Source of the DNA: Epidermidibacterium keratini
Lineage (GTDB): Bacteria > Actinomycetota > Actinomycetes > Mycobacteriales > Antricoccaceae
Length of the DNA: 64,000 nt
Assembly: GCF_009834025.1 (NCBI RefSeq)
Contig: NZ_CP047156.1
Span: 1-64,000, forward strand
Direction: 5' to 3'
This document shows positions 1 to 64,000 of this stretch, piece by piece (position 1 is the first letter of the stretch; every line of letters begins with the position of its first letter). Position numbers and translations under genes: made by a program. The notes under the pieces are model-generated. The model was given only the letters and a program-made list of their open reading frames with translations, did not search any database and was not told the origin of the DNA.

Positions 1-1
1 T

Positions 2-1537
2 GACAGCGTCGACAACGCACGCTCATTCCTGTCGCGCACCGTGCCACTGGACTTCCCACCGTTCGGCGAGCTGCTCGGCTTGATCGGGCAGACGCTCGCC
101 ATCGTGACGTGTGCGACTGTCCTCAGCGTGGTGCTGTCGCTGCCGATTGCCCTGCTGGCAGCCAGCAACACGACTCCCGGTCGCAGCTGGCGGGCTGGCA
201 GCCGCGTCGTCATTGTGCTCGCCCGCGCGGTCCCCGACCTGATCCTGGCGATCATCTTCTTCCGGCTCTTCGGACTGGGCGCCATAGCGGGCATCCTGGC
301 GCTAGGTCTGCACTCCATCGGCATGGTCGGCAAGCTGTACGCCGATGCGATCGAACAGATTGACGAAGGACCGCCCAACGCGATCCGAGCGGCCGGCGGC
401 GGACGCCTCCAGCAGATCACCAGCGGCGTCATCCCTCAGGTGATGCCGCAGCTGATCGCTACCGCCCTGCACCGTTTCGACATCAACCTGCGCACCTCGG
501 TGGTGCTGGGCTACGTCGGCGTCACCGGCATCGGCATGGCCATCGCAGATGCCTTGCGCACCATGAACTATCAGCGCGGAATGGCGCTCGCGCTCGTCGT
601 ACTCATCCTCTGCATCCTCATCGAGCTGCTGTCCGGCGCGCTCCGCTCGGCACTGCTCGGCGCCGGACGATCCAAAGACCGCGGACGGCTCACCCGCTGG
701 GCCGATCGAGTGTCGCAGGGCTGGGTGAGCGGCTCCGTACCGCCCGCCGAGCCGACGCGCCTCTCACCGCCGTGGACCGGTCAACGAGTCAGCCGCACGG
801 CGTTCTACATCCTCACCGCGATGGTGATCCTGTGGGCGATCTGGGGAGCCGACGTCGACTTTGCGGTATTCGTGCAAGGCCTCGCGAACCTGCCCCAGAC
901 CATCGGGCTCTTCCTCCCACCGAGCACGGGCGGCATCATGCCCACCCTGCTTGCCGAACTCGTCGTTACGGTGCAGATCGCCCTGGCCGCAACGTTCTTG
1001 GGTCTGATCTTGGCCATTCCGATCGGCGTACTCGCGGCCCGGAACGTCATGCCCAACCCGAGCGTGCACAAAACGGCACGGTTGCTCATCGTGCTGATCC
1101 GCGGGATTCCCGAGCTGATCATCGCGATCATCTTCGTGGTCATTACCGGACTCGGCGGTGTGGCCGGTGCCCTGGCACTCGCCATCGGCTCGATCGGCCT
1201 GCTCGGCAAGCTCGTCGCCGACTCCCTTGAGGAGACCGACGTGCGCGTGCAAGAGGCAATTCGGGCAACTGGCGCAACGCGCCCTCAGGTGTTCTGGTCT
1301 GCGACCGTCCGCCAGGCGGCACCCTCGTTCGTCGCGCACATCCTCTACCAGCTCGACGTCAACATCCGCTCCGCGACGCTGCTCGGCATCGTGGGCGCCG
1401 GCGGCATCGGCTTCTACCTGCAAAACGCCGCTCGCGTCTCGCAGTTCGGGGTGGTCACCACGATCATCCTCATCGTGCTGGCCGTCGTGCTCATCGTCGA
1501 AGCGATCGCCATCTGGGCCCGCCGCACCGTCAAGTAG
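2..1537 (+). CDS. phnE: Phosphonate ABC transporter permease, double-length PhnE (5' end outside window)
   Basis: Inner-membrane permease of the PhnCDE importer that brings phosphonates into the cell for the downstream C-P lyase. The protein contains two homologous PhnE units, roughly residues 1-215 and 260-498 counted from the GTG at 41. Each has about five hydrophobic segments and its own cytoplasmic coupling loop (GSIGLLGKL, then EAIRATGA; the first copy reads HSIGMVGKL and NAIRAAGG). The frame is open back to base 2 with PhnE-like residues (RSFLSRTVPLDF), so I regard the GTG at 41 as internal and the gene as 5'-truncated by the window edge. phnC and phnD are expected just upstream. Tandem PhnE fusions are known in Actinobacteria. 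The link to phnG is broken by an inserted cassette at 1574-2680. Confidence 0.92.
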   Translation, partial: DSVDNARSFLSRTVPLDFPPFGELLGLIGQTLAIVTCATVLSVVLSLPIALLAASNTTPGRSWRAGSRVVIVLARAVPDLILAIIFFRLFGLGAIAGILALGLHSIGMVGKLYADAIEQIDEGPPNAIRAAGGGRLQQITSGVIPQVMPQLIATALHRFDINLRTSVVLGYVGVTGIGMAIADALRTMNYQRGMALALVVLILCILIELLSGALRSALLGAGRSKDRGRLTRWADRVSQGWVSGSVPPAEPTRLSPPWTGQRVSRTAFYILTAMVILWAIWGADVDFAVFVQGLANLPQTIGLFLPPSTGGIMPTLLAELVVTVQIALAATFLGLILAIPIGVLAARNVMPNPSVHKTARLLIVLIRGIPELIIAIIFVVITGLGGVAGALALAIGSIGLLGKLVADSLEETDVRVQEAIRATGATRPQVFWSATVRQAAPSFVAHILYQLDVNIRSATLLGIVGAGGIGFYLQNAARVSQFGVVTTIILIVLAVVLIVEAIAIWARRTVK

Positions 1538-1573
1538 CCCGGTTCTCCTGCCGGCCCGCCCGAGCTCGCGTGA

Positions 1574-1644
1574 AAAATCGCACCCGTAACGGGATGCCTC
1601 GTCGATATTCGCCGAGGTACCCCGATCTGGGTGCGATTTTGCAC
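1574..1644. repeat. Palindromic repeat, left copy, flanking the DUF559 gene
   Basis: About 71 bp that is itself a long inverted repeat. The outer arms are AAAATCGCACCC (1574-1585) and GGGTGCGATTTT (1629-1640). Inside are near-complementary arms around CCTCGTCGATATTCGCCGAGG. A second copy lies at 2611-2680, about 90% identical by eye, with a handful of substitutions and one extra C here. The two copies enclose one gene. It could fold as a hairpin and terminate the phnE transcript, or mark the boundary of an inserted cassette. Confidence 0.85.
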
Positions 1645-1660
1645 GCCGCTGAGCCCCGCG

Positions 1661-1692
1661 AACTTGTCCACAGAGTCGGCAACTTGTCCACA
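1661..1692 (+). repeat. Tandem AACTTGTCCACA repeats containing TTGTCCACA DnaA-box-like 9-mers
   Basis: AACTTGTCCACA occurs twice in the same orientation (1661-1672 and 1681-1692), a 20 bp period. The embedded TTGTCCACA matches the actinobacterial DnaA box. The pair ends 52 bp before the DUF559 gene start. The repetition is seen directly. DnaA binding is inference. Confidence 0.6.
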
Positions 1693-1744
1693 TTGAGGGC
1701 TACAGACCAGGCGCCCCCTGGTCGCCGCAGGCCACCATCGCCGA

Positions 1745-2605
1745 ATGGACGTCCTGGATTTGCTACAGCGCGAGCACCACGGCGTCGCTCGCGCGGGCAC
1801 GATCATCGCGATCGCCGGGCGGACCGAGATGCTGAGGCTCGTCCGGGTGGGACGGTTGGATCGCGTCTGCCACGGCTGGTATGCCTCGCCTGGGGCTTTT
1901 CCACCGGCACGGTTGGCGGTTGCGGCCGGCGGCGCGCTGAGCTGCGTGAGCGCGCTCGCCACGGAGGGGATCTGGGTGCCCGACACTAGGGAGATCCACA
2001 TCCGCGTCAACGGACACACCCGACGCAATCCGCGAACGAGCTGTCTCAAGGAATGTGCGAATCCTGGGCGAGTACTCCCGACGCCCCGGTCGGTCGATCC
2101 TCTCGGCACGGCGCTCGCGACGGCGGCAGGCTGCGTGACCGACGAAGAGCTCGTCGCGATCTGCGACTCGCTGTTGTATCGCAAGAAATGCGATCGCGAC
2201 GATCTTGAGCACTGGTTGAAAGACTGCCGGCGATCGGTTCGCGAGCTCATCGACTGGACCGACGGGAGGGCCGAGTCGGGAACCGAGTCCCTCGCTCGAT
2301 TCCGGTTGGCCCGTCGCGGGTTCAAGGTCCGCCCACAGGTGGGGATCAGCGGCGTCGGGCATGTTGATCTGCTCATCGGCCGCCGTCTGGTCATCGAGGT
2401 TGACTCGGTCAGCTACCACACCGACGTTCCGGCGTACAACGAAGATCGCCGGCGCGACCTCATTCTCGCCGGGCTCGGATTCATCGTCGTCCGGCTCACC
2501 TATGAGCATGTGATGTACGGCTGGGACACCGTGCTGCCGAACATCCTGGCTATCACGCAACGGCGCGACCACCTCCGGGACCCACGAGGTTTCGCACGGC
2601 GTTAA
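1745..2605 (+). CDS. AbiEi-like/DUF559 PD-(D/E)xK nuclease-fold protein
   Basis: A 286-residue protein of the large actinobacterial family with an N-terminal AbiEi-antitoxin-like winged-helix part (about residues 1-60, ending in the LxRVCHGWYA-type stretch) and a C-terminal DUF559/Vsr-like nuclease fold. Candidate catalytic residues are E181 (GTESL), D208 (HVDLL) and E218-x-D220 (VIEVD), followed by the RR-DL-LAGLGF helix typical of DUF559. The substrate is unknown. Some relatives are discussed as type IV toxin-antitoxin or mobile nuclease genes, but function here is inference. The gene has no part in phosphonate metabolism, yet lies between phnE and phnG, framed by two copies of a 70 bp palindrome. 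That looks like an insertion into a pre-existing operon. Confidence 0.75.
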   Translation: MDVLDLLQREHHGVARAGTIIAIAGRTEMLRLVRVGRLDRVCHGWYASPGAFPPARLAVAAGGALSCVSALATEGIWVPDTREIHIRVNGHTRRNPRTSCLKECANPGRVLPTPRSVDPLGTALATAAGCVTDEELVAICDSLLYRKKCDRDDLEHWLKDCRRSVRELIDWTDGRAESGTESLARFRLARRGFKVRPQVGISGVGHVDLLIGRRLVIEVDSVSYHTDVPAYNEDRRRDLILAGLGFIVVRLTYEHVMYGWDTVLPNILAITQRRDHLRDPRGFARR

Positions 2606-2610
2606 CGCGC

Positions 2611-2680
2611 AAAATCGCACCCGTCGCGGGGTATCTCGTCGATATTCGCCGAGGTACCCGATCTGGGTGCGATTTTGCAC
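2611..2680. repeat. Palindromic repeat, right copy, flanking the DUF559 gene
   Basis: Second copy of the palindrome seen at 1574-1644. The outer arms AAAATCGCACCC (2611-2622) and GGGTGCGATTTT (2665-2676) are identical to the left copy. The interior differs at a few bases of the left half. It begins five bases after the DUF559 stop codon. Confidence 0.85.
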
Positions 2681-2733
2681 GGCCGAGTGTGGCAAGCGAC
2701 GTCAGCGAGTTGTCACGAACAAGCGGCGGGCGA

Positions 2734-2755
2734 GTTTAGGTGGAGTTCACCTTCT
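2734..2755 (+). promoter_or_regulatory. Possible two-unit PHO box upstream of phnG
   Basis: GTTTAGG (2734) and GTTCACC (2745) are spaced exactly 11 bp apart, the period of actinobacterial PhoP boxes (GTTCACC plus 4 nt). The second unit is perfect. The first matches only 4 of 7 positions, so this is a weak call, though the location ahead of phosphonate genes is right. Confidence 0.3.
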
Positions 2756-2806
2756 CGCACCCCGCGCCTGCCTCGACGCTCACGCCACACCGGCACGCTA
2801 AGCGAT

Positions 2807-3253
2807 GTGACTGACCACGACTTCACCCGAGAAGAGATCGCCGGGCTGCTTGCGCAGGCCGATCGCGATGCCGTCGTCGCACTCGCCGACGAGATCATCG
2901 CCGCCCTGGACGATCCAGCGCAGTGTCGCATCACTCGCGCTCCGCAGGTCGGCGCCATCCAGGTGCAGGTGCGCGAGCCGATCGCTGCCCACCGGTTCGT
3001 GATCGCTGACGCCCTCGCCACCAACGTCGAGGTCCGGTTGGGCGATCAGGGCGGCTGGGCGATCCGGCTCGGTGACGACGCGACCGCCGTGACCGCCCAG
3101 GCCATCTGCGACGCCGAGTACGCCGCCTCCGGCGAGTACGCCGGCCAGATCGCCACGTTGTGCCGCTCGACTGCCCAACAGATCGCACACGACCGCGCGG
3201 CACACTGGCGCGATCTGCAGCCCACCATCGTCGAGTTTGAGGAGGTGCACTGA
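2807..3253 (+). CDS. phnG: C-P lyase core subunit PhnG
   Basis: PhnG is a subunit of the PhnGHIJ core. With PhnI it takes part in forming alpha-D-ribose 1-methylphosphonate 5-triphosphate from ATP and the phosphonate. I place the start at GTG 2807 (VTDHDFTREE), giving 148 residues, the usual PhnG length. The frame continues upstream to 2675, but that part reads as non-coding arginine/serine-rich sequence. The family pattern is visible in QVREPIAAHRF and the C-terminal IAHDRAAHWRDLQPTIVEF. The stop overlaps the phnH start by one base (TGATG), and a GAGGAGG ribosome site for phnH lies in its last codons. Confidence 0.9.
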   Translation: MTDHDFTREEIAGLLAQADRDAVVALADEIIAALDDPAQCRITRAPQVGAIQVQVREPIAAHRFVIADALATNVEVRLGDQGGWAIRLGDDATAVTAQAICDAEYAASGEYAGQIATLCRSTAQQIAHDRAAHWRDLQPTIVEFEEVH

Positions 3254-3828
3254 TGCGCGCATTGACCGCATCCGAGGCGCAGCAGACTTTTCGCGCCTGC
3301 CTGGACGCCTTTGCCCACCCTGGTCGCCCGATCCCCATCGACCGCTCACCCCTGCCAGCTACCGTTCCTGCTGCCTACCTGCCGCTGCTGGCGCTCACCG
3401 ACTTGATGAGCCCCATCGCAGCCCTCGACGACAACGCACTCATCTCCGAGCTGTCGATCGTCACCGGCGCGCCGATCGGCGCATTGGCCGAAGCTCGCTG
3501 GGTCGCCTCGACGTCCACGCCCGATTCCGCCGCGCTTCGCCGGCTCAACCCCGGTACGGCGCTCTACCCCGAGCGCGGTGCGGTCCTGTGCCAGCAGGTT
3601 GATGGGTTCGAGCCCACCGACCGGGTGCTCGAACTCGACGGGCCGGGGATCGCCGGCACGGCAAGGATCTCGCTCGACCTGCTCGACGACGCGGTCCTGG
3701 AAGCACGCGCCGCACTCGTCGACTATCCCTGCGGCATCGACCTGCTGCTGGTATCCGACGAGGCGATCCTCGGCATCCCTCGCACCACCCACATCAGTGT
3801 CCGGGCTCCTCTGGAGGCGACCGCATGA
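3253..3828 (+). CDS. phnH: C-P lyase core subunit PhnH
   Basis: PhnH, 191 residues (E. coli about 194), is a PLP-transferase-fold-derived structural subunit of the C-P lyase core and lacks a known active site of its own. The N-terminus (EAQQTFRACLDAFAHPGRP) is diagnostic: this F-R-x-L-D-A-x-x-x-P-G-R pattern opens PhnH proteins. GAGGAGG 7-13 bases before the ATG gives a strong start. The last codons overlap phnI (ATGA), indicating coupled translation and matched stoichiometry with phnG and phnI. Confidence 0.93.
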   Translation: MRALTASEAQQTFRACLDAFAHPGRPIPIDRSPLPATVPAAYLPLLALTDLMSPIAALDDNALISELSIVTGAPIGALAEARWVASTSTPDSAALRRLNPGTALYPERGAVLCQQVDGFEPTDRVLELDGPGIAGTARISLDLLDDAVLEARAALVDYPCGIDLLLVSDEAILGIPRTTHISVRAPLEATA

Positions 3829-5003
3829 CTTACGCCGGAACAAACAAGGGAGGCACGGCGGCGATCGTCGCTGCCGAACGCCTCGTCACGCGCAACCGGG
3901 TCGCGGCCTTCCGCGACGGGACGAGCATCCCTCCCGAGCAGGTCATCGCCACCTTCCGAGCGAGCCTCGACCGCATCATGGGCGAAGCAGGACTATGGGA
4001 TGAAACCCTTGCCGCATATGCGTTCTTGCAAGCTGGTGGCGACTATGCCGAGGCCGTGCACCTGTTGCGCGCCCACCGCTCGACGCTCCCCCGGCTCGCG
4101 GTCAGCGAACCTGTCGATGCCCGATCCATGCAGATCCTGCGCCGCATCGTCCCGGCGCACCGCAGCCCCGACGGTCCGCAGCTGCTTGGCGCGACGGTCG
4201 ACTACACCGCACGCATCCTGCGCCGTCCCGGTGAGGGTGACCCGCTGCCGATCGTCGACGACATCTCTGCGCAACAGCCGCCGGAGTACGCCGACGAGCC
4301 GTTCCAGCGCTACAGCGACTTCCTGCGCGAGCGAGACTTGCTTGCCCCGCACGAGCCACACGATGACCCTGAGCCGATCGACCTTGCCCTTAACCCCCCG
4401 GCGCTGCCGGCTCCGCGATCGGCGCTCCTATCGGCAATGTCGCTTGCTGAGACCGGTGGCCTTGTCGGCATGTGGTACCGCTCGATCCTCGGGCCCGACG
4501 GGTACGCCGACGAGAGCGTGACCCTCGGCGAGGTGCGCCACGGAACGGTCGCGCTCGACGTCACCCACCCGCACACGGGCAAGCCGGTCCGCATCGGGTC
4601 GTTGCGGGTCAGCGAGACGGAGTGCTTCTCGCACCTCGACGAGCGCGGAGAGGACCCATCGCGGTTCCAGGCCGGCTACGGCATGGCGCTTGGCCACAAC
4701 GAGCGCAAGACGATCGCGATGGCCAACATGGATCTCGCCGCGACGCGGTACGCCGGCACCGACGAGGGTGACTCACTGCAGCAGCTGATCATGCTGACGA
4801 CGGATGGCCTGGCATCTAACGGGTTCCTCGAGCACCTCAAGCTTCCGCACTATGTGACCTTCCGGTCCATGCTCGACCGTGCCCTCGCCGCCCGGGCCGA
4901 GCAGCAGCCCGCACAGCAGGCTCCGCAGCAACCCGAACTGACCGATCAGGCAGGCGACCTGGACGACGTACGTGACATCCAGAAAGTAGGCCAGCCCGCA
5001 TGA
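3825..5003 (+). CDS. phnI: C-P lyase core subunit PhnI (nucleosidase)
   Basis: PhnI, 392 residues, is the subunit that with PhnG, PhnH and PhnL displaces adenine from ATP by the phosphonate. Family signatures are the N-terminal GGTAAIVAAERLV and the central GYGMALGHNERKTIAMANMDLA block. A glutamine/proline-rich tail (about residues 355-392) extends beyond the E. coli length of about 354 and is probably disordered. It overlaps phnH by four bases and phnJK by four bases (ATGA). Confidence 0.95.
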   Translation: MTYAGTNKGGTAAIVAAERLVTRNRVAAFRDGTSIPPEQVIATFRASLDRIMGEAGLWDETLAAYAFLQAGGDYAEAVHLLRAHRSTLPRLAVSEPVDARSMQILRRIVPAHRSPDGPQLLGATVDYTARILRRPGEGDPLPIVDDISAQQPPEYADEPFQRYSDFLRERDLLAPHEPHDDPEPIDLALNPPALPAPRSALLSAMSLAETGGLVGMWYRSILGPDGYADESVTLGEVRHGTVALDVTHPHTGKPVRIGSLRVSETECFSHLDERGEDPSRFQAGYGMALGHNERKTIAMANMDLAATRYAGTDEGDSLQQLIMLTTDGLASNGFLEHLKLPHYVTFRSMLDRALAARAEQQPAQQAPQQPELTDQAGDLDDVRDIQKVGQPA

Positions 5004-6787
5004 GCGTCACCGACATCCTCGAGGCCCACCGCGCCGAGGTGGGCAACGGCGACACCGAGCGCCCGGTGGTCTTCGACGAGCAGGCCAAGCGCGAGGTACG
5101 CCGTGCCGCGCTGCACGCCGTCTGCATTCCCGGCTACCAAGTAGCTTTTGGCTCCCGCGAGATGCCCGTCGCGCGAGGGTGGGGCTCCGGCGGGCTGCAG
5201 GTCACGCTCGCGATCGCCGGTCCCGATGACACCGTCAAGGTGATCGACCAGGGCGATGAGGAGGGCGTCAACGCGGTCAACCTACGCCGGCTGATCTGCG
5301 GCTCGGTCGGCAGCAGCGCGACCGCCGACACCCGCGACGCCTCGATCACCCAGTCACGACACCGGGTCCCCGAAGAACGACTGCGCGACGACCAGGTACT
5401 CGTGCTGCAGGTCCCGGTCTCCGAGCCGCTGCGCCCGGTGGAGCGCTCGGTCAACGAGTGCCGGCGGATGCACGCTGAGGCCGACTACTCACGCATGTGG
5501 GTCGCGATGTACGAAGATCTCGTCACCGGCGGAGTCATCAACGCGGCGTCCGGCTACCCGGTGATGGTGCACGACCGCTACCTGATGGCGCCCAGCCCGA
5601 TCCCACGCTGGGATGTGCCGCGCCTCAACGACTCCGAGCACCTCACGATCCTCAGCCACGGTCGCGACAAGAAGCTGTACGCCGTACCCCCGCACACCAA
5701 GGTCGAGCCGGTCACCTTCGACGACGTGCCGTTCGAGGTCGAGTACGCCGAGGGCGCGCGTTGTGCGCTCTGCGGATCCACGGACACCTACCTCGTTGAG
5801 ACCCGCAGCGGCGACTTCCTGTGCAGCGACACCGAGTGGTGCGCACGCGTCCGCGACCATGACGTCGACGCCGCCGCACACGCCACGCGGGCCCCAATGC
5901 GCTACCTGCCCGATCCCGCACGACGAGTACGCCGAACCGCACAGGATCTCAGCGCCGCCAAGCTCACCCACTCACCTGCTGCCTCGGTCACCGCCCCCGG
6001 GCAGCCGTGGACGCTGAAGGTCGACGGCATCGGCAAGACCTATCCGGCTCGCTTGGGATCCACCGAAGTGACTGCCGCGCGCGATGTCTCGTTCGATGTC
6101 GCTCCCGGCGAGGCCCTCGGAATCATCGGCGAGTCCGGGTCGGGCAAGTCGACCGTCATGCGCTGCATCATCGGCGATGAGGTTGCCACGCAGGGGGCGG
6201 TCTACCTCGGCGGTTTTGACGGCGGCGCGACCAATGTCCTGACTACCGACGCGGCCACGCGCCGCGCTCTGCGGGTGAGCCAGCTCAGCGTCGTCTATCA
6301 GGACCCAGCGGCCGGGCTCAACCTGAAGATCAGCGCGGGCGGCAACATCGCCGACCGGCTGACCGCCGCGGGATGGCGTTCCTACCACGACATCCGGGCT
6401 CGAGCGGCGGCGCTGCTCGACCGCGTCGAGGTCCCGCTGTCGCGCATGGATGACGTTGCCGGTCAGTTCTCCGGCGGCATGCGCCAGCGTGTGCAGATCG
6501 CGAAGGCGCTCGCCACCGATCCGCAGGTGCTGCTGCTCGACGAGCCGACCACCGGTCTCGACGCGTCCGTTGCGGCCGGCGTACTCGACCTGCTGCGCGA
6601 GCTGCTGGCCGAGCGCGACATCGCCGTCGTCGTCGTCAGTCACGACTTCGCGGTGATCGACGCACTGACCGACCGCGCGATCGTCATGCACCGCGGCAAC
6701 GTGATCGAGAGCGGTCTGACCGACCAGCTCTTTGCCGACCCCCACCACCCCTACACCCAGCGGCTGGTCGCCGCGGCGCGGAGCTGA
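5000..6787 (+). CDS. phnJ-phnK: Fusion of C-P lyase radical-SAM subunit PhnJ and ABC-ATPase PhnK
   Basis: One uninterrupted 595-codon frame encodes two normally separate proteins. Residues about 1-310 are PhnJ, the radical-SAM C-P lyase that cleaves the C-P bond. Its Fe-S ligands are C255, C258, C275 and C281, spaced C-x2-C-x16-C-x5-C; E. coli PhnJ has 21 residues in the middle gap. Residues about 336-595 are PhnK: Walker A GESGSGKST (377-385), signature SGGMRQ (491-496), Walker B LLLDEP with D514/E515 and switch H548. About 25 residues link them (RRVRRTAQDLSAAKLTHSP). PhnK is known to dock on the PhnGHIJ core through PhnJ, so fusion is structurally plausible. No frameshift or stop is visible at the join. 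Confidence 0.95.
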   Translation: MSVTDILEAHRAEVGNGDTERPVVFDEQAKREVRRAALHAVCIPGYQVAFGSREMPVARGWGSGGLQVTLAIAGPDDTVKVIDQGDEEGVNAVNLRRLICGSVGSSATADTRDASITQSRHRVPEERLRDDQVLVLQVPVSEPLRPVERSVNECRRMHAEADYSRMWVAMYEDLVTGGVINAASGYPVMVHDRYLMAPSPIPRWDVPRLNDSEHLTILSHGRDKKLYAVPPHTKVEPVTFDDVPFEVEYAEGARCALCGSTDTYLVETRSGDFLCSDTEWCARVRDHDVDAAAHATRAPMRYLPDPARRVRRTAQDLSAAKLTHSPAASVTAPGQPWTLKVDGIGKTYPARLGSTEVTAARDVSFDVAPGEALGIIGESGSGKSTVMRCIIGDEVATQGAVYLGGFDGGATNVLTTDAATRRALRVSQLSVVYQDPAAGLNLKISAGGNIADRLTAAGWRSYHDIRARAAALLDRVEVPLSRMDDVAGQFSGGMRQRVQIAKALATDPQVLLLDEPTTGLDASVAAGVLDLLRELLAERDIAVVVVSHDFAVIDALTDRAIVMHRGNVIESGLTDQLFADPHHPYTQRLVAAARS

Positions 6788-6790
6788 ACG

Positions 6791-7543
6791 ATGGAGCCGA
6801 TTCTCACCGTCACCGACCTGGTCAAGACCTTCACCATGCACGCGATCGGTGGCCGCACAGTGGCATCGCTGCGCGGTGTCTCCCTGCAGCTACAGGCCGG
6901 TCAGCACGTCGCGATCGCCGGCGCGAGCGGTGCCGGAAAGTCCAGCCTGCTGCGCTGCATCTACCGCAACTACCTGCCCGACTCCGGGACTGTCACGCTG
7001 AGTACGCCGACCGGCGCCATCGTGCTCACCGAGCTCGACGACCGCGAGATGGCCCGGATCCGCGGACGCGAGTTCGGTTACGTGTCGCAGTTCTTGCAGG
7101 CGACTCCGCGCACCGGTCCACTGGAGCTGGTCACCGCGTCGGCTCGACGGCGCGGTCTGGATCGTGGTGACGCGCGCGAGGCTGCGACACAGGCGCTGCG
7201 CACGCTCGGCGTCGACGAGCCGCTGTGGGATGTCGACTGCAACGTGCTGTCCGGCGGCGAGCGGCAGCGCGTCAACCTGGCAGCGGGAACGGTGTCTCCC
7301 CCGCGGCTGCTGCTGCTCGACGAGCCCGTCTCGGCGCTCGATCCGGCTAACCGCGAACGGGCGCTGCACGTGATCGACGCGCTCGCGCACCAGAACGTCA
7401 GCGTGCTCGCGGTCTATCACGACATGGCGATCATCCGCCGGCTCGCCGACCGCGTGATCGTCATGGACGATGGTCAGATCATCGGTGAGGGCAGCGCAAC
7501 CGACGTACTCGATGCACACTTCAACGCACTCGCGGAGGTCTAA
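6791..7543 (+). CDS. phnL: C-P lyase ABC-type subunit PhnL
   Basis: PhnL, 250 residues, is an ABC-family ATPase without a membrane partner. It assists PhnI in triphosphate transfer and forms a dual ATPase with PhnK on the core complex. Walker A is GASGAGKSS (44-52), signature LSGGERQR, Walker B LLLLDEPVSALDP, switch histidine in AVYHD. The MARIRGREFGYVSQFLQ stretch with its FLQ(A)xPR Q-loop is typical of PhnL rather than importer ATPases. It starts three bases after phnJK. Confidence 0.93.
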   Translation: MEPILTVTDLVKTFTMHAIGGRTVASLRGVSLQLQAGQHVAIAGASGAGKSSLLRCIYRNYLPDSGTVTLSTPTGAIVLTELDDREMARIRGREFGYVSQFLQATPRTGPLELVTASARRRGLDRGDAREAATQALRTLGVDEPLWDVDCNVLSGGERQRVNLAAGTVSPPRLLLLDEPVSALDPANRERALHVIDALAHQNVSVLAVYHDMAIIRRLADRVIVMDDGQIIGEGSATDVLDAHFNALAEV

Positions 7544-7546
7544 CAG

Positions 7547-8752
7547 ATGAGCTGGACGTACGCCGCACCTCCGGCGAACTACGCAATCCGCAATGTGCGT
7601 GCCGTGTTGCCTGATCGCATCGTCGACGACGCAGCCGTTGTGGTCCGTGATGGACGGATCGCTTCGGTCGAGTCGTCACGCTCGATCACCGATGCTGAGG
7701 TCGACGGCGGCGGCATGCTGCTCATGCCCGGGTTTGTCGACATCCACACCGACGCGCTCGAGAAGGAGCGCATGCCACGCCCGAACGCCGAGCTTCCATG
7801 GGAGTTCGCGATCGCCTCGTTCGAGTCCAAGCTCGTCGGCGCCGGAATCACCACCGTCTTTCACGGTGCCGGGTTCCAACATCACAGTGCTCACGGCAAA
7901 GAACGCAGTGTCGGGCTTGCGCAGCAGATGTGCGACCACGTCGCTCAGGCGCCCGGCAACCGCGTCGATCACCGCGTGCTGCATCGGCTCGATATCCGCT
8001 CACAGCCGGGCGTCGACGCATTGCGCGCTCACCTTCAGTCGCTGGGCGACACCGACGTACCGCCCCTGGTCTCGCACGAAGACCACACTCCCGGTCAGGG
8101 TCAGTACGTCGATCGCACCAAGATGGAGCAGTTCATCCAGTTCTACGAAGACAAGACCGACGACGAGGCCCGCGCCCAGGTCGACGGGCTGATCGCCGAG
8201 GCGCAGCGCACCGAGCCCGTGCGCGAGGCGACGCTGCGCTGGCTGGGCGAGCTCGCCCACGCGGGCCGGATCCGGTTGGTCGGGCATGACCCCGACACCA
8301 TCGATGTCGTCGACGCGATGCGGGCGCGGGGCGTCAGCGCGTCGGAGTTCCCGACCACGCTCGAAGCCGCCCGCCACTCCCGCGAGCTCGGGCTCGACAA
8401 CGTCGCCGGCGCACCGAATGTGCTGCGCGGGCGCTCGCACGCCGGCAATGTCTCCGCGGGCGAGCTGGTCGCCGCCGGGCTCGTCGATGCGCTTGCCTCG
8501 GACTATCTGCCGAGCGGACTTCTCGCGGCGGCGTGGTCGCTCACCGCGAACGGCCTGACGACGCTGCCGCAGGCCGTCGGGCTCATCACCTCAGGACCGG
8601 CACACGTCGCCGGGCTGAAAGACCGCGGCCGACTCGAGGCTGGGCTGCGCGCCGACCTCGTCCTCGTCGACGACCGACACCACCGGTGGCCCCAACCGAT
8701 CGCCACTCTCACGTCGTCGGGCGCTGACGTGACAGCCGGGAGCCTGGTATGA
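7547..8752 (+). CDS. phnM: Alpha-D-ribose 1-methylphosphonate 5-triphosphate diphosphatase PhnM
   Basis: PhnM, 401 residues, is an amidohydrolase-fold metal enzyme that removes diphosphate from ribose 1-methylphosphonate 5-triphosphate before C-P cleavage. Metal-ligand motifs are present: FVDIHTDALEKE (HTD), VFHGAGF, SHEDHTPGQGQ and the late DYLPSGLL aspartate. Three bases separate it from phnL. Its stop overlaps the next start (ATGA), tying the phosphatase-like gene into the same transcript. Confidence 0.94.
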   Translation: MSWTYAAPPANYAIRNVRAVLPDRIVDDAAVVVRDGRIASVESSRSITDAEVDGGGMLLMPGFVDIHTDALEKERMPRPNAELPWEFAIASFESKLVGAGITTVFHGAGFQHHSAHGKERSVGLAQQMCDHVAQAPGNRVDHRVLHRLDIRSQPGVDALRAHLQSLGDTDVPPLVSHEDHTPGQGQYVDRTKMEQFIQFYEDKTDDEARAQVDGLIAEAQRTEPVREATLRWLGELAHAGRIRLVGHDPDTIDVVDAMRARGVSASEFPTTLEAARHSRELGLDNVAGAPNVLRGRSHAGNVSAGELVAAGLVDALASDYLPSGLLAAAWSLTANGLTTLPQAVGLITSGPAHVAGLKDRGRLEAGLRADLVLVDDRHHRWPQPIATLTSSGADVTAGSLV

Positions 8753-9606
8753 GGCCGGGCATCGTCGCGCACCGCGCGCCGCAGCCGTCCCTCGACTCAC
8801 GGACCGACCCGTTACTGCGCGACGCCGCATTGGCGGCGGTCGATGCGGTCAACTCGTGCTGGGAACGCTTCGATCGCGCCGCGCTCGTCGAGGAGGTCAA
8901 GATCGGCGCCGACGGTACGCCGACGTACCGGCTCGATGACATCGTCGAAGGGCAGATCGCCGCGGTAGCGGCAAAGTACGGCGCCAATGTGCTCAGCGAA
9001 GAGCTCGGCTTCCTGGACGTCGGCAGCGCTCGCACGCTCGTCATCGACCCGCTCGACGGCTCTGCCAACGCCGCGGCCGGCGTACCACTCTCCTGTTTCT
9101 CCGGCGTGATCGTCGAAGACGGCACACCGCGTGAGGCGCTGACCGTGTGGCTCGAAGGCGGGCACGTGATGTGGGCCCGCGTCGGTGAGCCGGTGGACTA
9201 TGCCACCTCAGGGCAGCGCGAGCTCGGCGCGAGCGCTCTCGGTCTGCTGCGGCCGAAGGTCGGCGCATTCGGTGATACGACCGAGGCGTGGGTCGCTCTG
9301 ACCAGACAGTCGAACCGCGTGCGGATCCTCAGCACGAGCGCGCTCGAGGCGATGCTCGTCGGCCGCGGAGCGATCGACGCGTTCGCCGACCCTGGTTCGG
9401 ATACGCACCGGCTGGTAGATCTCGCTGCGGCACAGGTGTTCCTGCCCGCCGCAGGCGGCGTCGTACTCGACGCGTTCGGCCGCGAGATCGAGTTCGACAC
9501 CGACATGACCCGGCGGTGGTCGGGCATCGTGGCCGCGAGCGAGTCACTCGGTCAGCAGGTCGCCCAGGTCATCACCGAGCACGTCAACGCGGGAGTGGTC
9601 GTATGA
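8749..9606 (+). CDS. Inositol-monophosphatase-family phosphatase of the phosphonate operon
   Basis: A 285-residue Mg/Li-dependent sugar-phosphatase-fold protein. IMPase motif 1 is VLSEELG (SEE metal ligand) followed by DPLDGSAN (DPxDGS, residues about 100-107); a later SDTHRLVDLAA replaces the usual WDxAAG. Translation is coupled to phnM by a four-base overlap and to the next gene by ATGA. No phnN or phnP is visible. After C-P cleavage, 5-phosphoribosyl 1,2-cyclic phosphate must be processed, and a phosphatase here could act on that product or on ribose phosphate. This is inference; the substrate cannot be read from the sequence. Confidence 0.82.
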   Translation: MRPGIVAHRAPQPSLDSRTDPLLRDAALAAVDAVNSCWERFDRAALVEEVKIGADGTPTYRLDDIVEGQIAAVAAKYGANVLSEELGFLDVGSARTLVIDPLDGSANAAAGVPLSCFSGVIVEDGTPREALTVWLEGGHVMWARVGEPVDYATSGQRELGASALGLLRPKVGAFGDTTEAWVALTRQSNRVRILSTSALEAMLVGRGAIDAFADPGSDTHRLVDLAAAQVFLPAAGGVVLDAFGREIEFDTDMTRRWSGIVAASESLGQQVAQVITEHVNAGVVV

Positions 9607-10721
9607 AGGTCGTGATCGTCGGCGGTGGGGCGCTTGGCTCCATGCACGCCTGGCACGCGGTACGCCGCGGGCACGAGGTCGTGCAGGTCGAACGCGACCT
9701 GGCCGCTCGGTCGGCCTCGGTGCGCAACTTCGGGCTGGTCTGGGTCTCCGGACGCGCCGATGGTGACGAGCTGACCGCGGCGCTGCGGGCTCGCGAGCTG
9801 TGGGAGCAGGTCGCCACCGACGTCCCGGAGATCGGCTTTCGCCCTAACGGCTCACTGAGCGCCGCGCTGACCGACGCAGAGCTCGCCGTCGCAAAAGAAG
9901 TTGCCGCGCGTCCCGACGCGGCTGAGCGCGGCTTCCGGGTCGTCGACGCCGAGGAGGCACGCCGGATCAACCCGGCTCTTCGTGGCGACATCGTTGGTGC
10001 GCTGCACTGCTCACGTGACGGAGCCGTCGAGCCTCGCCTGACACAGCAGGCAATCCGGGCAGCGCTGAGCACCTCTGGTCGCTACGAGTACGTCGCAGGA
10101 ACCGAGGTCGTCGATCTCGGCGACGGGTATGCACTGGGCGATGACGGGCGCCGGTTCGACGGTGATCTCGTCGTCTATCTCCCGGGCGCAAGACTCGGCG
10201 GTCTCACCCGCCGGATGGCTCCGGAACTGCCGGTGCGGCGAGTCTTCCTGCAGATGTTCCAGACTCAGCCGCTCGATGAGCAGCTCACCACGTCCATCGC
10301 TGACGGCGACTCGTTCCGCTACTACCCGGCGTTCGCAGGAGATGCCCTGCAGCGCTTGGAATCTGAACAGCCGCAACACCCGGTCGCCGACGAAAACCAC
10401 ATGCAGCTGCTGATGGTGCAGCGCCTCGACGGCTCGCTGACGATCGGCGACACGCACACCTATGACGAGCCGTTCCCGTTTGATGTCGACGAGGCACCGA
10501 CGGCGTACCTCACCGAGCGCGTCGAGCAGATCCTCGGACGCCCGCTGCCGACCATCCAGCGCCGCTGGTACGGCATCTACGCGCAGTGTCATGATCCGCG
10601 GCAGCTGGTGCACCGTGAGTCGTTCTTCGAGCGCACTCATTTCGTGACCGGTCCGGGAGGGCGCGGAATGACGCTGTCGCCTGCGATCGCCGAGACGACC
10701 TGCGAGCTGTTCAACCTGTGA
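9603..10721 (+). CDS. Phosphonate-associated FAD-dependent oxidoreductase (HpnW/TIGR03364-like)
   Basis: A 372-residue DAO-fold flavoprotein. The N-terminus MKVVIVGGGALGSMHAW is a Rossmann GxGxxG FAD site, and VRNFGLVWVSGR follows at about 40, as in the TIGR03364 family that co-occurs with phosphonate genes. The C-terminus GPGGRGMTLSPAIAE closes the flavin site. Members in phosphonate clusters have been shown to oxidatively deaminate 2-aminoethylphosphonate-type amines to phosphonoacetaldehyde. The adjacent PhnX-like hydrolase would take that product. ATG 9603 overlaps the previous stop. In-frame sequence upstream of it is non-coding. Confidence 0.85.
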   Translation: MKVVIVGGGALGSMHAWHAVRRGHEVVQVERDLAARSASVRNFGLVWVSGRADGDELTAALRARELWEQVATDVPEIGFRPNGSLSAALTDAELAVAKEVAARPDAAERGFRVVDAEEARRINPALRGDIVGALHCSRDGAVEPRLTQQAIRAALSTSGRYEYVAGTEVVDLGDGYALGDDGRRFDGDLVVYLPGARLGGLTRRMAPELPVRRVFLQMFQTQPLDEQLTTSIADGDSFRYYPAFAGDALQRLESEQPQHPVADENHMQLLMVQRLDGSLTIGDTHTYDEPFPFDVDEAPTAYLTERVEQILGRPLPTIQRRWYGIYAQCHDPRQLVHRESFFERTHFVTGPGGRGMTLSPAIAETTCELFNL

Positions 10722-10753
10722 CCACTGCAAAACGACCGACCCAGGAGTCCGAT

Positions 10754-11437
10754 ATGCCGCCTATCTCGCTCGCCGTACTCGACATGGCCGGGACCACGGT
10801 GCGCGACGACGGGGCTGTTGAACAAGCGTTCCGGACGGCAGCTGACCGCACCAGCCTTGCCACTGACGAGGCTGCGCTGGCCACAATGCTCGACTACGTG
10901 CGCGAGACGATGGGCGAGTCGAAGATCTCGGTCTTCCGGCACCTCACCGACGGCGACGAGCAACGAGCTCAGCAAGCCAATGCCGCATTCGAGTCGGCGT
11001 ACGCCGAGGGACTGGCCAGCGCCGGCTGCGAGCCCCTACCGGGCGCCGAAGCTGCGATGGCGCAGCTGCGCGAGGCCGGCATCAAGGTGGCGCTGACGAC
11101 AGGATTCTCTCGCGCGACGGCCGATGCCATCCTCGACGCACTCGGCTGGCACGAGCGGATCGACCTGTCGCTAACCCCCGCCGACGCGGGACGCGGCCGC
11201 CCCTATCCGGACATGCCGCTCACGGCCCTGCTGCGCACCGAGACCGACTCGGTGCGCCAGCTCGCCGTTGTCGGTGACACGCGGTACGACGTACTCTCCG
11301 GGCTGAGCAGTGGCGCGCGCATCGCGGCCGGCGTACTCACCGGGGCCCACGACGAGCGCACGCTCCGTGAGGCCGGCGCCACCGACGTCTGCGCCGATAT
11401 CACCGCGTTTTCAGACCTCGTGCTCCAGGTTCGATAG
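10754..11437 (+). CDS. PhnX-like phosphonatase-type HAD hydrolase (TIGR03351-like)
   Basis: A 227-residue HAD phosphohydrolase related to phosphonoacetaldehyde hydrolase. The motif LDMAGTTV places the nucleophile at D10 with A-G-T-T as in PhnX. Cap residues M53-G54-x-x-K57 align with the Schiff-base lysine region of PhnX (MGLLK), so a C-P hydrolase mechanism is possible. LALTTGFSR supplies the Thr of motif 2 and VVGDTRYDV motif 4. AGGAG at 10743-10747 favours ATG 10754; GTG 10718, overlapping the FAD gene stop, is the alternative. Likely last gene of the phn operon. Confidence 0.83.
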   Translation: MPPISLAVLDMAGTTVRDDGAVEQAFRTAADRTSLATDEAALATMLDYVRETMGESKISVFRHLTDGDEQRAQQANAAFESAYAEGLASAGCEPLPGAEAAMAQLREAGIKVALTTGFSRATADAILDALGWHERIDLSLTPADAGRGRPYPDMPLTALLRTETDSVRQLAVVGDTRYDVLSGLSSGARIAAGVLTGAHDERTLREAGATDVCADITAFSDLVLQVR

Positions 11438-11500
11438 GCGTGCCGGGGTCCAGTCCGATACGTTGGGGGCGTCCGTAGGAAGCCTGATCGAGGAGGCGCG

Positions 11501-12043
11501 ATGTCGCTCGTCCGTTCGCTTGCCCGAGCAATGATGTCTGGGATCTTCATCTCCGGTGGCATCAACCAGCTCCAAAACGTCCCACAGAAGGTGGAGGCGT
11601 CCAAGGACTTCCTCGATCCGATCGTGAAGAACTCGCCGGTGCAGACCGACGCCGAGACGCTGGTCCGGATCAACGGCGCGACGATGGTCGCCGGCGGTTC
11701 GCTGCTGGCGCTCGGGAAGTTCACCCGGCTGTCGTCGCTGGCGCTCATCGGCGCCGTTGCGCCGACCACAGTCGGCGGTCATCCGTTCTGGAAGTACGAC
11801 GACCCGCAGCAGCGCGCGATGCAGCGCACCCAGTTCCTGAAGAACCTCGCGATCGCCGGCGGCCTCGTGCTCGCGGCGGTCGACACCGAAGGCAAGCCGG
11901 GACTGGCCTACCGCGCCAAGCTCGCTAAGGACTCGGTCGAGCGTGGCGCGGAGCGCACCCGCCGCGAGGCTCGTTACGCCGCTCGCGCGGCCCGCCGCGA
12001 AGCCAAGCTCGCCGTCGCCCAGGCCCAGAACGCAGTCAGCTAG
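11501..12043 (+). CDS. DoxX-family membrane protein
   Basis: 180 residues with the DoxX pattern: RSLARAMMSGIFISGGINQLQNP-like first segment, then INGATMVAGGSLLALGKFTRL, AVAPTTVGGHPFW and KNLAIAGGLVLAAVD as further membrane helices. The tail (about 140-180) is rich in arginine and alanine and probably a charged cytoplasmic helix. AGGAGG lies just before the ATG. DoxX proteins are linked to redox or sulfur metabolism in some organisms. The role here is unknown, and the gene has its own start signal 60 bp after the phn operon. Confidence 0.8.
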   Translation: MSLVRSLARAMMSGIFISGGINQLQNVPQKVEASKDFLDPIVKNSPVQTDAETLVRINGATMVAGGSLLALGKFTRLSSLALIGAVAPTTVGGHPFWKYDDPQQRAMQRTQFLKNLAIAGGLVLAAVDTEGKPGLAYRAKLAKDSVERGAERTRREARYAARAARREAKLAVAQAQNAVS

Positions 12044-12056
12044 GCCCAGCTAGCGC

Positions 12057-12335
12057 CTAGGCTCCGCCGCCTCCCGCGAACCAGTCGCGCGCGCGGTCAG
12101 TCACCGCCGTTGCGAGCGGGTTGGCGGCGGAGGTGGCGTCAACCTCGACGTAACCGAAGCCGGCAAGTGCATCGAGTGCTCGCCGGATATCTGCCTGCTC
12201 CAGGTCGAGTACGCCGGTCAGGTCGTCGAGAGACACTCCGCGGTCGCGCGTCGGGCTGTTTGGCGCGAGGCCGCGGTCTACGGCGCGCAGCACCTCGCCC
12301 TGCTCGGCGGTGAGGGTCACGTCGGCATCGGTCAT
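12057..12335 (-). CDS. Small winged-helix-like hypothetical protein
   Basis: A 92-residue acidic protein. It is predicted as a short winged helix: helix, SLDDLTGVLDLEQADIRRALDALAGFGYVEVD as recognition helix and wing, then a C-terminal helix ending DWFAGGGGA. A good AAGGAG at 12342-12347 selects ATG 12335 rather than the adjacent GTG. It is convergent with doxX, and nothing around it indicates a target. I cannot assign a function. Confidence 0.6.
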   Translation of the reverse strand: MTDADVTLTAEQGEVLRAVDRGLAPNSPTRDRGVSLDDLTGVLDLEQADIRRALDALAGFGYVEVDATSAANPLATAVTDRARDWFAGGGGA

Positions 12336-12409
12336 CACACGCTCCTTGTCGTGAGGGGTCTAGTGCCGCCGTACCCATCTCGGCCTGGTGCAACACACCG
12401 GTCAGCGCG

Positions 12410-13018
12410 TCAGATCCAGCCGCGCTCGCGCGCGACGCGCGCCGCCTCCGCGCGGGTAGTCGTGCCGGTCTTGCCGATCGCCGCGGAGAGATGGTTGCGC
12501 ACCGTCCCTTGCGACAGATGGACGTTGCTCGCGATCGTCGCGACCGGAGCTCCGGTGAGGGCTTCGCGCAGGACCTCGCTCTCGCGAGTCGTCAGCGGGT
12601 TGGGCCCATCGAGCAACGTGGTCGCGGCGAGCGTGGGATCCACGACCCGCAGGCCCTCATGGACCCGGCGTACGGCGTCTGCGAGCTCATCGGCCGGCGT
12701 GTCCTTGACGACGAAGCCGCTCGCCCCCGCCTCCAGCGCACGCGTCAGATAACCCGGACGCCCAAACGTCGTCACCACCAGCGATCGGCACTGCGGAAGC
12801 TCACGCGACAACCGTGATGCCGCCTCGATCCCATCTATGCCTGGCATCTCGATGTCCAACAGGCAGACGTCGACGGCGTGCTCGCGCGCAGCGCCTACGA
12901 CCTCGGTGCCGCTGCCGACCTGCGCGACGACCTGCAGGTCCGGTTCGAGATCGAGCAAAGCGGCGAGCGCGCCGCGCACCAGAGCCTGATCGTCAGCCAG
13001 CAGGACGCGGATCGTCAC
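12410..13018 (-). CDS. LuxR/NarL-type response regulator
   Basis: 202 residues: a receiver domain with acidic pair D9-D10, phospho-acceptor D55 (CLLDIEMPG) and the conserved Lys in VVKDTP, then a LuxR helix-turn-helix (LTTRESEVLREALTG, NVHLSQGTVRNHLSAAIGKTG). The GTG start overlaps the kinase stop by four bases. Partner of the kinase gene upstream; most likely it controls the linked ABC exporter, as in DesKR-like and LiaRS-like systems. Confidence 0.92.
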   Translation of the reverse strand: MTIRVLLADDQALVRGALAALLDLEPDLQVVAQVGSGTEVVGAAREHAVDVCLLDIEMPGIDGIEAASRLSRELPQCRSLVVTTFGRPGYLTRALEAGASGFVVKDTPADELADAVRRVHEGLRVVDPTLAATTLLDGPNPLTTRESEVLREALTGAPVATIASNVHLSQGTVRNHLSAAIGKTGTTTRAEAARVARERGWI

Positions 13019-14121
13019 AGCCGCACCTCCACGACCGTGCCGGTCGGAATACCCGGGGTGAGGGTGGCACGCCCGCCCACCTGCTCGACGCGCTCGCGTA
13101 GGCCGCGCAGTCCGTTGCCTTCCGGCGCGCCGTCGATTCCACGTCCGTCGTCGATCACCCGCATGCCTCGGGTGTCGAGCTCGACGCGGCAGTGGCGAGC
13201 GCCGGAGTGCCGCACCACGTTGGTGGTCGCCTCGCGAAGCGACCACGCGAGCAGGATGCGATGGCGCGGGTCGACGACCTCGGCGTCCTCGGGAACCTCG
13301 GCCGCGATGCCTGCAGAGCGCAGCGCCTCCCGCGACGCGGCGAGCTCGTCGCCTAACCGCGCGACCCGAAGACCGGCCACCGTCGCGCGGATCTCGGCCA
13401 GTGCCTCCCGCGTCAGCGACTGGATCTGGGCCAGCTCGGCCTTGGCCTGCTCCGCATCGACATCAATGAGCCGCTGCGCCAGCTCGGCCTTGACGGTCAG
13501 CACGGTGAGCGAATGCCCGAGTACGTCGTGCACATCGCGTGCCACCCGCTCGCGCTCGGCCAGCACCCGCAGGTCGTCCTTGACCTGCTCGTACTCCTCC
13601 GACTTCGAGTTCACTACCCGGACGATGAGGGTGGTCAGCCCCACGAGCCCGACGATCAGCGTGAAGAACCACATCTCGTCGTACACGCCGAGGACCAGCG
13701 GGACGATTACGGTGATCGCGGTAGCCGCGAGCAGGCTTGCCGTCGCCAACCACAGAGGCAGCGCGAAGGCTCCGAAGGCGACCACGAACGGCAGGAAGCT
13801 CATCGCGGCCGGGCCAACAACCGGGACCGCACCGGCACCGATCAGTACCAGGACCAACCAGCTGACCAGCAGGCGTGGCCCATCGACTCGATAGCACTCG
13901 TTGCGAAAGTAGTGGACGTACGCCGCGATGTAGCAGCCGGCGAAGGCCACCACGAGCAGGACGCCGATAACCCGCCATAGAAGTGAAGCGTCAGCGTTCC
14001 AGGCCGCCAGCAGCGGGGAGATCAGAAAGAAGATCCAGACCACGCCCATGAGCCAGCCCCAGCGCTCCCACGGGTCCCGTCGGGGAGTCGCTGGGGCTGG
14101 CCGCGCCCCCACGTCGGTCAC
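13015..14121 (-). CDS. Membrane sensor histidine kinase, HisKA_3 type
   Basis: About 368 residues from GTG 14121, which overlaps the stop of the permease gene (GTGA). Five or six membrane helices occupy the first ~170 residues, followed by a coiled-coil linker, the phospho-accepting region ERERVARDVHDVLGHSL (His in RDVHD) and an ATPase domain with LREATTNVVRHS (N box), VIDDGRGI (G1) and GNGLRGLRERV (G2). Signal unknown. The operon order ATPase-permease-kinase-regulator is typical of self-regulated exporters. Confidence 0.92.
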   Translation of the reverse strand: MTDVGARPAPATPRRDPWERWGWLMGVVWIFFLISPLLAAWNADASLLWRVIGVLLVVAFAGCYIAAYVHYFRNECYRVDGPRLLVSWLVLVLIGAGAVPVVGPAAMSFLPFVVAFGAFALPLWLATASLLAATAITVIVPLVLGVYDEMWFFTLIVGLVGLTTLIVRVVNSKSEEYEQVKDDLRVLAERERVARDVHDVLGHSLTVLTVKAELAQRLIDVDAEQAKAELAQIQSLTREALAEIRATVAGLRVARLGDELAASREALRSAGIAAEVPEDAEVVDPRHRILLAWSLREATTNVVRHSGARHCRVELDTRGMRVIDDGRGIDGAPEGNGLRGLRERVEQVGGRATLTPGIPTGTVVEVRL

Positions 14122-14864
14122 TGACGTGACCGACCCCTCCGCACCAGGTAGATCGCGAGTACCGCGAAGATCGCTGTCCACACCGCAACATTAAGCACCG
14201 GCACCCAGAGCGGCTCGCTCGACCCGTCGGCGAGCTGGCCCTCGGTCACCGGGTAGCGCGCGAGCGAGACAACGCCGTAGAGCGGGGTGAACTTGGCGAT
14301 CGCCAGCATCGTGCCCGACAGCGGGATGAAGACGTTGCCCAGGAAGGCCAGGATCACCAGCGAGCCGGACGCCGCGCTCACTGCAGTGTCGGAGCGGAAC
14401 GCGGTGCCCACGCACAGCCCGAACAGCGAGAACACCGCGGCTCCGAGCAGGACCAGCGCGGCACTGAGCAGCCACGCACCGGTATCGCCTTTCGCTCCGG
14501 TGATCACCCCGAGCACATAGATCAAGGCGACGGGTACGGCGGCAATCGAGACGGCCACGAGGGCCTTCATTGCGACGTAGCTGCCATCACGCAGCGGGGT
14601 GAGCCCGAGCTGACGACCCCACCCTTGCATTCGCTCGACGGCGGCCATGCCGCCGATCGAGGTCGTCGCGGTGACGGCGCCGTACACCGCCATCGAGATC
14701 ATCACCATCATCGCGACGTTGCCGTTGCCGACGCGCTCAGAGCTGTAGTCCTGGGTCGCACCGAAGATGATGTAGAAGAACGCTGGCAGTACGGCGGTAA
14801 AGAACATCTGGGGCACGTTGCGCACGATCCGGCGCAGCTCGATGCCGACGAAGGTGGCGTTCAC
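14118..14864 (-). CDS. ABC-2 type exporter permease
   Basis: 248 residues with six hydrophobic helices and the ABC-2 family layout. The N-terminal amphipathic start ELRRIVRNVPQMFFTAVLPAFFYIIFG and the VFIPLSGTMLAIAKFTPLYGVVSLARYP segment are characteristic of DrrB/YhgE-like permeases. GTG start overlapping the ATPase stop. It works with the ATPase encoded just before it; the exported substrate cannot be inferred. Confidence 0.88.
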   Translation of the reverse strand: MNATFVGIELRRIVRNVPQMFFTAVLPAFFYIIFGATQDYSSERVGNGNVAMMVMISMAVYGAVTATTSIGGMAAVERMQGWGRQLGLTPLRDGSYVAMKALVAVSIAAVPVALIYVLGVITGAKGDTGAWLLSAALVLLGAAVFSLFGLCVGTAFRSDTAVSAASGSLVILAFLGNVFIPLSGTMLAIAKFTPLYGVVSLARYPVTEGQLADGSSEPLWVPVLNVAVWTAIFAVLAIYLVRRGRSRQ

Positions 14865-15805
14865 TTGGCGGCTCCCATCGCCGAAGGACCGGTCAGGTCG
14901 ATGAAGGCCGACTCCAGGTCGGCCGTGGTGATCTCGAGGTCGAAGCCGCCGTACTCGCCAAGCAGCAGGCGGGCGATCTGGTCGCTGTCAGCGGCGCGAA
15001 CGGCAAGACGTTCCCCTCGGGTGGTGACCTCCGTGACCCCCGATGTCGCCCGCAGCGACTCAGCGACGGGTTCGAGGCGCTCGGCCGGCAGCGCGGCGGT
15101 TACGGTGCGCCCGCTCGACATCGCACGGATCTGCGCGGTGCTTCCGTCGGCCACCACCTGTCCCTGGGCGATCATCACGATCCGGTCGGCAAAGGCGTTG
15201 GCCTCTTCCAGATAGTGAGTTGCGAAGACGACGGTGCGGCCGGAGTCGGTGTCAGAGCGCATCGTGTCCCAGAAGTCGCGCCGAGCGGTCACGTCCATGC
15301 CCGCCGTCGGTTCGTCGAGGATGAGAAGGTCCGGGTCGGGAAGCAGGGCGAGCGCGAACCGCAGGCGCTGCTGCTCACCCCCGGAGCACTTCGAGACCTT
15401 GCGCCTCGCGATCGGCTCGAGTCCCGCACGGGCGATGACCTGCTCGACCGGAGTCGCGTCGGCGTAGAGCGCGGCGATCATCTCGACGGTCTCGCGGACC
15501 GAGAGGTCGGAGAGCAGCCCGCCGGTCTGCAGCACTGCGCTGACTCGCCCGGCATCGACCGCCTTGCGCGGCGGGATGCCAAAGACCGTGGCGGTACCGG
15601 TGGATGGCTCAGTCAGTCCGAGCACCATGTCAAGGGTCGTGGTCTTTCCCGCACCGTTTGGGCCGAGGAACGCCACGATCTCGCCCTGGCCAATGCTCAG
15701 GTCGAGGCCGTTGACCGCCGTGACTGGCTCGCCGGTCATCGTGCGAAACACCTTGTGTACGTCGGTCAGCTCAATCGCCGGCGGCGCCTTCGTCTGTGTT
15801 GTCAT
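14861..15805 (-). CDS. ABC exporter ATPase (DrrA/CcmA-like)
   Basis: 314 residues from ATG 15805 (MTTQTKAPPAIEL); longer frames upstream are unlikely. Walker A GPNGAGKTT, signature KCSGGEQQRLRFALAL, Walker B LLILDEPTAGMD and switch histidine FATHYL are all intact. The C-terminal ~80 residues form the DrrA-type regulatory extension (ALPAERLEPVAE...). First gene of a four-gene operon with permease, histidine kinase and response regulator. It is divergent from the MoxR-like gene, with a 155 bp gap. Confidence 0.92.
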   Translation of the reverse strand: MTTQTKAPPAIELTDVHKVFRTMTGEPVTAVNGLDLSIGQGEIVAFLGPNGAGKTTTLDMVLGLTEPSTGTATVFGIPPRKAVDAGRVSAVLQTGGLLSDLSVRETVEMIAALYADATPVEQVIARAGLEPIARRKVSKCSGGEQQRLRFALALLPDPDLLILDEPTAGMDVTARRDFWDTMRSDTDSGRTVVFATHYLEEANAFADRIVMIAQGQVVADGSTAQIRAMSSGRTVTAALPAERLEPVAESLRATSGVTEVTTRGERLAVRAADSDQIARLLLGEYGGFDLEITTADLESAFIDLTGPSAMGAAK

Positions 15806-15960
15806 GACACTGATCCTGGCGGCGACCAGGCGTTTTGGGACCTGGCGCACGTCACGAGTTAGCCATGACATCTGTCATTGCACGGGTGCCCGGTGAGGTG
15901 GGTGTGATCGCTGAAAGTGAACGCCGTCACCGGTCTCGCGAACGCGCGTAGGGTTGCCGC

Positions 15961-17361
15961 ATGGAGCGCACGGCACCAGAAAACATCTCTACTGTCGGGC
16001 AGTTGCGAGCCTCCGGGCACCGTCATCGCACGGTCGCCGAAGAGCTGCGCGACAACCTGCTGACCTACCTTCGAAACGGCGAAGACGCCTTCCCCGGCAT
16101 CGTCGGTTTCGACGACACTGTCCTTCCCCAGGTCCAGCGAGCGATCCTCGCCGGACACGACTTCGTGCTGCTCGGGGAGCGCGGCCAGGGCAAGACGCGC
16201 CTGATGCGCAGCCTCGTGGCGTTGCTCGATGAGTGGACGCCGGTCATTGAGGGCTCGGAGCTCAACGAGCATCCCTACGCGCCGATCTCGCGCGGGTCGA
16301 TCGCCCGGGCTGAGGAGCTCGGCGATGATCTACCGGTGTCCTGGTGGCACCGCGACGAGCGGTACGGCGAGAAGCTCGCGACCCCAGACACCAGCGTGGG
16401 TGACCTGATCGGCGACGTCGACCCGACGAAGATCGCCGAGGGACGACGACTCGGCGACCCGGAGACCGTGCACTATGGGCTGCTGCCGCGCTATAACCGC
16501 GGCCTCTTCGGTCTCAACGAGCTTCCTGACCTCGCCGAACGAATCCAGGTGGGACTCTTCAACGTGCTCGAGGAGCGCGATATCCAGATCCGCGGCTACG
16601 CCCTGCGGCTGCCGCTAGATGTTTTCCTCATCGCCTCGGCGAATCCCGAGGACTACACCAACCGCGGACGGATCATCACCCCGCTAAAAGACCGGTTCGG
16701 CGCGGAGATCCGCACGCACTACCCGCTCGACGCGGAGACCGACGTGGAGCTGATCGCCCAGGAGGCTCAGACGGTCGCGCCGGTGCCCTACCACCTGATG
16801 CGGGTAGTCGGCGAGCTCACGTCGCAGCTGCGTGAGTCGAGCTCGATCGACCAGCGCTCGGGCGTGTCATCGCGGTTCGCGATCGCTGCGACCGAGTCGC
16901 TTGCCGCCTCGGCACTTCGCCGCGGGGCAATCGCGGGTGAAGAGTCCCCCGTCGCGCGGATCGGCGATCTCCGGCCGGTGCTCGGCAGTCTGACCGGCAA
17001 GCTCGAGTTCGAGATGGGTGAGGAAGGACGCGAGGAAGAGATTCTGGAGCATCTGCTGCGGATCTCGACCGCGCATGTCTTCCACGAGCTACTGCGTGGA
17101 CACGACCTCCACGGCTTCACCGCAGTGTTCGAGGAGGACACCACCGTCGAGACCGGAGACCTGGTCGCCGCGCAGTCGCTGCTCGATCAGGTCGGACGCA
17201 TCGACGGGCTCGCCGACGTACTCGCCAGGCTCAAGGTCGACGAGGCCGACATCGGCCCGGGTCCCGTCGCGGCGGCGATCGAGTTCGTGCTCGAAGGGCT
17301 GTATCTGACCAAACGGCTGTCAAAGGACGACGTGGACGGCCGCGCCGTGTACGGAAGCTGA
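15961..17361 (+). CDS. MoxR/magnesium-chelatase-like AAA+ ATPase
   Basis: 466 residues. Walker A GERGQGKTR lies at about 69-77; the Walker B-like LFGLNELPDL has Asn before Glu; sensor IASANPEDYTNRG is followed by PLKDRFGAEI. This matches the BchI-like MoxR subfamily that is encoded beside VWA-domain proteins and acts as a chaperone inserting metals or remodelling complexes. Eight bases separate it from the VWA gene, so the pair is co-transcribed and presumably forms one complex. Confidence 0.88.
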   Translation: MERTAPENISTVGQLRASGHRHRTVAEELRDNLLTYLRNGEDAFPGIVGFDDTVLPQVQRAILAGHDFVLLGERGQGKTRLMRSLVALLDEWTPVIEGSELNEHPYAPISRGSIARAEELGDDLPVSWWHRDERYGEKLATPDTSVGDLIGDVDPTKIAEGRRLGDPETVHYGLLPRYNRGLFGLNELPDLAERIQVGLFNVLEERDIQIRGYALRLPLDVFLIASANPEDYTNRGRIITPLKDRFGAEIRTHYPLDAETDVELIAQEAQTVAPVPYHLMRVVGELTSQLRESSSIDQRSGVSSRFAIAATESLAASALRRGAIAGEESPVARIGDLRPVLGSLTGKLEFEMGEEGREEEILEHLLRISTAHVFHELLRGHDLHGFTAVFEEDTTVETGDLVAAQSLLDQVGRIDGLADVLARLKVDEADIGPGPVAAAIEFVLEGLYLTKRLSKDDVDGRAVYGS

Positions 17362-17368
17362 GCACGAC

Positions 17369-19342
17369 ATGAGCCCACGCGGACACAACTACCGCTACGG
17401 TTCGTGGCACGACGGACCGGATCCGCTCGCAGCGCCGCTAGACGTGCGTGGTGCCGCTCTTGACGTCGGGCGCTCGATGCTCGGCGGTCGCAACGTTCGT
17501 GATGCGGTGCGCGAACTGCTGCGGCGAGGTCAGCGTGACCGGCCGGGACTCGATGAGCTACGCAAGAAGATTCGAGAACGCCGCAACCAGCTGCGCAAAC
17601 GCGGCAACCTCGGCGGAGCGCTCGATCGGGCTCGTGCGGCCCTCGACCAGGCTCTTGCCACCGAGCGGGAGCAGCTCGCGTCCGAGGACACCGACCAGGC
17701 GCGGTTCGATGAGATGCTTCTCGATGAGCTGCCCGACTCAGTGTCGTCTGCGATGCAGGAACTTGACAGCTATGACTGGCATTCCGACGAGGCGCGGCAA
17801 CAGTACGAGCAGATCAAGGCCGGGCTGCGTGAGCAGGTGCTCGACCAGCAGTTCAACGGCATCAAGCAGGCGCTGCAGAACCCCGATCCCGAGGCGATGC
17901 AGCGGGTACGCGACATGATGGCCGACCTCAACTCGCTGCTTGCCGCCCATGCGCGCGGGGAGGACACCGAGCAGCAGTTCGCCGACTTCATGGACAAGCA
18001 CGGCGACTTCTTCCCGGACAATCCGAAGGATGTCGACGAGCTCATCGACCAGCTCGCCCGCCAGCAAGCCGAGGCCGAGCGCCTCTTGCGGTCGATGACC
18101 CCCGAGCAGCGCGCCGAGATCGAGAGCTTGATCGAGCAGGCGATGAGCGACGTCGATCTCGCCTCGCAGATGGCCCAGCTGCGTGACAACCTGCAAAACC
18201 TGCGGCCCGGAATGATGCGCGGCCAAGGGATGCCGGTGAACGGTGAGCAGCCTCTCAACTACGGCGAGGCCGCGGGCGTTATCGGCGAGCTGACCGACCT
18301 GGAGGCGCTCGATCGCCAGCTGGGTCAGGACTACCCGGGATCGACCCTCGACGACGTCGACGTCGAGGCCCTGGAGCGCCAGCTCGGGTCGGCCGCCACT
18401 CGCGATCTGCAGGCGTTGCGCGAGCTGGAGGCCGAGCTGCAGCGACAGGGGTTCGTGCGCCGCGAGGGCGGCAAGCTTTCCTTGACGCCCAAGGCATTGC
18501 GACAGCTCGGTGAAAGCACGCTGCGACGGATCTTCGCCGACATCCGCAGCCAGCAACAGGGCCGGCATGAGGAACCACGCACCGGATCGGCCGACGATCG
18601 CACCGGCGCCTACCTTCCGTGGCACTTCGGGTCTGAGCAGCCGATCGACGCGGTCCGCACCGTCACCAACGCCGTACTCCGCACCGCTGGCGATGAACGA
18701 TCAGATGATCGGCTGCGGCTGGTGGCAGACGACTTCGTCGTCGCCGAGACCGAGCGACGTAGCCGGGCGGCCGTAGCGTTGCTGGTCGACCTGTCGTTCT
18801 CGATGGTGCAGCAAGACCGTTGGGAGCCGATGAAGGAGACAGCGCTGGCGCTCGCCCATCTCGTCGAGACGCGGTTCCGCCAGGACGCGCTGCAGATCAT
18901 CGGCTTCAACATCATGGCTCAGCCGCTCAGTGCGCTTGAGCTCGCCGAGGTCGAACCGGAGTGGGTGCAAGGCACCAACCTCGAGCACGCGATGCTGCTC
19001 GCGGGCCGGCACCTGCGCCGCCACCCCGACGCCGAGCCCGTCGTACTCGTCGTGACCGATGGCGAGCCGACCGCCCACTTGGTCGACGGCGAACCGTGGT
19101 TTGACTGGCCGACGACTCCGGCATGTGTGCGCGCCACGGTGCGTCAGGTCGATGAGCTCTCGCGTTACGGCGCAAGCATCAACTTCTTCCGTCTGGGCGA
19201 AGATCCAGGGCTGGAGCGGTTTATCGATGCGACCGCGCGACGGTGTGGTGGACGGGTCTTCTCCCCCAGCCTGCGGCGGCTCGGCGAGTACGTCGTCTCG
19301 GACTACCTGCAGGCCCGACGCGGCAGACGCGGCGCCGCCTGA
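17369..19342 (+). CDS. VWA-domain protein partner of the MoxR-like ATPase
   Basis: 657 residues. The first ~430 residues are highly charged and helical, with long E/Q/R-rich coiled-coil stretches (RKKIRERRNQLRKR; QQAEAERLLRSMTPEQRAEIE). The C-terminal ~200 residues are a von Willebrand A domain with a complete MIDAS: DLSFS (DxSxS), the GTNLEHAM threonine and VVTDGEPT. No signal peptide, so it is cytoplasmic. It probably serves as the metal-binding adaptor for the adjacent AAA+ ATPase. The substrate is unknown. Confidence 0.87.
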   Translation: MSPRGHNYRYGSWHDGPDPLAAPLDVRGAALDVGRSMLGGRNVRDAVRELLRRGQRDRPGLDELRKKIRERRNQLRKRGNLGGALDRARAALDQALATEREQLASEDTDQARFDEMLLDELPDSVSSAMQELDSYDWHSDEARQQYEQIKAGLREQVLDQQFNGIKQALQNPDPEAMQRVRDMMADLNSLLAAHARGEDTEQQFADFMDKHGDFFPDNPKDVDELIDQLARQQAEAERLLRSMTPEQRAEIESLIEQAMSDVDLASQMAQLRDNLQNLRPGMMRGQGMPVNGEQPLNYGEAAGVIGELTDLEALDRQLGQDYPGSTLDDVDVEALERQLGSAATRDLQALRELEAELQRQGFVRREGGKLSLTPKALRQLGESTLRRIFADIRSQQQGRHEEPRTGSADDRTGAYLPWHFGSEQPIDAVRTVTNAVLRTAGDERSDDRLRLVADDFVVAETERRSRAAVALLVDLSFSMVQQDRWEPMKETALALAHLVETRFRQDALQIIGFNIMAQPLSALELAEVEPEWVQGTNLEHAMLLAGRHLRRHPDAEPVVLVVTDGEPTAHLVDGEPWFDWPTTPACVRATVRQVDELSRYGASINFFRLGEDPGLERFIDATARRCGGRVFSPSLRRLGEYVVSDYLQARRGRRGAA

Positions 19343-19402
19343 CCACCAGCAGCCCGCCCCACACTTCGGTGGTCGAGCAGGCCGAGGAACGAGGCCGGTT
19401 GT

Positions 19403-19439
19403 CGAGACCTCGAGACCTCGAGACCTCGAGACCTCGAGA
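19403..19439. repeat. 8-bp tandem repeat CGAGACCT x4.6
   Basis: Four perfect CGAGACCT units (19403-19434) followed by CGAGA, in the 97 bp gap between the VWA gene and the convergent eutC. A simple-sequence expansion. Each junction contains a CTCGAG palindrome. No function is evident. Confidence 0.8.
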
Positions 19440-20171
19440 TCACTGCGGGAGGTCGCCGGCGGTGTCCTTAAGCCGTACGCCGGACTCCCCCAGCTCACGG
19501 GCTCCGCGCACCAACGCGGCGAGTACGCCGGCCGCCCGCTCGTAGCCCAGCCCGTCCGGTGGGTGCACATTGCTGATGCAGTTGCGACGCGAGTCCGGCA
19601 GCCCGATCTGGGGCTGATGGGTCAGGTAGATGCCTAGACTCGCCGGCACACTCAGCCCGGGCCGCTCGCCGATCATCATCACGACGGTCGACACGCCAAG
19701 CGCCGCACCGATGTGGTCGCTTAGTGCAACGCGCGCGTGCACCGCAACCACCGGCGGCGCGACGCGCAGCGAGGCGCCAAGCGAGTCCACAATCGCCTTC
19801 GCCAGCGGCAGTCCGTGCTCGTGCACAGCCGTCGCCGACAACCCGTCAGCGACCACGAGGGCGACGTCGGCGTCGACCGACGCCAGCGTGAGCGCCTCAC
19901 CCGGCATCCGGCCAAGATCCGGCCGCCGCAGGTACTCCGCTCGGTCACGGGCAGCGGAGGCCACGACCGAGGAACGGCCCAGACCCAGGGAGTCCAGCCC
20001 GTCGCGCGTTCGCTCGACATCTAGCGCTTCATGCACCGCGTCGCGAGCAAGCGCATGTGAGGCTCGCAGGTCGAGCACTACATCTGTGCCGAGGCGATCG
20101 CCCGACCGGCGCAGTCCGATACGCGCCGGCGTGAACCGGCGCAGGCTCTCCCACAGCTCGAGCTCACTCAT
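19440..20171 (-). CDS. eutC: Ethanolamine ammonia-lyase small subunit
   Basis: EutC, 243 residues, binds adenosylcobalamin together with EutB to convert ethanolamine to acetaldehyde and ammonia. Family features include the N-terminal RFTPARIGLRRSGDRLGT, VALVVADGLSATAVHEHG and the C-terminal SRRNCISNVHPPDGLGYERAA. ATG 20171 overlaps the eutB stop (ATGA). It is shorter than the E. coli protein (295) because the variable N-terminal region is missing, which is common outside enterobacteria. Confidence 0.94.
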   Translation of the reverse strand: MSELELWESLRRFTPARIGLRRSGDRLGTDVVLDLRASHALARDAVHEALDVERTRDGLDSLGLGRSSVVASAARDRAEYLRRPDLGRMPGEALTLASVDADVALVVADGLSATAVHEHGLPLAKAIVDSLGASLRVAPPVVAVHARVALSDHIGAALGVSTVVMMIGERPGLSVPASLGIYLTHQPQIGLPDSRRNCISNVHPPDGLGYERAAGVLAALVRGARELGESGVRLKDTAGDLPQ

Positions 20172-21586
20172 GACTCGACCATCCGCAACAACGCCGACAT
20201 GCGATCGCTTGCGGGCAGCCGCTCGACGATCAGCCCGTCCGGGTCCAACATCTCTTGCGCCGCAAGCCATTCTTCGAACTCGGGAGCAACTCGCTTCCCC
20301 AGCACTCGCCGCACGTATAGCGCGTCGTGCGGTGACGTCGACTGATAGCCCAGCATCACGTCGTCAGAGCCGGGTACGGCGATCACGAAGTTGACGCCGG
20401 CCGCACCGAGGAGCGTGAGCAGCGTGTCCATGTCGTCTGCGTCAGCTTCGGCGTGGTTGGTGTAGCAGACATCCACGCCCATGGGCACGCCGAGCAGCTT
20501 GCCGCAGAAGTGGTCCTCGATTCCGGCTCGGATGATCTGCTTGCCGTCATACAGGTACTCCGGGCCGATGAAGCCGACCACCGTGTTCACGAGCAGCGGG
20601 TCGAGCTCGCGCGCGACGGCGTACGCCCGCGCTTCCATCGTCTGCTGGTCGATTGGCGCGCCGCCGATGCCGATGTGCCCGCCGGCGCTCAATGCCGAGC
20701 CCTGCCCGGTCTCCAGATACATAACGTTGTCACCGACCGTGCCGCGACCCAGCGAGCGGGCGGCGTCGTTGGCCTCCCGGAGGACGGCGAGATCGACCCC
20801 GAACCCGCGGTTGGCTACCTCCGACCCCGCGACAGACTGGAAGGGGAGATCCACTGGGGCGCCGCGAGAGATCAGCTCGATCGTCGTGGTGACGTGGGTG
20901 AGCACGCAGGTCTGCATCGGGATGGCGTAGCGCGAACGCACGTCGTCCAGCAGCCGCAGCAGGTCCTCGGCGGCGCGCGCCGAGTCACTCACCGGGTTGA
21001 TCCCGACGACGGCATCACCGCTTCCGAGCAGCAAGCCATCCAGGACAGCGGCCGCCACTCCTCGCGGGTCGTCGGTCGGGTGGTTCGGCTGCAACCGGGT
21101 GGACAGCCGTCCCGGTAGGCCGACTGTCGTACGGAACGCCGCCGACACCTCTAACACCGATGAAACCGCAACCATGTCAGCGATCCCCATGAGCTTGCTG
21201 CACGCGGCGACCATCTCCGGTGTCAGGCCGGCGCTCAACGACTCGATGTCCTCGGACCCGCCGGGACGCGCCGCAGTCGCGAGCAGCCAGTCGCGCAGCT
21301 CGCCCACGCTCATCGACGCCACCGGCGCGAAGGCCGATGCATCGTGGGTGTCAACGATGAGCCGGGTGACCTCGTCCTCGTCGTACTCGATCAGTGGGCT
21401 TTCGAGGAAGTCACGTAGCGGGATCTCGGCGAGTGCGTACTGCGCGGCCACCCGCTCCGTCGCGCTCTGTGCCGCACACCCGGCGAGCTCGTCGCCGCTG
21501 CGCGACGGTGACGCCTTCGCCAGCACATCGCCCAGCCCGGCGAACTCATAGGTGTGACCACCGACCGAGTGCAGATACCGGCGCAT
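20168..21586 (-). CDS. eutB: Ethanolamine ammonia-lyase large subunit
   Basis: EutB, 472 residues, is the TIM-barrel catalytic subunit of coenzyme-B12-dependent ethanolamine ammonia-lyase. Recognisable blocks are ADMVAVS, LQPNHPTDD, DAVVGINPVSDS, YLETGQGSALSAGGHIG and CYTNHAEADADDMDTLL. A strong AAGGAGGAGG precedes the ATG and overlaps the stop of the upstream kinase gene, implying one transcript. No microcompartment shell genes or eutA reactivase are visible nearby, so the pathway is probably soluble. Acetaldehyde metabolism must be encoded elsewhere. Confidence 0.96.
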   Translation of the reverse strand: MRRYLHSVGGHTYEFAGLGDVLAKASPSRSGDELAGCAAQSATERVAAQYALAEIPLRDFLESPLIEYDEDEVTRLIVDTHDASAFAPVASMSVGELRDWLLATAARPGGSEDIESLSAGLTPEMVAACSKLMGIADMVAVSSVLEVSAAFRTTVGLPGRLSTRLQPNHPTDDPRGVAAAVLDGLLLGSGDAVVGINPVSDSARAAEDLLRLLDDVRSRYAIPMQTCVLTHVTTTIELISRGAPVDLPFQSVAGSEVANRGFGVDLAVLREANDAARSLGRGTVGDNVMYLETGQGSALSAGGHIGIGGAPIDQQTMEARAYAVARELDPLLVNTVVGFIGPEYLYDGKQIIRAGIEDHFCGKLLGVPMGVDVCYTNHAEADADDMDTLLTLLGAAGVNFVIAVPGSDDVMLGYQSTSPHDALYVRRVLGKRVAPEFEEWLAAQEMLDPDGLIVERLPASDRMSALLRMVES

Positions 21587-21595
21587 GCCTCCTCC

Positions 21596-22636
21596 TTAAA
21601 CCGCGAACTGAGCCGGATCGCGAAGCAGCTCGAGCCCCTTGTCGGCCAGGGCGTACGTCGATGCGGCGAGCTCTTCGTAGTGTGGGTCGGGTCGATATCC
21701 CTTGCGGTGTAAGCGAAGATTGAAGGCTGCGATCACGCTGAAGCGATAGCAGGCGTACGCCTTGAACCACGCTGCATCACTCACCTGCCTACCAGCGGCC
21801 TCCTGGTAGACACCGAGCAGCCACTGCGGGTCGACGACGACGCGCATCTGCGCCTGCCGGTCCGGCGCCCAGCATGTCGGATCGGTAAAGATCGAGAGCC
21901 AGCCGATATCCAGAGGCTGTGCACCGATGCCCGAGATCTCCCAGTCCACGACGCCGGTGATGGTCGCGTCCGGCAGATACATGATGTTGTTGGTGTGGAA
22001 GTCACCGTGGAAGATACCGACCGGCGGCGCGGCCGGCACCGAGTCGAGCAGCGCGACGGCCAGCTGCTCAGCGCGCTCGCCCATCTGCGGTTCGGCCGCC
22101 TTCGCCTGCAGGCCTCGCCAGAACCCAACATCGGCGGGGAGGTCCCGTGGCTCCTCCCAGCCATCGAGCTCGGTGCGCCAGTCGATCGCATGGATCCGCG
22201 CAAGCGTCTGGGCGGCGTGTGCCACGAACGGCTCAACGCCGTCGGCGCCGACCGGCACAGAGCCTGCGTCGCTGCCCATGTGCAACGGTGCGCCGGGCAG
22301 GAAGCGCTGCACGAAGGCATCGGTGCCAAACCACGCCGGGTCATCGCTCGACCACTCCACTGCTGCGACCGGAATCCCGTTGCGCTGCAGGACATTCAGC
22401 AGCGGGACCTGGCGCAGTACGTCGGTGTTTCCCCGCTTGGTGACCCCTGGCGGTGCCAGTCGAATCACCCGCCGCGCAGCTCCCGAGCCGTCGTCGACGC
22501 CAAAGCCGAAGCTCAGTCCCGCGTTGCCGGGCATCTTGGTGACGTCATCGACCCGGACGTCAGCGCCGTACTGTGCCTCTGCCCAACGTTGCAGCGCCGG
22601 CGCGAGATCTTCTGCAGTCACGGGGTGATCGTTCAT
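21596..22636 (-). CDS. Phosphotransferase of the APH/ACAD10-like kinase fold, linked to eutBC
   Basis: 346 residues with the aminoglycoside/choline-kinase fold. The catalytic loop is HGDFHTNNIMY (HGDxHxxN) and the metal site VVDWEISG (D of the DFG-equivalent). The N-lobe has GNAGLSFGFGV as nucleotide loop. This subfamily resembles ACAD10-type kinases acting on hydroxylated acyl or small-alcohol substrates. It is the first gene of an operon with eutB and eutC, ten bases apart, so an amino-alcohol substrate is an attractive but unproven idea. Confidence 0.8.
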   Translation of the reverse strand: MNDHPVTAEDLAPALQRWAEAQYGADVRVDDVTKMPGNAGLSFGFGVDDGSGAARRVIRLAPPGVTKRGNTDVLRQVPLLNVLQRNGIPVAAVEWSSDDPAWFGTDAFVQRFLPGAPLHMGSDAGSVPVGADGVEPFVAHAAQTLARIHAIDWRTELDGWEEPRDLPADVGFWRGLQAKAAEPQMGERAEQLAVALLDSVPAAPPVGIFHGDFHTNNIMYLPDATITGVVDWEISGIGAQPLDIGWLSIFTDPTCWAPDRQAQMRVVVDPQWLLGVYQEAAGRQVSDAAWFKAYACYRFSVIAAFNLRLHRKGYRPDPHYEELAASTYALADKGLELLRDPAQFAV

Positions 22637-22756
22637 CGGTCCATCACACCACGAACGCCCGGTCGGGACGACACAACCGAATGCCGTTCTGTTTTTGCAT
22701 CGTTCGCATGGCTAAACTTCGACAAGCGGCGCCGCGTCGCGGGAGGGAATCGTAGG

Positions 22757-23425
22757 TTGATCGACAAACGCGTGAGCACGATGGCCGAGGCACTGAGCGG
22801 AGTTGAGGACGGGGCGACGATTCTGGTCGGCGGCTTCGGCTCAGCGGGGCTGCCCACCGATCTCGTCGAAGCCCTGCTGGACACCAGCGCCACCGACCTC
22901 ACGGTGGTATGCAACAACGCCGGCGGCGACGACACCCCGATCGCACGACTGATCTGGGAGAAACGAATCCGCAGGTTCATCTGCTCCTACCCTCGCTCCG
23001 TCAGCGGTGCGCACCAGGTTAAGAAGCGCTGGGAGGAGGGCAGTTTTGAGCTCGAGCTCGTTCCGCAAGGCACGATGAGCGAGCGCATGCGGGCAGCCGG
23101 CGCCGGGCTCGGTGGCTTCTTCACCCCCACTGCGGGCGGAACCATGCTGGCCGAGGGCAAGGAGACCCGGATGATCGGCGGTCGGCTCCATGTCTTCGAA
23201 GAGCCGCTGCCTGGCGACTACGCGCTGATCAAGGCCGATACCGCCGACCGGTGGGGAAACCTGACCTATCACGCGTCGGGGCGTAATTTTGGACCGACCA
23301 TGGCGAGCGCTGCAGCGACTACCGTGGTGCAGGTACGACAGTTCGTCGAGCTCGGTGAGCTCGACCCCGAGCAGATCATCACCCCAGGAATCTTCGTTGA
23401 CCGGGTAATCGAGGTGGGAGCATGA
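22757..23425 (+). CDS. 3-oxoacid CoA-transferase subunit A
   Basis: 222 residues from TTG 22757 (LIDKRVSTMAEAL) with GGGAGGG nine bases upstream. It is the alpha subunit of a two-subunit family I CoA-transferase (ScoA/PcaI/AtoD type). Conserved VGGFGSAGLP is the CoA-binding GxGxxG-like site. Also present: VPQGTMSERMRAAGAGLGGFFTPT and ALIKADTADRWGNL. It transfers CoA from succinyl-CoA to acetoacetate or 3-oxoadipate; the two cannot be told apart here. The stop overlaps subunit B. Confidence 0.9.
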   Translation: MIDKRVSTMAEALSGVEDGATILVGGFGSAGLPTDLVEALLDTSATDLTVVCNNAGGDDTPIARLIWEKRIRRFICSYPRSVSGAHQVKKRWEEGSFELELVPQGTMSERMRAAGAGLGGFFTPTAGGTMLAEGKETRMIGGRLHVFEEPLPGDYALIKADTADRWGNLTYHASGRNFGPTMASAAATTVVQVRQFVELGELDPEQIITPGIFVDRVIEVGA

Positions 23426-24087
23426 CGCAGACCGACGCACCCCAGACACAGACGACGCGTGGCTGGTCACGCGCCGAGATCGCCGCGCGCATCGCCGCCG
23501 ACATCACCGACGGGTCCTACGTCAACCTGGGAATCGGAATGCCGACCGCCGTGGGCGATGCGCTGCCGGACGACAAAGAGATCGTGCTGCACAGCGAAAA
23601 CGGGATCATCGGGATGGGCGGCTATGCCACCACCGAGCAGGAGGATCCCGACATCATCAACGCCGGCAAGGAGTTCGTGACGCTGGTGACCGGTGCGTCG
23701 TACGTGCACCACACCGACTCGTTCATGATCATGCGCGGCGGGCACCTTGACTTCTCCGTGCTGGGTGCGTTTGAGGTCTCGATGGCCGGCGACCTCGCGA
23801 ACTGGTCGACCGGCGACATGTCTCGCCTGCCCGGGGTCGGCGGGGCGATGGATCTCGCGGTCGGCGCCAAGAAGGTCTACGTGATGATGAACCACACTGA
23901 CGCGCAGGGCCGCAGCAAGCTCGTCACCGGTTGCCGGTTCCCGCTCACGGCGGTCAACGTGGTCGACCGGGTCTACACCAACCTCGGCGTTTTCGAGGTG
24001 GCCGGTGACGGTTTTCGCGTCGTCGAGCTAGCCCCCGGGATCGACGAGGCGTACGCCGCAGAGCACACTGACGCACCGCTGGTGTAG
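23422..24087 (+). CDS. 3-oxoacid CoA-transferase subunit B
   Basis: 221 residues, catalytic beta subunit. The nucleophilic glutamate is in SENGIIGMG (E about 54), and the YVNLGIGMPTAVGD and LAVGAKKVYVMMNHTD blocks are typical of ScoB/PcaJ. ATGA overlap with subunit A. No ketone-body or beta-ketoadipate pathway genes accompany it, so the acceptor stays open. Confidence 0.92.
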   Translation: MTQTDAPQTQTTRGWSRAEIAARIAADITDGSYVNLGIGMPTAVGDALPDDKEIVLHSENGIIGMGGYATTEQEDPDIINAGKEFVTLVTGASYVHHTDSFMIMRGGHLDFSVLGAFEVSMAGDLANWSTGDMSRLPGVGGAMDLAVGAKKVYVMMNHTDAQGRSKLVTGCRFPLTAVNVVDRVYTNLGVFEVAGDGFRVVELAPGIDEAYAAEHTDAPLV

Positions 24088-24089
24088 CG

Positions 24090-24665
24090 ATGTCCGCCGA
24101 GCCCGACGCCGTCACGCGAGCGATGCAGATCGCCGATCGCACCGGCTTCTTGCGCTCACGCGAGCGCAAGCACGCCGGGCGTGACGAGCCGCTACCGATT
24201 GGGTCGGGAGGCACGAACTCCCAGCCCTCGACCGTCGCAGCGATGTTGCGGCTGCTCGATACTCGCGCCGGCGATCGGGTGCTCGATGTCGGCGCGGGCT
24301 CCGGCTGGACGACGGCAATCCTGTCCGAGCTCGTCGGGGCGCAGGGCCAGGTCATCGGTGTCGAGCTGGAACCCGCACTCGTGGACTTCGCGCAAGACAA
24401 CCTCACGCGGTACGGCGCCCCCCACGCGAGCATCGAGCAGGCCAGAGACGACGTCTTCGGCTGGCCCGATGCAGCGCCGTACGACCGGATCCTGGTCTCG
24501 GCAATGGCCGACGAGGTGCCCACCGATCTGATCGACCAGCTCACCGAAACCGGACTGATGGTCGTGCCGGTCAGCGGAACCATGACGGTGGTACGCCGCA
24601 CCGCGGGCGCGGTCGAGGTCTCCCGGCACGGCGCCTATCGCTTCGTCCCGCTGCGCCGGAGCTAG
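24090..24665 (+). CDS. Protein-L-isoaspartate O-methyltransferase-like methyltransferase
   Basis: 191 residues with a Pcm-type SAM-dependent fold. Substrate-side GSGGTNSQPSTVAAMLRLL matches the (G)xxxSQPxxVAxM motif of PCMT, SAM motif I is VLDVGAGSGW, and post-I is VIGVELEPAL. The C-terminus is short relative to E. coli Pcm (208). It likely repairs isoaspartyl residues or methylates a small substrate. It lies two bases after the CoA-transferase, so it is probably co-transcribed. Confidence 0.8.
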   Translation: MSAEPDAVTRAMQIADRTGFLRSRERKHAGRDEPLPIGSGGTNSQPSTVAAMLRLLDTRAGDRVLDVGAGSGWTTAILSELVGAQGQVIGVELEPALVDFAQDNLTRYGAPHASIEQARDDVFGWPDAAPYDRILVSAMADEVPTDLIDQLTETGLMVVPVSGTMTVVRRTAGAVEVSRHGAYRFVPLRRS

Positions 24666-24667
24666 CC

Positions 24668-25207
24668 GTGCGTCCCTGCCGGCTCCACCTGACCGGCGCG
24701 AGCGGCACCGGGACCACCACACTCGGCCGAGCCATCGCCACCGAGTGGTCCGTGCCGCACGCGGATGCCGACGACTACTACTGGATGCCTACCGCACCGG
24801 CCTTCACAACAAAGCGGGCAACGGACGACCGGCTCCAGCTCATGCGCGCGGTCTTCACCGGGCGCGAATCGTGGGTGCTCTCCGGTTCGGTTATGGGCTG
24901 GGGAGACCGGCTCATCCCACTCTTCGACGCGGTCGTGTTTCTCACCTTGGACAGCGATACGCGACTCAGGAGACTTCGCGATCGCGAAACCATCCGATAC
25001 GGAGCTCGACTCGAGCCCAACGGCGATCGCGAGCACGCTCACCACGAGTTCATGGCATGGGCCCAGGGGTACGACGACCCGACCTTCACCGGTCGCAACC
25101 TCGCGCGTCACGAGCAGTGGCTGGCCGACCTGTCATGTCCGGTCATTCGGCTCGATGCCACTGGCTCGGTTGACGAGCTACTCGCCGCGGTCACCGCCAT
25201 CCGGTGA
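24668..25207 (+). CDS. P-loop kinase-like protein (adenylate-kinase/FlaR-like)
   Basis: 179 residues, GTG start two bases after the methyltransferase. The P-loop reads GASGTGTTTLG: where the Walker A lysine is expected (GxxxxGK[ST]) there is threonine. The rest of the fold is kinase-like: DADDYYW acidic segment, WVLSGSVMGWG, and a lid with RLRRLRDRE. The missing lysine means either weakened nucleotide chemistry or a subfamily tolerating Thr there. Substrate unknown. Confidence 0.65.
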   Translation: MRPCRLHLTGASGTGTTTLGRAIATEWSVPHADADDYYWMPTAPAFTTKRATDDRLQLMRAVFTGRESWVLSGSVMGWGDRLIPLFDAVVFLTLDSDTRLRRLRDRETIRYGARLEPNGDREHAHHEFMAWAQGYDDPTFTGRNLARHEQWLADLSCPVIRLDATGSVDELLAAVTAIR

Positions 25208-25238
25208 GGTACGCCGCACCCGCGAGTGACGTCGTTTG

Positions 25239-25254
25239 CCCGGCAGATGCCGGG
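25239..25254. terminator. Short palindrome after the kinase-like gene
   Basis: CCCGGCA-GA-TGCCGGG, perfect 7 bp arms with a 2-nt centre, 31 bp downstream of the kinase-like stop codon. There is no following T-run. It could be a weak terminator or a protein-binding palindrome upstream of the wall protein gene. Confidence 0.3.
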
Positions 25255-25334
25255 GGTTCATGTCGGCTCTGACTTGCTGACACCTCACACCGATCTGATT
25301 CAGAGGTTCCCGTCACGACCGATCGGATAACTCC

Positions 25335-27374
25335 ATGTCCCGCCTCGCCTCTGCGCTATCGGGCAGCATCGCGATCCTGCTTGCCGCTGCCGCGCTCGTG
25401 CTCTTCCCCGGATCGGCGTACGCCGCCCCGACTGACGTCCAGATCAACGAGATCGAATCCAGCGGAGGCGTCCCCGGCGACTGGGTCGAGCTCTATAACA
25501 GCGGCACCGAGCCGGTCAGCCTCGCCGGGTGGGGCATCGTCGACATCGATCCGACCCACACCGCGACGCCGCTCCCCGCAGACGCCGTCATCGAGCCCGG
25601 TGGCTTCTACGTGGTCGAGGAGTCGGTGCTCGGGTTCGGTCTCGGCAGCGGCGACTCGGTGACGCTGACGGACAACACCGGCGCGCAGATCGACTCCTAT
25701 GCCTGGACTGCGCACGCGATCAGCTCCTGGGCGCGGTGCCCCGATGGCAGCGGCACCTTCGCCGACTCGACCACCGTCACCAAGGGCGCGGCCAACGACT
25801 GCTCCTCACCTGTCGTGCTCAACGAGGTCGAGTCCAGCGGGGGCGAGCCGGGCGACTGGATCGAGCTGGTCAACCCCTCGGCGGCGACGGCAGATATCTC
25901 CGGCTTCGTCGTCTCCGACAACGACGACACGCACACCTACGTGATTCCCGAGGGCACGACCATCCCGGCCGGCGGCTACTTTGTGATCGACGAGTCCGCA
26001 CTCGGCTTCGGGCTCGGCGGCTCGGACTCGGCGCGGCTGTTTGCGCCAGGCGGCACGCTGTTGGACTCCTACGTCTGGACCTCGCACGCGACCACGACGT
26101 ACGGCCGATGCCCGGACTCCACCGGCGACTTCGCCACGACCACAGAGCCGACCAAGGGCGCGACCAACACCTGTCCCGGCGATCTTGCGATCAGCCCGTG
26201 GCCGGGGTCGCAGGACATCACCGCCGCCGACCAGCCCGAACTGACCGCCGGAGACCTTTCGGGTCTGGACTATGGCACCGACTCGCTGTGGGCCGTCGAA
26301 AACGGCACCGGCCGCCTGCTCAAGCTCACCTGGGACGGCACGACGCTCGTCCCCGCCGACGGCTGGGCCGCTGGCGCCACGCTGCACTACCCCGACGGCA
26401 CGGGTACGCCGGACTCCGAGGGCGTCACCGTCGTCGGCGACGGCTCGATCGCGGTCGGCACCGAGCGCAACAACGACAACGGCGGCGTCTCGCGCCTGAG
26501 TGTGCTGCGCTTCGAGCCCGGCGCGAGCGCCCAGACGCTTAGCGCGACGATGGAGTGGGAGCTCACCTCGGTGCTGCCGGTCGTCGGTGCCAACAGCGGC
26601 ATCGAGGCCGTCGAGTGGATCGCCGACTCCGCGCTCGGCAACCTGATCGACGACACGACCGGTACGACGTACGACCCCGCCGACTACCCACTGGGTGGCG
26701 GCGGACTGTACTTCGTCGGCGTCGAGGGCACTGGGCTCGTGCATGCGTTCGCCCTCAACAGTGACGGAACGTTCGCGCTGGTCAGCACCCTCGAACCCGG
26801 CCTCGCCGGGGTCATGGCGCTCGACTACGACGCCGCCACCGGCCTGCTGTGGGCGGTGTGCGACGACAACTGCGAGGGCACGGCTGCCGTCTTCGACCTC
26901 ACCAGCGACCAGTACGCCGTCCCGGCGTACATCGCGCGCCCCACCGGAATGCCCAACCTCAACAACGAGGGCTTCGCGATCGCGCCGACGAGCCTGTGCA
27001 CCGCTGGCAGCCGTCCGGTGTGGTGGACCGATGACGGTGACACCGACGGCTACTCGGTCCGCGTCGGGTCGCTGCCGTGTGCCGACGTACCCCCGACCGA
27101 ACCCCCGACGACGACTCCCCCGACCACGCCGCCGGTGACCGAGCCGCCCACGACTGCCCCGACGACCGGTCCGACGGCAACGCAACCGCCGACGACGTGG
27201 CAGCCGTCGCAGCCGGGCACCACGGCTCCGGCCGGGCATGGTGGCTCGGCTGGTGGCACGACCGGCGGATCGCTTGCGCGCACGGGCGCTGATGTGGGCT
27301 CCGGCGGCGTACTCGCCGTCGGGCTGCTGGTCACCGGCGGACTGCTCGCGCTCGCCGGACGACGCCGCCGCTAG
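25335..27374 (+). CDS. Secreted, sortase-anchored protein with two lamin-tail domains and a phytase-like propeller
   Basis: 679 residues. A signal peptide (about 1-31, ending AYA-AP) leads to two tandem lamin-tail domains (about 33-155 and 156-280), which share the pattern INEIESSGG...GDWVELYN / LNEVESSGG...GDWIELVN and a closing disulfide-like RCPD...C. Residues about 285-575 resemble the esterase-like-of-phytase beta-propeller. A Thr/Pro-rich wall-spanning linker follows (about 578-625). The C-terminus has LARTG (647-651), a hydrophobic helix and RRRR: a cell-wall sorting signal of the LAXTG kind used by class E sortases. Function unknown; possibly an extracellular hydrolase or adhesin. Confidence 0.82.
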   Translation: MSRLASALSGSIAILLAAAALVLFPGSAYAAPTDVQINEIESSGGVPGDWVELYNSGTEPVSLAGWGIVDIDPTHTATPLPADAVIEPGGFYVVEESVLGFGLGSGDSVTLTDNTGAQIDSYAWTAHAISSWARCPDGSGTFADSTTVTKGAANDCSSPVVLNEVESSGGEPGDWIELVNPSAATADISGFVVSDNDDTHTYVIPEGTTIPAGGYFVIDESALGFGLGGSDSARLFAPGGTLLDSYVWTSHATTTYGRCPDSTGDFATTTEPTKGATNTCPGDLAISPWPGSQDITAADQPELTAGDLSGLDYGTDSLWAVENGTGRLLKLTWDGTTLVPADGWAAGATLHYPDGTGTPDSEGVTVVGDGSIAVGTERNNDNGGVSRLSVLRFEPGASAQTLSATMEWELTSVLPVVGANSGIEAVEWIADSALGNLIDDTTGTTYDPADYPLGGGGLYFVGVEGTGLVHAFALNSDGTFALVSTLEPGLAGVMALDYDAATGLLWAVCDDNCEGTAAVFDLTSDQYAVPAYIARPTGMPNLNNEGFAIAPTSLCTAGSRPVWWTDDGDTDGYSVRVGSLPCADVPPTEPPTTTPPTTPPVTEPPTTAPTTGPTATQPPTTWQPSQPGTTAPAGHGGSAGGTTGGSLARTGADVGSGGVLAVGLLVTGGLLALAGRRRR

Positions 27375-27380
27375 AAACCG

Positions 27381-27439
27381 ACCTGCGGTGGAACCTCTAA
27401 CGCTATTGAGCCAATAGCGCTAGAGGTTCCACCGCAGGT
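27381..27439. terminator. Near-perfect 28-bp inverted repeat between convergent genes
   Basis: Arms 27381-27408 and 27412-27439 are complementary with one A/C mismatch around a 3-nt centre. It lies six bases past the wall-protein stop and five bases from the stop of the molybdopterin hydroxylase gene. It has no T-run but is probably a bidirectional terminator-like hairpin or a dispersed palindromic element. Confidence 0.65.
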
Positions 27440-27443
27440 TGCG

Positions 27444-29813
27444 TCAGGCCTGGGGCGCGTCCGGGTCGGGAGCGTCAGTCGCGCGGCCCTCGGGAAGGTC
27501 ACGGAACATCGCCGGCGGGTCGCTCCAGATCTCCGGCTGCTGACCGCTCTCCGCGGCCTGGACGGCACGCCACACCTTCTCGGGGGTGCACGGCATGTCG
27601 ATGTGGCGTACGCCGAGATGCGCGAGCGCATCGATCACCGCGCTGTGCACCGCCGGCGTCGCGCCGATCGTGCCGGACTCGCCAATGCCCTTAGCGCCGA
27701 TCGGGTTGCCCGGCGCCGGAGTCTCGGTATTCAGCGCGGTGAAGTCGCACAGGTCGACGGCCGAGGGCACACCGTAGTCCGACAGCGCCATGGTGACCGG
27801 GTTGCCATCCTCGTCGTACACGACTTCCTCGAACAGCGACTGCGCGAGACCTTGGGCGATGCCGCCGTGCTGCTGGCCGCGCACGAGCAGCGGGTTCAGG
27901 ATCGTCCCGCAGTCATCGACCGCGATGTGCCGGCGAGGGGTGACCTGGCCCGTGTCGAGATCGACCTCGACGACCGACACGTGCGCACCGAACGGGAACG
28001 ACGGCCCCGGACCGGCCCACTTGCCGGCGTACTCCAGCGGCTGTCCGCCGTTTTCGCGGGCGAGTGCGGCCAGCTCGGTCCACGACACCGTGGAACCGGG
28101 TACGCCGGTCACGCCGAGAGCGCCGTCGTCGGTGACCACGATGTCGTCGGCGTTCGCCTCGAGCTTGGTGGCGGCGAGCTCCTTCGCGCGGTTCAGCACC
28201 TCGACCGCCGCAGCGCGTACGGCATTGCCGCCGATCTGCAGCGACCGCGAACCTCCGGTACCCATGCCCTCGGGCACCTCGTTGGTGTCGTTGTGCGAGA
28301 GGCGGATCTTCTCGATCGGGATACCGAGCTGGTCGCTGACCAGCATCGCGAACGCCGTCGCGTGGCCCTGCCCGTGGGAGGCGGTGCCGACGCGCATGGT
28401 CGCCGAGCCGTCTTCCTCCACGGTGACCGAGCCCCACTCGCCGTCGCCGCCAAGACCAGCGGTGACCTCGACGTACGCCGAGACGCCGATGCCGAGCTGC
28501 ACTCGGTCACCGCGCTCGCGCCGGGCCTTCTGCTCGGCTCGCAGCTCGTCGTAGCCGCTGGCCTCCAGTGCCGCGTCCAGCGACTTGGCGTACTCGCCGC
28601 TGTCGTACGGCGCCCCCACGATGGTGGTGAGGGGGAAGTCCTCCGGTGGGATGAAATTCTTGCGGCGAATCTCTGCCGGGTCGATCCCCAGCTCGGCGGC
28701 CCCCATGTCCATCAGCCGCTCCAGCAGCGCGGTCGCCTCGGGACGGCCCGCGCCGCGGTAGGCGCCGGTCGGGGTGGTGTTGGTCAGCACCATCGCGGCC
28801 GAGAAGCTGATCTTCGGGATCTGGTAGACCCCCGAGCTCATCAGCTTGGTCGAGCTGAAGAGGGTGCCACCGAAGCCGCCGTACGCGCCGCCGTCGCCAA
28901 GCACGTGGCAGCGCAGTCCGGTGACGGTGCCGTCCTTGCGGAAGCCCATCTCCACCCACTGGACCTGCGCGCGCCCATGTGGCAGGCCGGTGAAGTTCTC
29001 CGAGCGGGTCTCCACCCACTGCACGGGACGCCCAAGGTCCATCGCGGCTTTGATCGCGACCGCGCCCTCGTGCGGGAGGCTGAACTTCGCACCAAACGCC
29101 CCGCCGACCAGCGGAGTGATCACGCGGACCTGGTCAGACTCCAGACCGAAGATGCTCTTGACCATGCCCTGCACCCAGTGCACGCCCTGCGAAGCTGCGT
29201 AGACGGTCAACGGCTGCCCGTTTTGCGGCGGCATCGCCATGAGCACCTGGTTCTCCATCGGCGCCGCGGCCACCCGCTGGTTGGACAGACGCGCCTTGAC
29301 CACGACCTCGGCGTCATCGAGGGAGTCGGTCGGGTCGTAGTTACCGAAGACGACGTTCTTACCGAGCGTCTCGTTGATGACCGGCGCGTCCGCGGCAGTC
29401 GTCGCCTCGATATCGGTCACCGCCGGCAAGAAGTCGATGTCGGCGAAGATCGCCTCGGCCGCATCGACGGCCTGCTCGGGGGTTTCGGCCACCACAGCGG
29501 CGACGGCCTCACCGACGAACCGCACCCGGCCCTGGGCCAGCGGCGGACGGTTCAGCGGATCGGCGACGGCAAAGACCATCTGGAACGGTTCGACATCGAG
29601 GTTGTCGGCGGTGTAGACCTTCACGACGCCAGGCATGCCCTCTGCCTCGCTGGTGTCGACCGACAGGATGTCGCCGTGGGCGATCGTGGACCGCGCGAAG
29701 GCGACGTAGAGCAGTCCCTCCGGTTTCAGATCTCCGGTATAGATGCCGCGTCCAAGCACAATCTCCGGATCTTCGACGCGCAGGACTTCATTGCCAAGAA
29801 TCGAGCCAGCCAT
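27444..29813 (-). CDS. Xanthine dehydrogenase-family molybdopterin-binding large subunit (CoxL-like), orphan
   Basis: 789 residues, the molybdenum hydroxylase large subunit fold: GRGIYTGDL and FVGEAVAAVVAET at the N-terminus, VGGAFGAKF (Moco contact), AYRGAGRP at about 351-358 and the catalytic-glutamate block AKGIGESGTIGA. The active-site loop is AYRGAGRP, not the AYRCSFR of true form I CO dehydrogenase, so an aromatic, purine-like or other hydroxylation is more likely than CO oxidation. Normally a 2Fe-2S small and an FAD medium subunit are co-encoded; neither is adjacent. Confidence 0.88.
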   Translation of the reverse strand: MAGSILGNEVLRVEDPEIVLGRGIYTGDLKPEGLLYVAFARSTIAHGDILSVDTSEAEGMPGVVKVYTADNLDVEPFQMVFAVADPLNRPPLAQGRVRFVGEAVAAVVAETPEQAVDAAEAIFADIDFLPAVTDIEATTAADAPVINETLGKNVVFGNYDPTDSLDDAEVVVKARLSNQRVAAAPMENQVLMAMPPQNGQPLTVYAASQGVHWVQGMVKSIFGLESDQVRVITPLVGGAFGAKFSLPHEGAVAIKAAMDLGRPVQWVETRSENFTGLPHGRAQVQWVEMGFRKDGTVTGLRCHVLGDGGAYGGFGGTLFSSTKLMSSGVYQIPKISFSAAMVLTNTTPTGAYRGAGRPEATALLERLMDMGAAELGIDPAEIRRKNFIPPEDFPLTTIVGAPYDSGEYAKSLDAALEASGYDELRAEQKARRERGDRVQLGIGVSAYVEVTAGLGGDGEWGSVTVEEDGSATMRVGTASHGQGHATAFAMLVSDQLGIPIEKIRLSHNDTNEVPEGMGTGGSRSLQIGGNAVRAAAVEVLNRAKELAATKLEANADDIVVTDDGALGVTGVPGSTVSWTELAALARENGGQPLEYAGKWAGPGPSFPFGAHVSVVEVDLDTGQVTPRRHIAVDDCGTILNPLLVRGQQHGGIAQGLAQSLFEEVVYDEDGNPVTMALSDYGVPSAVDLCDFTALNTETPAPGNPIGAKGIGESGTIGATPAVHSAVIDALAHLGVRHIDMPCTPEKVWRAVQAAESGQQPEIWSDPPAMFRDLPEGRATDAPDPDAPQA

Positions 29814-29936
29814 GCCATGACCCTATTTCACTTAGGGCCGCGGCGGAAAGACTTGACACGCCGGTCGTCTTCGCGTGGGTACGCCGGAGCGGTACATTCC
29901 GACAGATCGGCCCCTTCACCGGCGAGTGAGGTAACC

Positions 29937-31280
29937 ATGTCCCAGCACACTTCCGCGCCCGATGATCGGCGGTCGGCCGCGACACTGAGAAAGGTCACGA
30001 CCGGCGCGACGATCGGCGCCATCGTCGAATGGTTCGACATCGCCGTCTACGGCTACCTGGCCGTAGAGATCGGCGCGGTTTTCTTTGCCTCCGACAACCC
30101 GACCGTCTCGTTGCTGCAGTCCTTCGCGGTCTTCGGCCTGGCGTACGTCGTCCGCCCGCTCGGCGGCATCTTCTTCGGAGCTCTCGCCGACAAGGTCGGC
30201 CGGCAGAAGGTACTCGCCTGGATCATCCTGCTGGTCTCCGGCGCTACCTTCCTCATTGGCTTCCTTCCCGGCCATGCCTCGATCGGCGTACTCGCCCCGC
30301 TGCTGCTGGTCGTCCTGCGGCTCATTCAAGGATTCTCAGCCGGCGGCGAGATGGGCGGAGCGAGCGGCTTTGTCGCTGAGTACGCACCGGTACGCCGCCG
30401 CGGCTTCTACGTGAGCTGGGTCGAGTTCGGTGCGATCGCGGGTTTCTTGAGCGGTTCACTGCTGGTCACGATCCTGCGGCTGTCGCTGTCGGAGGAGGCC
30501 ATGCTGAGCTGGGGGTGGCGCATCCCGTTTCTGATCGCCGGCCCACTTGGTGCCGTGGGGCTTTACATCCGCAACCGCCTGGAGGAGACCCCGGAGTTCA
30601 GCCGCCTGCAGGAGAGCGGTGAGGTGGCGAAGAACCCGCTCGGCGAGGCGATCACCAAGCACTGGCGCGCGATCCTGCTCGCCGGCGCGTTCGCGCTGTT
30701 CCAGAACGTCGCCCTCTACGTGATCCTCACCTTCCTGCCGTCCTACATCAGCGGCACTCAGGGTTACTCCACGACGACGGCCTCGGTCGCCTCGCTGCTA
30801 ACCCTCGCGACGGTGTGCACCCTGATTCCCATCTTCGGGGCGCTCTCTGACCGCATCGGACGCAAGCCGCTGCTGATGGCCAGCTGCGCACTGGGCATCG
30901 TGCTGCCCTATCCGTTGTTCCTGCTGATGTCGGCCGGCCCGGCGATGGCGGTCATCAGCGCCGTGCTGCTGGGCATCATGCTGGCGATCTACCTGGGCCC
31001 GATCTTGGTCGCGATCAACGAGCTCTTTGACACCAAGGTGCGCTTCGGCGGCTTCGGGATCGGCTACAACATCTCGGTTGCGCTCTTCGGCGGAACAGCG
31101 CCGTTCGTCGTCGGGCTGCTGACCGAGACCACCGGCATCAAGGAGATGGCCGGAATCTACATCGCGATCTCCGCGGTGCTGACGATCATCGCGGTCGCGA
31201 TCTCGCGGGAGTCCGCACCGAACCGCACCGGGTACGACGTCATCTCCGACAAGCCGCTGGATGCGACCGCCCGTGGATGA
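29937..31280 (+). CDS. MHS-family (ProP/ShiA-like) proton symporter
   Basis: 447 residues from ATG 29937 with GTGAGG upstream; a far longer frame through the antisense of the neighbouring gene is spurious. Twelve membrane helices. MHS signatures: TIGAIVEWFDIAVYGYLA, RPLGGIFFGALADKVGRQK (loop 2-3), RLIQGFSAGGEMGGA and LSDRIGRKP (loop 8-9). The substrate is likely a small organic acid, betaine or a lactam feeding the hyuA/hyuB pair, whose start overlaps the last 20 bases of this gene. Confidence 0.9.
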   Translation: MSQHTSAPDDRRSAATLRKVTTGATIGAIVEWFDIAVYGYLAVEIGAVFFASDNPTVSLLQSFAVFGLAYVVRPLGGIFFGALADKVGRQKVLAWIILLVSGATFLIGFLPGHASIGVLAPLLLVVLRLIQGFSAGGEMGGASGFVAEYAPVRRRGFYVSWVEFGAIAGFLSGSLLVTILRLSLSEEAMLSWGWRIPFLIAGPLGAVGLYIRNRLEETPEFSRLQESGEVAKNPLGEAITKHWRAILLAGAFALFQNVALYVILTFLPSYISGTQGYSTTTASVASLLTLATVCTLIPIFGALSDRIGRKPLLMASCALGIVLPYPLFLLMSAGPAMAVISAVLLGIMLAIYLGPILVAINELFDTKVRFGGFGIGYNISVALFGGTAPFVVGLLTETTGIKEMAGIYIAISAVLTIIAVAISRESAPNRTGYDVISDKPLDATARG

Positions 31281-33381
31281 TGATCACCGCCCTTCACCCA
31301 TCCGCATCGGCGTCGATATCGGCGGCACCTTCACCGACCTCTGCGTGATCGGCCCGGACGGGATCCTCGCCGTCGGTAAGACCCTCACCACGCCCGACGA
31401 GCCGGCCCGGGCCGTCGAGGAGGTCATCGCGCAGACGCTGGAACGGATCGATATCCCAGCGCGCGACATCACCGGCTTCGTGCACGGGACCACCCTGGTG
31501 ACCAACGCACTGATCGAACGCCGCGGGTCTGCGACCGCATTGCTTGCCACACAAGGATTCCGGGACGTCTTGGAGATGGCGCGCGAGCACCGTTACGAGC
31601 TGCATGACCTCATGGTTGAGCTGCCGAAACCGCTCGTGCCACGGCATCTGCGCTTCGGTGTCACCGAGCGAACCCTTGCCGGTGGGCAGATCGAGCAGCC
31701 CCTCGACACCGACGAGGTTCGCTCGCTTGCCCGCGAGCTCACCGAGCACGGCATCGAGGCGATCGCGATCGCCTTCCTGCACAGCTTCTCTAACGACGCC
31801 AACGAACAGGCTGCACGAGAGGTCATCGAGCAGGAGGCACCGGGCATCCGAATCGCACTGTCTTCTAAGGTCGCGCCCGAGATCCGCGAATACGAGCGCA
31901 CCTCCACGACGGTGGCAAACGTCTACGTCCAGGACATCACCGAGCGTTACCTCGCCGACCTCGGCGAGCGATCCGCTCGGCTCGGTATTCCGCGCGAACC
32001 GCACATCATGCTCTCCAACGGCGGACTGGCCACGCTGCAGACAGCAGCCCGGTTTCCCATCCGGATGCTGGAGTCCGGTCCGGCCGGCGGGGCGCTCGCC
32101 GCTGCCTGGTACGGCGCACGTGCCGGGTGGGACGACGTACTCGCCTTCGACATGGGTGGTACGACGGCAAAGTTGTGCATGGTCGAAGGCGGCGTACCTC
32201 TGGTCAATCACGAGTTCGAGGTCGACCGCGTCTACCGGCTCAGCCCAGGATCGGGACTGCCGGTCAAGGTGCCGGTGATCGACATGATCGAGATCGGAGT
32301 CGGCGGCGGCTCGATCGCGCGCATCGACGCGCTGGGCCTGCTGTCGGTCGGGCCACGCTCGGCAGGCTCGAAGCCGGGACCGGCATGCTACGGCCTCGGG
32401 GGCACCGAACCCACCGTCACCGACGCCGATCTCGTGCTCGGCTACCTCGACCCGGACTACTTCCTCGGCGGGCAGATGGCACTCGATGTGAGCGCCGCGC
32501 GGACCGCGATCGAGGCGAAGATCGCTACCCCGCTGGGAATCTCAGTAGAAGAGGCGGCCTGGGGTATCCATTCCATGGTCAACGGCGACATGGCGAACGC
32601 CGCGCGTGTGCACGCGGTAGAACGCGGAAAAGACCCTGCGGGACTTCCGCTTTTTACCTTCGGTGGTGCCGGGCCGGTGCACGGCGTCGGCGTCGCAACC
32701 GCACTTGGCGCGGCCCAGATGATCGCCCCGCCGGCAGCGGGAGTGATGAGTGCGGTCGGGTTCCTCACCGCTCCGGTCGCCTTCGACTTCGCGCGCTCAG
32801 CCCGAGCGCGGCTTGACGATGTCGACGTCGCCGAGTTCCAGCGGATGTTCGCCCAGATGGAAGCCGAGGGGCGCGACCTGCTGACGGAGTCCGGCGTCGA
32901 GGGGTCCGACATTGAGCACACGAGATCTGCCGACCTGCGCTTCGAGGGACAGGGCTTCGAGGTCCGCGTGCCGGTCCCCGACGACGTGACCGACCGGTGG
33001 CCACAGTCGCTGCTAGAAGCCCACCATGCGGCGTACACGCAGCTCTATGGCGCGCAGATCCCCGACGTACCAGTAGAAGTCATCACCTGGCGGGTCGTCA
33101 GCAGTGGACCACAGCCCGAGGTCAACCTCGCACTTGACGACTCCTCGAGTGATCCCACCACCGAGCCACGGGCTCACCGCGACGTCTACCTACCGGAGAG
33201 TGGCTTCGCCCGCACGCCGGTGTATGAGCGATACGCGCTGCCGATCGGCGCGAACGTCGAGGGTCCCGCGATCATCGAGGAGCGAGAGTCGACCATCGTG
33301 GTGACACCAGGGGCGACCGCGGCCGTCGCCGACGACTACTCGGTCGTCGTCGACCTCACGAAGGAGCCCGCCCATGGCTGA
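31261..33381 (+). CDS. hyuA: Hydantoinase/5-oxoprolinase subunit A
   Basis: 706 residues. ATPase-fold N-terminus GVDIGGTFTDLCV (17-29), GFVHGTTLVTNALIER, SNGG, DMGGTTAKLC and GGAGPVHGVGVA motifs define the HyuA (N-methylhydantoinase A / acetone carboxylase / OPLAH N-half) family. It uses ATP to open or activate a cyclic amide or ketone together with HyuB. ATG 31261 overlaps the transporter by 20 bases; GTG 31273 is an alternative start. Confidence 0.9.
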   Translation: MRPPVDDDHRPSPIRIGVDIGGTFTDLCVIGPDGILAVGKTLTTPDEPARAVEEVIAQTLERIDIPARDITGFVHGTTLVTNALIERRGSATALLATQGFRDVLEMAREHRYELHDLMVELPKPLVPRHLRFGVTERTLAGGQIEQPLDTDEVRSLARELTEHGIEAIAIAFLHSFSNDANEQAAREVIEQEAPGIRIALSSKVAPEIREYERTSTTVANVYVQDITERYLADLGERSARLGIPREPHIMLSNGGLATLQTAARFPIRMLESGPAGGALAAAWYGARAGWDDVLAFDMGGTTAKLCMVEGGVPLVNHEFEVDRVYRLSPGSGLPVKVPVIDMIEIGVGGGSIARIDALGLLSVGPRSAGSKPGPACYGLGGTEPTVTDADLVLGYLDPDYFLGGQMALDVSAARTAIEAKIATPLGISVEEAAWGIHSMVNGDMANAARVHAVERGKDPAGLPLFTFGGAGPVHGVGVATALGAAQMIAPPAAGVMSAVGFLTAPVAFDFARSARARLDDVDVAEFQRMFAQMEAEGRDLLTESGVEGSDIEHTRSADLRFEGQGFEVRVPVPDDVTDRWPQSLLEAHHAAYTQLYGAQIPDVPVEVITWRVVSSGPQPEVNLALDDSSSDPTTEPRAHRDVYLPESGFARTPVYERYALPIGANVEGPAIIEERESTIVVTPGATAAVADDYSVVVDLTKEPAHG

Positions 33382-35110
33382 GCGCTCACCGCAGGACACC
33401 GTCGTGGTCGGGATCGTCGGGAGTCGGCTGCGCTCAATCCTGAACGAGCAGCAGGCCGCGCTCATCAACACCGCCTTCTCCCCCGTGGTTCGGGAGTCGT
33501 TCGATCTCGCGTGCGCGGTCTTCGACTCGCGCGGTGAGATGATCGGGCAGTCCGATGGTGGAACTCCCGGTCACATCAACGCGATGGCCACTGGGATGCA
33601 CCACATTGTGGCGAAGTACGACGGTCACCAGTTGCGCCCCGGCGATGTCGTCATCACGAATGACCCGTGGATGACCTCCGGGCAGATCAACGACATCACC
33701 ATCGCCACGCCGGTCTTCCAGCGCGAGCAGATGATCGGCTGGTTTGCCTCGTGCTGCCACTCCCCCGACATCGGCGGCCGCGTGCTGTCGGCGCAAGCCA
33801 CCGAGGTGTTCGAGGAGGGCCTGCGGCTGCCGATCATGCTGCTGCTGGAACAGGGCACGATCAACCCGGTGTTGGACGCAATCATCCGGGCCAACGTCCG
33901 CACTCCCGACGAGACAGTCGGCGACCTGTTTGCCCAGGTCGCCGGCAACGACGTCGGCGCCCGTCGTCTAGTCGAGCTGCTCGACGAGTTCGGGCTCGAC
34001 GGCATCGACGAGGTCGCCGCACAGATCATCGACCGGTCCGAATCGGCCCTGCGAGAGGCGATCCGCGCCGTACCGGACGGCGTCTACGAAGCCGAGTCGA
34101 CGGCCGACGGGTACGGCGACGAGCCGGTCACCCTGCGCTTGGCGGTAACGATCGACGGTGATGCGATCGCCCTTGACTACGCCGGGTCGTCGCCGCAAAG
34201 CCCGTATGGCATCAACGTGGTCTACAACTACACGCGGGCCTACTCCTCGTTCGCGATCAAGGCCGCGTTTGCCCCCGAGGTCCCGCACAACGCGGGTTCG
34301 TTCCGACCGGTCACGGTGAGTGCACCTGAGGGCTCCGTCCTCAACTGCCGCGAGCCCGCACCGGTTGCAGCACGCCATCTCGTGGGCCATTTCTTGCCCA
34401 GCCTCATCTTCGCTGCGCTCCAGCCGGCGATGCCGGACACGCTGCTCGCCTACAGCAGCGACGGCGTATGGCTCACCGTCGCGGGCGGCGTCTTCCCGAA
34501 GACCGGCGTGCCATTTACCTACACGATGTTTCAGGCGGGAGGGATGGGTGCACGGGCGGTTAAGGACGGGCTGTCGAGCACCGGCTTCCCCGGCGGGCTG
34601 CGGGTTATCCCGACCGAGGTGACCGAGAGCCTGACGCCGCTTGTCCAACGGCGGCGCGAGCTGGCAACCGACTCCGGCGGGCCGGGCCGGTGGCGCGGTG
34701 GGCTCGGCCAGGACAGCGAGTTCGAGTGCCTGAGCGACCAGCCCTGGTCGGCCGTCGCCAACGGCGACCGGATCGTCTCGCCTGCGCGCGGGACGGCCGG
34801 GGGTGGGTCCGGACGACCCGGTCAGATCATGACGGACGGCGGAGAACGCCTGCCATCCAAGCAAAGATCGGTCTTGCAACCGACCGATCGGCTCCGGTTC
34901 GCGCTGCCTGGCGGTGGTGGCTACGGCCCACCGCACGAGCGCGACGAACAAGCCGTACTCGATGACGTGGTCAATGGCTACTGCTCGATCGAGCAGGCGC
35001 GCACCGCCTACGGCGTAGTGATCGAGTACGTCGGTGACCCGGACGCGCGGGTGCGCCCACCGTCGTCGTACCGCATCGATTCCGAGGCCACCGCGCGACT
35101 GCGCCGCTAA
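33374..35110 (+). CDS. hyuB: Hydantoinase/5-oxoprolinase subunit B
   Basis: 578 residues. HyuB landmarks: RLRSILNEQQAALINTAFSPVVRES, SDGGTPGHINAM, NDPWMTSGQINDITIATPVF with metal-ligand DP and H in CCHSPDIGGR, and the C-terminal LPGGGGYGPP. Starts eight bases inside hyuA. With HyuA it forms an ATP-dependent amidohydrolase; the ring substrate (hydantoin, 5-oxoproline or similar) is open. Stops head-on against pxpC with a four-base overlap. Confidence 0.92.
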   Translation: MAERSPQDTVVVGIVGSRLRSILNEQQAALINTAFSPVVRESFDLACAVFDSRGEMIGQSDGGTPGHINAMATGMHHIVAKYDGHQLRPGDVVITNDPWMTSGQINDITIATPVFQREQMIGWFASCCHSPDIGGRVLSAQATEVFEEGLRLPIMLLLEQGTINPVLDAIIRANVRTPDETVGDLFAQVAGNDVGARRLVELLDEFGLDGIDEVAAQIIDRSESALREAIRAVPDGVYEAESTADGYGDEPVTLRLAVTIDGDAIALDYAGSSPQSPYGINVVYNYTRAYSSFAIKAAFAPEVPHNAGSFRPVTVSAPEGSVLNCREPAPVAARHLVGHFLPSLIFAALQPAMPDTLLAYSSDGVWLTVAGGVFPKTGVPFTYTMFQAGGMGARAVKDGLSSTGFPGGLRVIPTEVTESLTPLVQRRRELATDSGGPGRWRGGLGQDSEFECLSDQPWSAVANGDRIVSPARGTAGGGSGRPGQIMTDGGERLPSKQRSVLQPTDRLRFALPGGGGYGPPHERDEQAVLDDVVNGYCSIEQARTAYGVVIEYVGDPDARVRPPSSYRIDSEATARLRR

Positions 35111-35964
35111 GGGAGCCGCCGGAACCGGACCTCGCTGCCGGGACGGGCTTGCGTGAGCCTCGGAATGCTCGCTGCGGTGACGACCCCGATGACCGGGTAG
35201 CCGCCGGTCGATGGGTAGTTGGCCAGAAACACGATCGGCTGGCCCGACGCCGGCACCTGGATCGAACCGAGATGCATTGCCTCACTGGGGATCTGGACGT
35301 CACCAGCGTGCTCAAGCCTCGGCCCCGTCAACCGGGCACCAACCCGGTTAACCTCGGTGCTTACCTGCCAGGTAGACGTCCGTAGCAACTCGATCGCCAC
35401 GTCCGTGAAGCAGTCCTCGCGAGGTCCGGGCGCAAAGTCGACGTCGGTGACTCCATCGCCACTGATGCTGTCGACGACTACGTCAGCGTGCGCCGGGCAT
35501 CCTGCCGTGGCGGATCCGATCGGCACGCGGTCTCCGGCTCGAAGCGCTGCTGGCCCGAGCCCGGCGAGCGAGTCGTGCGACCTGCTGCCGAGCACGAGCG
35601 GTACGTCGATGCCGCCACGCACGCTGAGATAACCCCGCATCCCATACGCCGCAGGCTTAATCTCCAAGAGCGTTCCCGCGGGAACGTAATGTGCCACGTT
35701 GCGCGCTACCGCACGCCCACCGATTTGGATCTCGCCGGCGGCGCCGGTGACCGCGATGGTTATCGGTACCTCCGCGCGTACGGCGACGTCGCCGAGCAGG
35801 TACTCGATCGCCGCCGCGCCAGGCATGTTGCCGACGAGTCGCGCGCCAAGACGATAGGAGTCGAGGTCAGCAGCACCGGCTCTCGGGACGCCGAGATGCG
35901 CGAACCCGAAACGGCCCTCGTCCTGGATCAGCGCTTCGTAGCCCACCCGTTCAATGAGCATCAC
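35107..35964 (-). CDS. pxpC: 5-oxoprolinase subunit PxpC (biotin-dependent carboxyltransferase-like)
   Basis: 285 residues of the KipA/AHS2 family. Signatures are QDEGRFGFAHLGVPRAGAADLDSYRLG at the N-terminus, RGGIDVPLVLGSRS, and VFLANYPSTGGYPVIGVV near the end. With PxpB and PxpA it makes the prokaryotic ATP-dependent 5-oxoprolinase that opens 5-oxoproline to glutamate. Its start overlaps the pxpB stop. Confidence 0.92.
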   Translation of the reverse strand: MMLIERVGYEALIQDEGRFGFAHLGVPRAGAADLDSYRLGARLVGNMPGAAAIEYLLGDVAVRAEVPITIAVTGAAGEIQIGGRAVARNVAHYVPAGTLLEIKPAAYGMRGYLSVRGGIDVPLVLGSRSHDSLAGLGPAALRAGDRVPIGSATAGCPAHADVVVDSISGDGVTDVDFAPGPREDCFTDVAIELLRTSTWQVSTEVNRVGARLTGPRLEHAGDVQIPSEAMHLGSIQVPASGQPIVFLANYPSTGGYPVIGVVTAASIPRLTQARPGSEVRFRRLP

Positions 35965-36584
35965 ACGGCCCGGAAGACGACGGTGTCACCTACGTCGACG
36001 CGGTTGGGCGGCTCACGATCGGTCTGCCACAGCGCTTCGCCGGTGAGGGTGCCGATCAAGCTCCAGCCGCCCGGAGTGGGAGCCGGGTAGATGACGGTGT
36101 AGTCGTTCGCGATCGCGACGGAACCTGCGGGAACCTGGGTTCGCGGGCTCGGCCGTCGCGGCACGCGCAGAACGCTTGGCACGCCTGAGAAGTAGGCGAG
36201 CCCGGGAGCGAACCCGAAGAAGTCGACGGAGTACGACGCGTCGGTGTGCGCGGCAATGATCTCGTCGGTGGTGAGGTGAAGACGCCGCGCAAGCTCGTCG
36301 AGGTCCTCGCCGTCGTAGCGCACGCTCAGCTCAATGGTTCGCGAGTTCGGCCTCTCGTCAGACTCGGGCGGGGCGTAGGCGGCTGTGACGTCGGCGACGA
36401 CCCGCTGCACGACTGCCATAGGGCCCATGACCATGACGGTTCGCTGAGCGGGCACAACCTCGACAAGCTCACTGGCCAGTGGATGGTCACGCACCTGGAG
36501 GGCAAGCGCGTGCACGTCGAGGATCGAGGCAAGCTCAACCAGCAGCGCGTCTTCGCCCACGCGTCGGGTCGACGGCGGCGTCAT
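35961..36584 (-). CDS. pxpB: 5-oxoprolinase subunit PxpB (KipI-like)
   Basis: 207 residues of the KipI/AHS1 family: RRVGEDALLVEL start, VVPAQRTVMVMG, YDGEDLDELARRLHLT, FGFAPGLAYFSGVP and IANDYTVIYPAPTPGGWSLIG. I place the start at ATG 36584 (MTPPSTRRV) because the ancestral pxpA stop TGA (36581-36583) overlaps it (CAATGA). The frame also reads open upstream into pxpA because of a frameshift there, so a fused product is possible. Confidence 0.88.
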   Translation of the reverse strand: MTPPSTRRVGEDALLVELASILDVHALALQVRDHPLASELVEVVPAQRTVMVMGPMAVVQRVVADVTAAYAPPESDERPNSRTIELSVRYDGEDLDELARRLHLTTDEIIAAHTDASYSVDFFGFAPGLAYFSGVPSVLRVPRRPSPRTQVPAGSVAIANDYTVIYPAPTPGGWSLIGTLTGEALWQTDREPPNRVDVGDTVVFRAV

Positions 36585-37358
36585 TGCGAGATTGCCGCCA
36601 TGGTTGAGATCGACGTCAGCTCGACCCCGGCCTCGGCAAGCGCGTCGCGGACCGCGCGCCATCTCCGGAGCGCCTGGCGAGTCCGAGTGGATGCACAGCG
36701 AGTCGACGGGCATGTCGATCGTGTCGCCGTCGGCGGTCTCGACGGTGCCCTCGGTCGCCAGCCGTACGGCGCGATCGGCGGCGGCATTGACGTCGGTGAT
36801 GACGGCGCCGGGGGCCGAGCGCGGGACGAGCAGCCCGTCGCGCTGGTATCCGCGGTCGATGTAGCCCTCGCGGACCCGGCGTACCCCGCGATCGTCGGCA
36901 CGCTGCGCAAACGACGTGCCTGGCTGACAGAGAAACGGCAGCTGCGGGTCGTAAGCCAAGATCGCGTCGAGGACCGCGTCGGCGTACTCGTTGTCTTGCA
37001 CCGCGGCGTGATAGAGCGCGCCGTGCACCTTCACGTAGTTCACCGATGAGCCCGCGCGTCGCGCGAACGGTGTCAGCGCCCCAAGCTGGTAGAGCAGCTC
37101 GTTGGCGAGCGTCGTGCGCGAGACCTCCACAAACCGGCGCCCGAATCCGATCAGGTCTCGAAAGCCCGGATGAGCGCCGATTCCGACGCCGTTGGCGGCC
37201 GCCGTGCGGCACGTGGCGTCCATGATGTCCGGATCTCCCCCGTGAAATCCGCAGGCGATGTTTGCATCGGTGACCAGGGCTAACAGCGCGTCGTCCTCGC
37301 CCATGCGATAGGCGCCGTACCCCTCGCCCAGGTCTGAGTTCAGCGAGATCCTCGCCAT
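36581..37358 (-). pseudogene. pxpA: 5-oxoprolinase subunit PxpA (LamB/YcsF) with a frameshift near its 3' end
   Basis: The first ~235 codons are a good LamB/YcsF protein: SLNSDLGEGYGAYRMGED, IACGFHGGDP, GAHPGFRDLIGFGRR, VKVHGALYH and the SLCIHSDSPGAPEMA block. After MAR the reading frame shifts. The expected tail RAVRDALAEAGVEL is encoded in another frame and ends at the TGA that overlaps the pxpB start. In the present frame the gene instead reads GPRRACRGRGR and continues into pxpB as one 465-codon frame. The slip site is a GC-dinucleotide run (about 36649-36660); loss of one GC unit explains it. Either a sequencing error, a true mutation or a functional fusion. Confidence 0.75.
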
Positions 37359-37501
37359 GGCAGCACTTTCCTCTCCGATTCAGACCGTCCGAGTGCCCGA
37401 TTCTAGTCCGGTGCAGCGCGGCCCTTGAAGGACTTGACACCGCGTTCGAGTCGGGTTCGAGTAGACAGACGACCGCTCGCATCGACCGGAGGTACGCCGC
37501 G

Positions 37502-39298
37502 GTGACCGCACTACAGTCGACGCTCATCGACCAGGCCCGCGAGTGGGCCGACTCCTTCTCGCGTGCCATCTCATCCGGCGACGAAGCGCAGCTCAGTGAG
37601 CTGTTTGCCGATCCGGCGTACTGGCGGGATGTCGTCGCGCTGACCTGGGCACCGCACACGTTCAGCGGTCGCGATCAGGTGGTCGACGGGCTGCGTGCCG
37701 CTCCGCTTGCCGACACGCTCCGTCTTGAGCTCGACGAAGCCACTCCCGTGCGACAGGTCGTGCGGGCCGGCGTCGAGTGTGTCGAGGCAGTCTTCACCAT
37801 GTGCACCGCGGTCGGGACCGGCCGCGCGGTCGCCCGGCTCATCGCCGACGGTGACCGACTTCGGGCGTGGACGCTAGGGACGGTGCTGGAAAACCTCACC
37901 GGACACGAAGAACGAGTCGGCCCACACCGGCCTAGCGGCGCCGAGTGGTCGCGCTCGTTCAGCGGGCCGAACTGGCGCGACCAACGGCGTGCCCTGCTCG
38001 CAGACGATGCCGCCGAACCGACAGTGCTCGTCGTCGGTGGCGGTCAGGCCGGGCTCTCGGCCGCCGCGCGTCTGCGCACGTTTGGCATCGACGCACTAAT
38101 CATCGACACTCACGCGGCCATCGGTGACAACTGGCGCACGCGCTATCACTCATTGACCCTGCACAACGAGACCTGGGTAAACCACCTGCCCTATCTGCCG
38201 TTTCCGGACAACTGGCCGACGTACATTCCCAAGGACAAGCTGGCGGACTGGCTTGCGGCGTACGTCGAAGCGATGGAGCTGCGGGTGTGGACCGACACTG
38301 CACTGATCAGCGCCGAGTACGACGACGCCTCGAGCAGCTGGACCGCGACCGTCCGCAAAGGCGGCAGTGGGCGCACGCTCCGTCCGCGGCACATCGTGAT
38401 GGCAACTGGCACGAGCGGACCGGAGTACATCCCAGATATACCTGGTCTTGCGTCTTTTGCCGGCGAGACCGTCCACTCCGGCAGGTTCACCGACGCCGAG
38501 CAGTACGCCGGACGTCCGGCGGTCGTCATCGGCACCGGCACGAGCGGACACGACGTGGCCCAGGAGCTGCATGCCGCGGGCGCTCACGTGACGATGGTGC
38601 AGCGCGGACGCACCCTGGTCTCGAACGTCGGACCCGACTACGCGGGCAAGATCTACAGCCTCTACGGCGAAGGGCTGCCGACCGAGACGTGCGATCTCAT
38701 CACTGCGGCGACGCCGTACCCGGTGATGCGCCGCGCGCAGCGGCTGGTCACCCGTGAGGTCGCCACTCGGGAGAGGCCGCTGCACGATGCCCTGGAGGCG
38801 GCCGGTTTTCGCACGACGCTCGGCGAGGACGACACCGGCTGGCAGATTCTCTACCAGTCGCGCGGCGGTGGCTACTACCTCAATGTCGGCTGCTCAGAGC
38901 TCATCGCCGCAGGCGAGATCACGATTGCCGAGTGGGAGGACGTCGAGCGCGTGACCGAGCGCGGTCTGCAGCTTGGTGACGGGAGCGCGATCGACGCGGA
39001 CCTCATCGTGATGGCGACCGGTTATCTCGGTCAGGATGTGCTGCTGCGTCGACTGTTTGGTGACGAGGTGGCAAGCCGGGTCGGCCCGGTGTGGGGCTTT
39101 TCCGAGGAGGGCGAGCTTCGCAACCTGTGGTCTCCCACTGGCCAGCCCGGCCTGTGGTTCATTGCCGGGAGCCTCGCGCAGTGCCGGATCTTCTCGCGCA
39201 CTCTCGCACTACAGATCCAGGCCCGCGAACTCGGTCTGGTACCGCCGGAGTACGCCGGTCCGCGGCCGGGCGGACAGGTGCGCGCGGAGGATCTCTAG
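37502..39298 (+). CDS. Flavin-containing monooxygenase with N-terminal NTF2-like domain
   Basis: 598 residues, GTG start. Residues ~10-140 are an NTF2/SnoaL-like domain (SGDEAQLSELFADPAYWRDVVALTW). From ~175 there is a class B flavin monooxygenase: FAD site VVGGGQAGLSAAARL, NLPYLPF-type LPYLPFPDNWPTY, NADPH site VVIGTGTSGHDVAQEL and MATGYLGQ. It resembles CzcO/YUCCA-type enzymes that oxygenate ketones, amines or indoles. Substrate unknown. It runs convergent to the MerR-HEAT gene with a four-base overlap. Confidence 0.88.
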   Translation: MTALQSTLIDQAREWADSFSRAISSGDEAQLSELFADPAYWRDVVALTWAPHTFSGRDQVVDGLRAAPLADTLRLELDEATPVRQVVRAGVECVEAVFTMCTAVGTGRAVARLIADGDRLRAWTLGTVLENLTGHEERVGPHRPSGAEWSRSFSGPNWRDQRRALLADDAAEPTVLVVGGGQAGLSAAARLRTFGIDALIIDTHAAIGDNWRTRYHSLTLHNETWVNHLPYLPFPDNWPTYIPKDKLADWLAAYVEAMELRVWTDTALISAEYDDASSSWTATVRKGGSGRTLRPRHIVMATGTSGPEYIPDIPGLASFAGETVHSGRFTDAEQYAGRPAVVIGTGTSGHDVAQELHAAGAHVTMVQRGRTLVSNVGPDYAGKIYSLYGEGLPTETCDLITAATPYPVMRRAQRLVTREVATRERPLHDALEAAGFRTTLGEDDTGWQILYQSRGGGYYLNVGCSELIAAGEITIAEWEDVERVTERGLQLGDGSAIDADLIVMATGYLGQDVLLRRLFGDEVASRVGPVWGFSEEGELRNLWSPTGQPGLWFIAGSLAQCRIFSRTLALQIQARELGLVPPEYAGPRPGGQVRAEDL

Positions 39299-40287
39299 CG
39301 TCGCTGGCTAAGGATGAACGACGCGGTGAGCGCGACCTGGCGTGCCGGGTCGCCGGTGAGTTCGGCCAGCAGCGTGGTGGCGGCGTCGCCGGGAATCTCG
39401 GCCAGCGCCTCGGTAAGGCGATGCCTGCTCGCACCATCGCTACCGGCGAGCGCCTCGCGGATGCCGTCGACGATCTCGTCGGCGCGATCGAGCCGGACAG
39501 CAAGCTTGCCCAATACCGCTGAGGCTGCGACATCATCACGACCTTCTGCGATCAGCGCGATCAGCCCGGGTGCGGCGGTGGCATCGCCGCGAACGCCGCG
39601 GGCAACGGTCGCCCGGACCCGCACTATCGGGTCGGGGTGCTGGGCGGCGGCGGCCACGACGCTACGGGCGTGTTCGGTGTCGATCTTCGCGAGCGCGTCC
39701 AGCGCCCTGTGCCGTCGTTCAGGCTCAGGCGAGTCGAGAGCGTCCGCAAGAGCGGGAACGACGTCGTCTCCGAGGCGCGCCAAGGCCCAGAAAAGAGCTC
39801 CGGCCACATTGAGTTCGGGTTCCGACAGCGCGGCCTGCACGAGTGCCTCGGTCGCGTGTCCGTCCTCGGGTGCCGTCGTCAGCGCAGCCCGCTGCCGGAC
39901 GCCGGGATCGGCGGCGCGCAGGCTGCGGAGCAACGCGATAGTGCGCAATACATCCGCCCACGCCGTCGGCTCGCTCGCTCGGACTTCGGACAGGCGAGAC
40001 AGCAGCTCTTCCTCTCGGTCCCGGCGCTCACGGGTGCGCTCGACTAACCGATCGACGACCTCACCGGGGTCATAGGAAAGGTCATCGAGTGCAGTGGCGA
40101 CCTGCTCCAGGCTGAGCCCGAGAGAACGAAGCGCCTCGACCTGGAACAGGCGACGTACATCTTCGGCTGAGTACTGCCGGTATCCGCCGGAGGTGCGTCC
40201 GCTCGGCGAGACCAGACCGATGGAGTCGTAGTGCCGCAACATGCGGGCACTGATACCCGACCGCTGGGAAACCTCGCCGATCAGCAC
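39295..40287 (-). CDS. MerR-family regulator with C-terminal HEAT repeats
   Basis: 330 residues. The N-terminal ~70 are a MerR winged helix (LIGEVSQRSGISARMLRHYDSIGLVSPSGRTSGGYRQY), then the dimerisation helix. Residues ~120-330 form HEAT/PBS-lyase-type alpha repeats (ALFWALARLGDDVVPAL, RHRALDALAKID). The alpha solenoid replaces the usual ligand or metal domain. GTG start four bases after the HEAT gene stop, so both share the promoter at 40978-41008. Confidence 0.9.
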   Translation of the reverse strand: MLIGEVSQRSGISARMLRHYDSIGLVSPSGRTSGGYRQYSAEDVRRLFQVEALRSLGLSLEQVATALDDLSYDPGEVVDRLVERTRERRDREEELLSRLSEVRASEPTAWADVLRTIALLRSLRAADPGVRQRAALTTAPEDGHATEALVQAALSEPELNVAGALFWALARLGDDVVPALADALDSPEPERRHRALDALAKIDTEHARSVVAAAAQHPDPIVRVRATVARGVRGDATAAPGLIALIAEGRDDVAASAVLGKLAVRLDRADEIVDGIREALAGSDGASRHRLTEALAEIPGDAATTLLAELTGDPARQVALTASFILSQRR

Positions 40288-40291
40288 GCGG

Positions 40292-40957
40292 CTACTCCGC
40301 TGCGACCGGTGCGTCGATCAACGCGATCTCGCGGCGAGCTGCGTCAACAGCCGCCGCGAACCCCAGGTCCGGATCGTCGATAAGCCGCTGGGTGGCGATC
40401 GCATGCGTCTGGACGGCCGGATCGCGATCGCTCGTCGCCCGCTCCAGTACGCCGGTCGCCGCCGGACCGAGAGCGGCGAACGCTCGGCTCAGGCTGAGCT
40501 GCACCTCGCCATCACCGCGGCCAAACTGGCTCGCGAGCGCCTCGGCGAGACCGGTGCGGTCGCCGTCAGGAACGAGTGCGACGGCGGCTCGCCACGCGGC
40601 ACGGGCGACCTCATCGTCACTGTCGCGCAACAGATCTGCGGTGATAGCCGGCCAGGCGCGCCGGTCGCCGATCTTCGACAGCGTGTGTAACGACTGACTG
40701 CGTGCCTGCGGAACCGCCGAGCCCAGCTCGCGCAGCAGCTGGTCGACGGTCACATTGCCATCGTGCCGCGTCAGCGCCCAGGTGAGCATGTCCCGGACGA
40801 AGAAGTCGGGTTCGGTCGCCGATTGCTCGATCAGTACGTCGACATACTCGGGATCTGGGTAGGTTCCGGCCGTGAGCGCGGCACGCAGCCGTGCCGACGA
40901 GTTCGACGTACTCAACGCCTTGCGCAGCTTCGCGACTTGCGCTTCGTTCTGGGTCAT
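40292..40957 (-). CDS. HEAT-repeat protein co-encoded with the MerR-HEAT regulator
   Basis: 221 residues, all helical. Repeats such as VRDMLTWALTRHD, ARSQSLHTLSKIGDRRAW and VARAAWRAAVALVPDGDRTGL are HEAT/PBS-like and resemble those of the adjacent MerR protein. AGGAGG selects ATG 40957. No catalytic motif. Probably a partner or paralogous sensor of the regulator. Confidence 0.8.
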   Translation of the reverse strand: MTQNEAQVAKLRKALSTSNSSARLRAALTAGTYPDPEYVDVLIEQSATEPDFFVRDMLTWALTRHDGNVTVDQLLRELGSAVPQARSQSLHTLSKIGDRRAWPAITADLLRDSDDEVARAAWRAAVALVPDGDRTGLAEALASQFGRGDGEVQLSLSRAFAALGPAATGVLERATSDRDPAVQTHAIATQRLIDDPDLGFAAAVDAARREIALIDAPVAAE

Positions 40958-40977
40958 CGCGACCACCTCCTCGACTC

Positions 40978-41008
40978 ACCTAACGCCTTGTCATGGTGTC
41001 AAGGTCAA
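40978..41008 (-). promoter_or_regulatory. MerR-type promoter with 19-bp spacer and palindromic operator
   Basis: Reading the minus strand: -35 TTGACC (41008-41003), -10 TTAGGT (40983-40978), spacer exactly 19 nt, the abnormal length typical of MerR-activated promoters. CCTTGACA-CCA-TGACAAGG (41004-40986, one mismatch) lies between them. Located just upstream of the HEAT and MerR-HEAT genes, so it is probably autoregulated. Confidence 0.6.
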
Positions 41009-41022
41009 GGAAGTTTCTGCAC

Positions 41023-42291
41023 TCAGGGAGCGAGCTCACGTCCGCGGGTCTCGGGTAGGGCTAATGCGGCCAGCACGGCGACGAGATAGGCGCCACCGGC
41101 AAAGATCGGGATCGCCGTAGCCAGGCCCATGCGGTCGCCGAGGAACCCGACGAACGCGGGAAACAATGCGCCGATGCCTCGTCCGAAGTTGTAGCAGAAA
41201 CCTTGTGCCGAGCCGCGGATGCGAGTGGGAAAGAGCTCGGTCAAGAACGAGCCGAGACTGCTGAACACCCCGGAAGCTGCGAAGCCAAGCGGGAAGCCCA
41301 GCACGAGCATCACGCTGTTACTGAGGTCGAGCTGCGTATAGGGCACGACGATGATGCCGGCGAGTACGGCGAAGATGAGCACGTTCGCCTTACGTCCCAG
41401 GCGATCTGTGAGCCACGAGCCGATCAGGTAGCCGACGAACGAGCCGGCGATGATGACCGCGAGGTAGCCGCCAGTCCCGATTACGGTCAGGCCTCGCGAC
41501 TTGGTCAGGAAAGCTGGCAACCACGTCGTAATGGCGTAGTACCCACCCTGGATTCCGATGCACATCAGACTGGCGAGCACGGTTGTGTGCAGGATGCCAG
41601 GCGCGAAGATCTTCAGGAAGTCGCTGCCCTTGCGCCCCGTGCGCTGCACGCTCGCGGTAAATACCTCGGGTTCGGGCACGTAGCGCCGGATGAAAAACAC
41701 CAGCACGGCCGGGATCGCGCCAAACCAGAACATGACTCGCCACGCAAGCTCGGGCTCGAAGATCGTGAAGCTCAGGGTGTAGAGGACGGCCGCGGCGCCC
41801 CAGCCGATCGCCCAACCGCTCTGCACGATGCCGACAGCGCGCCCGCGCATCCGCGCACGCACCATTTCGCCGATCAGCACCGAGCCGACTGCCCACTCGC
41901 CGCCAAAGCCCAGACCCTGCAGTGCGCGCAGCACGAAGATCTGCGGATAGCTCTGGGTGAAGCCGATGAGCACCGTGCAGATCGAGAACGCCAGGATCGT
42001 GATCTGCAAGACGCGCACGCGGCCAAAGCGGTCAGCGAGGATGCCCGCGAGCCAGCCACCGATTGCCGAGAACAGCAGCGTGACGGTCGCCAGCAGGCCC
42101 GCCTGCCCCTGGCTGATCCCCATCACCACCATCACGGTGGTGAGCACAAACGTAAACACCATGTAGTCGAGCGCGTCGATTGCCCAGCCGAGGAAGGCGG
42201 CAGTGAGGGTACGGCGCTCCACTTTGTTGAGGTTGCGCAGCATCGACAGCGGTGAGCCGGTGTCCTTCTGCGCGAGGTCGTCGGTAGTCAT
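41023..42291 (-). CDS. MFS transporter, AAHS/sialate-benzoate type
   Basis: 422 residues, twelve helices. Signatures: LGWAIDALDYMVFTFVL (helix 1 Asp), GGWLAGILADRFGRVRVL loop 2-3, LRALQGLGFGGEWAVGSVLIGEM and GSWLTDRLGRKANV loop 8-9. This resembles aromatic acid:H+ symporters and NanT. GAGGAG upstream of the ATG. No catabolic genes for aromatic acids are adjacent; the next gene upstream on the same strand is the SDR. Confidence 0.87.
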   Translation of the reverse strand: MTTDDLAQKDTGSPLSMLRNLNKVERRTLTAAFLGWAIDALDYMVFTFVLTTVMVVMGISQGQAGLLATVTLLFSAIGGWLAGILADRFGRVRVLQITILAFSICTVLIGFTQSYPQIFVLRALQGLGFGGEWAVGSVLIGEMVRARMRGRAVGIVQSGWAIGWGAAAVLYTLSFTIFEPELAWRVMFWFGAIPAVLVFFIRRYVPEPEVFTASVQRTGRKGSDFLKIFAPGILHTTVLASLMCIGIQGGYYAITTWLPAFLTKSRGLTVIGTGGYLAVIIAGSFVGYLIGSWLTDRLGRKANVLIFAVLAGIIVVPYTQLDLSNSVMLVLGFPLGFAASGVFSSLGSFLTELFPTRIRGSAQGFCYNFGRGIGALFPAFVGFLGDRMGLATAIPIFAGGAYLVAVLAALALPETRGRELAP

Positions 42292-42363
42292 GTCGGGGCT
42301 CCTCTCCCGAGCAACCTTCCTCGCGCACGCGCGATGAGCGCAAGATCAATCGCGCTATATCGC

Positions 42364-43323
42364 TCAGAGTGAGCCGAGGCTCCAGCCGGCGGAGTCGGCG
42401 AACGAGTCGTAGAACTCGACCGTGTAGGCATCTTCCGGGTCGCGGCGCACGCGTCGATCCAGCTCATGCGCATCGTCGCCGACGAGGATCCGCCACTGGT
42501 CGCGGCGTACCCCGTCCAGGATGATGCGGGCCGCTTCGGCCGCGGTCATGGGCGCCTTATCGGTGAACTCGCGTGCCCGGTCGGCGACGATCTGCTCGAC
42601 GTCCTCGTCGCTCAGCCGCTGGGCGTCTACTCCCGATGCGATAAGCCGGGCACGGGCCGCGACGAGCTCGGGGTCGGTCAGGCGGTCGGAGTCGGTGCCG
42701 GCGATGACCTTGCGCGAGTTGGCGATGATCCCGGTGCCGATGTGCCCGGGCATGACCAGCGCCGCGGTGACGTGCGGGGCGTTCAGTCGTAGGTCGGTGA
42801 TGAGGGCCTCGGTGAAGCCCTTGACCGCGAACTTCGCCGCCGAGTACGCCGTGTGCGCACGCCGCGGCCCGATGCTCGCCCAGAATCCGTTGACCGACGA
42901 CGTGTTCACGATGCGCGCCTCGTCGGCGGCAATCAGCATGGGCATGAACGTGCGGACGCCGAGGTAGACCCCGCCCCAGTCGATGGCAAACGTGCGTTCC
43001 CACAGCTCGCGTGGGTCGGTGATCATGCTGCCCACACCGCCGATGCCCGCGTTGTTGAAGAGCAGGTGGATGTGGTCGGTCGCGTGCTGGTCGCGGACCT
43101 CGTCGGCGAATCGCTTCTGTTGCGACTCATCGGAGACGTCGAGTAGGTGGGTGGTGAGCCGGCCGTCTAGCTCAGCGGCGAGGGACTGCGTCTCCTCAAG
43201 CGCGGAGGGCGAGACATCTCCCGCCGCGACCTGCGCACCCGTTGCCGCAAGCTGCAGCGCGAGCTCTCGGCCCATCCCGCTGCCCGCGCCGGTGACTACT
43301 GCTATGCGCCCTGAAACGTCCAT
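42364..43323 (-). CDS. Short-chain dehydrogenase/reductase
   Basis: 319 residues. Cofactor motif TGAGSGMGRELAL, structural NNAG in LLFNNAGIGG, catalytic S in NTSSVNG and YSAAK. An aspartate after the second strand (AAGDVS) suggests NAD(H). A C-terminal extension of ~60 residues (RRDQWRILVGDDAHELDR...) is typical of SDRs that work on larger hydrophobic alcohols. Possibly operonic with the transporter downstream, 72 bp away. Confidence 0.88.
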   Translation of the reverse strand: MDVSGRIAVVTGAGSGMGRELALQLAATGAQVAAGDVSPSALEETQSLAAELDGRLTTHLLDVSDESQQKRFADEVRDQHATDHIHLLFNNAGIGGVGSMITDPRELWERTFAIDWGGVYLGVRTFMPMLIAADEARIVNTSSVNGFWASIGPRRAHTAYSAAKFAVKGFTEALITDLRLNAPHVTAALVMPGHIGTGIIANSRKVIAGTDSDRLTDPELVAARARLIASGVDAQRLSDEDVEQIVADRAREFTDKAPMTAAEAARIILDGVRRDQWRILVGDDAHELDRRVRRDPEDAYTVEFYDSFADSAGWSLGSL

Positions 43324-43343
43324 CGCCCGCCTCCGTCAAAGAA

Positions 43344-43370
43344 GTTCGAAGTACGAAATGTATGTCGAAC
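43344..43370. promoter_or_regulatory. Imperfect operator-like palindrome upstream of the SDR
   Basis: GTTCGA (43344) and TCGAAC (43365) form 6 bp arms 15 bp apart, 21 bp ahead of the SDR start. The position fits a repressor site; the regulator is not identified. Confidence 0.25.
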
Positions 43371-43428
43371 CTAGCAGCGAAGAGCCGCTGCGACGGGAGG
43401 CGGGCGATGGGGCCCCTACGGGGTGCTG

Positions 43429-43704
43429 TTACCAGCTGCCGCCCTGCGGGTTGCCGCCCTGCGGGCCGCGGTCGTCATAGCGCGGGTCGTTGCCGCGCGG
43501 GTCGTTGTAGCGCGGGTCGCGCGAGCGATCGTTTCCGGTGAAGGAGTCGAGCTTGCGCTTCGCGCCGGCGATCTGGCCGCTGTACTTACCCTTAGTCCGC
43601 TTGTCGGCGAAGCTTGCCGCCTTGTCGGCGTACCGGCCGACCTTGTCGGGGTTCTTCTGCGCGAACTGCTGGGCCTTCTGCAGGATCCGGTTGAGGTTTG
43701 GCAT
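43429..43704 (-). CDS. Rv0909-like small protein (MT0933 antitoxin family)
   Basis: 91 residues. The first ~55 (QKAQQFAQKNPDKVGRYADKAASFADKRTKGKYSGQI) match a helical mycobacterial-type putative antitoxin family. The tail is a degenerate repeat (RDPRYNDPRGNDPRYDDRG) and likely disordered. No toxin partner sits next to it, so a toxin-antitoxin role is doubtful; related proteins are often solitary. A typical small actinobacterial conserved gene. Confidence 0.7.
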   Translation of the reverse strand: MPNLNRILQKAQQFAQKNPDKVGRYADKAASFADKRTKGKYSGQIAGAKRKLDSFTGNDRSRDPRYNDPRGNDPRYDDRGPQGGNPQGGSW

Positions 43705-43842
43705 AGGTAATCACTCCTTGCGATGGGCGTCAGGCCCGGTCGAGATGGCGGGCTTGCTTCCGCACATACCCAACACAGCGACCGGGCGTCGGTGATTGTT
43801 CCACATACCGGTGTCGACCTCACGCCGATCACACATCCGCCG

Positions 43843-45345
43843 CTAGGCGGTCGCGAACCGCCCCAGCAGCTCGGGACTTACGCCGGCGAGGTGGTCGGCA
43901 AACATCCGCTGGTAGGCGAGCTCTTCGCGCGATCGCGGCCGCGGCAGGCCCGCCACGCGCTCGGTGCTCCAGCCCTCGTCCGGCACCAGGGAGAGCGCCT
44001 TGTCGCGCATGACATCGGCGGTGCCGCTGCCGTCGCCGAACTGTTCCTTGGGCCGCCACAGCAGCTCATGCGGCAGCCAACCGTCGAACGCCTCACGCAG
44101 CAGTGCCTTCTCCTGGCCGTACTCGCCGGGCAGCTTCCACTCGATCGGGATGCGCGCGGCGAGGTTGACCAGATCGCGGTCCAGAAACGGCACCCGCGCT
44201 TCGAGCCCGTGCGCCATGGTCACGCGATCGGCGCGCTGCAGGTTGAGGTTGTGCAGTCCGGAGATTCCCTCGACGAGGGCGTCGCGCAGCGCCTCGTGGT
44301 CGGTGATCTCCCGGAAGTGGTCGTAGCCGGCAAACAGCTCGTCCGCGCCCTCACCGGTCAGCACCACCTTGACGGTCTGCGCGGTCATCTGCGACAGCAG
44401 GTAGTTGGGTACGGCGCTGCGCACCAGGGACGGCTCGTAGGACTCGATGCACCCGACGACCGCAGGTAGCACGCGCACCACGTCATCAGCTGTATAGATG
44501 AGCTCGTGGTGGATCGTCCCGACGTGCTCGGCGACGGCACGTGCGGCCGCAAGATCGCTTGACGACGCGGTCCCCGCGGCAAACGAGTGGATCGTGTGCG
44601 CCGGCGCGGCGTCGGCCATGATTGCCGCGACAAGGCTGGAGTCGAGCCCACCGGACAAAAAGACTCCGACGGGTACGTCGGCCATCATCCGGCGGCGTAC
44701 GCAGTCGATTGTGGTCTCGCGGATCAGCTTTACTGCCTCGTCGCGCGAGCCAATGAGATCAGCCGGCACATGCAGGTCGCGGAACCTGGAGAGCGAGCCG
44801 GTGTGGTCCCACCTGTAGCCGGGTGGGAACTCGCGGATGTGCTCGCGAATCCCTTCGTCGAAGGCATTGACCTCGCTGGCGAAGTAGACGACACCGCCCA
44901 CGTGTGCCCAATAAAGCGGCTTGACGCCGACTGGATCGCGTACGACGACCGCCTCGCCATCGTCACCGGCAACGATGAAAGCAAACATGCCGCGCAGATC
45001 ACCGAGCGCAGCAGGGTTGTCCGACAAAACGGCGGCTAAGGCGACTTCACTGTCGGAGTCGGTGACGAACGGGTACGACGTCTCGGCCCGGATGTCTTCG
45101 TGGTTATAGATCTCGCCGTTGGCGACGAGCCAATGCCCCTCGCCCGAGCCGATCGGTTGGTCGCCCTCCTCGAGGTCGACGATCGCCAGTCGGGTGTGGC
45201 CAAGCCACGTAGCCCCCACCTGACGATGCCCGATGCCATCGGGCCCACGGTGTCGGATCCGCTCGAGCATTCGTTGGCCAGTGGCATCACGCTGCGCGTC
45301 GCCAAGCTGATTGGACGGGTCGAAGATGGCGACAACGCCACACAT
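43843..45345 (-). CDS. asnB: Asparagine synthetase (glutamine-hydrolysing)
   Basis: 500 residues. The N-terminal amidotransferase domain begins M-C-G with C2 as nucleophile, HRGPDGIGH and ANGEIYNHEDI. The synthetase domain has SGGLDSS (P-loop for ATP), LTGEGADELFAGY and the C-terminal VPFLDRDLV / RPKEQFGDG pattern. It converts aspartate, glutamine and ATP to asparagine. It is shorter than actinobacterial AsnB of ~640 residues and closer to the ~500-550 residue class. Preceded by AAGGGGA. Confidence 0.94.
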   Translation of the reverse strand: MCGVVAIFDPSNQLGDAQRDATGQRMLERIRHRGPDGIGHRQVGATWLGHTRLAIVDLEEGDQPIGSGEGHWLVANGEIYNHEDIRAETSYPFVTDSDSEVALAAVLSDNPAALGDLRGMFAFIVAGDDGEAVVVRDPVGVKPLYWAHVGGVVYFASEVNAFDEGIREHIREFPPGYRWDHTGSLSRFRDLHVPADLIGSRDEAVKLIRETTIDCVRRRMMADVPVGVFLSGGLDSSLVAAIMADAAPAHTIHSFAAGTASSSDLAAARAVAEHVGTIHHELIYTADDVVRVLPAVVGCIESYEPSLVRSAVPNYLLSQMTAQTVKVVLTGEGADELFAGYDHFREITDHEALRDALVEGISGLHNLNLQRADRVTMAHGLEARVPFLDRDLVNLAARIPIEWKLPGEYGQEKALLREAFDGWLPHELLWRPKEQFGDGSGTADVMRDKALSLVPDEGWSTERVAGLPRPRSREELAYQRMFADHLAGVSPELLGRFATA

Positions 45346-45382
45346 GACTAGGAAGTCCCCTTAAGTTGCTGGACTTCTAACT

Positions 45383-46303
45383 TTACGCTGTCTGGACGCC
45401 CGGCGTCGGCAAAGAAGAGGATTCCAGCCATCGCAGCGATTCCTGCAACACAACCTCTGACTCGCGCTCGCGCAGCCACACCGCATAGAGGTCGACGGTC
45501 GGTATCGGGTCGACCAGCGTGACCGCGACCGGCGCGTCGGACTCGGTGCCAAGCGCCTCGGCACGCACGTAGGAAGCAAATCCGACGAGACCCCGTGCGA
45601 CGGCAAGCTGGCCGCTGGCTCCGGGGTCATCGGCAACCACCGCGACGTCGAGAGTCACGCCCGCGGCACGCGCACTGGAGATGATCGCGTCGTACATCTG
45701 CGGGCTCTGCGGGCGGTCAAACAGCACGCAGGCGTAGTCATCCAGCTCCGCGATCGGCACACTGCCTCTCCCGGCGAGCGGATGATCTCGCCCGACGATT
45801 CCGACGATCGGTATCTGCGCATCGATGCGTCGGTGGGCAAACCGCCGGTCGTTCGGGTAGCCGTAGCTGAAGCCAAGATCCAGCTCCCCCGCTGCAATTC
45901 CGGCGATCTGGGGACCCGTGCGACGTTCCCACGTCGATACCGCGAGCTTCGGATAGCGGATCGCAAGATGCCGAATCAGACCCGGGAGCACGCGTCGGCC
46001 AGCGACGTGGTTGTAGCCGATCCGCATCGACCCCTGTGCACCCTGCGATGCCGCGAGTACGTCGTCGCGAGCCCGCCGCATCCGCCGCAGAACCTCACCA
46101 GCGTGCGGCACGAACGCCGCGCCAGCGGCCGTGAGCTCCAAGCCGGTCGAGCGTCGCTCGAACAGCTCGGCGCCGAGCTCGGCTTCAAGGCGCTTGAGGT
46201 GCGCAGTCAGCGTCGGTTGCGAGACGTGCAGCTCGCGCGCCGCGCGACCCATGTGACGCACTCGCGCCAGCGCCGCGAACGACTCGAGCAACCTGAGGTC
46301 CAT
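45383..46303 (-). CDS. LysR-family transcriptional regulator
   Basis: 306 residues. HTH at the N-terminus (DLRLLESFAALARVRHMGRAARELHVSQPTLTAHLKRLEAELG), then a substrate-binding periplasmic-fold domain. It lies 37 bp before asnB on the same strand and diverges from the Ugp-like operon. Either could be its target; divergent arrangement favours the importer operon but the PHO box there complicates that. Inducer unknown. Confidence 0.9.
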   Translation of the reverse strand: MDLRLLESFAALARVRHMGRAARELHVSQPTLTAHLKRLEAELGAELFERRSTGLELTAAGAAFVPHAGEVLRRMRRARDDVLAASQGAQGSMRIGYNHVAGRRVLPGLIRHLAIRYPKLAVSTWERRTGPQIAGIAAGELDLGFSYGYPNDRRFAHRRIDAQIPIVGIVGRDHPLAGRGSVPIAELDDYACVLFDRPQSPQMYDAIISSARAAGVTLDVAVVADDPGASGQLAVARGLVGFASYVRAEALGTESDAPVAVTLVDPIPTVDLYAVWLRERESEVVLQESLRWLESSSLPTPGVQTA

Positions 46304-46425
46304 GCCTCCAGCATGACATCGGCGTACTCGACGTCATCAGGTTCACCGATCGAGATCACCGAAATTCCTATCGCCGCAGGTCATCTGCTCGTCCGGCTGG
46401 AGCGAATCGACATCACCAACACACC

Positions 46426-46447
46426 ATTCACCTGACGTTCAACATTC
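46426..46447 (+). promoter_or_regulatory. Two-unit PHO box ahead of the Ugp-like operon
   Basis: ATTCACC (46426) and GTTCAAC (46437) are exactly 11 bp apart, each matching 6 of 7 bases of the actinobacterial PhoP unit GTTCACC. The box ends 41 bp before the ATPase start. A single perfect GTTCACC also occurs at 46341 in the same intergenic region. Phosphate control of this operon is the natural reading. Confidence 0.55.
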
Positions 46448-46487
46448 GCTGGTGCCCTTTGCTCGCAGGCAAACGAGAGGACTACGA

Positions 46488-47635
<1,148 letters not shown>

Positions 47636-47639
<4 letters not shown>

Positions 47640-49009
47640 CCCGCTGGAGCACCCCTACCTCACTGCTCGTCGTCGCCGTCGCCTGCCTGCTCGCCGGATG
47701 CTCGATCACCTCGTCCTCAGGCGCAGGGTCCGACAGCGCGCCCAGTCCCACGATCGCCGAGTTGCCGGACGACGAAAACGTCACGATCGTCTTCGAGAGC
47801 TATAACTATGGCTCAGCCGGGGCGTGGGCCGACACGTTCACCGCGCTGATCGCCGACTTCGAAGCCCAACACCCCAACATCGACGTTGTCGCTCAAAAGC
47901 CGCAGGGTTCAAGCCCCAATCCGGCTAGCGACACGATCTCCAGCATCCAGACCCAGATCACGGCCGGCAGTCCGCCCGATGTCGCACAGCTCGGCTTCAG
48001 CGACCTCGACTTCACGATCAACGGCCTCGGGGCGGCAAACCTCGACGAGCTGATCGGCAAAGACAAGGTCGACGCGCTGTTCGACGAGGGCGACTATCCC
48101 TTCTATCAACCGGTACGCGACCTCGGCACCTGGGAGGGGGCGACGTACGGCGTCCCGTTCGTGCTCTCGACGCCGGTGCTCTATTACAACGCGACGCTGT
48201 TCGAACAGGCCGGGCTCGACCCCACCGATCCCCCGGCCACCTGGGACGAGGTTTCGCAAGCTGCACAGCAGATCACCGGCACAACGGGCAAAGGCGGTAT
48301 ATATGTCGACTGTCTGACTAAGTCGGCGAAAGACTGGTGCTTTCAGAGCCTGGTGCGCTCGAACGGCGGCACGGTGATCTCGTCGGACCGCACGACCCTC
48401 ACCTACGACGACCCGGCGGTGGCCGAGGTGACCGACGTGATGGCACAGATGGTCACCGACGGCTCGTTTCCGGCGCTCGCCCAGATGCAGGCCGTCGAGG
48501 CTTTCGCTGCCGGCGAGCTCGGCATGATTCTTGAGTCGAGCGCGATCCAGGGGACCTTCGCGGCGGGAGCCAAGTCGGGATGGAAACTGCAGGCGGCGTC
48601 ATTGCCCTCCTTCGGCGACAAGCCTGCGGTGCCGACGAACTCTGGGGCGGCGCTGTACCTCTTCGCCGACGATCCGCTCAAGCAGGCCGCTGGCTGGGAG
48701 CTCATCAACTACCTCACCAGCCCGGAGGCATACGTGACGATCGCGAACGGGATCGGCTATCTGCCGCTGCGTGAGGGCATGACCGAGGGGTCGGGCCAGC
48801 TCAAGGAGTGGTACGACCAGAATCCCCTCGTCGCGCCGAATCTTAAGCAGCTCGCGGCGATCGAGCCGTGGGTCTCGATGCCTGGCGACAGCTACCTGCA
48901 GATCCGCGACGGGATGATGGACGCGGTCGAGTCCATCGTCTTCAGCGGAGCCGAGCCGCAGACCACGTTGCAGCAGGCGGCCGAGGCCGGCGCGGAGTTG
49001 ATGCCGTGA
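47636..49009 (+). CDS. Solute-binding lipoprotein of the Ugp-like importer
   Basis: 457 residues with lipobox LLAGC (lipidated Cys at about residue 22), then an extracellular solute-binding family 1 fold. It resembles UgpB/sugar-binding proteins (FESYNYGSAGAWADTFTALIADFEAQHPNIDV; PVLYYNATLFEQAGLDPTDPPATWDEV). ATG 47636 has AAGGAG and overlaps the ATPase stop. The ligand is probably a glycerophosphodiester or sugar, judged from the neighbours. Confidence 0.9.
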
Positions 49010-49839
49010 TGAGCGAGCAGGTCACGATCATCCAGATCACCGACACCCATCTCACCGGCGATCAGGCACCGCTGCATGGGTCGGTGGACACCGCCGCGCA
49101 GCTGCGCCACGTCGTGGAACGCATCATGGCTGGTCGGCGCACCATTGACGCGATCGTGCTCAGCGGTGACACGAGCAGCGACGGCAGCGCCGCGTCGTAC
49201 TCGCGACTGATCTCCGTCCTTGAACCTCTGGCAACGACGAGCGGCGCGCAGGTCATCCATCTGCCAGGCAATCACGACGACCGCGACGAGTACGCCGAAG
49301 CTCTCGGCCTGCCACATGGCTTCGACCGCGCCGTGGACATTGGCGCGCTGCGAATCGTCTCGCTCGACAGCACCCGACCGGGGCGCCACGACGGATACCT
49401 CACGGCCGAGCAGCTCAACTGGCTGGCAACGCAGATCGCCACCGCTCCGAAGCTCGGTCTTGTGCTGTGTCTGCATCATCCGCCGATGCGCTCCCCGATC
49501 CGGACCGTCGATGCCTTGCGGCTGAAGAACGCCGACGAGCTTGCCGACGTACTCGACGCATCGGTCGTCCGCGCGATTCTTGGTGGGCATGTGCACTACA
49601 CCGGATGTGCTGTGGTTGCGGGGATCCCGGTATGGTCCGGCGTCCCGGCGTCGTATCAGCTCGATGGCTGGGCACCAGCCGGACAGCAACGAGGCCTCGG
49701 TGGCTACGGCTTCAGCCGGATCGACATCGACGCGGACGGCATCAGTGCCATCGCGGTGCCCGCCGAAGCCGCACCCGTGGTGTACGAACGCGACGACGCG
49801 AGCTACGACGAGCTGCTCGCTGAGTACCTAGGAACCTGA
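49009..49839 (+). CDS. Calcineurin-like metallophosphodiesterase (GpdQ/CpdA type)
   Basis: 276 residues. All class motifs are present: ITDTHLTG (DxH), LSGDTSSDG (GD), LPGNHDDRDE (GNHD), LCLHHPP and LGGHVHYTG (GHxH), which build a two-metal site. It has no signal peptide, so it acts in the cytoplasm. In an importer operon this fits a glycerophosphodiesterase cleaving an imported diester. It replaces the UgpQ enzyme of other organisms; cyclic-AMP hydrolysis is the alternative. Start ATG 49009 or GTG 49006. Confidence 0.87.
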   Translation: MSEQVTIIQITDTHLTGDQAPLHGSVDTAAQLRHVVERIMAGRRTIDAIVLSGDTSSDGSAASYSRLISVLEPLATTSGAQVIHLPGNHDDRDEYAEALGLPHGFDRAVDIGALRIVSLDSTRPGRHDGYLTAEQLNWLATQIATAPKLGLVLCLHHPPMRSPIRTVDALRLKNADELADVLDASVVRAILGGHVHYTGCAVVAGIPVWSGVPASYQLDGWAPAGQQRGLGGYGFSRIDIDADGISAIAVPAEAAPVVYERDDASYDELLAEYLGT

Positions 49840-50759
49840 TGCTCGTCGAGGTCGCACCAGTCCACGTGACGGCGAGTGCCCCACCGCGTCGGCGGCGCCC
49901 ACCTCGCCTGTGGCCGCTGGCCTGCCTGCTTCCCGCGATCGCGTTGCTGATCATTTGGATCTATCTCCCGCTCGCGCAAGCCGTCGAGCTGTCCACCCTG
50001 CGCTGGAACCTGCTCCCGACATCGCAGCCGCAGCAGGTCGGTCTCGACAACTACGCCCGCATGCTCCAGTCCCCCGCGACCGGAGCCGCAGCGCTTCGCA
50101 CGCTTGGCGTCGTGCTGGGGTTGTGCCTCTTCACCGTCGTACTGCCGGTTATCGCCTGCTTCGCTCTGCAACACGTCGGCGAACGCGCGGGCCGGATGCT
50201 GCGAGCCGTCTTCTTCTTGCCTTACATCATGGCGCCGGTGGCCGTCGCCGCGATATGGCAGTGGCTGCTTGACCCGCGCGGCCCGGTCAATCAGCTGCTC
50301 GGCACTGGCCGCAACTGGGTGCACGAGGCGGGCACAGCGCTTGCCAGCCTGGTGCTGGCGACCGGCTGGCACGTGCTCGGGTTCGCCACGGTGATCGTCT
50401 GGGCAGCACTGACGCAGATCTCCGGAAGCTTCCAGGGCGCCGCCGCCATCGACGGCGCGACGACTTCTCAGGCGCGCCGATGGATCATCGTCCCACTCCT
50501 TGCGCCGACCCTGGTATTCCTGGCGCTATTGACATTCTTGCTCGGTCCGCAGTGGATCTTCCCGATTATCGACACCTCGACACAAGGCGGTCCGACGCAG
50601 GCCACAACGGATCTCTACTACCTGCTGTGGCAGCTCGGGCTCACGAGCTTCGACGCGGGCGCAAGCGCAGCGGCGGGCGTGCTCATCTTTGCCGGCTCGG
50701 CAATCGTGGCCGCGCTCCTCACCTGGATCGGCAATCGGATGAGTGCCCATGCGCGCTAG
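49839..50759 (+). CDS. Ugp-like ABC permease 1
   Basis: 306 residues, six membrane helices, MalF/UgpA family. The cytoplasmic EAA loop is around FQGAAAIDGATTSQARRWIIVPLLAPTL (EAAxxDGA-like, with E replaced by Q). ATG overlaps the phosphodiesterase stop (TGATG). It forms the importer channel with the second permease and the ATPase. Confidence 0.9.
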   Translation: MLVEVAPVHVTASAPPRRRRPPRLWPLACLLPAIALLIIWIYLPLAQAVELSTLRWNLLPTSQPQQVGLDNYARMLQSPATGAAALRTLGVVLGLCLFTVVLPVIACFALQHVGERAGRMLRAVFFLPYIMAPVAVAAIWQWLLDPRGPVNQLLGTGRNWVHEAGTALASLVLATGWHVLGFATVIVWAALTQISGSFQGAAAIDGATTSQARRWIIVPLLAPTLVFLALLTFLLGPQWIFPIIDTSTQGGPTQATTDLYYLLWQLGLTSFDAGASAAAGVLIFAGSAIVAALLTWIGNRMSAHAR

Positions 50760-51552
50760 ACGATGGGCCGCGTGGGCCATCCTCGCGGCATTCGCCTCGT
50801 TCGCGCTGCTGCCGGCGTACTGGATGGTGCTGACCGCGACCCGGCGGCAGGCGGACATCTATTCGCTCTCACCGCTGCCCTGGCCGCTGAGCCTGGAAAG
50901 CTTCACCATCGCGTGGCAGCAGCTGGACCTCCCCCGCCTCGTGCTGAACACCGCCGTTGTCGCCACGGGGGCTGCTGCCCTCCAGCTGCTCGTCGCCACC
51001 CTTGCGGCATACGGATTGTGTGCGCTCACGCCGCGCTGGCAGACCGCGGCGACGTTCGCGTTCTACGGCGCCTGGCTGGTGCCCGTGCAGGTGGTGATGC
51101 TGCCGAACTTCCTGTTGCTCAGCCGGCTCGGCCTGCTCGAAACCCTCGCCGGGGTCATTGCTCCCACGATCATCTCCGGTTTCGCCGTCGTGCTGCTGCG
51201 CGAGCACATCGGCGCCATTCCGCGGCAGCTGCTTAGCGCCGCGCGCCTCGATGGGCTGGGGCCCATGGCCACGCTGATTCAGGTGGTGCTGCCCAATGTG
51301 CGAGCCGGACTGTCGAGCGTCGGCATCGTGCTGTTTATCGCCGCCTGGAACGACTACTTCTGGCCCGCGCTCGTTCTCCGACGGGGCGAAGGCGTGCTGC
51401 AGCTGGGCATGCGCAGCTTCATGACTTCCGAAGGAACGAACTGGGGCCCACTCATGGCGGTCGCCGTCCTGGCGTGTCTGCCGGCACTCGTGCTCTATGC
51501 CGCGCTGCAGCGGCACATCGTCGATGCGCTCGTGCGCTCCGGACTCAAGTAG
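50749..51552 (+). CDS. Ugp-like ABC permease 2
   Basis: 267 residues, MalG/UgpE family with six helices. EAA loop: IPRQLLSAARLDGLGPMATLIQVVLP, again lacking the initial Glu. ATG 50749 lies inside the end of permease 1; GTG 50743 is possible. Probably the last gene of the importer operon. Confidence 0.9.
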   Translation: MRARRWAAWAILAAFASFALLPAYWMVLTATRRQADIYSLSPLPWPLSLESFTIAWQQLDLPRLVLNTAVVATGAAALQLLVATLAAYGLCALTPRWQTAATFAFYGAWLVPVQVVMLPNFLLLSRLGLLETLAGVIAPTIISGFAVVLLREHIGAIPRQLLSAARLDGLGPMATLIQVVLPNVRAGLSSVGIVLFIAAWNDYFWPALVLRRGEGVLQLGMRSFMTSEGTNWGPLMAVAVLACLPALVLYAALQRHIVDALVRSGLK

Positions 51553-51570
51553 CCAACGAAGGGACACACC

Positions 51571-51996
51571 ATGGTCGCGAAGGACACAGCGGGAATCGAG
51601 CGGGAGAAGGTGCTGCGCACGAGCCCTTTTCTTGAGCTGTTGCAGGGATTCTCCCAGCGCAGGGTCGGTGACCGGCTGCTGATCGGCGTACTCGTGCGCG
51701 AGGAGCACTTGAACGGCAAGGGCAGCGCCCACGGCGGCTTGATCGCGACTCTCGCCGATATCTCGCTCGGGTACGTCACCGGCGCCTCACAGACCCCGCG
51801 GCCGGCGATGGTCACCACCGCGATGCAGCTCACGTACGTGAGCTCCGCGGCGCCAGGCGACTACCTCGAGTCGGAGGTGCGTGTCGTGAAGGTCGGCTCA
51901 CGCATCGCGATCGCGGACGCCACCATCCGAGTCGAATCGAAGGTCGTGGCGACGGCGAGCGCGACGTTCACCGTGCTCGGTGAGATCGCCGACTGA
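51571..51996 (+). CDS. PaaI-type hotdog thioesterase
   Basis: 141 residues with the hotdog motif GKGSAHGGLIATLADISLGYVTG (HGG plus acidic residue of the active site) and MQLTYVSSAAPGDYLESEVRVVKVG. Likely hydrolyses acyl- or phenylacyl-CoA. AAGGGA upstream. It lies 18 bp after the permease and may be read through with that operon, though the function differs. Confidence 0.85.
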   Translation: MVAKDTAGIEREKVLRTSPFLELLQGFSQRRVGDRLLIGVLVREEHLNGKGSAHGGLIATLADISLGYVTGASQTPRPAMVTTAMQLTYVSSAAPGDYLESEVRVVKVGSRIAIADATIRVESKVVATASATFTVLGEIAD

Positions 51997-52085
51997 CTCC
52001 GCCAGCACCGATGCGGCTGACTTAGACTGGAAACTAACGACGACACGGTGTTTTGGGGGCCTTAGATGCTCGGCTTCGGCGCAGG

Positions 52086-52607
52086 ATGGGCCGAGGCGTG
52101 ACCGTGTTCGAGACCATCCTTTCGTGGCCGCTGGCCGTCGTGATCCCGACGCTGTGGGCGATCGCGATGCTCCGCGCCAACGCGACCTACTGGATTGCCC
52201 GCGGCGGGCGCAACGGCTATCGCCGGCTCCGCACAGGGCATGACGAGTCCCCGACCTACCGACGCGCGGCCGGACTCGTCAATCGCTACGGGCCGCTGGC
52301 GGTGGTGTTCTGCTTCCTGACGATCGGACTGCAGACCGCGGTGCTCGCCGTGACCGGTATCAGCAGGATGCCGATGCGCCGGTTCCTGCCAGCAGTCAGC
52401 GTCGGAGCGCTGCTGTGGGCGATCGCCTACGGCACGATCGGGCTCGCCGTGGTGCAGGCATGGGTCCTGGCGGTCGCGGGCTCGTGGTGGGCGGCTGGCG
52501 CCCTCGTCGTCATCGCCCTGGTCATTGCCGCAGTGATCTGGCGGCACCGGCGCAAACGCCGCGCACAAGCCGCATCCCCGGTCCCAGCGAGCACCTTCGC
52601 GAAATGA
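52086..52607 (+). CDS. DedA/VTT-domain membrane protein
   Basis: 173 residues from ATG 52086. GTG 52098 or the TTG at 52053 are alternatives. Four to five membrane segments, with the VTT-type block RYGPLAVVFCFLTIGLQTAVLAVTGISRMPMRRFLPAVSVGALLW and a basic tail. DedA proteins flip or transport lipids such as undecaprenyl phosphate. Overlaps the next gene by four bases. Confidence 0.7.
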   Translation: MGRGVTVFETILSWPLAVVIPTLWAIAMLRANATYWIARGGRNGYRRLRTGHDESPTYRRAAGLVNRYGPLAVVFCFLTIGLQTAVLAVTGISRMPMRRFLPAVSVGALLWAIAYGTIGLAVVQAWVLAVAGSWWAAGALVVIALVIAAVIWRHRRKRRAQAASPVPASTFAK

Positions 52608-53227
52608 GCTCGACGCACCGAGTCGCGCAGCTCGGCCTGTGGTCAACGCATCTCGCCGTACTCAGCGCCGTGGTGATGCAGGCGGCGTCCGGCGACTGGC
52701 TACCACCGGAAGTCTCGATGAGTCAGTACGCCAACGGTCCCCTCGGCTGGACCTTCGCAACTGCCCTCGGCGCACTCGGTGTCGCCATCTTTTGCTTGGC
52801 ATATCTAGCATCTCGCGTACGCCGATCAACGCCGGTGGCCCTGCTTCTTGGCCTGTCCGGAGCCGGGTTCGCACTCGCCGCGTTGGTCCCGGCGAGCGTC
52901 GACCAACGCACGACCGCCGATGCTGTGCACCAAGCTGGCGCCACCCTCGGGCTGGTATTTCTGATCCTGGGCGCGTGCGCGGTCGCGGTCCCGCTGCGCA
53001 GCGAGACCACTGCACGCAGCGCGATCACATTCGCCGTACTCGCTGCGACGTCACTGGTGCTGCTGGCCGCAGCGGCGTACGGCATTGAGCCCTTCGGGCT
53101 TGGTGCGCAGCATGCATGGGCGCTGTATCAGTCGATCGCGGTCGTCTGCGAGGTCGTGATCGTCTATCTGCTGCTGGTGATGCTCAGCCGGAGATCCGCT
53201 GCTTGCCCTGCCAGTACTTCTCCTTGA
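52604..53227 (+). CDS. DUF998-type membrane protein
   Basis: 207 residues with six hydrophobic helices and a DUF998-like layout (GPLGWTFATALGALGVAIFCLAYLAS; VDQRTTADAVHQAGATLGLVFLILG). No function known. ATGA overlap with the DedA gene. Its last 44 bases run into the 3' end of the convergent acyl-CoA synthetase gene. Confidence 0.7.
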   Translation: MSSTHRVAQLGLWSTHLAVLSAVVMQAASGDWLPPEVSMSQYANGPLGWTFATALGALGVAIFCLAYLASRVRRSTPVALLLGLSGAGFALAALVPASVDQRTTADAVHQAGATLGLVFLILGACAVAVPLRSETTARSAITFAVLAATSLVLLAAAAYGIEPFGLGAQHAWALYQSIAVVCEVVIVYLLLVMLSRRSAACPASTSP

Positions 53228-54737
53228 TTCGCCGCTTGAAAAGCTTGCCGGTGTCTTCGCGAGGCAGGCGCTCCTCGAAGACGACGACCTTCGGCACCTT
53301 GTAGGCCGCGAGGTTCTCCCGGACGAACGTGCGCACGTCGTCCTCCGTGAGCTCAGCGCCTTCTTCGAGCTCGAGGTGCGCCGCCAACGCTTCACCCATC
53401 TGCTCGTCAGGGATCCCGAAGACGGCAACATCCCTTACACCGTCGAGATTGTGCAGGCTTGCTTCGATCTCGGCCGGGTAGATGTTGACGCCACCGGAGA
53501 TCACCATGTCGTTGGCGCGGTCGCTGAGATAGAGGTAACCCTCCTCGTCGACATGCCCGATGTCGCCGAGGGTGAAGAAGTCGCCGCGGCTGATGTCGCG
53601 GCGTTTCTGGTCGTTGTGCAGATAGGTGAACTCCGGCCAGAAGCCGCCCGAGCGTCCATAGACCATCCCGGTCTCGCCTGCCGGGACCTCCTGGTCGTCC
53701 GGGCCGACGATGGCGATCTGGTTGTCGCGCCACTGCCGGCCGACGGTGCCCGGGTGCGCGAGGGCTTCCTCGCTGTTGACGCGCGTCCAGGCGCCGCCTT
53801 CCGAACCGCCGTAGTACTCGTAGACGATCGGCCCGAGCCAGTCGATCATCGCTTCCTTGAGATCTGCCGGACAGGGAGCGGCGGCGTGTACGACGTACTT
53901 CAGCGAGGAGAGGTCGTACTTGGCACGCTCCTCTTCCGGCACGTCGAGCAACCGGCGGAACATCACCGGCACCATCTGCACTGACACGATCCGGTACTTC
54001 TCAACCATGCGCAGGAACTCAGTGGGGATGAACCTCGGCATGATGTGCGTCTGCACCCCGAGCATCGTCGCCCAGATGAAGTGCACATTGGGCGAGGTGT
54101 GATACATCGGGGCCGGCACCAGCGTCGGCTCCCCCGGACGGAACATCAGCAGGTCCATCACCGCTTCGGCAACCGCCGGCACTCGGTCGGGGGTCATCGG
54201 CTCGCGCACGATTCCCTTGGCCAGACCGGTCGTGCCTGAGGTGTAGATGACGCTTGAGGGGGGAACTGTGTTGGGCTCGGTTACCGGCGGGCGCTGCGCG
54301 AGCTCATCGAGCGTGGGGTAGCGACCGGTGAGGGGCACATCGCCGAGGGAGTACGCGGTGACGAGCTCGGGAGCGACCTGCGCCTCGACAATCTGCATAG
54401 CCTCCGGCTTGTGCTGCTCGACCGCCGGCAGCAGGTCGGTGTGCACGATCGCGACCTTCGCCTCGCTGTCCTGCAGCAGATGTCCGAGGTCATCGCCGGT
54501 CCAGTGCCAGTTGACCGGGACCGGGACAGCGCCGATGACGCCGCCGGCCAATGTCGCCTCGACGAACCCGACCTCGTTGCGCATCACGATGCAGTAGCGG
54601 TCGTTCTGGCCGAGCCCGAGCTCACTCAGTCCCGTCGCGATGCGAGCCGCCCGTTCCTTCACCTCGGCGATTGGGCGTGCGCGGTCGCCGGTGTAGACGG
54701 CGGGCTCGTTGGGCGGCGGCGTACTCGTCTCGGTCAT
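53184..54737 (-). CDS. Acyl-CoA synthetase (AMP-forming)
   Basis: 517 residues from ATG 54737, with GGAGGAG upstream; an earlier frame start is less likely. ANL motifs: YTSGTTGLAKGI (P-loop), EYYGGSEGG, TLGDIGHVDEEGYLYLSDR and the C-terminal lysine in LPREDTGKLFKRRI. It activates a fatty or aryl acid as acyl-AMP then acyl-CoA. The acyl-CoA dehydrogenase upstream on the same strand suggests a beta-oxidation or side-chain pathway. Confidence 0.91.
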   Translation of the reverse strand: MTETSTPPPNEPAVYTGDRARPIAEVKERAARIATGLSELGLGQNDRYCIVMRNEVGFVEATLAGGVIGAVPVPVNWHWTGDDLGHLLQDSEAKVAIVHTDLLPAVEQHKPEAMQIVEAQVAPELVTAYSLGDVPLTGRYPTLDELAQRPPVTEPNTVPPSSVIYTSGTTGLAKGIVREPMTPDRVPAVAEAVMDLLMFRPGEPTLVPAPMYHTSPNVHFIWATMLGVQTHIMPRFIPTEFLRMVEKYRIVSVQMVPVMFRRLLDVPEEERAKYDLSSLKYVVHAAAPCPADLKEAMIDWLGPIVYEYYGGSEGGAWTRVNSEEALAHPGTVGRQWRDNQIAIVGPDDQEVPAGETGMVYGRSGGFWPEFTYLHNDQKRRDISRGDFFTLGDIGHVDEEGYLYLSDRANDMVISGGVNIYPAEIEASLHNLDGVRDVAVFGIPDEQMGEALAAHLELEEGAELTEDDVRTFVRENLAAYKVPKVVVFEERLPREDTGKLFKRRIKEKYWQGKQRISG

Positions 54738-54825
54738 TGCGGGCTCCTCCACCGACTGCTGCGGTGACGTGGGTCTCATTGGTGGTTCTGAGACTAGCCC
54801 GCCGCGGCGATCTGTGCAGGCCGTC

Positions 54826-56007
54826 CTAGCTCGGCGAGGGCCGGCCCAGCAGGGCGTCGGAGATGATGCGCTGCTGAATCTCGCTGGTGCCTTCGAAGAT
54901 CTTGGTCAGTCGCGCATCGCGCCAGTAGCGCTCCACCGCGAAGTCGGTCGTGTAGCCGGCACCGCCGAGCACCTGCAGCGCCTCACTCGTCACCTGCTCC
55001 GCCATCTCGCTGGCCAGGTACTTCAGCATCGAGGCCGGCACGCTGGCGCGCTCACCGGAGTCGATGCGCTGGCACACCGAATACATGAACTGGCGAGCCT
55101 GCTCGACCTGCGATGCCATGGTGGCGAGCTTGAAGCGGATAGCCTGGAAGTCACCGATCGGGTGCCCGAACTGCGAGCGCACCTTCGCGTAGTCCAACGC
55201 GTCCTCGAGCGCGCCGCGCGCGAGCCCGATCGAGCGCGCTGCAGTGTGGGCTCGAGCGACGTCCAGAAACTCCATGATCGTCGGGAACGCATGGTCTTCG
55301 CGGCCCACCAGTGCGTCGGCCGGTAGGCGCAGCCCGTCAAAGGACAGCTCCCAGGTCGACCAGCCCCGATAGCCGATCTTGCGCACCTTCGTTCCGGTCA
55401 CGCCGTCGGGCAGAGTGCCGCGCTCCTTAGGGATGAAGAACGCCGAGACGCCGCGGTGTCGCTTGTCTGGCGAGGGCGGCGGACTCGTGCGTGCGTAGAC
55501 GATGAGGTAGTCCGCACCGTCGGCATACGTGCACCACATCTTCGTGCCCGTGATGACCCACTCATCGCCATCTTTCGTTGCCCGGCAGGAGATGTTGGCA
55601 ACGTCCGAGCCGGCCTCCGGCTCAGAGATCGCAATCGCCGACAGCAGCTCGCCGCTGGCGACTCGCGGCAAAAGCTCGGCGCGCTGTTCGTCGGTGAAGC
55701 CGGAGTTGATCGAGTTGCCACGAGCGATCAGGCTGCCCACGCTCATCCACGCCCGGCTGAGCTCTTCGGCGATGATGCAGTATTCCAGCGCGCCCAGCCC
55801 GAGACCGCCGTGCTCCTCGGGAATCATGATTCCGAAGAAGCCCATCTCGGCCATCTTGGCCTTGAGATCGTCCGGGATCTCGCCGCCAACCGGGTCGAGC
55901 TCGTTGGCGACCGGGAGCACCTCCTTCATCGCGAACTCGCGAGCGAGCGCCTGCAGCTCACGCTGCTCCTCGGTCAGCACGGCGGACGAGAAATCTTGCT
56001 CCAGCAC
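54826..56007 (-). CDS. Acyl-CoA dehydrogenase
   Basis: 393 residues from GTG 56007, with AAGGGAG upstream. Conserved ISEPEAGSDVANI and WVITGTKMW (FAD loop), RSQFGHPIGDFQAI, and the C-terminal LGGAGYTTDFAVERYWRDARLTKIFEGTSEIQ with catalytic Glu in the EGT motif. It introduces the alpha-beta double bond; its electrons go to ETF. It and the synthetase are 88 bp apart and probably work together. Confidence 0.93.
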   Translation of the reverse strand: MLEQDFSSAVLTEEQRELQALAREFAMKEVLPVANELDPVGGEIPDDLKAKMAEMGFFGIMIPEEHGGLGLGALEYCIIAEELSRAWMSVGSLIARGNSINSGFTDEQRAELLPRVASGELLSAIAISEPEAGSDVANISCRATKDGDEWVITGTKMWCTYADGADYLIVYARTSPPPSPDKRHRGVSAFFIPKERGTLPDGVTGTKVRKIGYRGWSTWELSFDGLRLPADALVGREDHAFPTIMEFLDVARAHTAARSIGLARGALEDALDYAKVRSQFGHPIGDFQAIRFKLATMASQVEQARQFMYSVCQRIDSGERASVPASMLKYLASEMAEQVTSEALQVLGGAGYTTDFAVERYWRDARLTKIFEGTSEIQQRIISDALLGRPSPS

Positions 56008-56131
56008 GATGGCTCCCTTCGATCCGTTCGAACAGTAGAGCACCCTCGCACGCCTCAGAAATCCCCAGCCGACACGAGGCGGGAGGTTAGAGTGCACCCA
56101 CCCTGCCCGCGCACCGGTCCTGGAGGCCACT

Positions 56132-57487
56132 ATGGCCGCGTTACACACCGCCATCGCCATTATCGCTGCGATTGTCTTGATCATCCGCTTTAAGGTTGAC
56201 CCCGTCATCTCGCTGATCATCGCGTGTATCTATCTCGGGCTGGCGTCCGGAGTTGGGGCGGCGGGGACCGTCGAGCAGATCACCGTCGGGTTCGGCGACA
56301 TCATGCTCGAAGTCGGGCTGCTTATCGGGTTCGGCGTACTCATCGGAGCACTGCTGCACTCGATGGGCACCTTTAGCGATCTCGTGCGGGTGATTGCCCG
56401 GAAGATGGGACGCAAGCTGCCTTACGCAATGGCCGCAACTCTCACCGCAATCTTTCCATCGATCTATGTCGATGTTCAGGTCGTGCTTGCCGCGCCGATG
56501 GCAAAGGAGTCGGCACCCGCGGTCGACCGGCGCATCGGCTTGCCGTGGCTCGCCGGGGCGATGTCGATCGGCATCCTCTCCGGATACGTCTTTGTCGCGC
56601 CTGGACTTGCAGCCGTCTCGGTGGCTGGGCTGATCGACGTACCACTGGGCACCTACCTCATCTACGGAGTGCCGATCGGCCTCATCACCTCACTGGTGAC
56701 TGTGCTGATTTTTCGCGTCCTGCTCTCGCGGGGCTTCTGGAAGCCTGCGACCGACCTCGACGAAACAACTGTCGATGCCGAGGACGAAGATGCGCAGCCG
56801 ATTGTCTCCGAGCGCGCCGCCAACCTGTCGCTCTTCACCCGCTTGCTGCCCATTCTGATCCCGCTGGTGCTGATTGCGGTTGCGGCTTTTGCCGAGCTGT
56901 TTGGCTTCTCCAACTCAGTGATCGCGTTTCTCGGCGATGCCAACATCGCCCTCTTCATCGGGTTACTGCTCGCCTTCGCCCTTGCGCGTATGACGATGGG
57001 GGTAGATGCCACTGACGCAGCGCTGGGCACGGGATTCCACACGACCGGCGAGATCTTGCTGATCACCGGCGTCGGTGGGTCGCTGGGCGCCGTCATCGCC
57101 GCGAGCGGTCTCGACGAGACGCTGAAGGGGTTCTTCTCGGCCGACCAAAATGCTCCGGTCTTTGTCACGATCGTGCTTGCGTGGCTGATAGCAGCCGTGC
57201 TGCATCTGGCGATCGGCTCGATCTCGGTCGGCGCGATAGCGGCAGCCGGGATCATCGGTCCTATCGCCGGGACGCTTAACGTCAACCCCGTCATCATCGC
57301 CCTGTCGATTGCCGCCGGCGCCCTGTTCGCTCTTCACGTCAACAGCAACTTCTTCTGGATGTTCAAGTCACTGCTGGGGCTATCGACGAAGGGAGCGCTG
57401 AAAACGTTGACCTTGGCTACCTCGTTAGGCGCCGTGGTCGCGCTTCCATTGGTGCTACTGGCGAGCCTGATCGCCCCAAGCGCCTGA
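56132..57487 (+). CDS. GntP-family permease
   Basis: 451 residues with about 13 hydrophobic segments. Signatures of the gluconate:H+ symporter family: GFGDIMLEVGLLIGFGVLIGALL and AVLHLAIGSISVGAIAAAG, and HVNSNFFWMFK near the end. GGAGG before ATG. Substrate gluconate or another hydroxy acid. It diverges from the acyl-CoA dehydrogenase across 124 bp. Confidence 0.86.
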   Translation: MAALHTAIAIIAAIVLIIRFKVDPVISLIIACIYLGLASGVGAAGTVEQITVGFGDIMLEVGLLIGFGVLIGALLHSMGTFSDLVRVIARKMGRKLPYAMAATLTAIFPSIYVDVQVVLAAPMAKESAPAVDRRIGLPWLAGAMSIGILSGYVFVAPGLAAVSVAGLIDVPLGTYLIYGVPIGLITSLVTVLIFRVLLSRGFWKPATDLDETTVDAEDEDAQPIVSERAANLSLFTRLLPILIPLVLIAVAAFAELFGFSNSVIAFLGDANIALFIGLLLAFALARMTMGVDATDAALGTGFHTTGEILLITGVGGSLGAVIAASGLDETLKGFFSADQNAPVFVTIVLAWLIAAVLHLAIGSISVGAIAAAGIIGPIAGTLNVNPVIIALSIAAGALFALHVNSNFFWMFKSLLGLSTKGALKTLTLATSLGAVVALPLVLLASLIAPSA

Positions 57488-57507
57488 GTCTCAGGTGAGC
57501 CGGCTGA

Positions 57508-57891
57508 TCACCACGTCAGGGCAATGACTGGTTGCATACCGACTCGCGACTCGCCCGAAAGCGAAAGCGCAGTCAAGACCCCGCCGATCAACACGGCCAC
57601 GATAGCGACCACCGCCGCGGCGATCCCCCAGGGATTCCGGCGCCGCACCGAGGAAGGATACGGCGCCGGGCCCTGTGGAGCAGGCGCGACATAGGGCAGC
57701 GGGATCGGCCCGGAAGGGTGCCCGGCAAACACTCCGGCCGGCGGCCCGGTGACCACGTGGTAGGAATGCGAGCCCACGTCGCTCGGATACCCAGCGGTCG
57801 GGTAGCTACCGGTGGGATAGCCCGCGTTGGCATACGGCGGGGTCGATGGCGGTGCCGGTCGGCGGTGCGGTGGATACAGCGGAGCGCTCAC
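57508..57891 (-). CDS. Proline-rich single-pass membrane protein
   Basis: 127 residues from GTG 57891, with AAGGA six to eight bases upstream; TTG 57945 would add 18 residues. The first ~85 residues are Pro/Tyr/Gly-rich (GYPTGSYPTAGYPSD), then RRRNP and one membrane helix (WGIAAAVVAIVAVLIGGVLTAL). Similar actinobacterial proteins carry a disordered cytoplasmic tail. No known function. Confidence 0.6.
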   Translation of the reverse strand: MSAPLYPPHRRPAPPSTPPYANAGYPTGSYPTAGYPSDVGSHSYHVVTGPPAGVFAGHPSGPIPLPYVAPAPQGPAPYPSSVRRRNPWGIAAAVVAIVAVLIGGVLTALSLSGESRVGMQPVIALTW

Positions 57892-58172
57892 GGAGTTGTC
57901 CTTCACGGCAAGCAGGAGTGTGGGCGAGCTAGCAAACACGTACAACTGGTCGAGTCGCTCAGGTGCGTCACGGAGTCAACACGGGATTACAGTCCCGCCG
58001 AAGCGGAAACGACCATTAAGGCACGGCTTGCACGTGCTCCCGGCTGACCGCGGGCGATGCCCGGCGCAGATCGTGTTGCTTGCGGTGAATCCTAAGCACA
58101 GCCTGCAGTTTTGTACATAGGTCTCGCATAACTGCGACGGCCGTCACGATGGTGACTGGCCAGCAGTCACCG
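57892..58172. other. 281-bp gene-free stretch
   Basis: Between the proline-rich membrane protein and the FmdB-like gene. The only structure noticed is the hairpin at 58151-58171 and a weak CGGGA/TCCCG pair at about 57979-57994. No coding frame with family signals is visible. Confidence 0.5.
58151..58171. terminator. Hairpin downstream of the FmdB-like gene
   Basis: GGTGACTG-GCCAG-CAGTCACC: perfect 8 bp stem with 5-nt loop, one base past the stop codon of the minus-strand FmdB-like gene. No T-run, so termination is plausible rather than certain. Confidence 0.5.
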
Positions 58173-58457
58173 CTAGGGCCGAGGAAGCTTGCTGTGTAGC
58201 GGATTTCGGGTTACCGGTGGTGCGTGAGAGCGCCCGGGAGAGGTGGTGCTGACAACGTCGGGCTCATGAGCGGAACGTGCCGCCTGCTCCACTGCGCGGT
58301 ACGCCGGGCTACCGGCAGCAGACAGCCGCGGCGCGCTGATCCGGCGCGCAGCGGGTCCCCCGCAGCATTCGCAGCTCAACGAGTCTGGCACCTCGGCAAT
58401 CGGAAAGCTCCTCTCGACCGACGTCCCCTTCGCGCACCGGAACTCATACAGCGGCAT
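58173..58457 (-). CDS. FmdB-like zinc-ribbon protein
   Basis: 94 residues. The opening MPLYEFRC and later CECCGGPAARRIS are the FmdB signature, although the usual first CxxC has lost its second cysteine (CAKG). The C-terminal half is Ser/Pro/Arg-rich. AAGGGAG precedes ATG 58457. FmdB-type proteins are small putative regulators. The degraded zinc site raises doubt about metal binding. Confidence 0.72.
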   Translation of the reverse strand: MPLYEFRCAKGTSVERSFPIAEVPDSLSCECCGGPAARRISAPRLSAAGSPAYRAVEQAARSAHEPDVVSTTSPGRSHAPPVTRNPLHSKLPRP

Positions 58458-58548
58458 ACGGCTCCCTTCACAGTGGGACTGATCCTGTCGCACGAGGCGA
58501 CGTTCGGCAAACGTGGCCGCACGACGTGCCGCGTGCTTCGATAAGCCT

Positions 58549-59001
58549 ATGAATGACCAGACACGAGTAGTCACAGTCAGCCGCGAGATCGCCGCGCCGG
58601 CTGCTGAGATCTTCGAACTCATCGCCGACCCGAGCAAACAGCCGCAGTGGGACGGCATGGACAACCTGACTGAGGCGGTTGCCTCGCAGCGCGTCCACGA
58701 CGTGGGTGACGTCTTCTCGATGAAACTGACCAACGGGTTTACCCGCGAGAACCACGTGGTCGAGTTCGTTGAGGGACGCCGCATCGCTTGGCGCCCAGCA
58801 GAAATCGGCAAAGAGCCGCCAGGCCACCTGTGGCGGTGGAAGCTCGACCCGATCGACGACCGGCGAACGACGGTGACGCAAACCTATGACTGGTCGCAGC
58901 TCGGAGATGACGAGATGCGCCAAAAGCGGGCTCGCGAGACTACGCCCGAGCGACTGCGCGGATCGCTCGACCGTCTCGCGGACCTCGCCGAGGCAGGTTA
59001 G
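58549..59001 (+). CDS. SRPBCC (polyketide cyclase-like) protein
   Basis: 150 residues from ATG 58549. START-like fold: VSREIAAPAAEIFELIADPSKQPQWDGMD, then ENHVVEFVEGRRIAWRP and TTVTQTYDWSQL. Binds a hydrophobic ligand in a pocket; ligand unknown. Ends with a four-base overlap against the TetR gene on the other strand. Confidence 0.85.
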   Translation: MNDQTRVVTVSREIAAPAAEIFELIADPSKQPQWDGMDNLTEAVASQRVHDVGDVFSMKLTNGFTRENHVVEFVEGRRIAWRPAEIGKEPPGHLWRWKLDPIDDRRTTVTQTYDWSQLGDDEMRQKRARETTPERLRGSLDRLADLAEAG

Positions 59002-59648
59002 TCGAGCGTCGCGAGACGCTCGATGAGGCCCAGAAAATAGTCGGCGACGTCGGTCGCATCGTCGGCATCGGCGCTTCGCGCTATGCGTTTTGCCGCGGTG
59101 ACGACAACGCCGGTGATCGCGGCCGCGAGCTCCCAACCCCGATAGACGTCGGTGAGCCGAAGCAGCTCGACGTTCTCATCGACCCACTGGCGTTCCCCGT
59201 CGACGCTCAGGGCATCGAATCCCGGTGGGCCGCTGGCGAAGAACAGCAGCACCAGGTCGCGCTCAGTCCAGCTCCACGAAAGGATCGAGCGCACCCCGGC
59301 GATGAATGCACGTAGTGGATCGTCTGCCCCATCACGGTTTGCGTCTTCCATCGCCACGCGAGCCGCTTGCCACAGCGCCTGTGTGTGTTCGCGATGCAGT
59401 TCGAGAAAAAGATTCTCCTTGCCACCAAAGCGGTTATATAAACTTCCGGTGCTCGTTCCGGACCGTTCGACAATCTCGGTCACCGTAGCCCGGTAGTAGC
59501 CGTGCACAACAAACACCTCGCGCGCGGCGCGAAGCAGCGAACGGCGGGTGACCGCTACGCGATCAGCCGACCCCCCGTCCATCTCCGGCACCGTGAAGGT
59601 GCCCTCCACAGCCTCATCGCAGCCTGCGGCTCCCCCGTCATCAGTCAT
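58998..59648 (-). CDS. TetR-family regulator
   Basis: 216 residues. HTH: RRSLLRAAREVFVVHGYYRATVTEIVERSGTSTGSLYNRFGGKENLFLELHREH. A ~25-residue acidic leader precedes it; ATG 59582 is a shorter alternative. No clear operator was found next to it. Possible target: the divergent ClC locus region or itself. Confidence 0.88.
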   Translation of the reverse strand: MTDDGGAAGCDEAVEGTFTVPEMDGGSADRVAVTRRSLLRAAREVFVVHGYYRATVTEIVERSGTSTGSLYNRFGGKENLFLELHREHTQALWQAARVAMEDANRDGADDPLRAFIAGVRSILSWSWTERDLVLLFFASGPPGFDALSVDGERQWVDENVELLRLTDVYRGWELAAAITGVVVTAAKRIARSADADDATDVADYFLGLIERLATLD

Positions 59649-59735
59649 CGAGCCCCCCTCGAACTGTGCGATCCGGCTATCTTCACCGCCGAAGAACCCG
59701 CGCGCAACCCGAGTTCATTCCTAGAGATGTAAAGC

Positions 59736-60318
59736 TCAGCCGGGGTGATGACCACTAGATCGTTCGGGGGTGGGCTTCGGAACCAGCTGCAGGACGACGA
59801 GCCCAACCGTCCCGCCGATGATCAGCGGGAAGAACTCACCTCCATGCCAACCACTGCTGAGGTTGATCGCCGTCGCAAGGAGCTTCAGAACGGCCGGCCG
59901 TACCGGCCTGGCCGACCATTGCGTGTTCCTGGTGAGTGCGCGCGATCCGCAGTGAGACCAGCGCAGAGAGCTCGGCAACGACAGCAAGAAGTCCAGCCTC
60001 CGGCCCGATAGCACCCCCGAACCCAACAGCGATGATGGCGCTCGCACCGAGCAACGCCACCTTGCGGCGCCGCAGATGTGCGGGATCCGCCGCCTCCCTG
60101 ATCTGCTGCTCAAGGTCGGAGCCGGCCGCGTGTGACCGCAGCGCCGCGATGAGAATTCCGCCGATCCCAATAGCGATAGGGATGTACCAGCCGGCGTCCG
60201 ATACCGACCACACCAGATCCTCGACCAGCCGCATGAGTTGAAACGTCAGCGCGGCCACAGCGCCGGCCAGCGCCCCGAACATGATGGCAATAAACGCCGG
60301 CCGCGCCCGCGAACTCAC
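59736..60318 (-). pseudogene. Remnant of a ClC-family chloride channel gene
   Basis: Two parts of one ClC protein lie in different frames. From GTG 60318 the N-terminal part reads IAIMFGALAGAVAALTF and the selectivity segment GGAIGPEAGLLAVVAELSAL, to about RTHQEHAMVG. Then the frame changes near 59890-59925 and the other frame continues with KLLATAINLSSGWHGGEFFPLIIGG, a C-terminal ClC motif (GGxFFP). A full ClC is over 400 residues; the ~170 residues expected between the parts are missing. So both an internal deletion and a frameshift have occurred, at a GC-rich palindromic run (GGCCGGTACGGCCGGCC, minus strand). Confidence 0.8.
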
Positions 60319-60413
60319 GATCTAGCTCCGTAGGACAAGCCCATTACGGTGCAGGCGATCTCAGTCACACATGCCAGCGTACGCACTGATCGGAAACCCC
60401 CTCGCGACATTGA

Positions 60414-61793
<1,380 letters not shown>

Positions 61794-61796
61794 CCG

Positions 61797-62594
61797 TCAT
61801 TGCGCTGACGGAAACTTCGGATCGCGTTTTTCGCGGAGCGCGGTATATCCCTCGATCACATCCGGTCCCATGAAGGTCAACATCTCGTACGCCGCAGACT
61901 GATCGAAGGTCGGTCCGGCCAGACGCAGCCAGTTGTTCAGCGTCTTCTTCGTCAGCCGGATCGCGGGTTGGGCTCCCGTTGCGAGCACCTCGGCAACCCG
62001 CAGCGCCTCGGGAAGCACGTCATCGCGCGGCAGCGACTTTGCAACCAGCCCCATCTGTGCGGCATCGACGCCGGTCACCATCTCTCCGGTCATCAGGTAG
62101 TACTTCGCGCGTGCCATCCCGACCAGCAACGGCCAGATGATCGCCGCGTGGTCACCGGCCGCTACGCCGAGCTTGACGTGACCGTCGCCTATGCGCGCAT
62201 CGTCAGCCATGATCGCGATGTCGGCGAGCAGCGCAGCGACCGTGCCGGCGCCGACCGCGACCCCGTTGATCGCTGAGACGATCGGCTTCGGGCAGTTGAT
62301 GATGTTGTAGACGAGTTCGCTCATCTCCTCGAGCATGTGCGAGACCCGGTCGTAGTCACCGGCCATCCGCTCGACCATCGCAAGGTCGCCGCCGGCCGAA
62401 AAGGCCTTCCCCGCGCCAGTGATCACCGCGACGCGGACATCGGGGTCGGCCGCGACGTCCTTCCAGACGTTCGCCAGCTCGGAGTGCATCTGCTCATCGG
62501 CGGCGTTGTACTTTTCCGGCCGGTTGATGGTGATCAGCAGTACGCCGTGCTCACGCCGTTCGAACTCGAGCTGCTCGTAATCGTCAAGACTCAT
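61797..62594 (-). CDS. Enoyl-CoA hydratase/isomerase family protein
   Basis: 265 residues, crotonase fold. Oxyanion-hole segments AFSAGGDLAM and NGVAVGAGTVAALLADI, plus TINRPEKYNAADEQM. The usual catalytic Glu positions are not clearly filled (IGDGHVKLGVAAGD), so hydratase, isomerase or hydrolase activity cannot be fixed. Convergent with dgdA, three bases apart. Divergent from the TetR gene, sharing the palindromic site at 62678. Confidence 0.88.
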   Translation of the reverse strand: MSLDDYEQLEFERREHGVLLITINRPEKYNAADEQMHSELANVWKDVAADPDVRVAVITGAGKAFSAGGDLAMVERMAGDYDRVSHMLEEMSELVYNIINCPKPIVSAINGVAVGAGTVAALLADIAIMADDARIGDGHVKLGVAAGDHAAIIWPLLVGMARAKYYLMTGEMVTGVDAAQMGLVAKSLPRDDVLPEALRVAEVLATGAQPAIRLTKKTLNNWLRLAGPTFDQSAAYEMLTFMGPDVIEGYTALREKRDPKFPSAQ

Positions 62595-62677
62595 CGCTTC
62601 GCCGCCCTCTCGTCGATCTGGATCTCTGCATTATTAGCCATATGCGCCCCGCCGATTGCGATACGCAGACCCGATTG

Positions 62678-62695
62678 ACAGTCAATGTTGACTGT
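62678..62695. promoter_or_regulatory. Perfect palindromic TetR-type operator
   Basis: ACAGTCAA-TG-TTGACTGT: perfect 8 bp arms with a 2 bp centre in the 115 bp divergent region between the crotonase and TetR genes, 14 bp before the TetR ATG. Size and position fit the binding site of the neighbouring regulator. Confidence 0.7.
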
Positions 62696-62709
62696 GTAAG
62701 TCTCGCTGC

Positions 62710-63324
62710 ATGTCCCAGACCGGAGTCCGTGCCGCGCAGCGCATGGCCACCCGTGAGCGCATTGTGAGCGCGGCGATCGACGTACTGCGCAGCAACGGTG
62801 TCGCCGCGACCTCGACGCTCGAGGTGCAGAAGGCCGCCGGAGTCAGTCGGGGCGCACTGTTGCACCACTTCCCCACTCGCAAGGACCTCGTCCGCGCGCT
62901 GATCGACGAGCTCGTGCGGCGTAACGAGGCGGTTGTCGATACCGCGCTCGCCACCGCCGCCGGCGACGATCAGGTCGGCCGCGCCGTGCACGCCCTCTGG
63001 GCGGCCGCGCAGGCTGAGTCGGCCCTGCTGGAGATGGACCTGTGGCATGCCGCCCGCAGCGACGACGAGCTACGGACAGCGCTGATCGATGCCGAGCGCG
63101 CTGCCGGTCGCGACTTGACCCGCGTCGTCGCCAGAGCGTTCGGCGTCGAGTATGCCGGCAACCCCCGCCTGCCGCTCGTGACGTCGATGACCCTGGCCCT
63201 GATCCGGGGACTGTCTACCGGGCAGGTGCTGCGCACCTCAACGAAGGCCGCCAACCAAGCCATCGACCAATGGGTGAGCCTCGCCCATGAACTTCTCAAC
63301 CCCACCGCGAAAGGCTCGTCATGA
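62710..63324 (+). CDS. TetR-family regulator of the crotonase locus
   Basis: 204 residues. HTH: TRERIVSAAIDVLRSNGVAATSTLEVQKAAGVSRGALLHHFPTRKDLVRALID. It is translationally coupled to the downstream crotonase (ATGA) and divergent from another crotonase, with the palindrome 62678-62695 between. The likely ligand is an acyl-CoA. Confidence 0.92.
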   Translation: MSQTGVRAAQRMATRERIVSAAIDVLRSNGVAATSTLEVQKAAGVSRGALLHHFPTRKDLVRALIDELVRRNEAVVDTALATAAGDDQVGRAVHALWAAAQAESALLEMDLWHAARSDDELRTALIDAERAAGRDLTRVVARAFGVEYAGNPRLPLVTSMTLALIRGLSTGQVLRTSTKAANQAIDQWVSLAHELLNPTAKGSS

Positions 63325-64000
63325 CCGAACCCGACTACACCGCGATCGCCTACGAGACTCGCGACCGCAAGGCCTACATCACCTTGAACCGGCCAGAGCG
63401 GCTGAACGCGATCAACGACCAGCTGCCGTTCGAGATTGCGTCCGCGGTGGCGAGGGCCAACGATGACGACGACGTCCGGGTGATCGTCATCCAGGGCGCC
63501 GGAGACTCGTTCTGTGCGGGTTATGACCTCAAGCAGTACGCCGAGCAGGATGCCGAGCATGGCCGCTGGCAGCAGACCGATCCGTGGGACCCGGTCCGGG
63601 ACTACCGACAGATGCGCAAGAACACCGACGCATTCTTCACGCTGTGGCGCTCTCTCAAGCCGACGATCGCGAAGGTGCGCGGCTACGCGATCGCGGGCGG
63701 CAGCGACATCGCGCTGTGCGCTGACATCCTTGTGATGGCCGAGGATGCCCGGATCGGCTATCCCCCGGCCCGCGTGTGGGGCTGCCCGACGACGGCGATG
63801 TGGGTCTACCGGCTCGGCGCGCAGCGGGCCAAGCGCATGCTGCTGACCGGCGACACGATTACCGGAGTGGAGGCCGAAGAATGGGGGCTGGCCTTGGAGG
63901 CCGTTCCCGAGCCGGAGCTCGATTCCGCCGTTGAAGCACTCGCTGACCGGATGAGCGGAATGCCGACCAACCAGCTGGTCATGCAGAAGATGATGATCAA
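63321..64000 (+). CDS. Enoyl-CoA hydratase/crotonase (3' end outside window)
   Basis: About 226 codons are present before the window ends. Crotonase signatures ITLNRPERLNAIND, SFCAGYDLKQYAE (oxyanion hole 1) and RGYAIAGGSDIALCADILVMAEDARIGYPP (oxyanion hole 2), then GDTITGVEAEEWGLALEAVP. ATG 63321 overlaps the TetR stop. Co-regulated with the divergent crotonase, probably in acyl-CoA catabolism. Confidence 0.92.
   Translation, partial: MTEPDYTAIAYETRDRKAYITLNRPERLNAINDQLPFEIASAVARANDDDDVRVIVIQGAGDSFCAGYDLKQYAEQDAEHGRWQQTDPWDPVRDYRQMRKNTDAFFTLWRSLKPTIAKVRGYAIAGGSDIALCADILVMAEDARIGYPPARVWGCPTTAMWVYRLGAQRAKRMLLTGDTITGVEAEEWGLALEAVPEPELDSAVEALADRMSGMPTNQLVMQKMMI

Follow-up and report, generated by a model that had tools for sequence, protein, structure and literature searches.

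A Palindrome-Framed Nuclease Gene in a phn Operon Probably Represents a Class of Two-Part Mobile DNA in Actinobacteria

A nuclease gene located between phnE and phnG of Epidermidibacterium keratini is framed by two copies of one palindrome, and the resulting unit (positions 1570–2680) probably belongs to a large class of two-part mobile elements of Actinobacteria that apparently has not been described before. Positions refer to the window, i.e., the whole stretch of 64,000 nucleotides that was analyzed. On the best reading, the unit is a system that works like REPIN/RAYT with an unrelated nuclease, which would cleave the palindromes and thereby set them in motion. There is a somewhat better than even case for a broader statement, namely that AbiEi-domain Vsr/EDxHD nucleases mobilize a huge class of Actinobacteria palindromes, comprising hundreds of independent pairs with their own recognition sequences, and that they do so without a transposase or integrase. 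In the open-access literature, no paper was found that connects DUF559 genes with palindromes or with inverted repeats, although an earlier description may exist.

Results and Discussion

Organization of the Locus

The unit lies in a row of three co-directional genes on the forward strand. Upstream is phnE (positions 41–1537), which encodes a fused phosphonate permease and shares 47% identity with its counterpart in an Actinopolymorpha operon; downstream is phnG (approximately 2807–3253). The nuclease gene itself (1745–2605) encodes a protein of 286 residues, identified by Pfam, profile, and fold searches as an AbiEi-type winged helix joined to a DUF559/Vsr/EDxHD-like nuclease. The palindrome preceding it, designated type 1, is 75 bp long (1570–1644) and has the arms GTGCAAAATCGCACCC and GGGTGCGATTTTGCAC, with one mismatch in this copy, a variable interior, and the center CGTCGATATTCGCCG. 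The second copy (2607–2680) is 74 bp long, stands in direct orientation, and is 92% identical to the first. The complete palindrome–gene–palindrome unit thus spans 1,111 bp, its ends being set by analogy with the comparison of orthologous sites in genus g9 described below. The nuclease gene is alone between the two palindromes, with no transposase or second gene, and no Rfam match was obtained in positions 1–5000 of the window.

The original prediction had placed a DUF559 gene between phnE and phnG, framed by matching palindromes, and both the sequence and Pfam agree with it. Its palindrome length of about 70 bp is close to the measured 74–75 bp, and the distance of about 100 bp between the upstream palindrome and the start codon was measured as 100 bp. 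The downstream palindrome, however, begins 1–2 bp past the stop codon rather than 5 bp. In the whole 64-kb window there are only two symmetric palindromes of comparable strength, and both are from families that frame DUF559 genes.

Architecture of the Encoded Protein

Pfam assigned MTES_1575 REase (E-value of 8.6e-9), DUF559 (1.7e-6), and AbiEi_4 (1e-5) to the 286-residue protein. The AbiEi_4 winged helix is N-terminal and the DUF559/MTES_1575 nuclease domain is C-terminal; together, the Pfam and PDB profiles cover its full length with AbiEi winged helix and Vsr/EDxHD nuclease, in agreement with the fold search. A profile search detected 3r3p_A with an E-value of 9.6e-7, indicating an EDxHD/Vsr-like catalytic domain. 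Among 17 homologs, Glu181, Asp208, and Glu218 are invariant and Asp220 is nearly so, a pattern of conservation that points to an active nuclease.

A structure model based on the 17-sequence alignment had a mean pLDDT of 89.5 and replaced a single-sequence fold with a pLDDT of 33, which was discarded. The C-terminal domain of the model is closest to the catalytic domain of I-Bth0305I (Z-score of 10.4, RMSD of 2.9 over 97 aligned residues), followed by the DUF559 protein 3hrl (Z-score of 10.3) and Vsr (Z-score of 9.2), and the N-terminal part matches the AbiEi antitoxin 6y8q. The inverted repeat bound by AbiEi has two arms of 11 bp separated by 27 bp (PMC3985639), and the target on which I-Bth0305I dimerizes is nearly 60 bp long (PMC3943268). 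By analogy with these two proteins, binding of a dimer to a palindrome of 45–90 bp is plausible.

Solitary Copies of the Type-1 Palindrome

The genome consists of one contig of 4.02 Mb, in which 13 solitary type-1 copies, each exactly 75 bp long, are found in addition to the flanking pair. In all 15 copies (74–75 bp), the terminal 16 bp of either arm hardly vary, the interior is variable, and the center is conserved. Since the copies share both their length and near-invariant outer arms, chance can be ruled out as the origin of the palindrome. The solitary copies are mostly intergenic, typically 5–50 bp past a stop codon; two lie inside predicted frames that are perhaps not real or called too long. 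No target-site duplication was detected beside the 13 solitary copies, the direct repeats being 3.4, compared with 3.6 in swapped pairs.

Covariation within the type-1 family is weak, with outer arms that are conserved as they stand and an interior that changes from copy to copy. Because of this weak covariation, conserved DNA arms are a better reading than RNA structure, which is disfavored as the conserved feature.

Other Members of the Family in the Same Genome

A profile search identified 12 AbiEi-DUF559 genes in this genome. Each of the 12 is flanked on both sides by matching repeats, and the sequence of the pair is different for each gene. In 10 of them the repeats are clear long palindromes. 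L321 has a pair with a weaker hairpin, and the flanks of L313 (G000:C1:482843-483697) are arrays of three GATCCGAGACAAA-like units of 13–15 bp, inverted between the two ends and forming no hairpin. A genome-wide search had been proposed for copies of the palindrome at other DUF559 genes. Type 1 itself flanks only the gene at 1745–2605, but the link between palindrome and gene family is general, because the other 11 genes each have a framing repeat pair with a separate sequence.

Solitary copies are likewise not confined to type 1. The second-closest gene (49% identical) is framed by a 73-bp type-2 palindrome starting with GCCAAAAATGGACGAGAG, of which there are about 10 solitary copies. At least five palindrome types have solitary copies in the genome: type 1, type 2, and at least three further ones detected within the small part of the genome that was read. 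Over the whole analysis, solitary copies were tallied genome-wide for three types. In the window, a solitary 59-bp palindrome at 27381–27439, 6 bp past a stop codon, is 93% identical to the pair framing a DUF559 gene at genome positions 1885540–1886223. Solitary copies of three further DUF559-framing types of this genome were observed at L016:4484-4528, L169:1001-1048, and L014:161-218.

An alignment of type-2 copies (L160–L170) revealed two alternative forms of the inner arms, GGGGTCACG or GGGCACCCC, which combine freely between the left and right halves; read by eye, the four combinations are represented by three, three, three, and two copies. This free combination suggests breaks near the center that were repaired from other copies.

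Pairing of Gene and Palindrome

The sequence of the palindrome follows that of the protein it frames. A palindrome is recognizably common to 73% of framed-gene pairs with at least 75% protein identity, to 9% of pairs with 60–75% identity, and to about 1% or less of those below 60%; the count of 73 of 92 in the gene–palindrome comparison includes some preselected loci and is therefore not a rate. In the related genus g9, the L143-type palindrome is present in each of the four genomes that have a close ortholog of the L143 gene (at least 78% identity), with at least one copy beyond the flanking pair. Among the 16 genomes of this genus lacking the ortholog, two have the palindrome: G191 in about eight places and G150 in one. 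Dispersed copies are thus found mainly in genomes carrying the matching gene.

Distribution in the Order and the Class

Flanking repeats were scored by local alignment of upstream versus downstream flanks. Within the order, 45 of 68 family genes have a repeat pair scoring at least 30, compared with 6 of 246 control window pairs; these genes were chosen regardless of palindromes, two of them are counted twice, and the controls come from the same loci. Across the class, the same score is reached by 13 of 29 family genes and 0 of 109 control genes, and a score of at least 24 by 19 and 2 of them, respectively. By the score used, at least about one third of the family genes outside this genome have no repeat pair.

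Individual loci in these samples differ in their repeats. Some pairs consist of two palindromes that are each perfect but not the same, as in L283, where both are 56 bp long (hairpins) and differ by matched changes in both arms. The flanking pairs of L289 and L290, 90 and 109 bp long, are nearly identical and are therefore probably recent. In families f31 and f32, which have large genomes (L299–L301, L304, L309, and L310), most AbiEi-DUF559 genes have no flanking repeat pair and may have been domesticated or laid out differently.

DUF559/AbiEi-type genes occur in 125 of 148 genomes of the class, with up to 15 or more per genome. They are among the commonest unexplained genes of Actinobacteria and are usually annotated as an endonuclease or an AbiEi antitoxin. 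Carriage of the units by phages or plasmids was set aside: database searches returned one weak phage match and eight plasmid matches below 60% identity. As these matches are few and weak, the units are considered essentially chromosomal.

Occupied, Solo, and Empty Alleles of One Site

The orthologous site of L143 in genus g9 exists in several states. In about 28 genomes the neighboring genes are 0–37 bp apart. The site is occupied in G043, G101, G205, and G176, where it measures about 1,040 bp including the cassette; G164 has a decayed cassette of 557 bp and G191 a bare palindrome only. In G165, the same gap (L209) contains a lone palindrome from another family, namely the type that frames the L123 cassette. 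In those occupied alleles that were measured, 12–18 bp lie outside the palindromes, which matches the length of the empty alleles. The inserted unit therefore runs from palindrome to palindrome.

For the phn operon, an empty site had been sought at the phnE–phnG junction, and a cassette-free junction with a gap of about 56 bp is indeed present in Actinopolymorpha, although this is a distant comparison (41–57% protein identity). In the flanks examined of the nearest phnE relatives within the order, phnG was not found beside phnE. No fresh insertion was seen between near-identical strains, so that the movement of palindromes and cassettes may be old.

Origin and Possible Movement of the Palindromes

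It is very improbable that DUF559 genes are framed incidentally, by palindromes acting as ordinary bidirectional terminators or as RNA-stability hairpins. The hairpins are stable and located past stop codons, as this explanation predicts, but matching repeats at both ends are found in 0 of 109 control genes, the palindrome sequence tracks protein identity, the outer arms are near-invariant with a fixed total length, and no Rfam family matches the palindromes. Regulation provides another, still unlikely, explanation. An AbiEi-like repressor would use the palindromes as autoregulatory operators or as sites of its regulon, the nuclease would serve in defence or as a toxin, and nothing would be mobile. 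AbiEi represses its own promoter through an inverted repeat (PMC3985639), the N-terminus of the protein matches AbiEi, and the upstream palindrome is about 100 bp before the start codon. Yet in most cases a second copy is present past the stop codon, and solitary copies are mostly just past the stop codons of other genes instead of in promoters. Nor would operators account for orthologous sites that are empty, solo, or occupied with boundaries running from palindrome to palindrome.

Homing instead of transposition deserves more attention and is a possible, if doubtful, explanation. The nuclease would cut solitary palindromes that already existed, possibly as sites of use to the host (terminators, for example), and the break would be repaired from the cassette via the palindrome halves, giving the palindrome–gene–palindrome arrangement. 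This explanation, also raised in the original prediction, is consistent with the similarity of the nuclease domain to the homing endonuclease I-Bth0305I, with the solo palindrome and the full cassette as alternative alleles at one site, and with the free assortment of type-2 inner arms between halves, as expected from central breaks repaired off other copies. However, homing cannot make palindromes at new, non-homologous sites, whereas the solitary copies are scattered over intergenic sites unrelated to one another, and the L143 site is free of palindromes in about 28 genomes. In addition, a palindrome family of its own for each nuclease type is not expected of a shared host site.

The preferred reading is that of a two-part mobile system, in which the nuclease gene together with its two framing palindromes would be the autonomous unit and the palindrome alone the non-autonomous one. 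Dimers of the protein most likely contact the conserved outer arms of the matching palindrome through the AbiEi-type winged helix, and the Vsr/EDxHD-type domain most likely nicks or cuts that palindrome as a duplex, a cruciform, or a single-stranded hairpin. Repair of the break would then copy the palindrome or the whole cassette to new, mostly intergenic places just past stop codons; for entry into a site without homology, end joining at breaks is one possibility. Recombination between the two direct palindromes, or decay, may remove the gene and leave a solitary palindrome, like solo LTRs. Several findings count against a mobile system: the low number of palindrome copies per genome (10–15), the lack of a target-site duplication and of a transposase or second gene, the family genes without a repeat pair (notably in f31 and f32), the weak covariation within one family, and the lack of fresh insertions. 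If the reading is true, a role as palindrome-unit enzymes would explain the number and sporadic distribution of DUF559/AbiEi-type genes, and these would form a large natural set of nucleases, each with a known long DNA target, in which nuclease–DNA recognition is directly testable.

Comparison with Known Systems

The nuclease fold (Z-scores of 9–10) and motif are shared with the DUF559/MTES_1575 REase and the Vsr mismatch endonuclease. Known proteins of these groups act on their own in repair or defence or form part of large defence proteins; to our knowledge, none has been described with palindromes. The N-terminal winged-helix fold is that of the AbiEi antitoxin of the type IV toxin–antitoxin system AbiE; the site bound by AbiEi is a long inverted repeat, conserved at its ends. 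Unlike in AbiE, the AbiEi domain is fused to a nuclease, and the palindromes stand on both sides of the gene and are dispersed as well. No AbiEii toxin gene was identified beside the nuclease gene, its neighbors being phnE and phnG.

A homologous catalytic domain and a gene that looks selfish connect the unit with homing endonucleases of the EDxHD family (I-Bth0305I) and with free-standing homing endonuclease genes (PMC3943268). These enzymes dimerize on unusually long sites (PMC3943268), which suits the long palindromes found here. In contrast to them, the gene is located in intergenic DNA between palindromes and not in an intron, an intein, or an interrupted homing site; it also has terminal palindromes of its own, solitary copies at many unrelated sites, and an N-terminal AbiEi-type winged helix. 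The unit differs from a classical insertion sequence or MITE in having neither a transposase gene nor a target-site duplication.

The closest parallel in organization is provided by the REPIN/RAYT (TnpA-REP) systems of Proteobacteria (PMC3116915, PMC3733652, PMC8266576). In both, the genome that carries a palindrome-flanked gene also contains extragenic palindromes at dispersed positions, and each gene has a palindrome type of its own. The palindromes have conserved ends and a variable interior in both cases and are extragenic, often downstream of genes. Yet the enzyme is a winged helix combined with a Vsr/EDxHD nuclease, whereas RAYT is a Y1 (HuH) tyrosine transposase, and the GTAG or CGTC tag is absent beside type-1 and type-2 palindromes. 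The copies also number only about 10–15, and the hosts are Actinobacteria. The unit works like REPIN/RAYT but is not a member of it, having no HuH transposase and no GTAG tag. The REP-like mobile unit envisaged in the original prediction fits well with the framed genes, the dispersed matched solitary copies, and the empty, solo, and occupied alleles; if it is true, REP-like elements exist outside the RAYT world.
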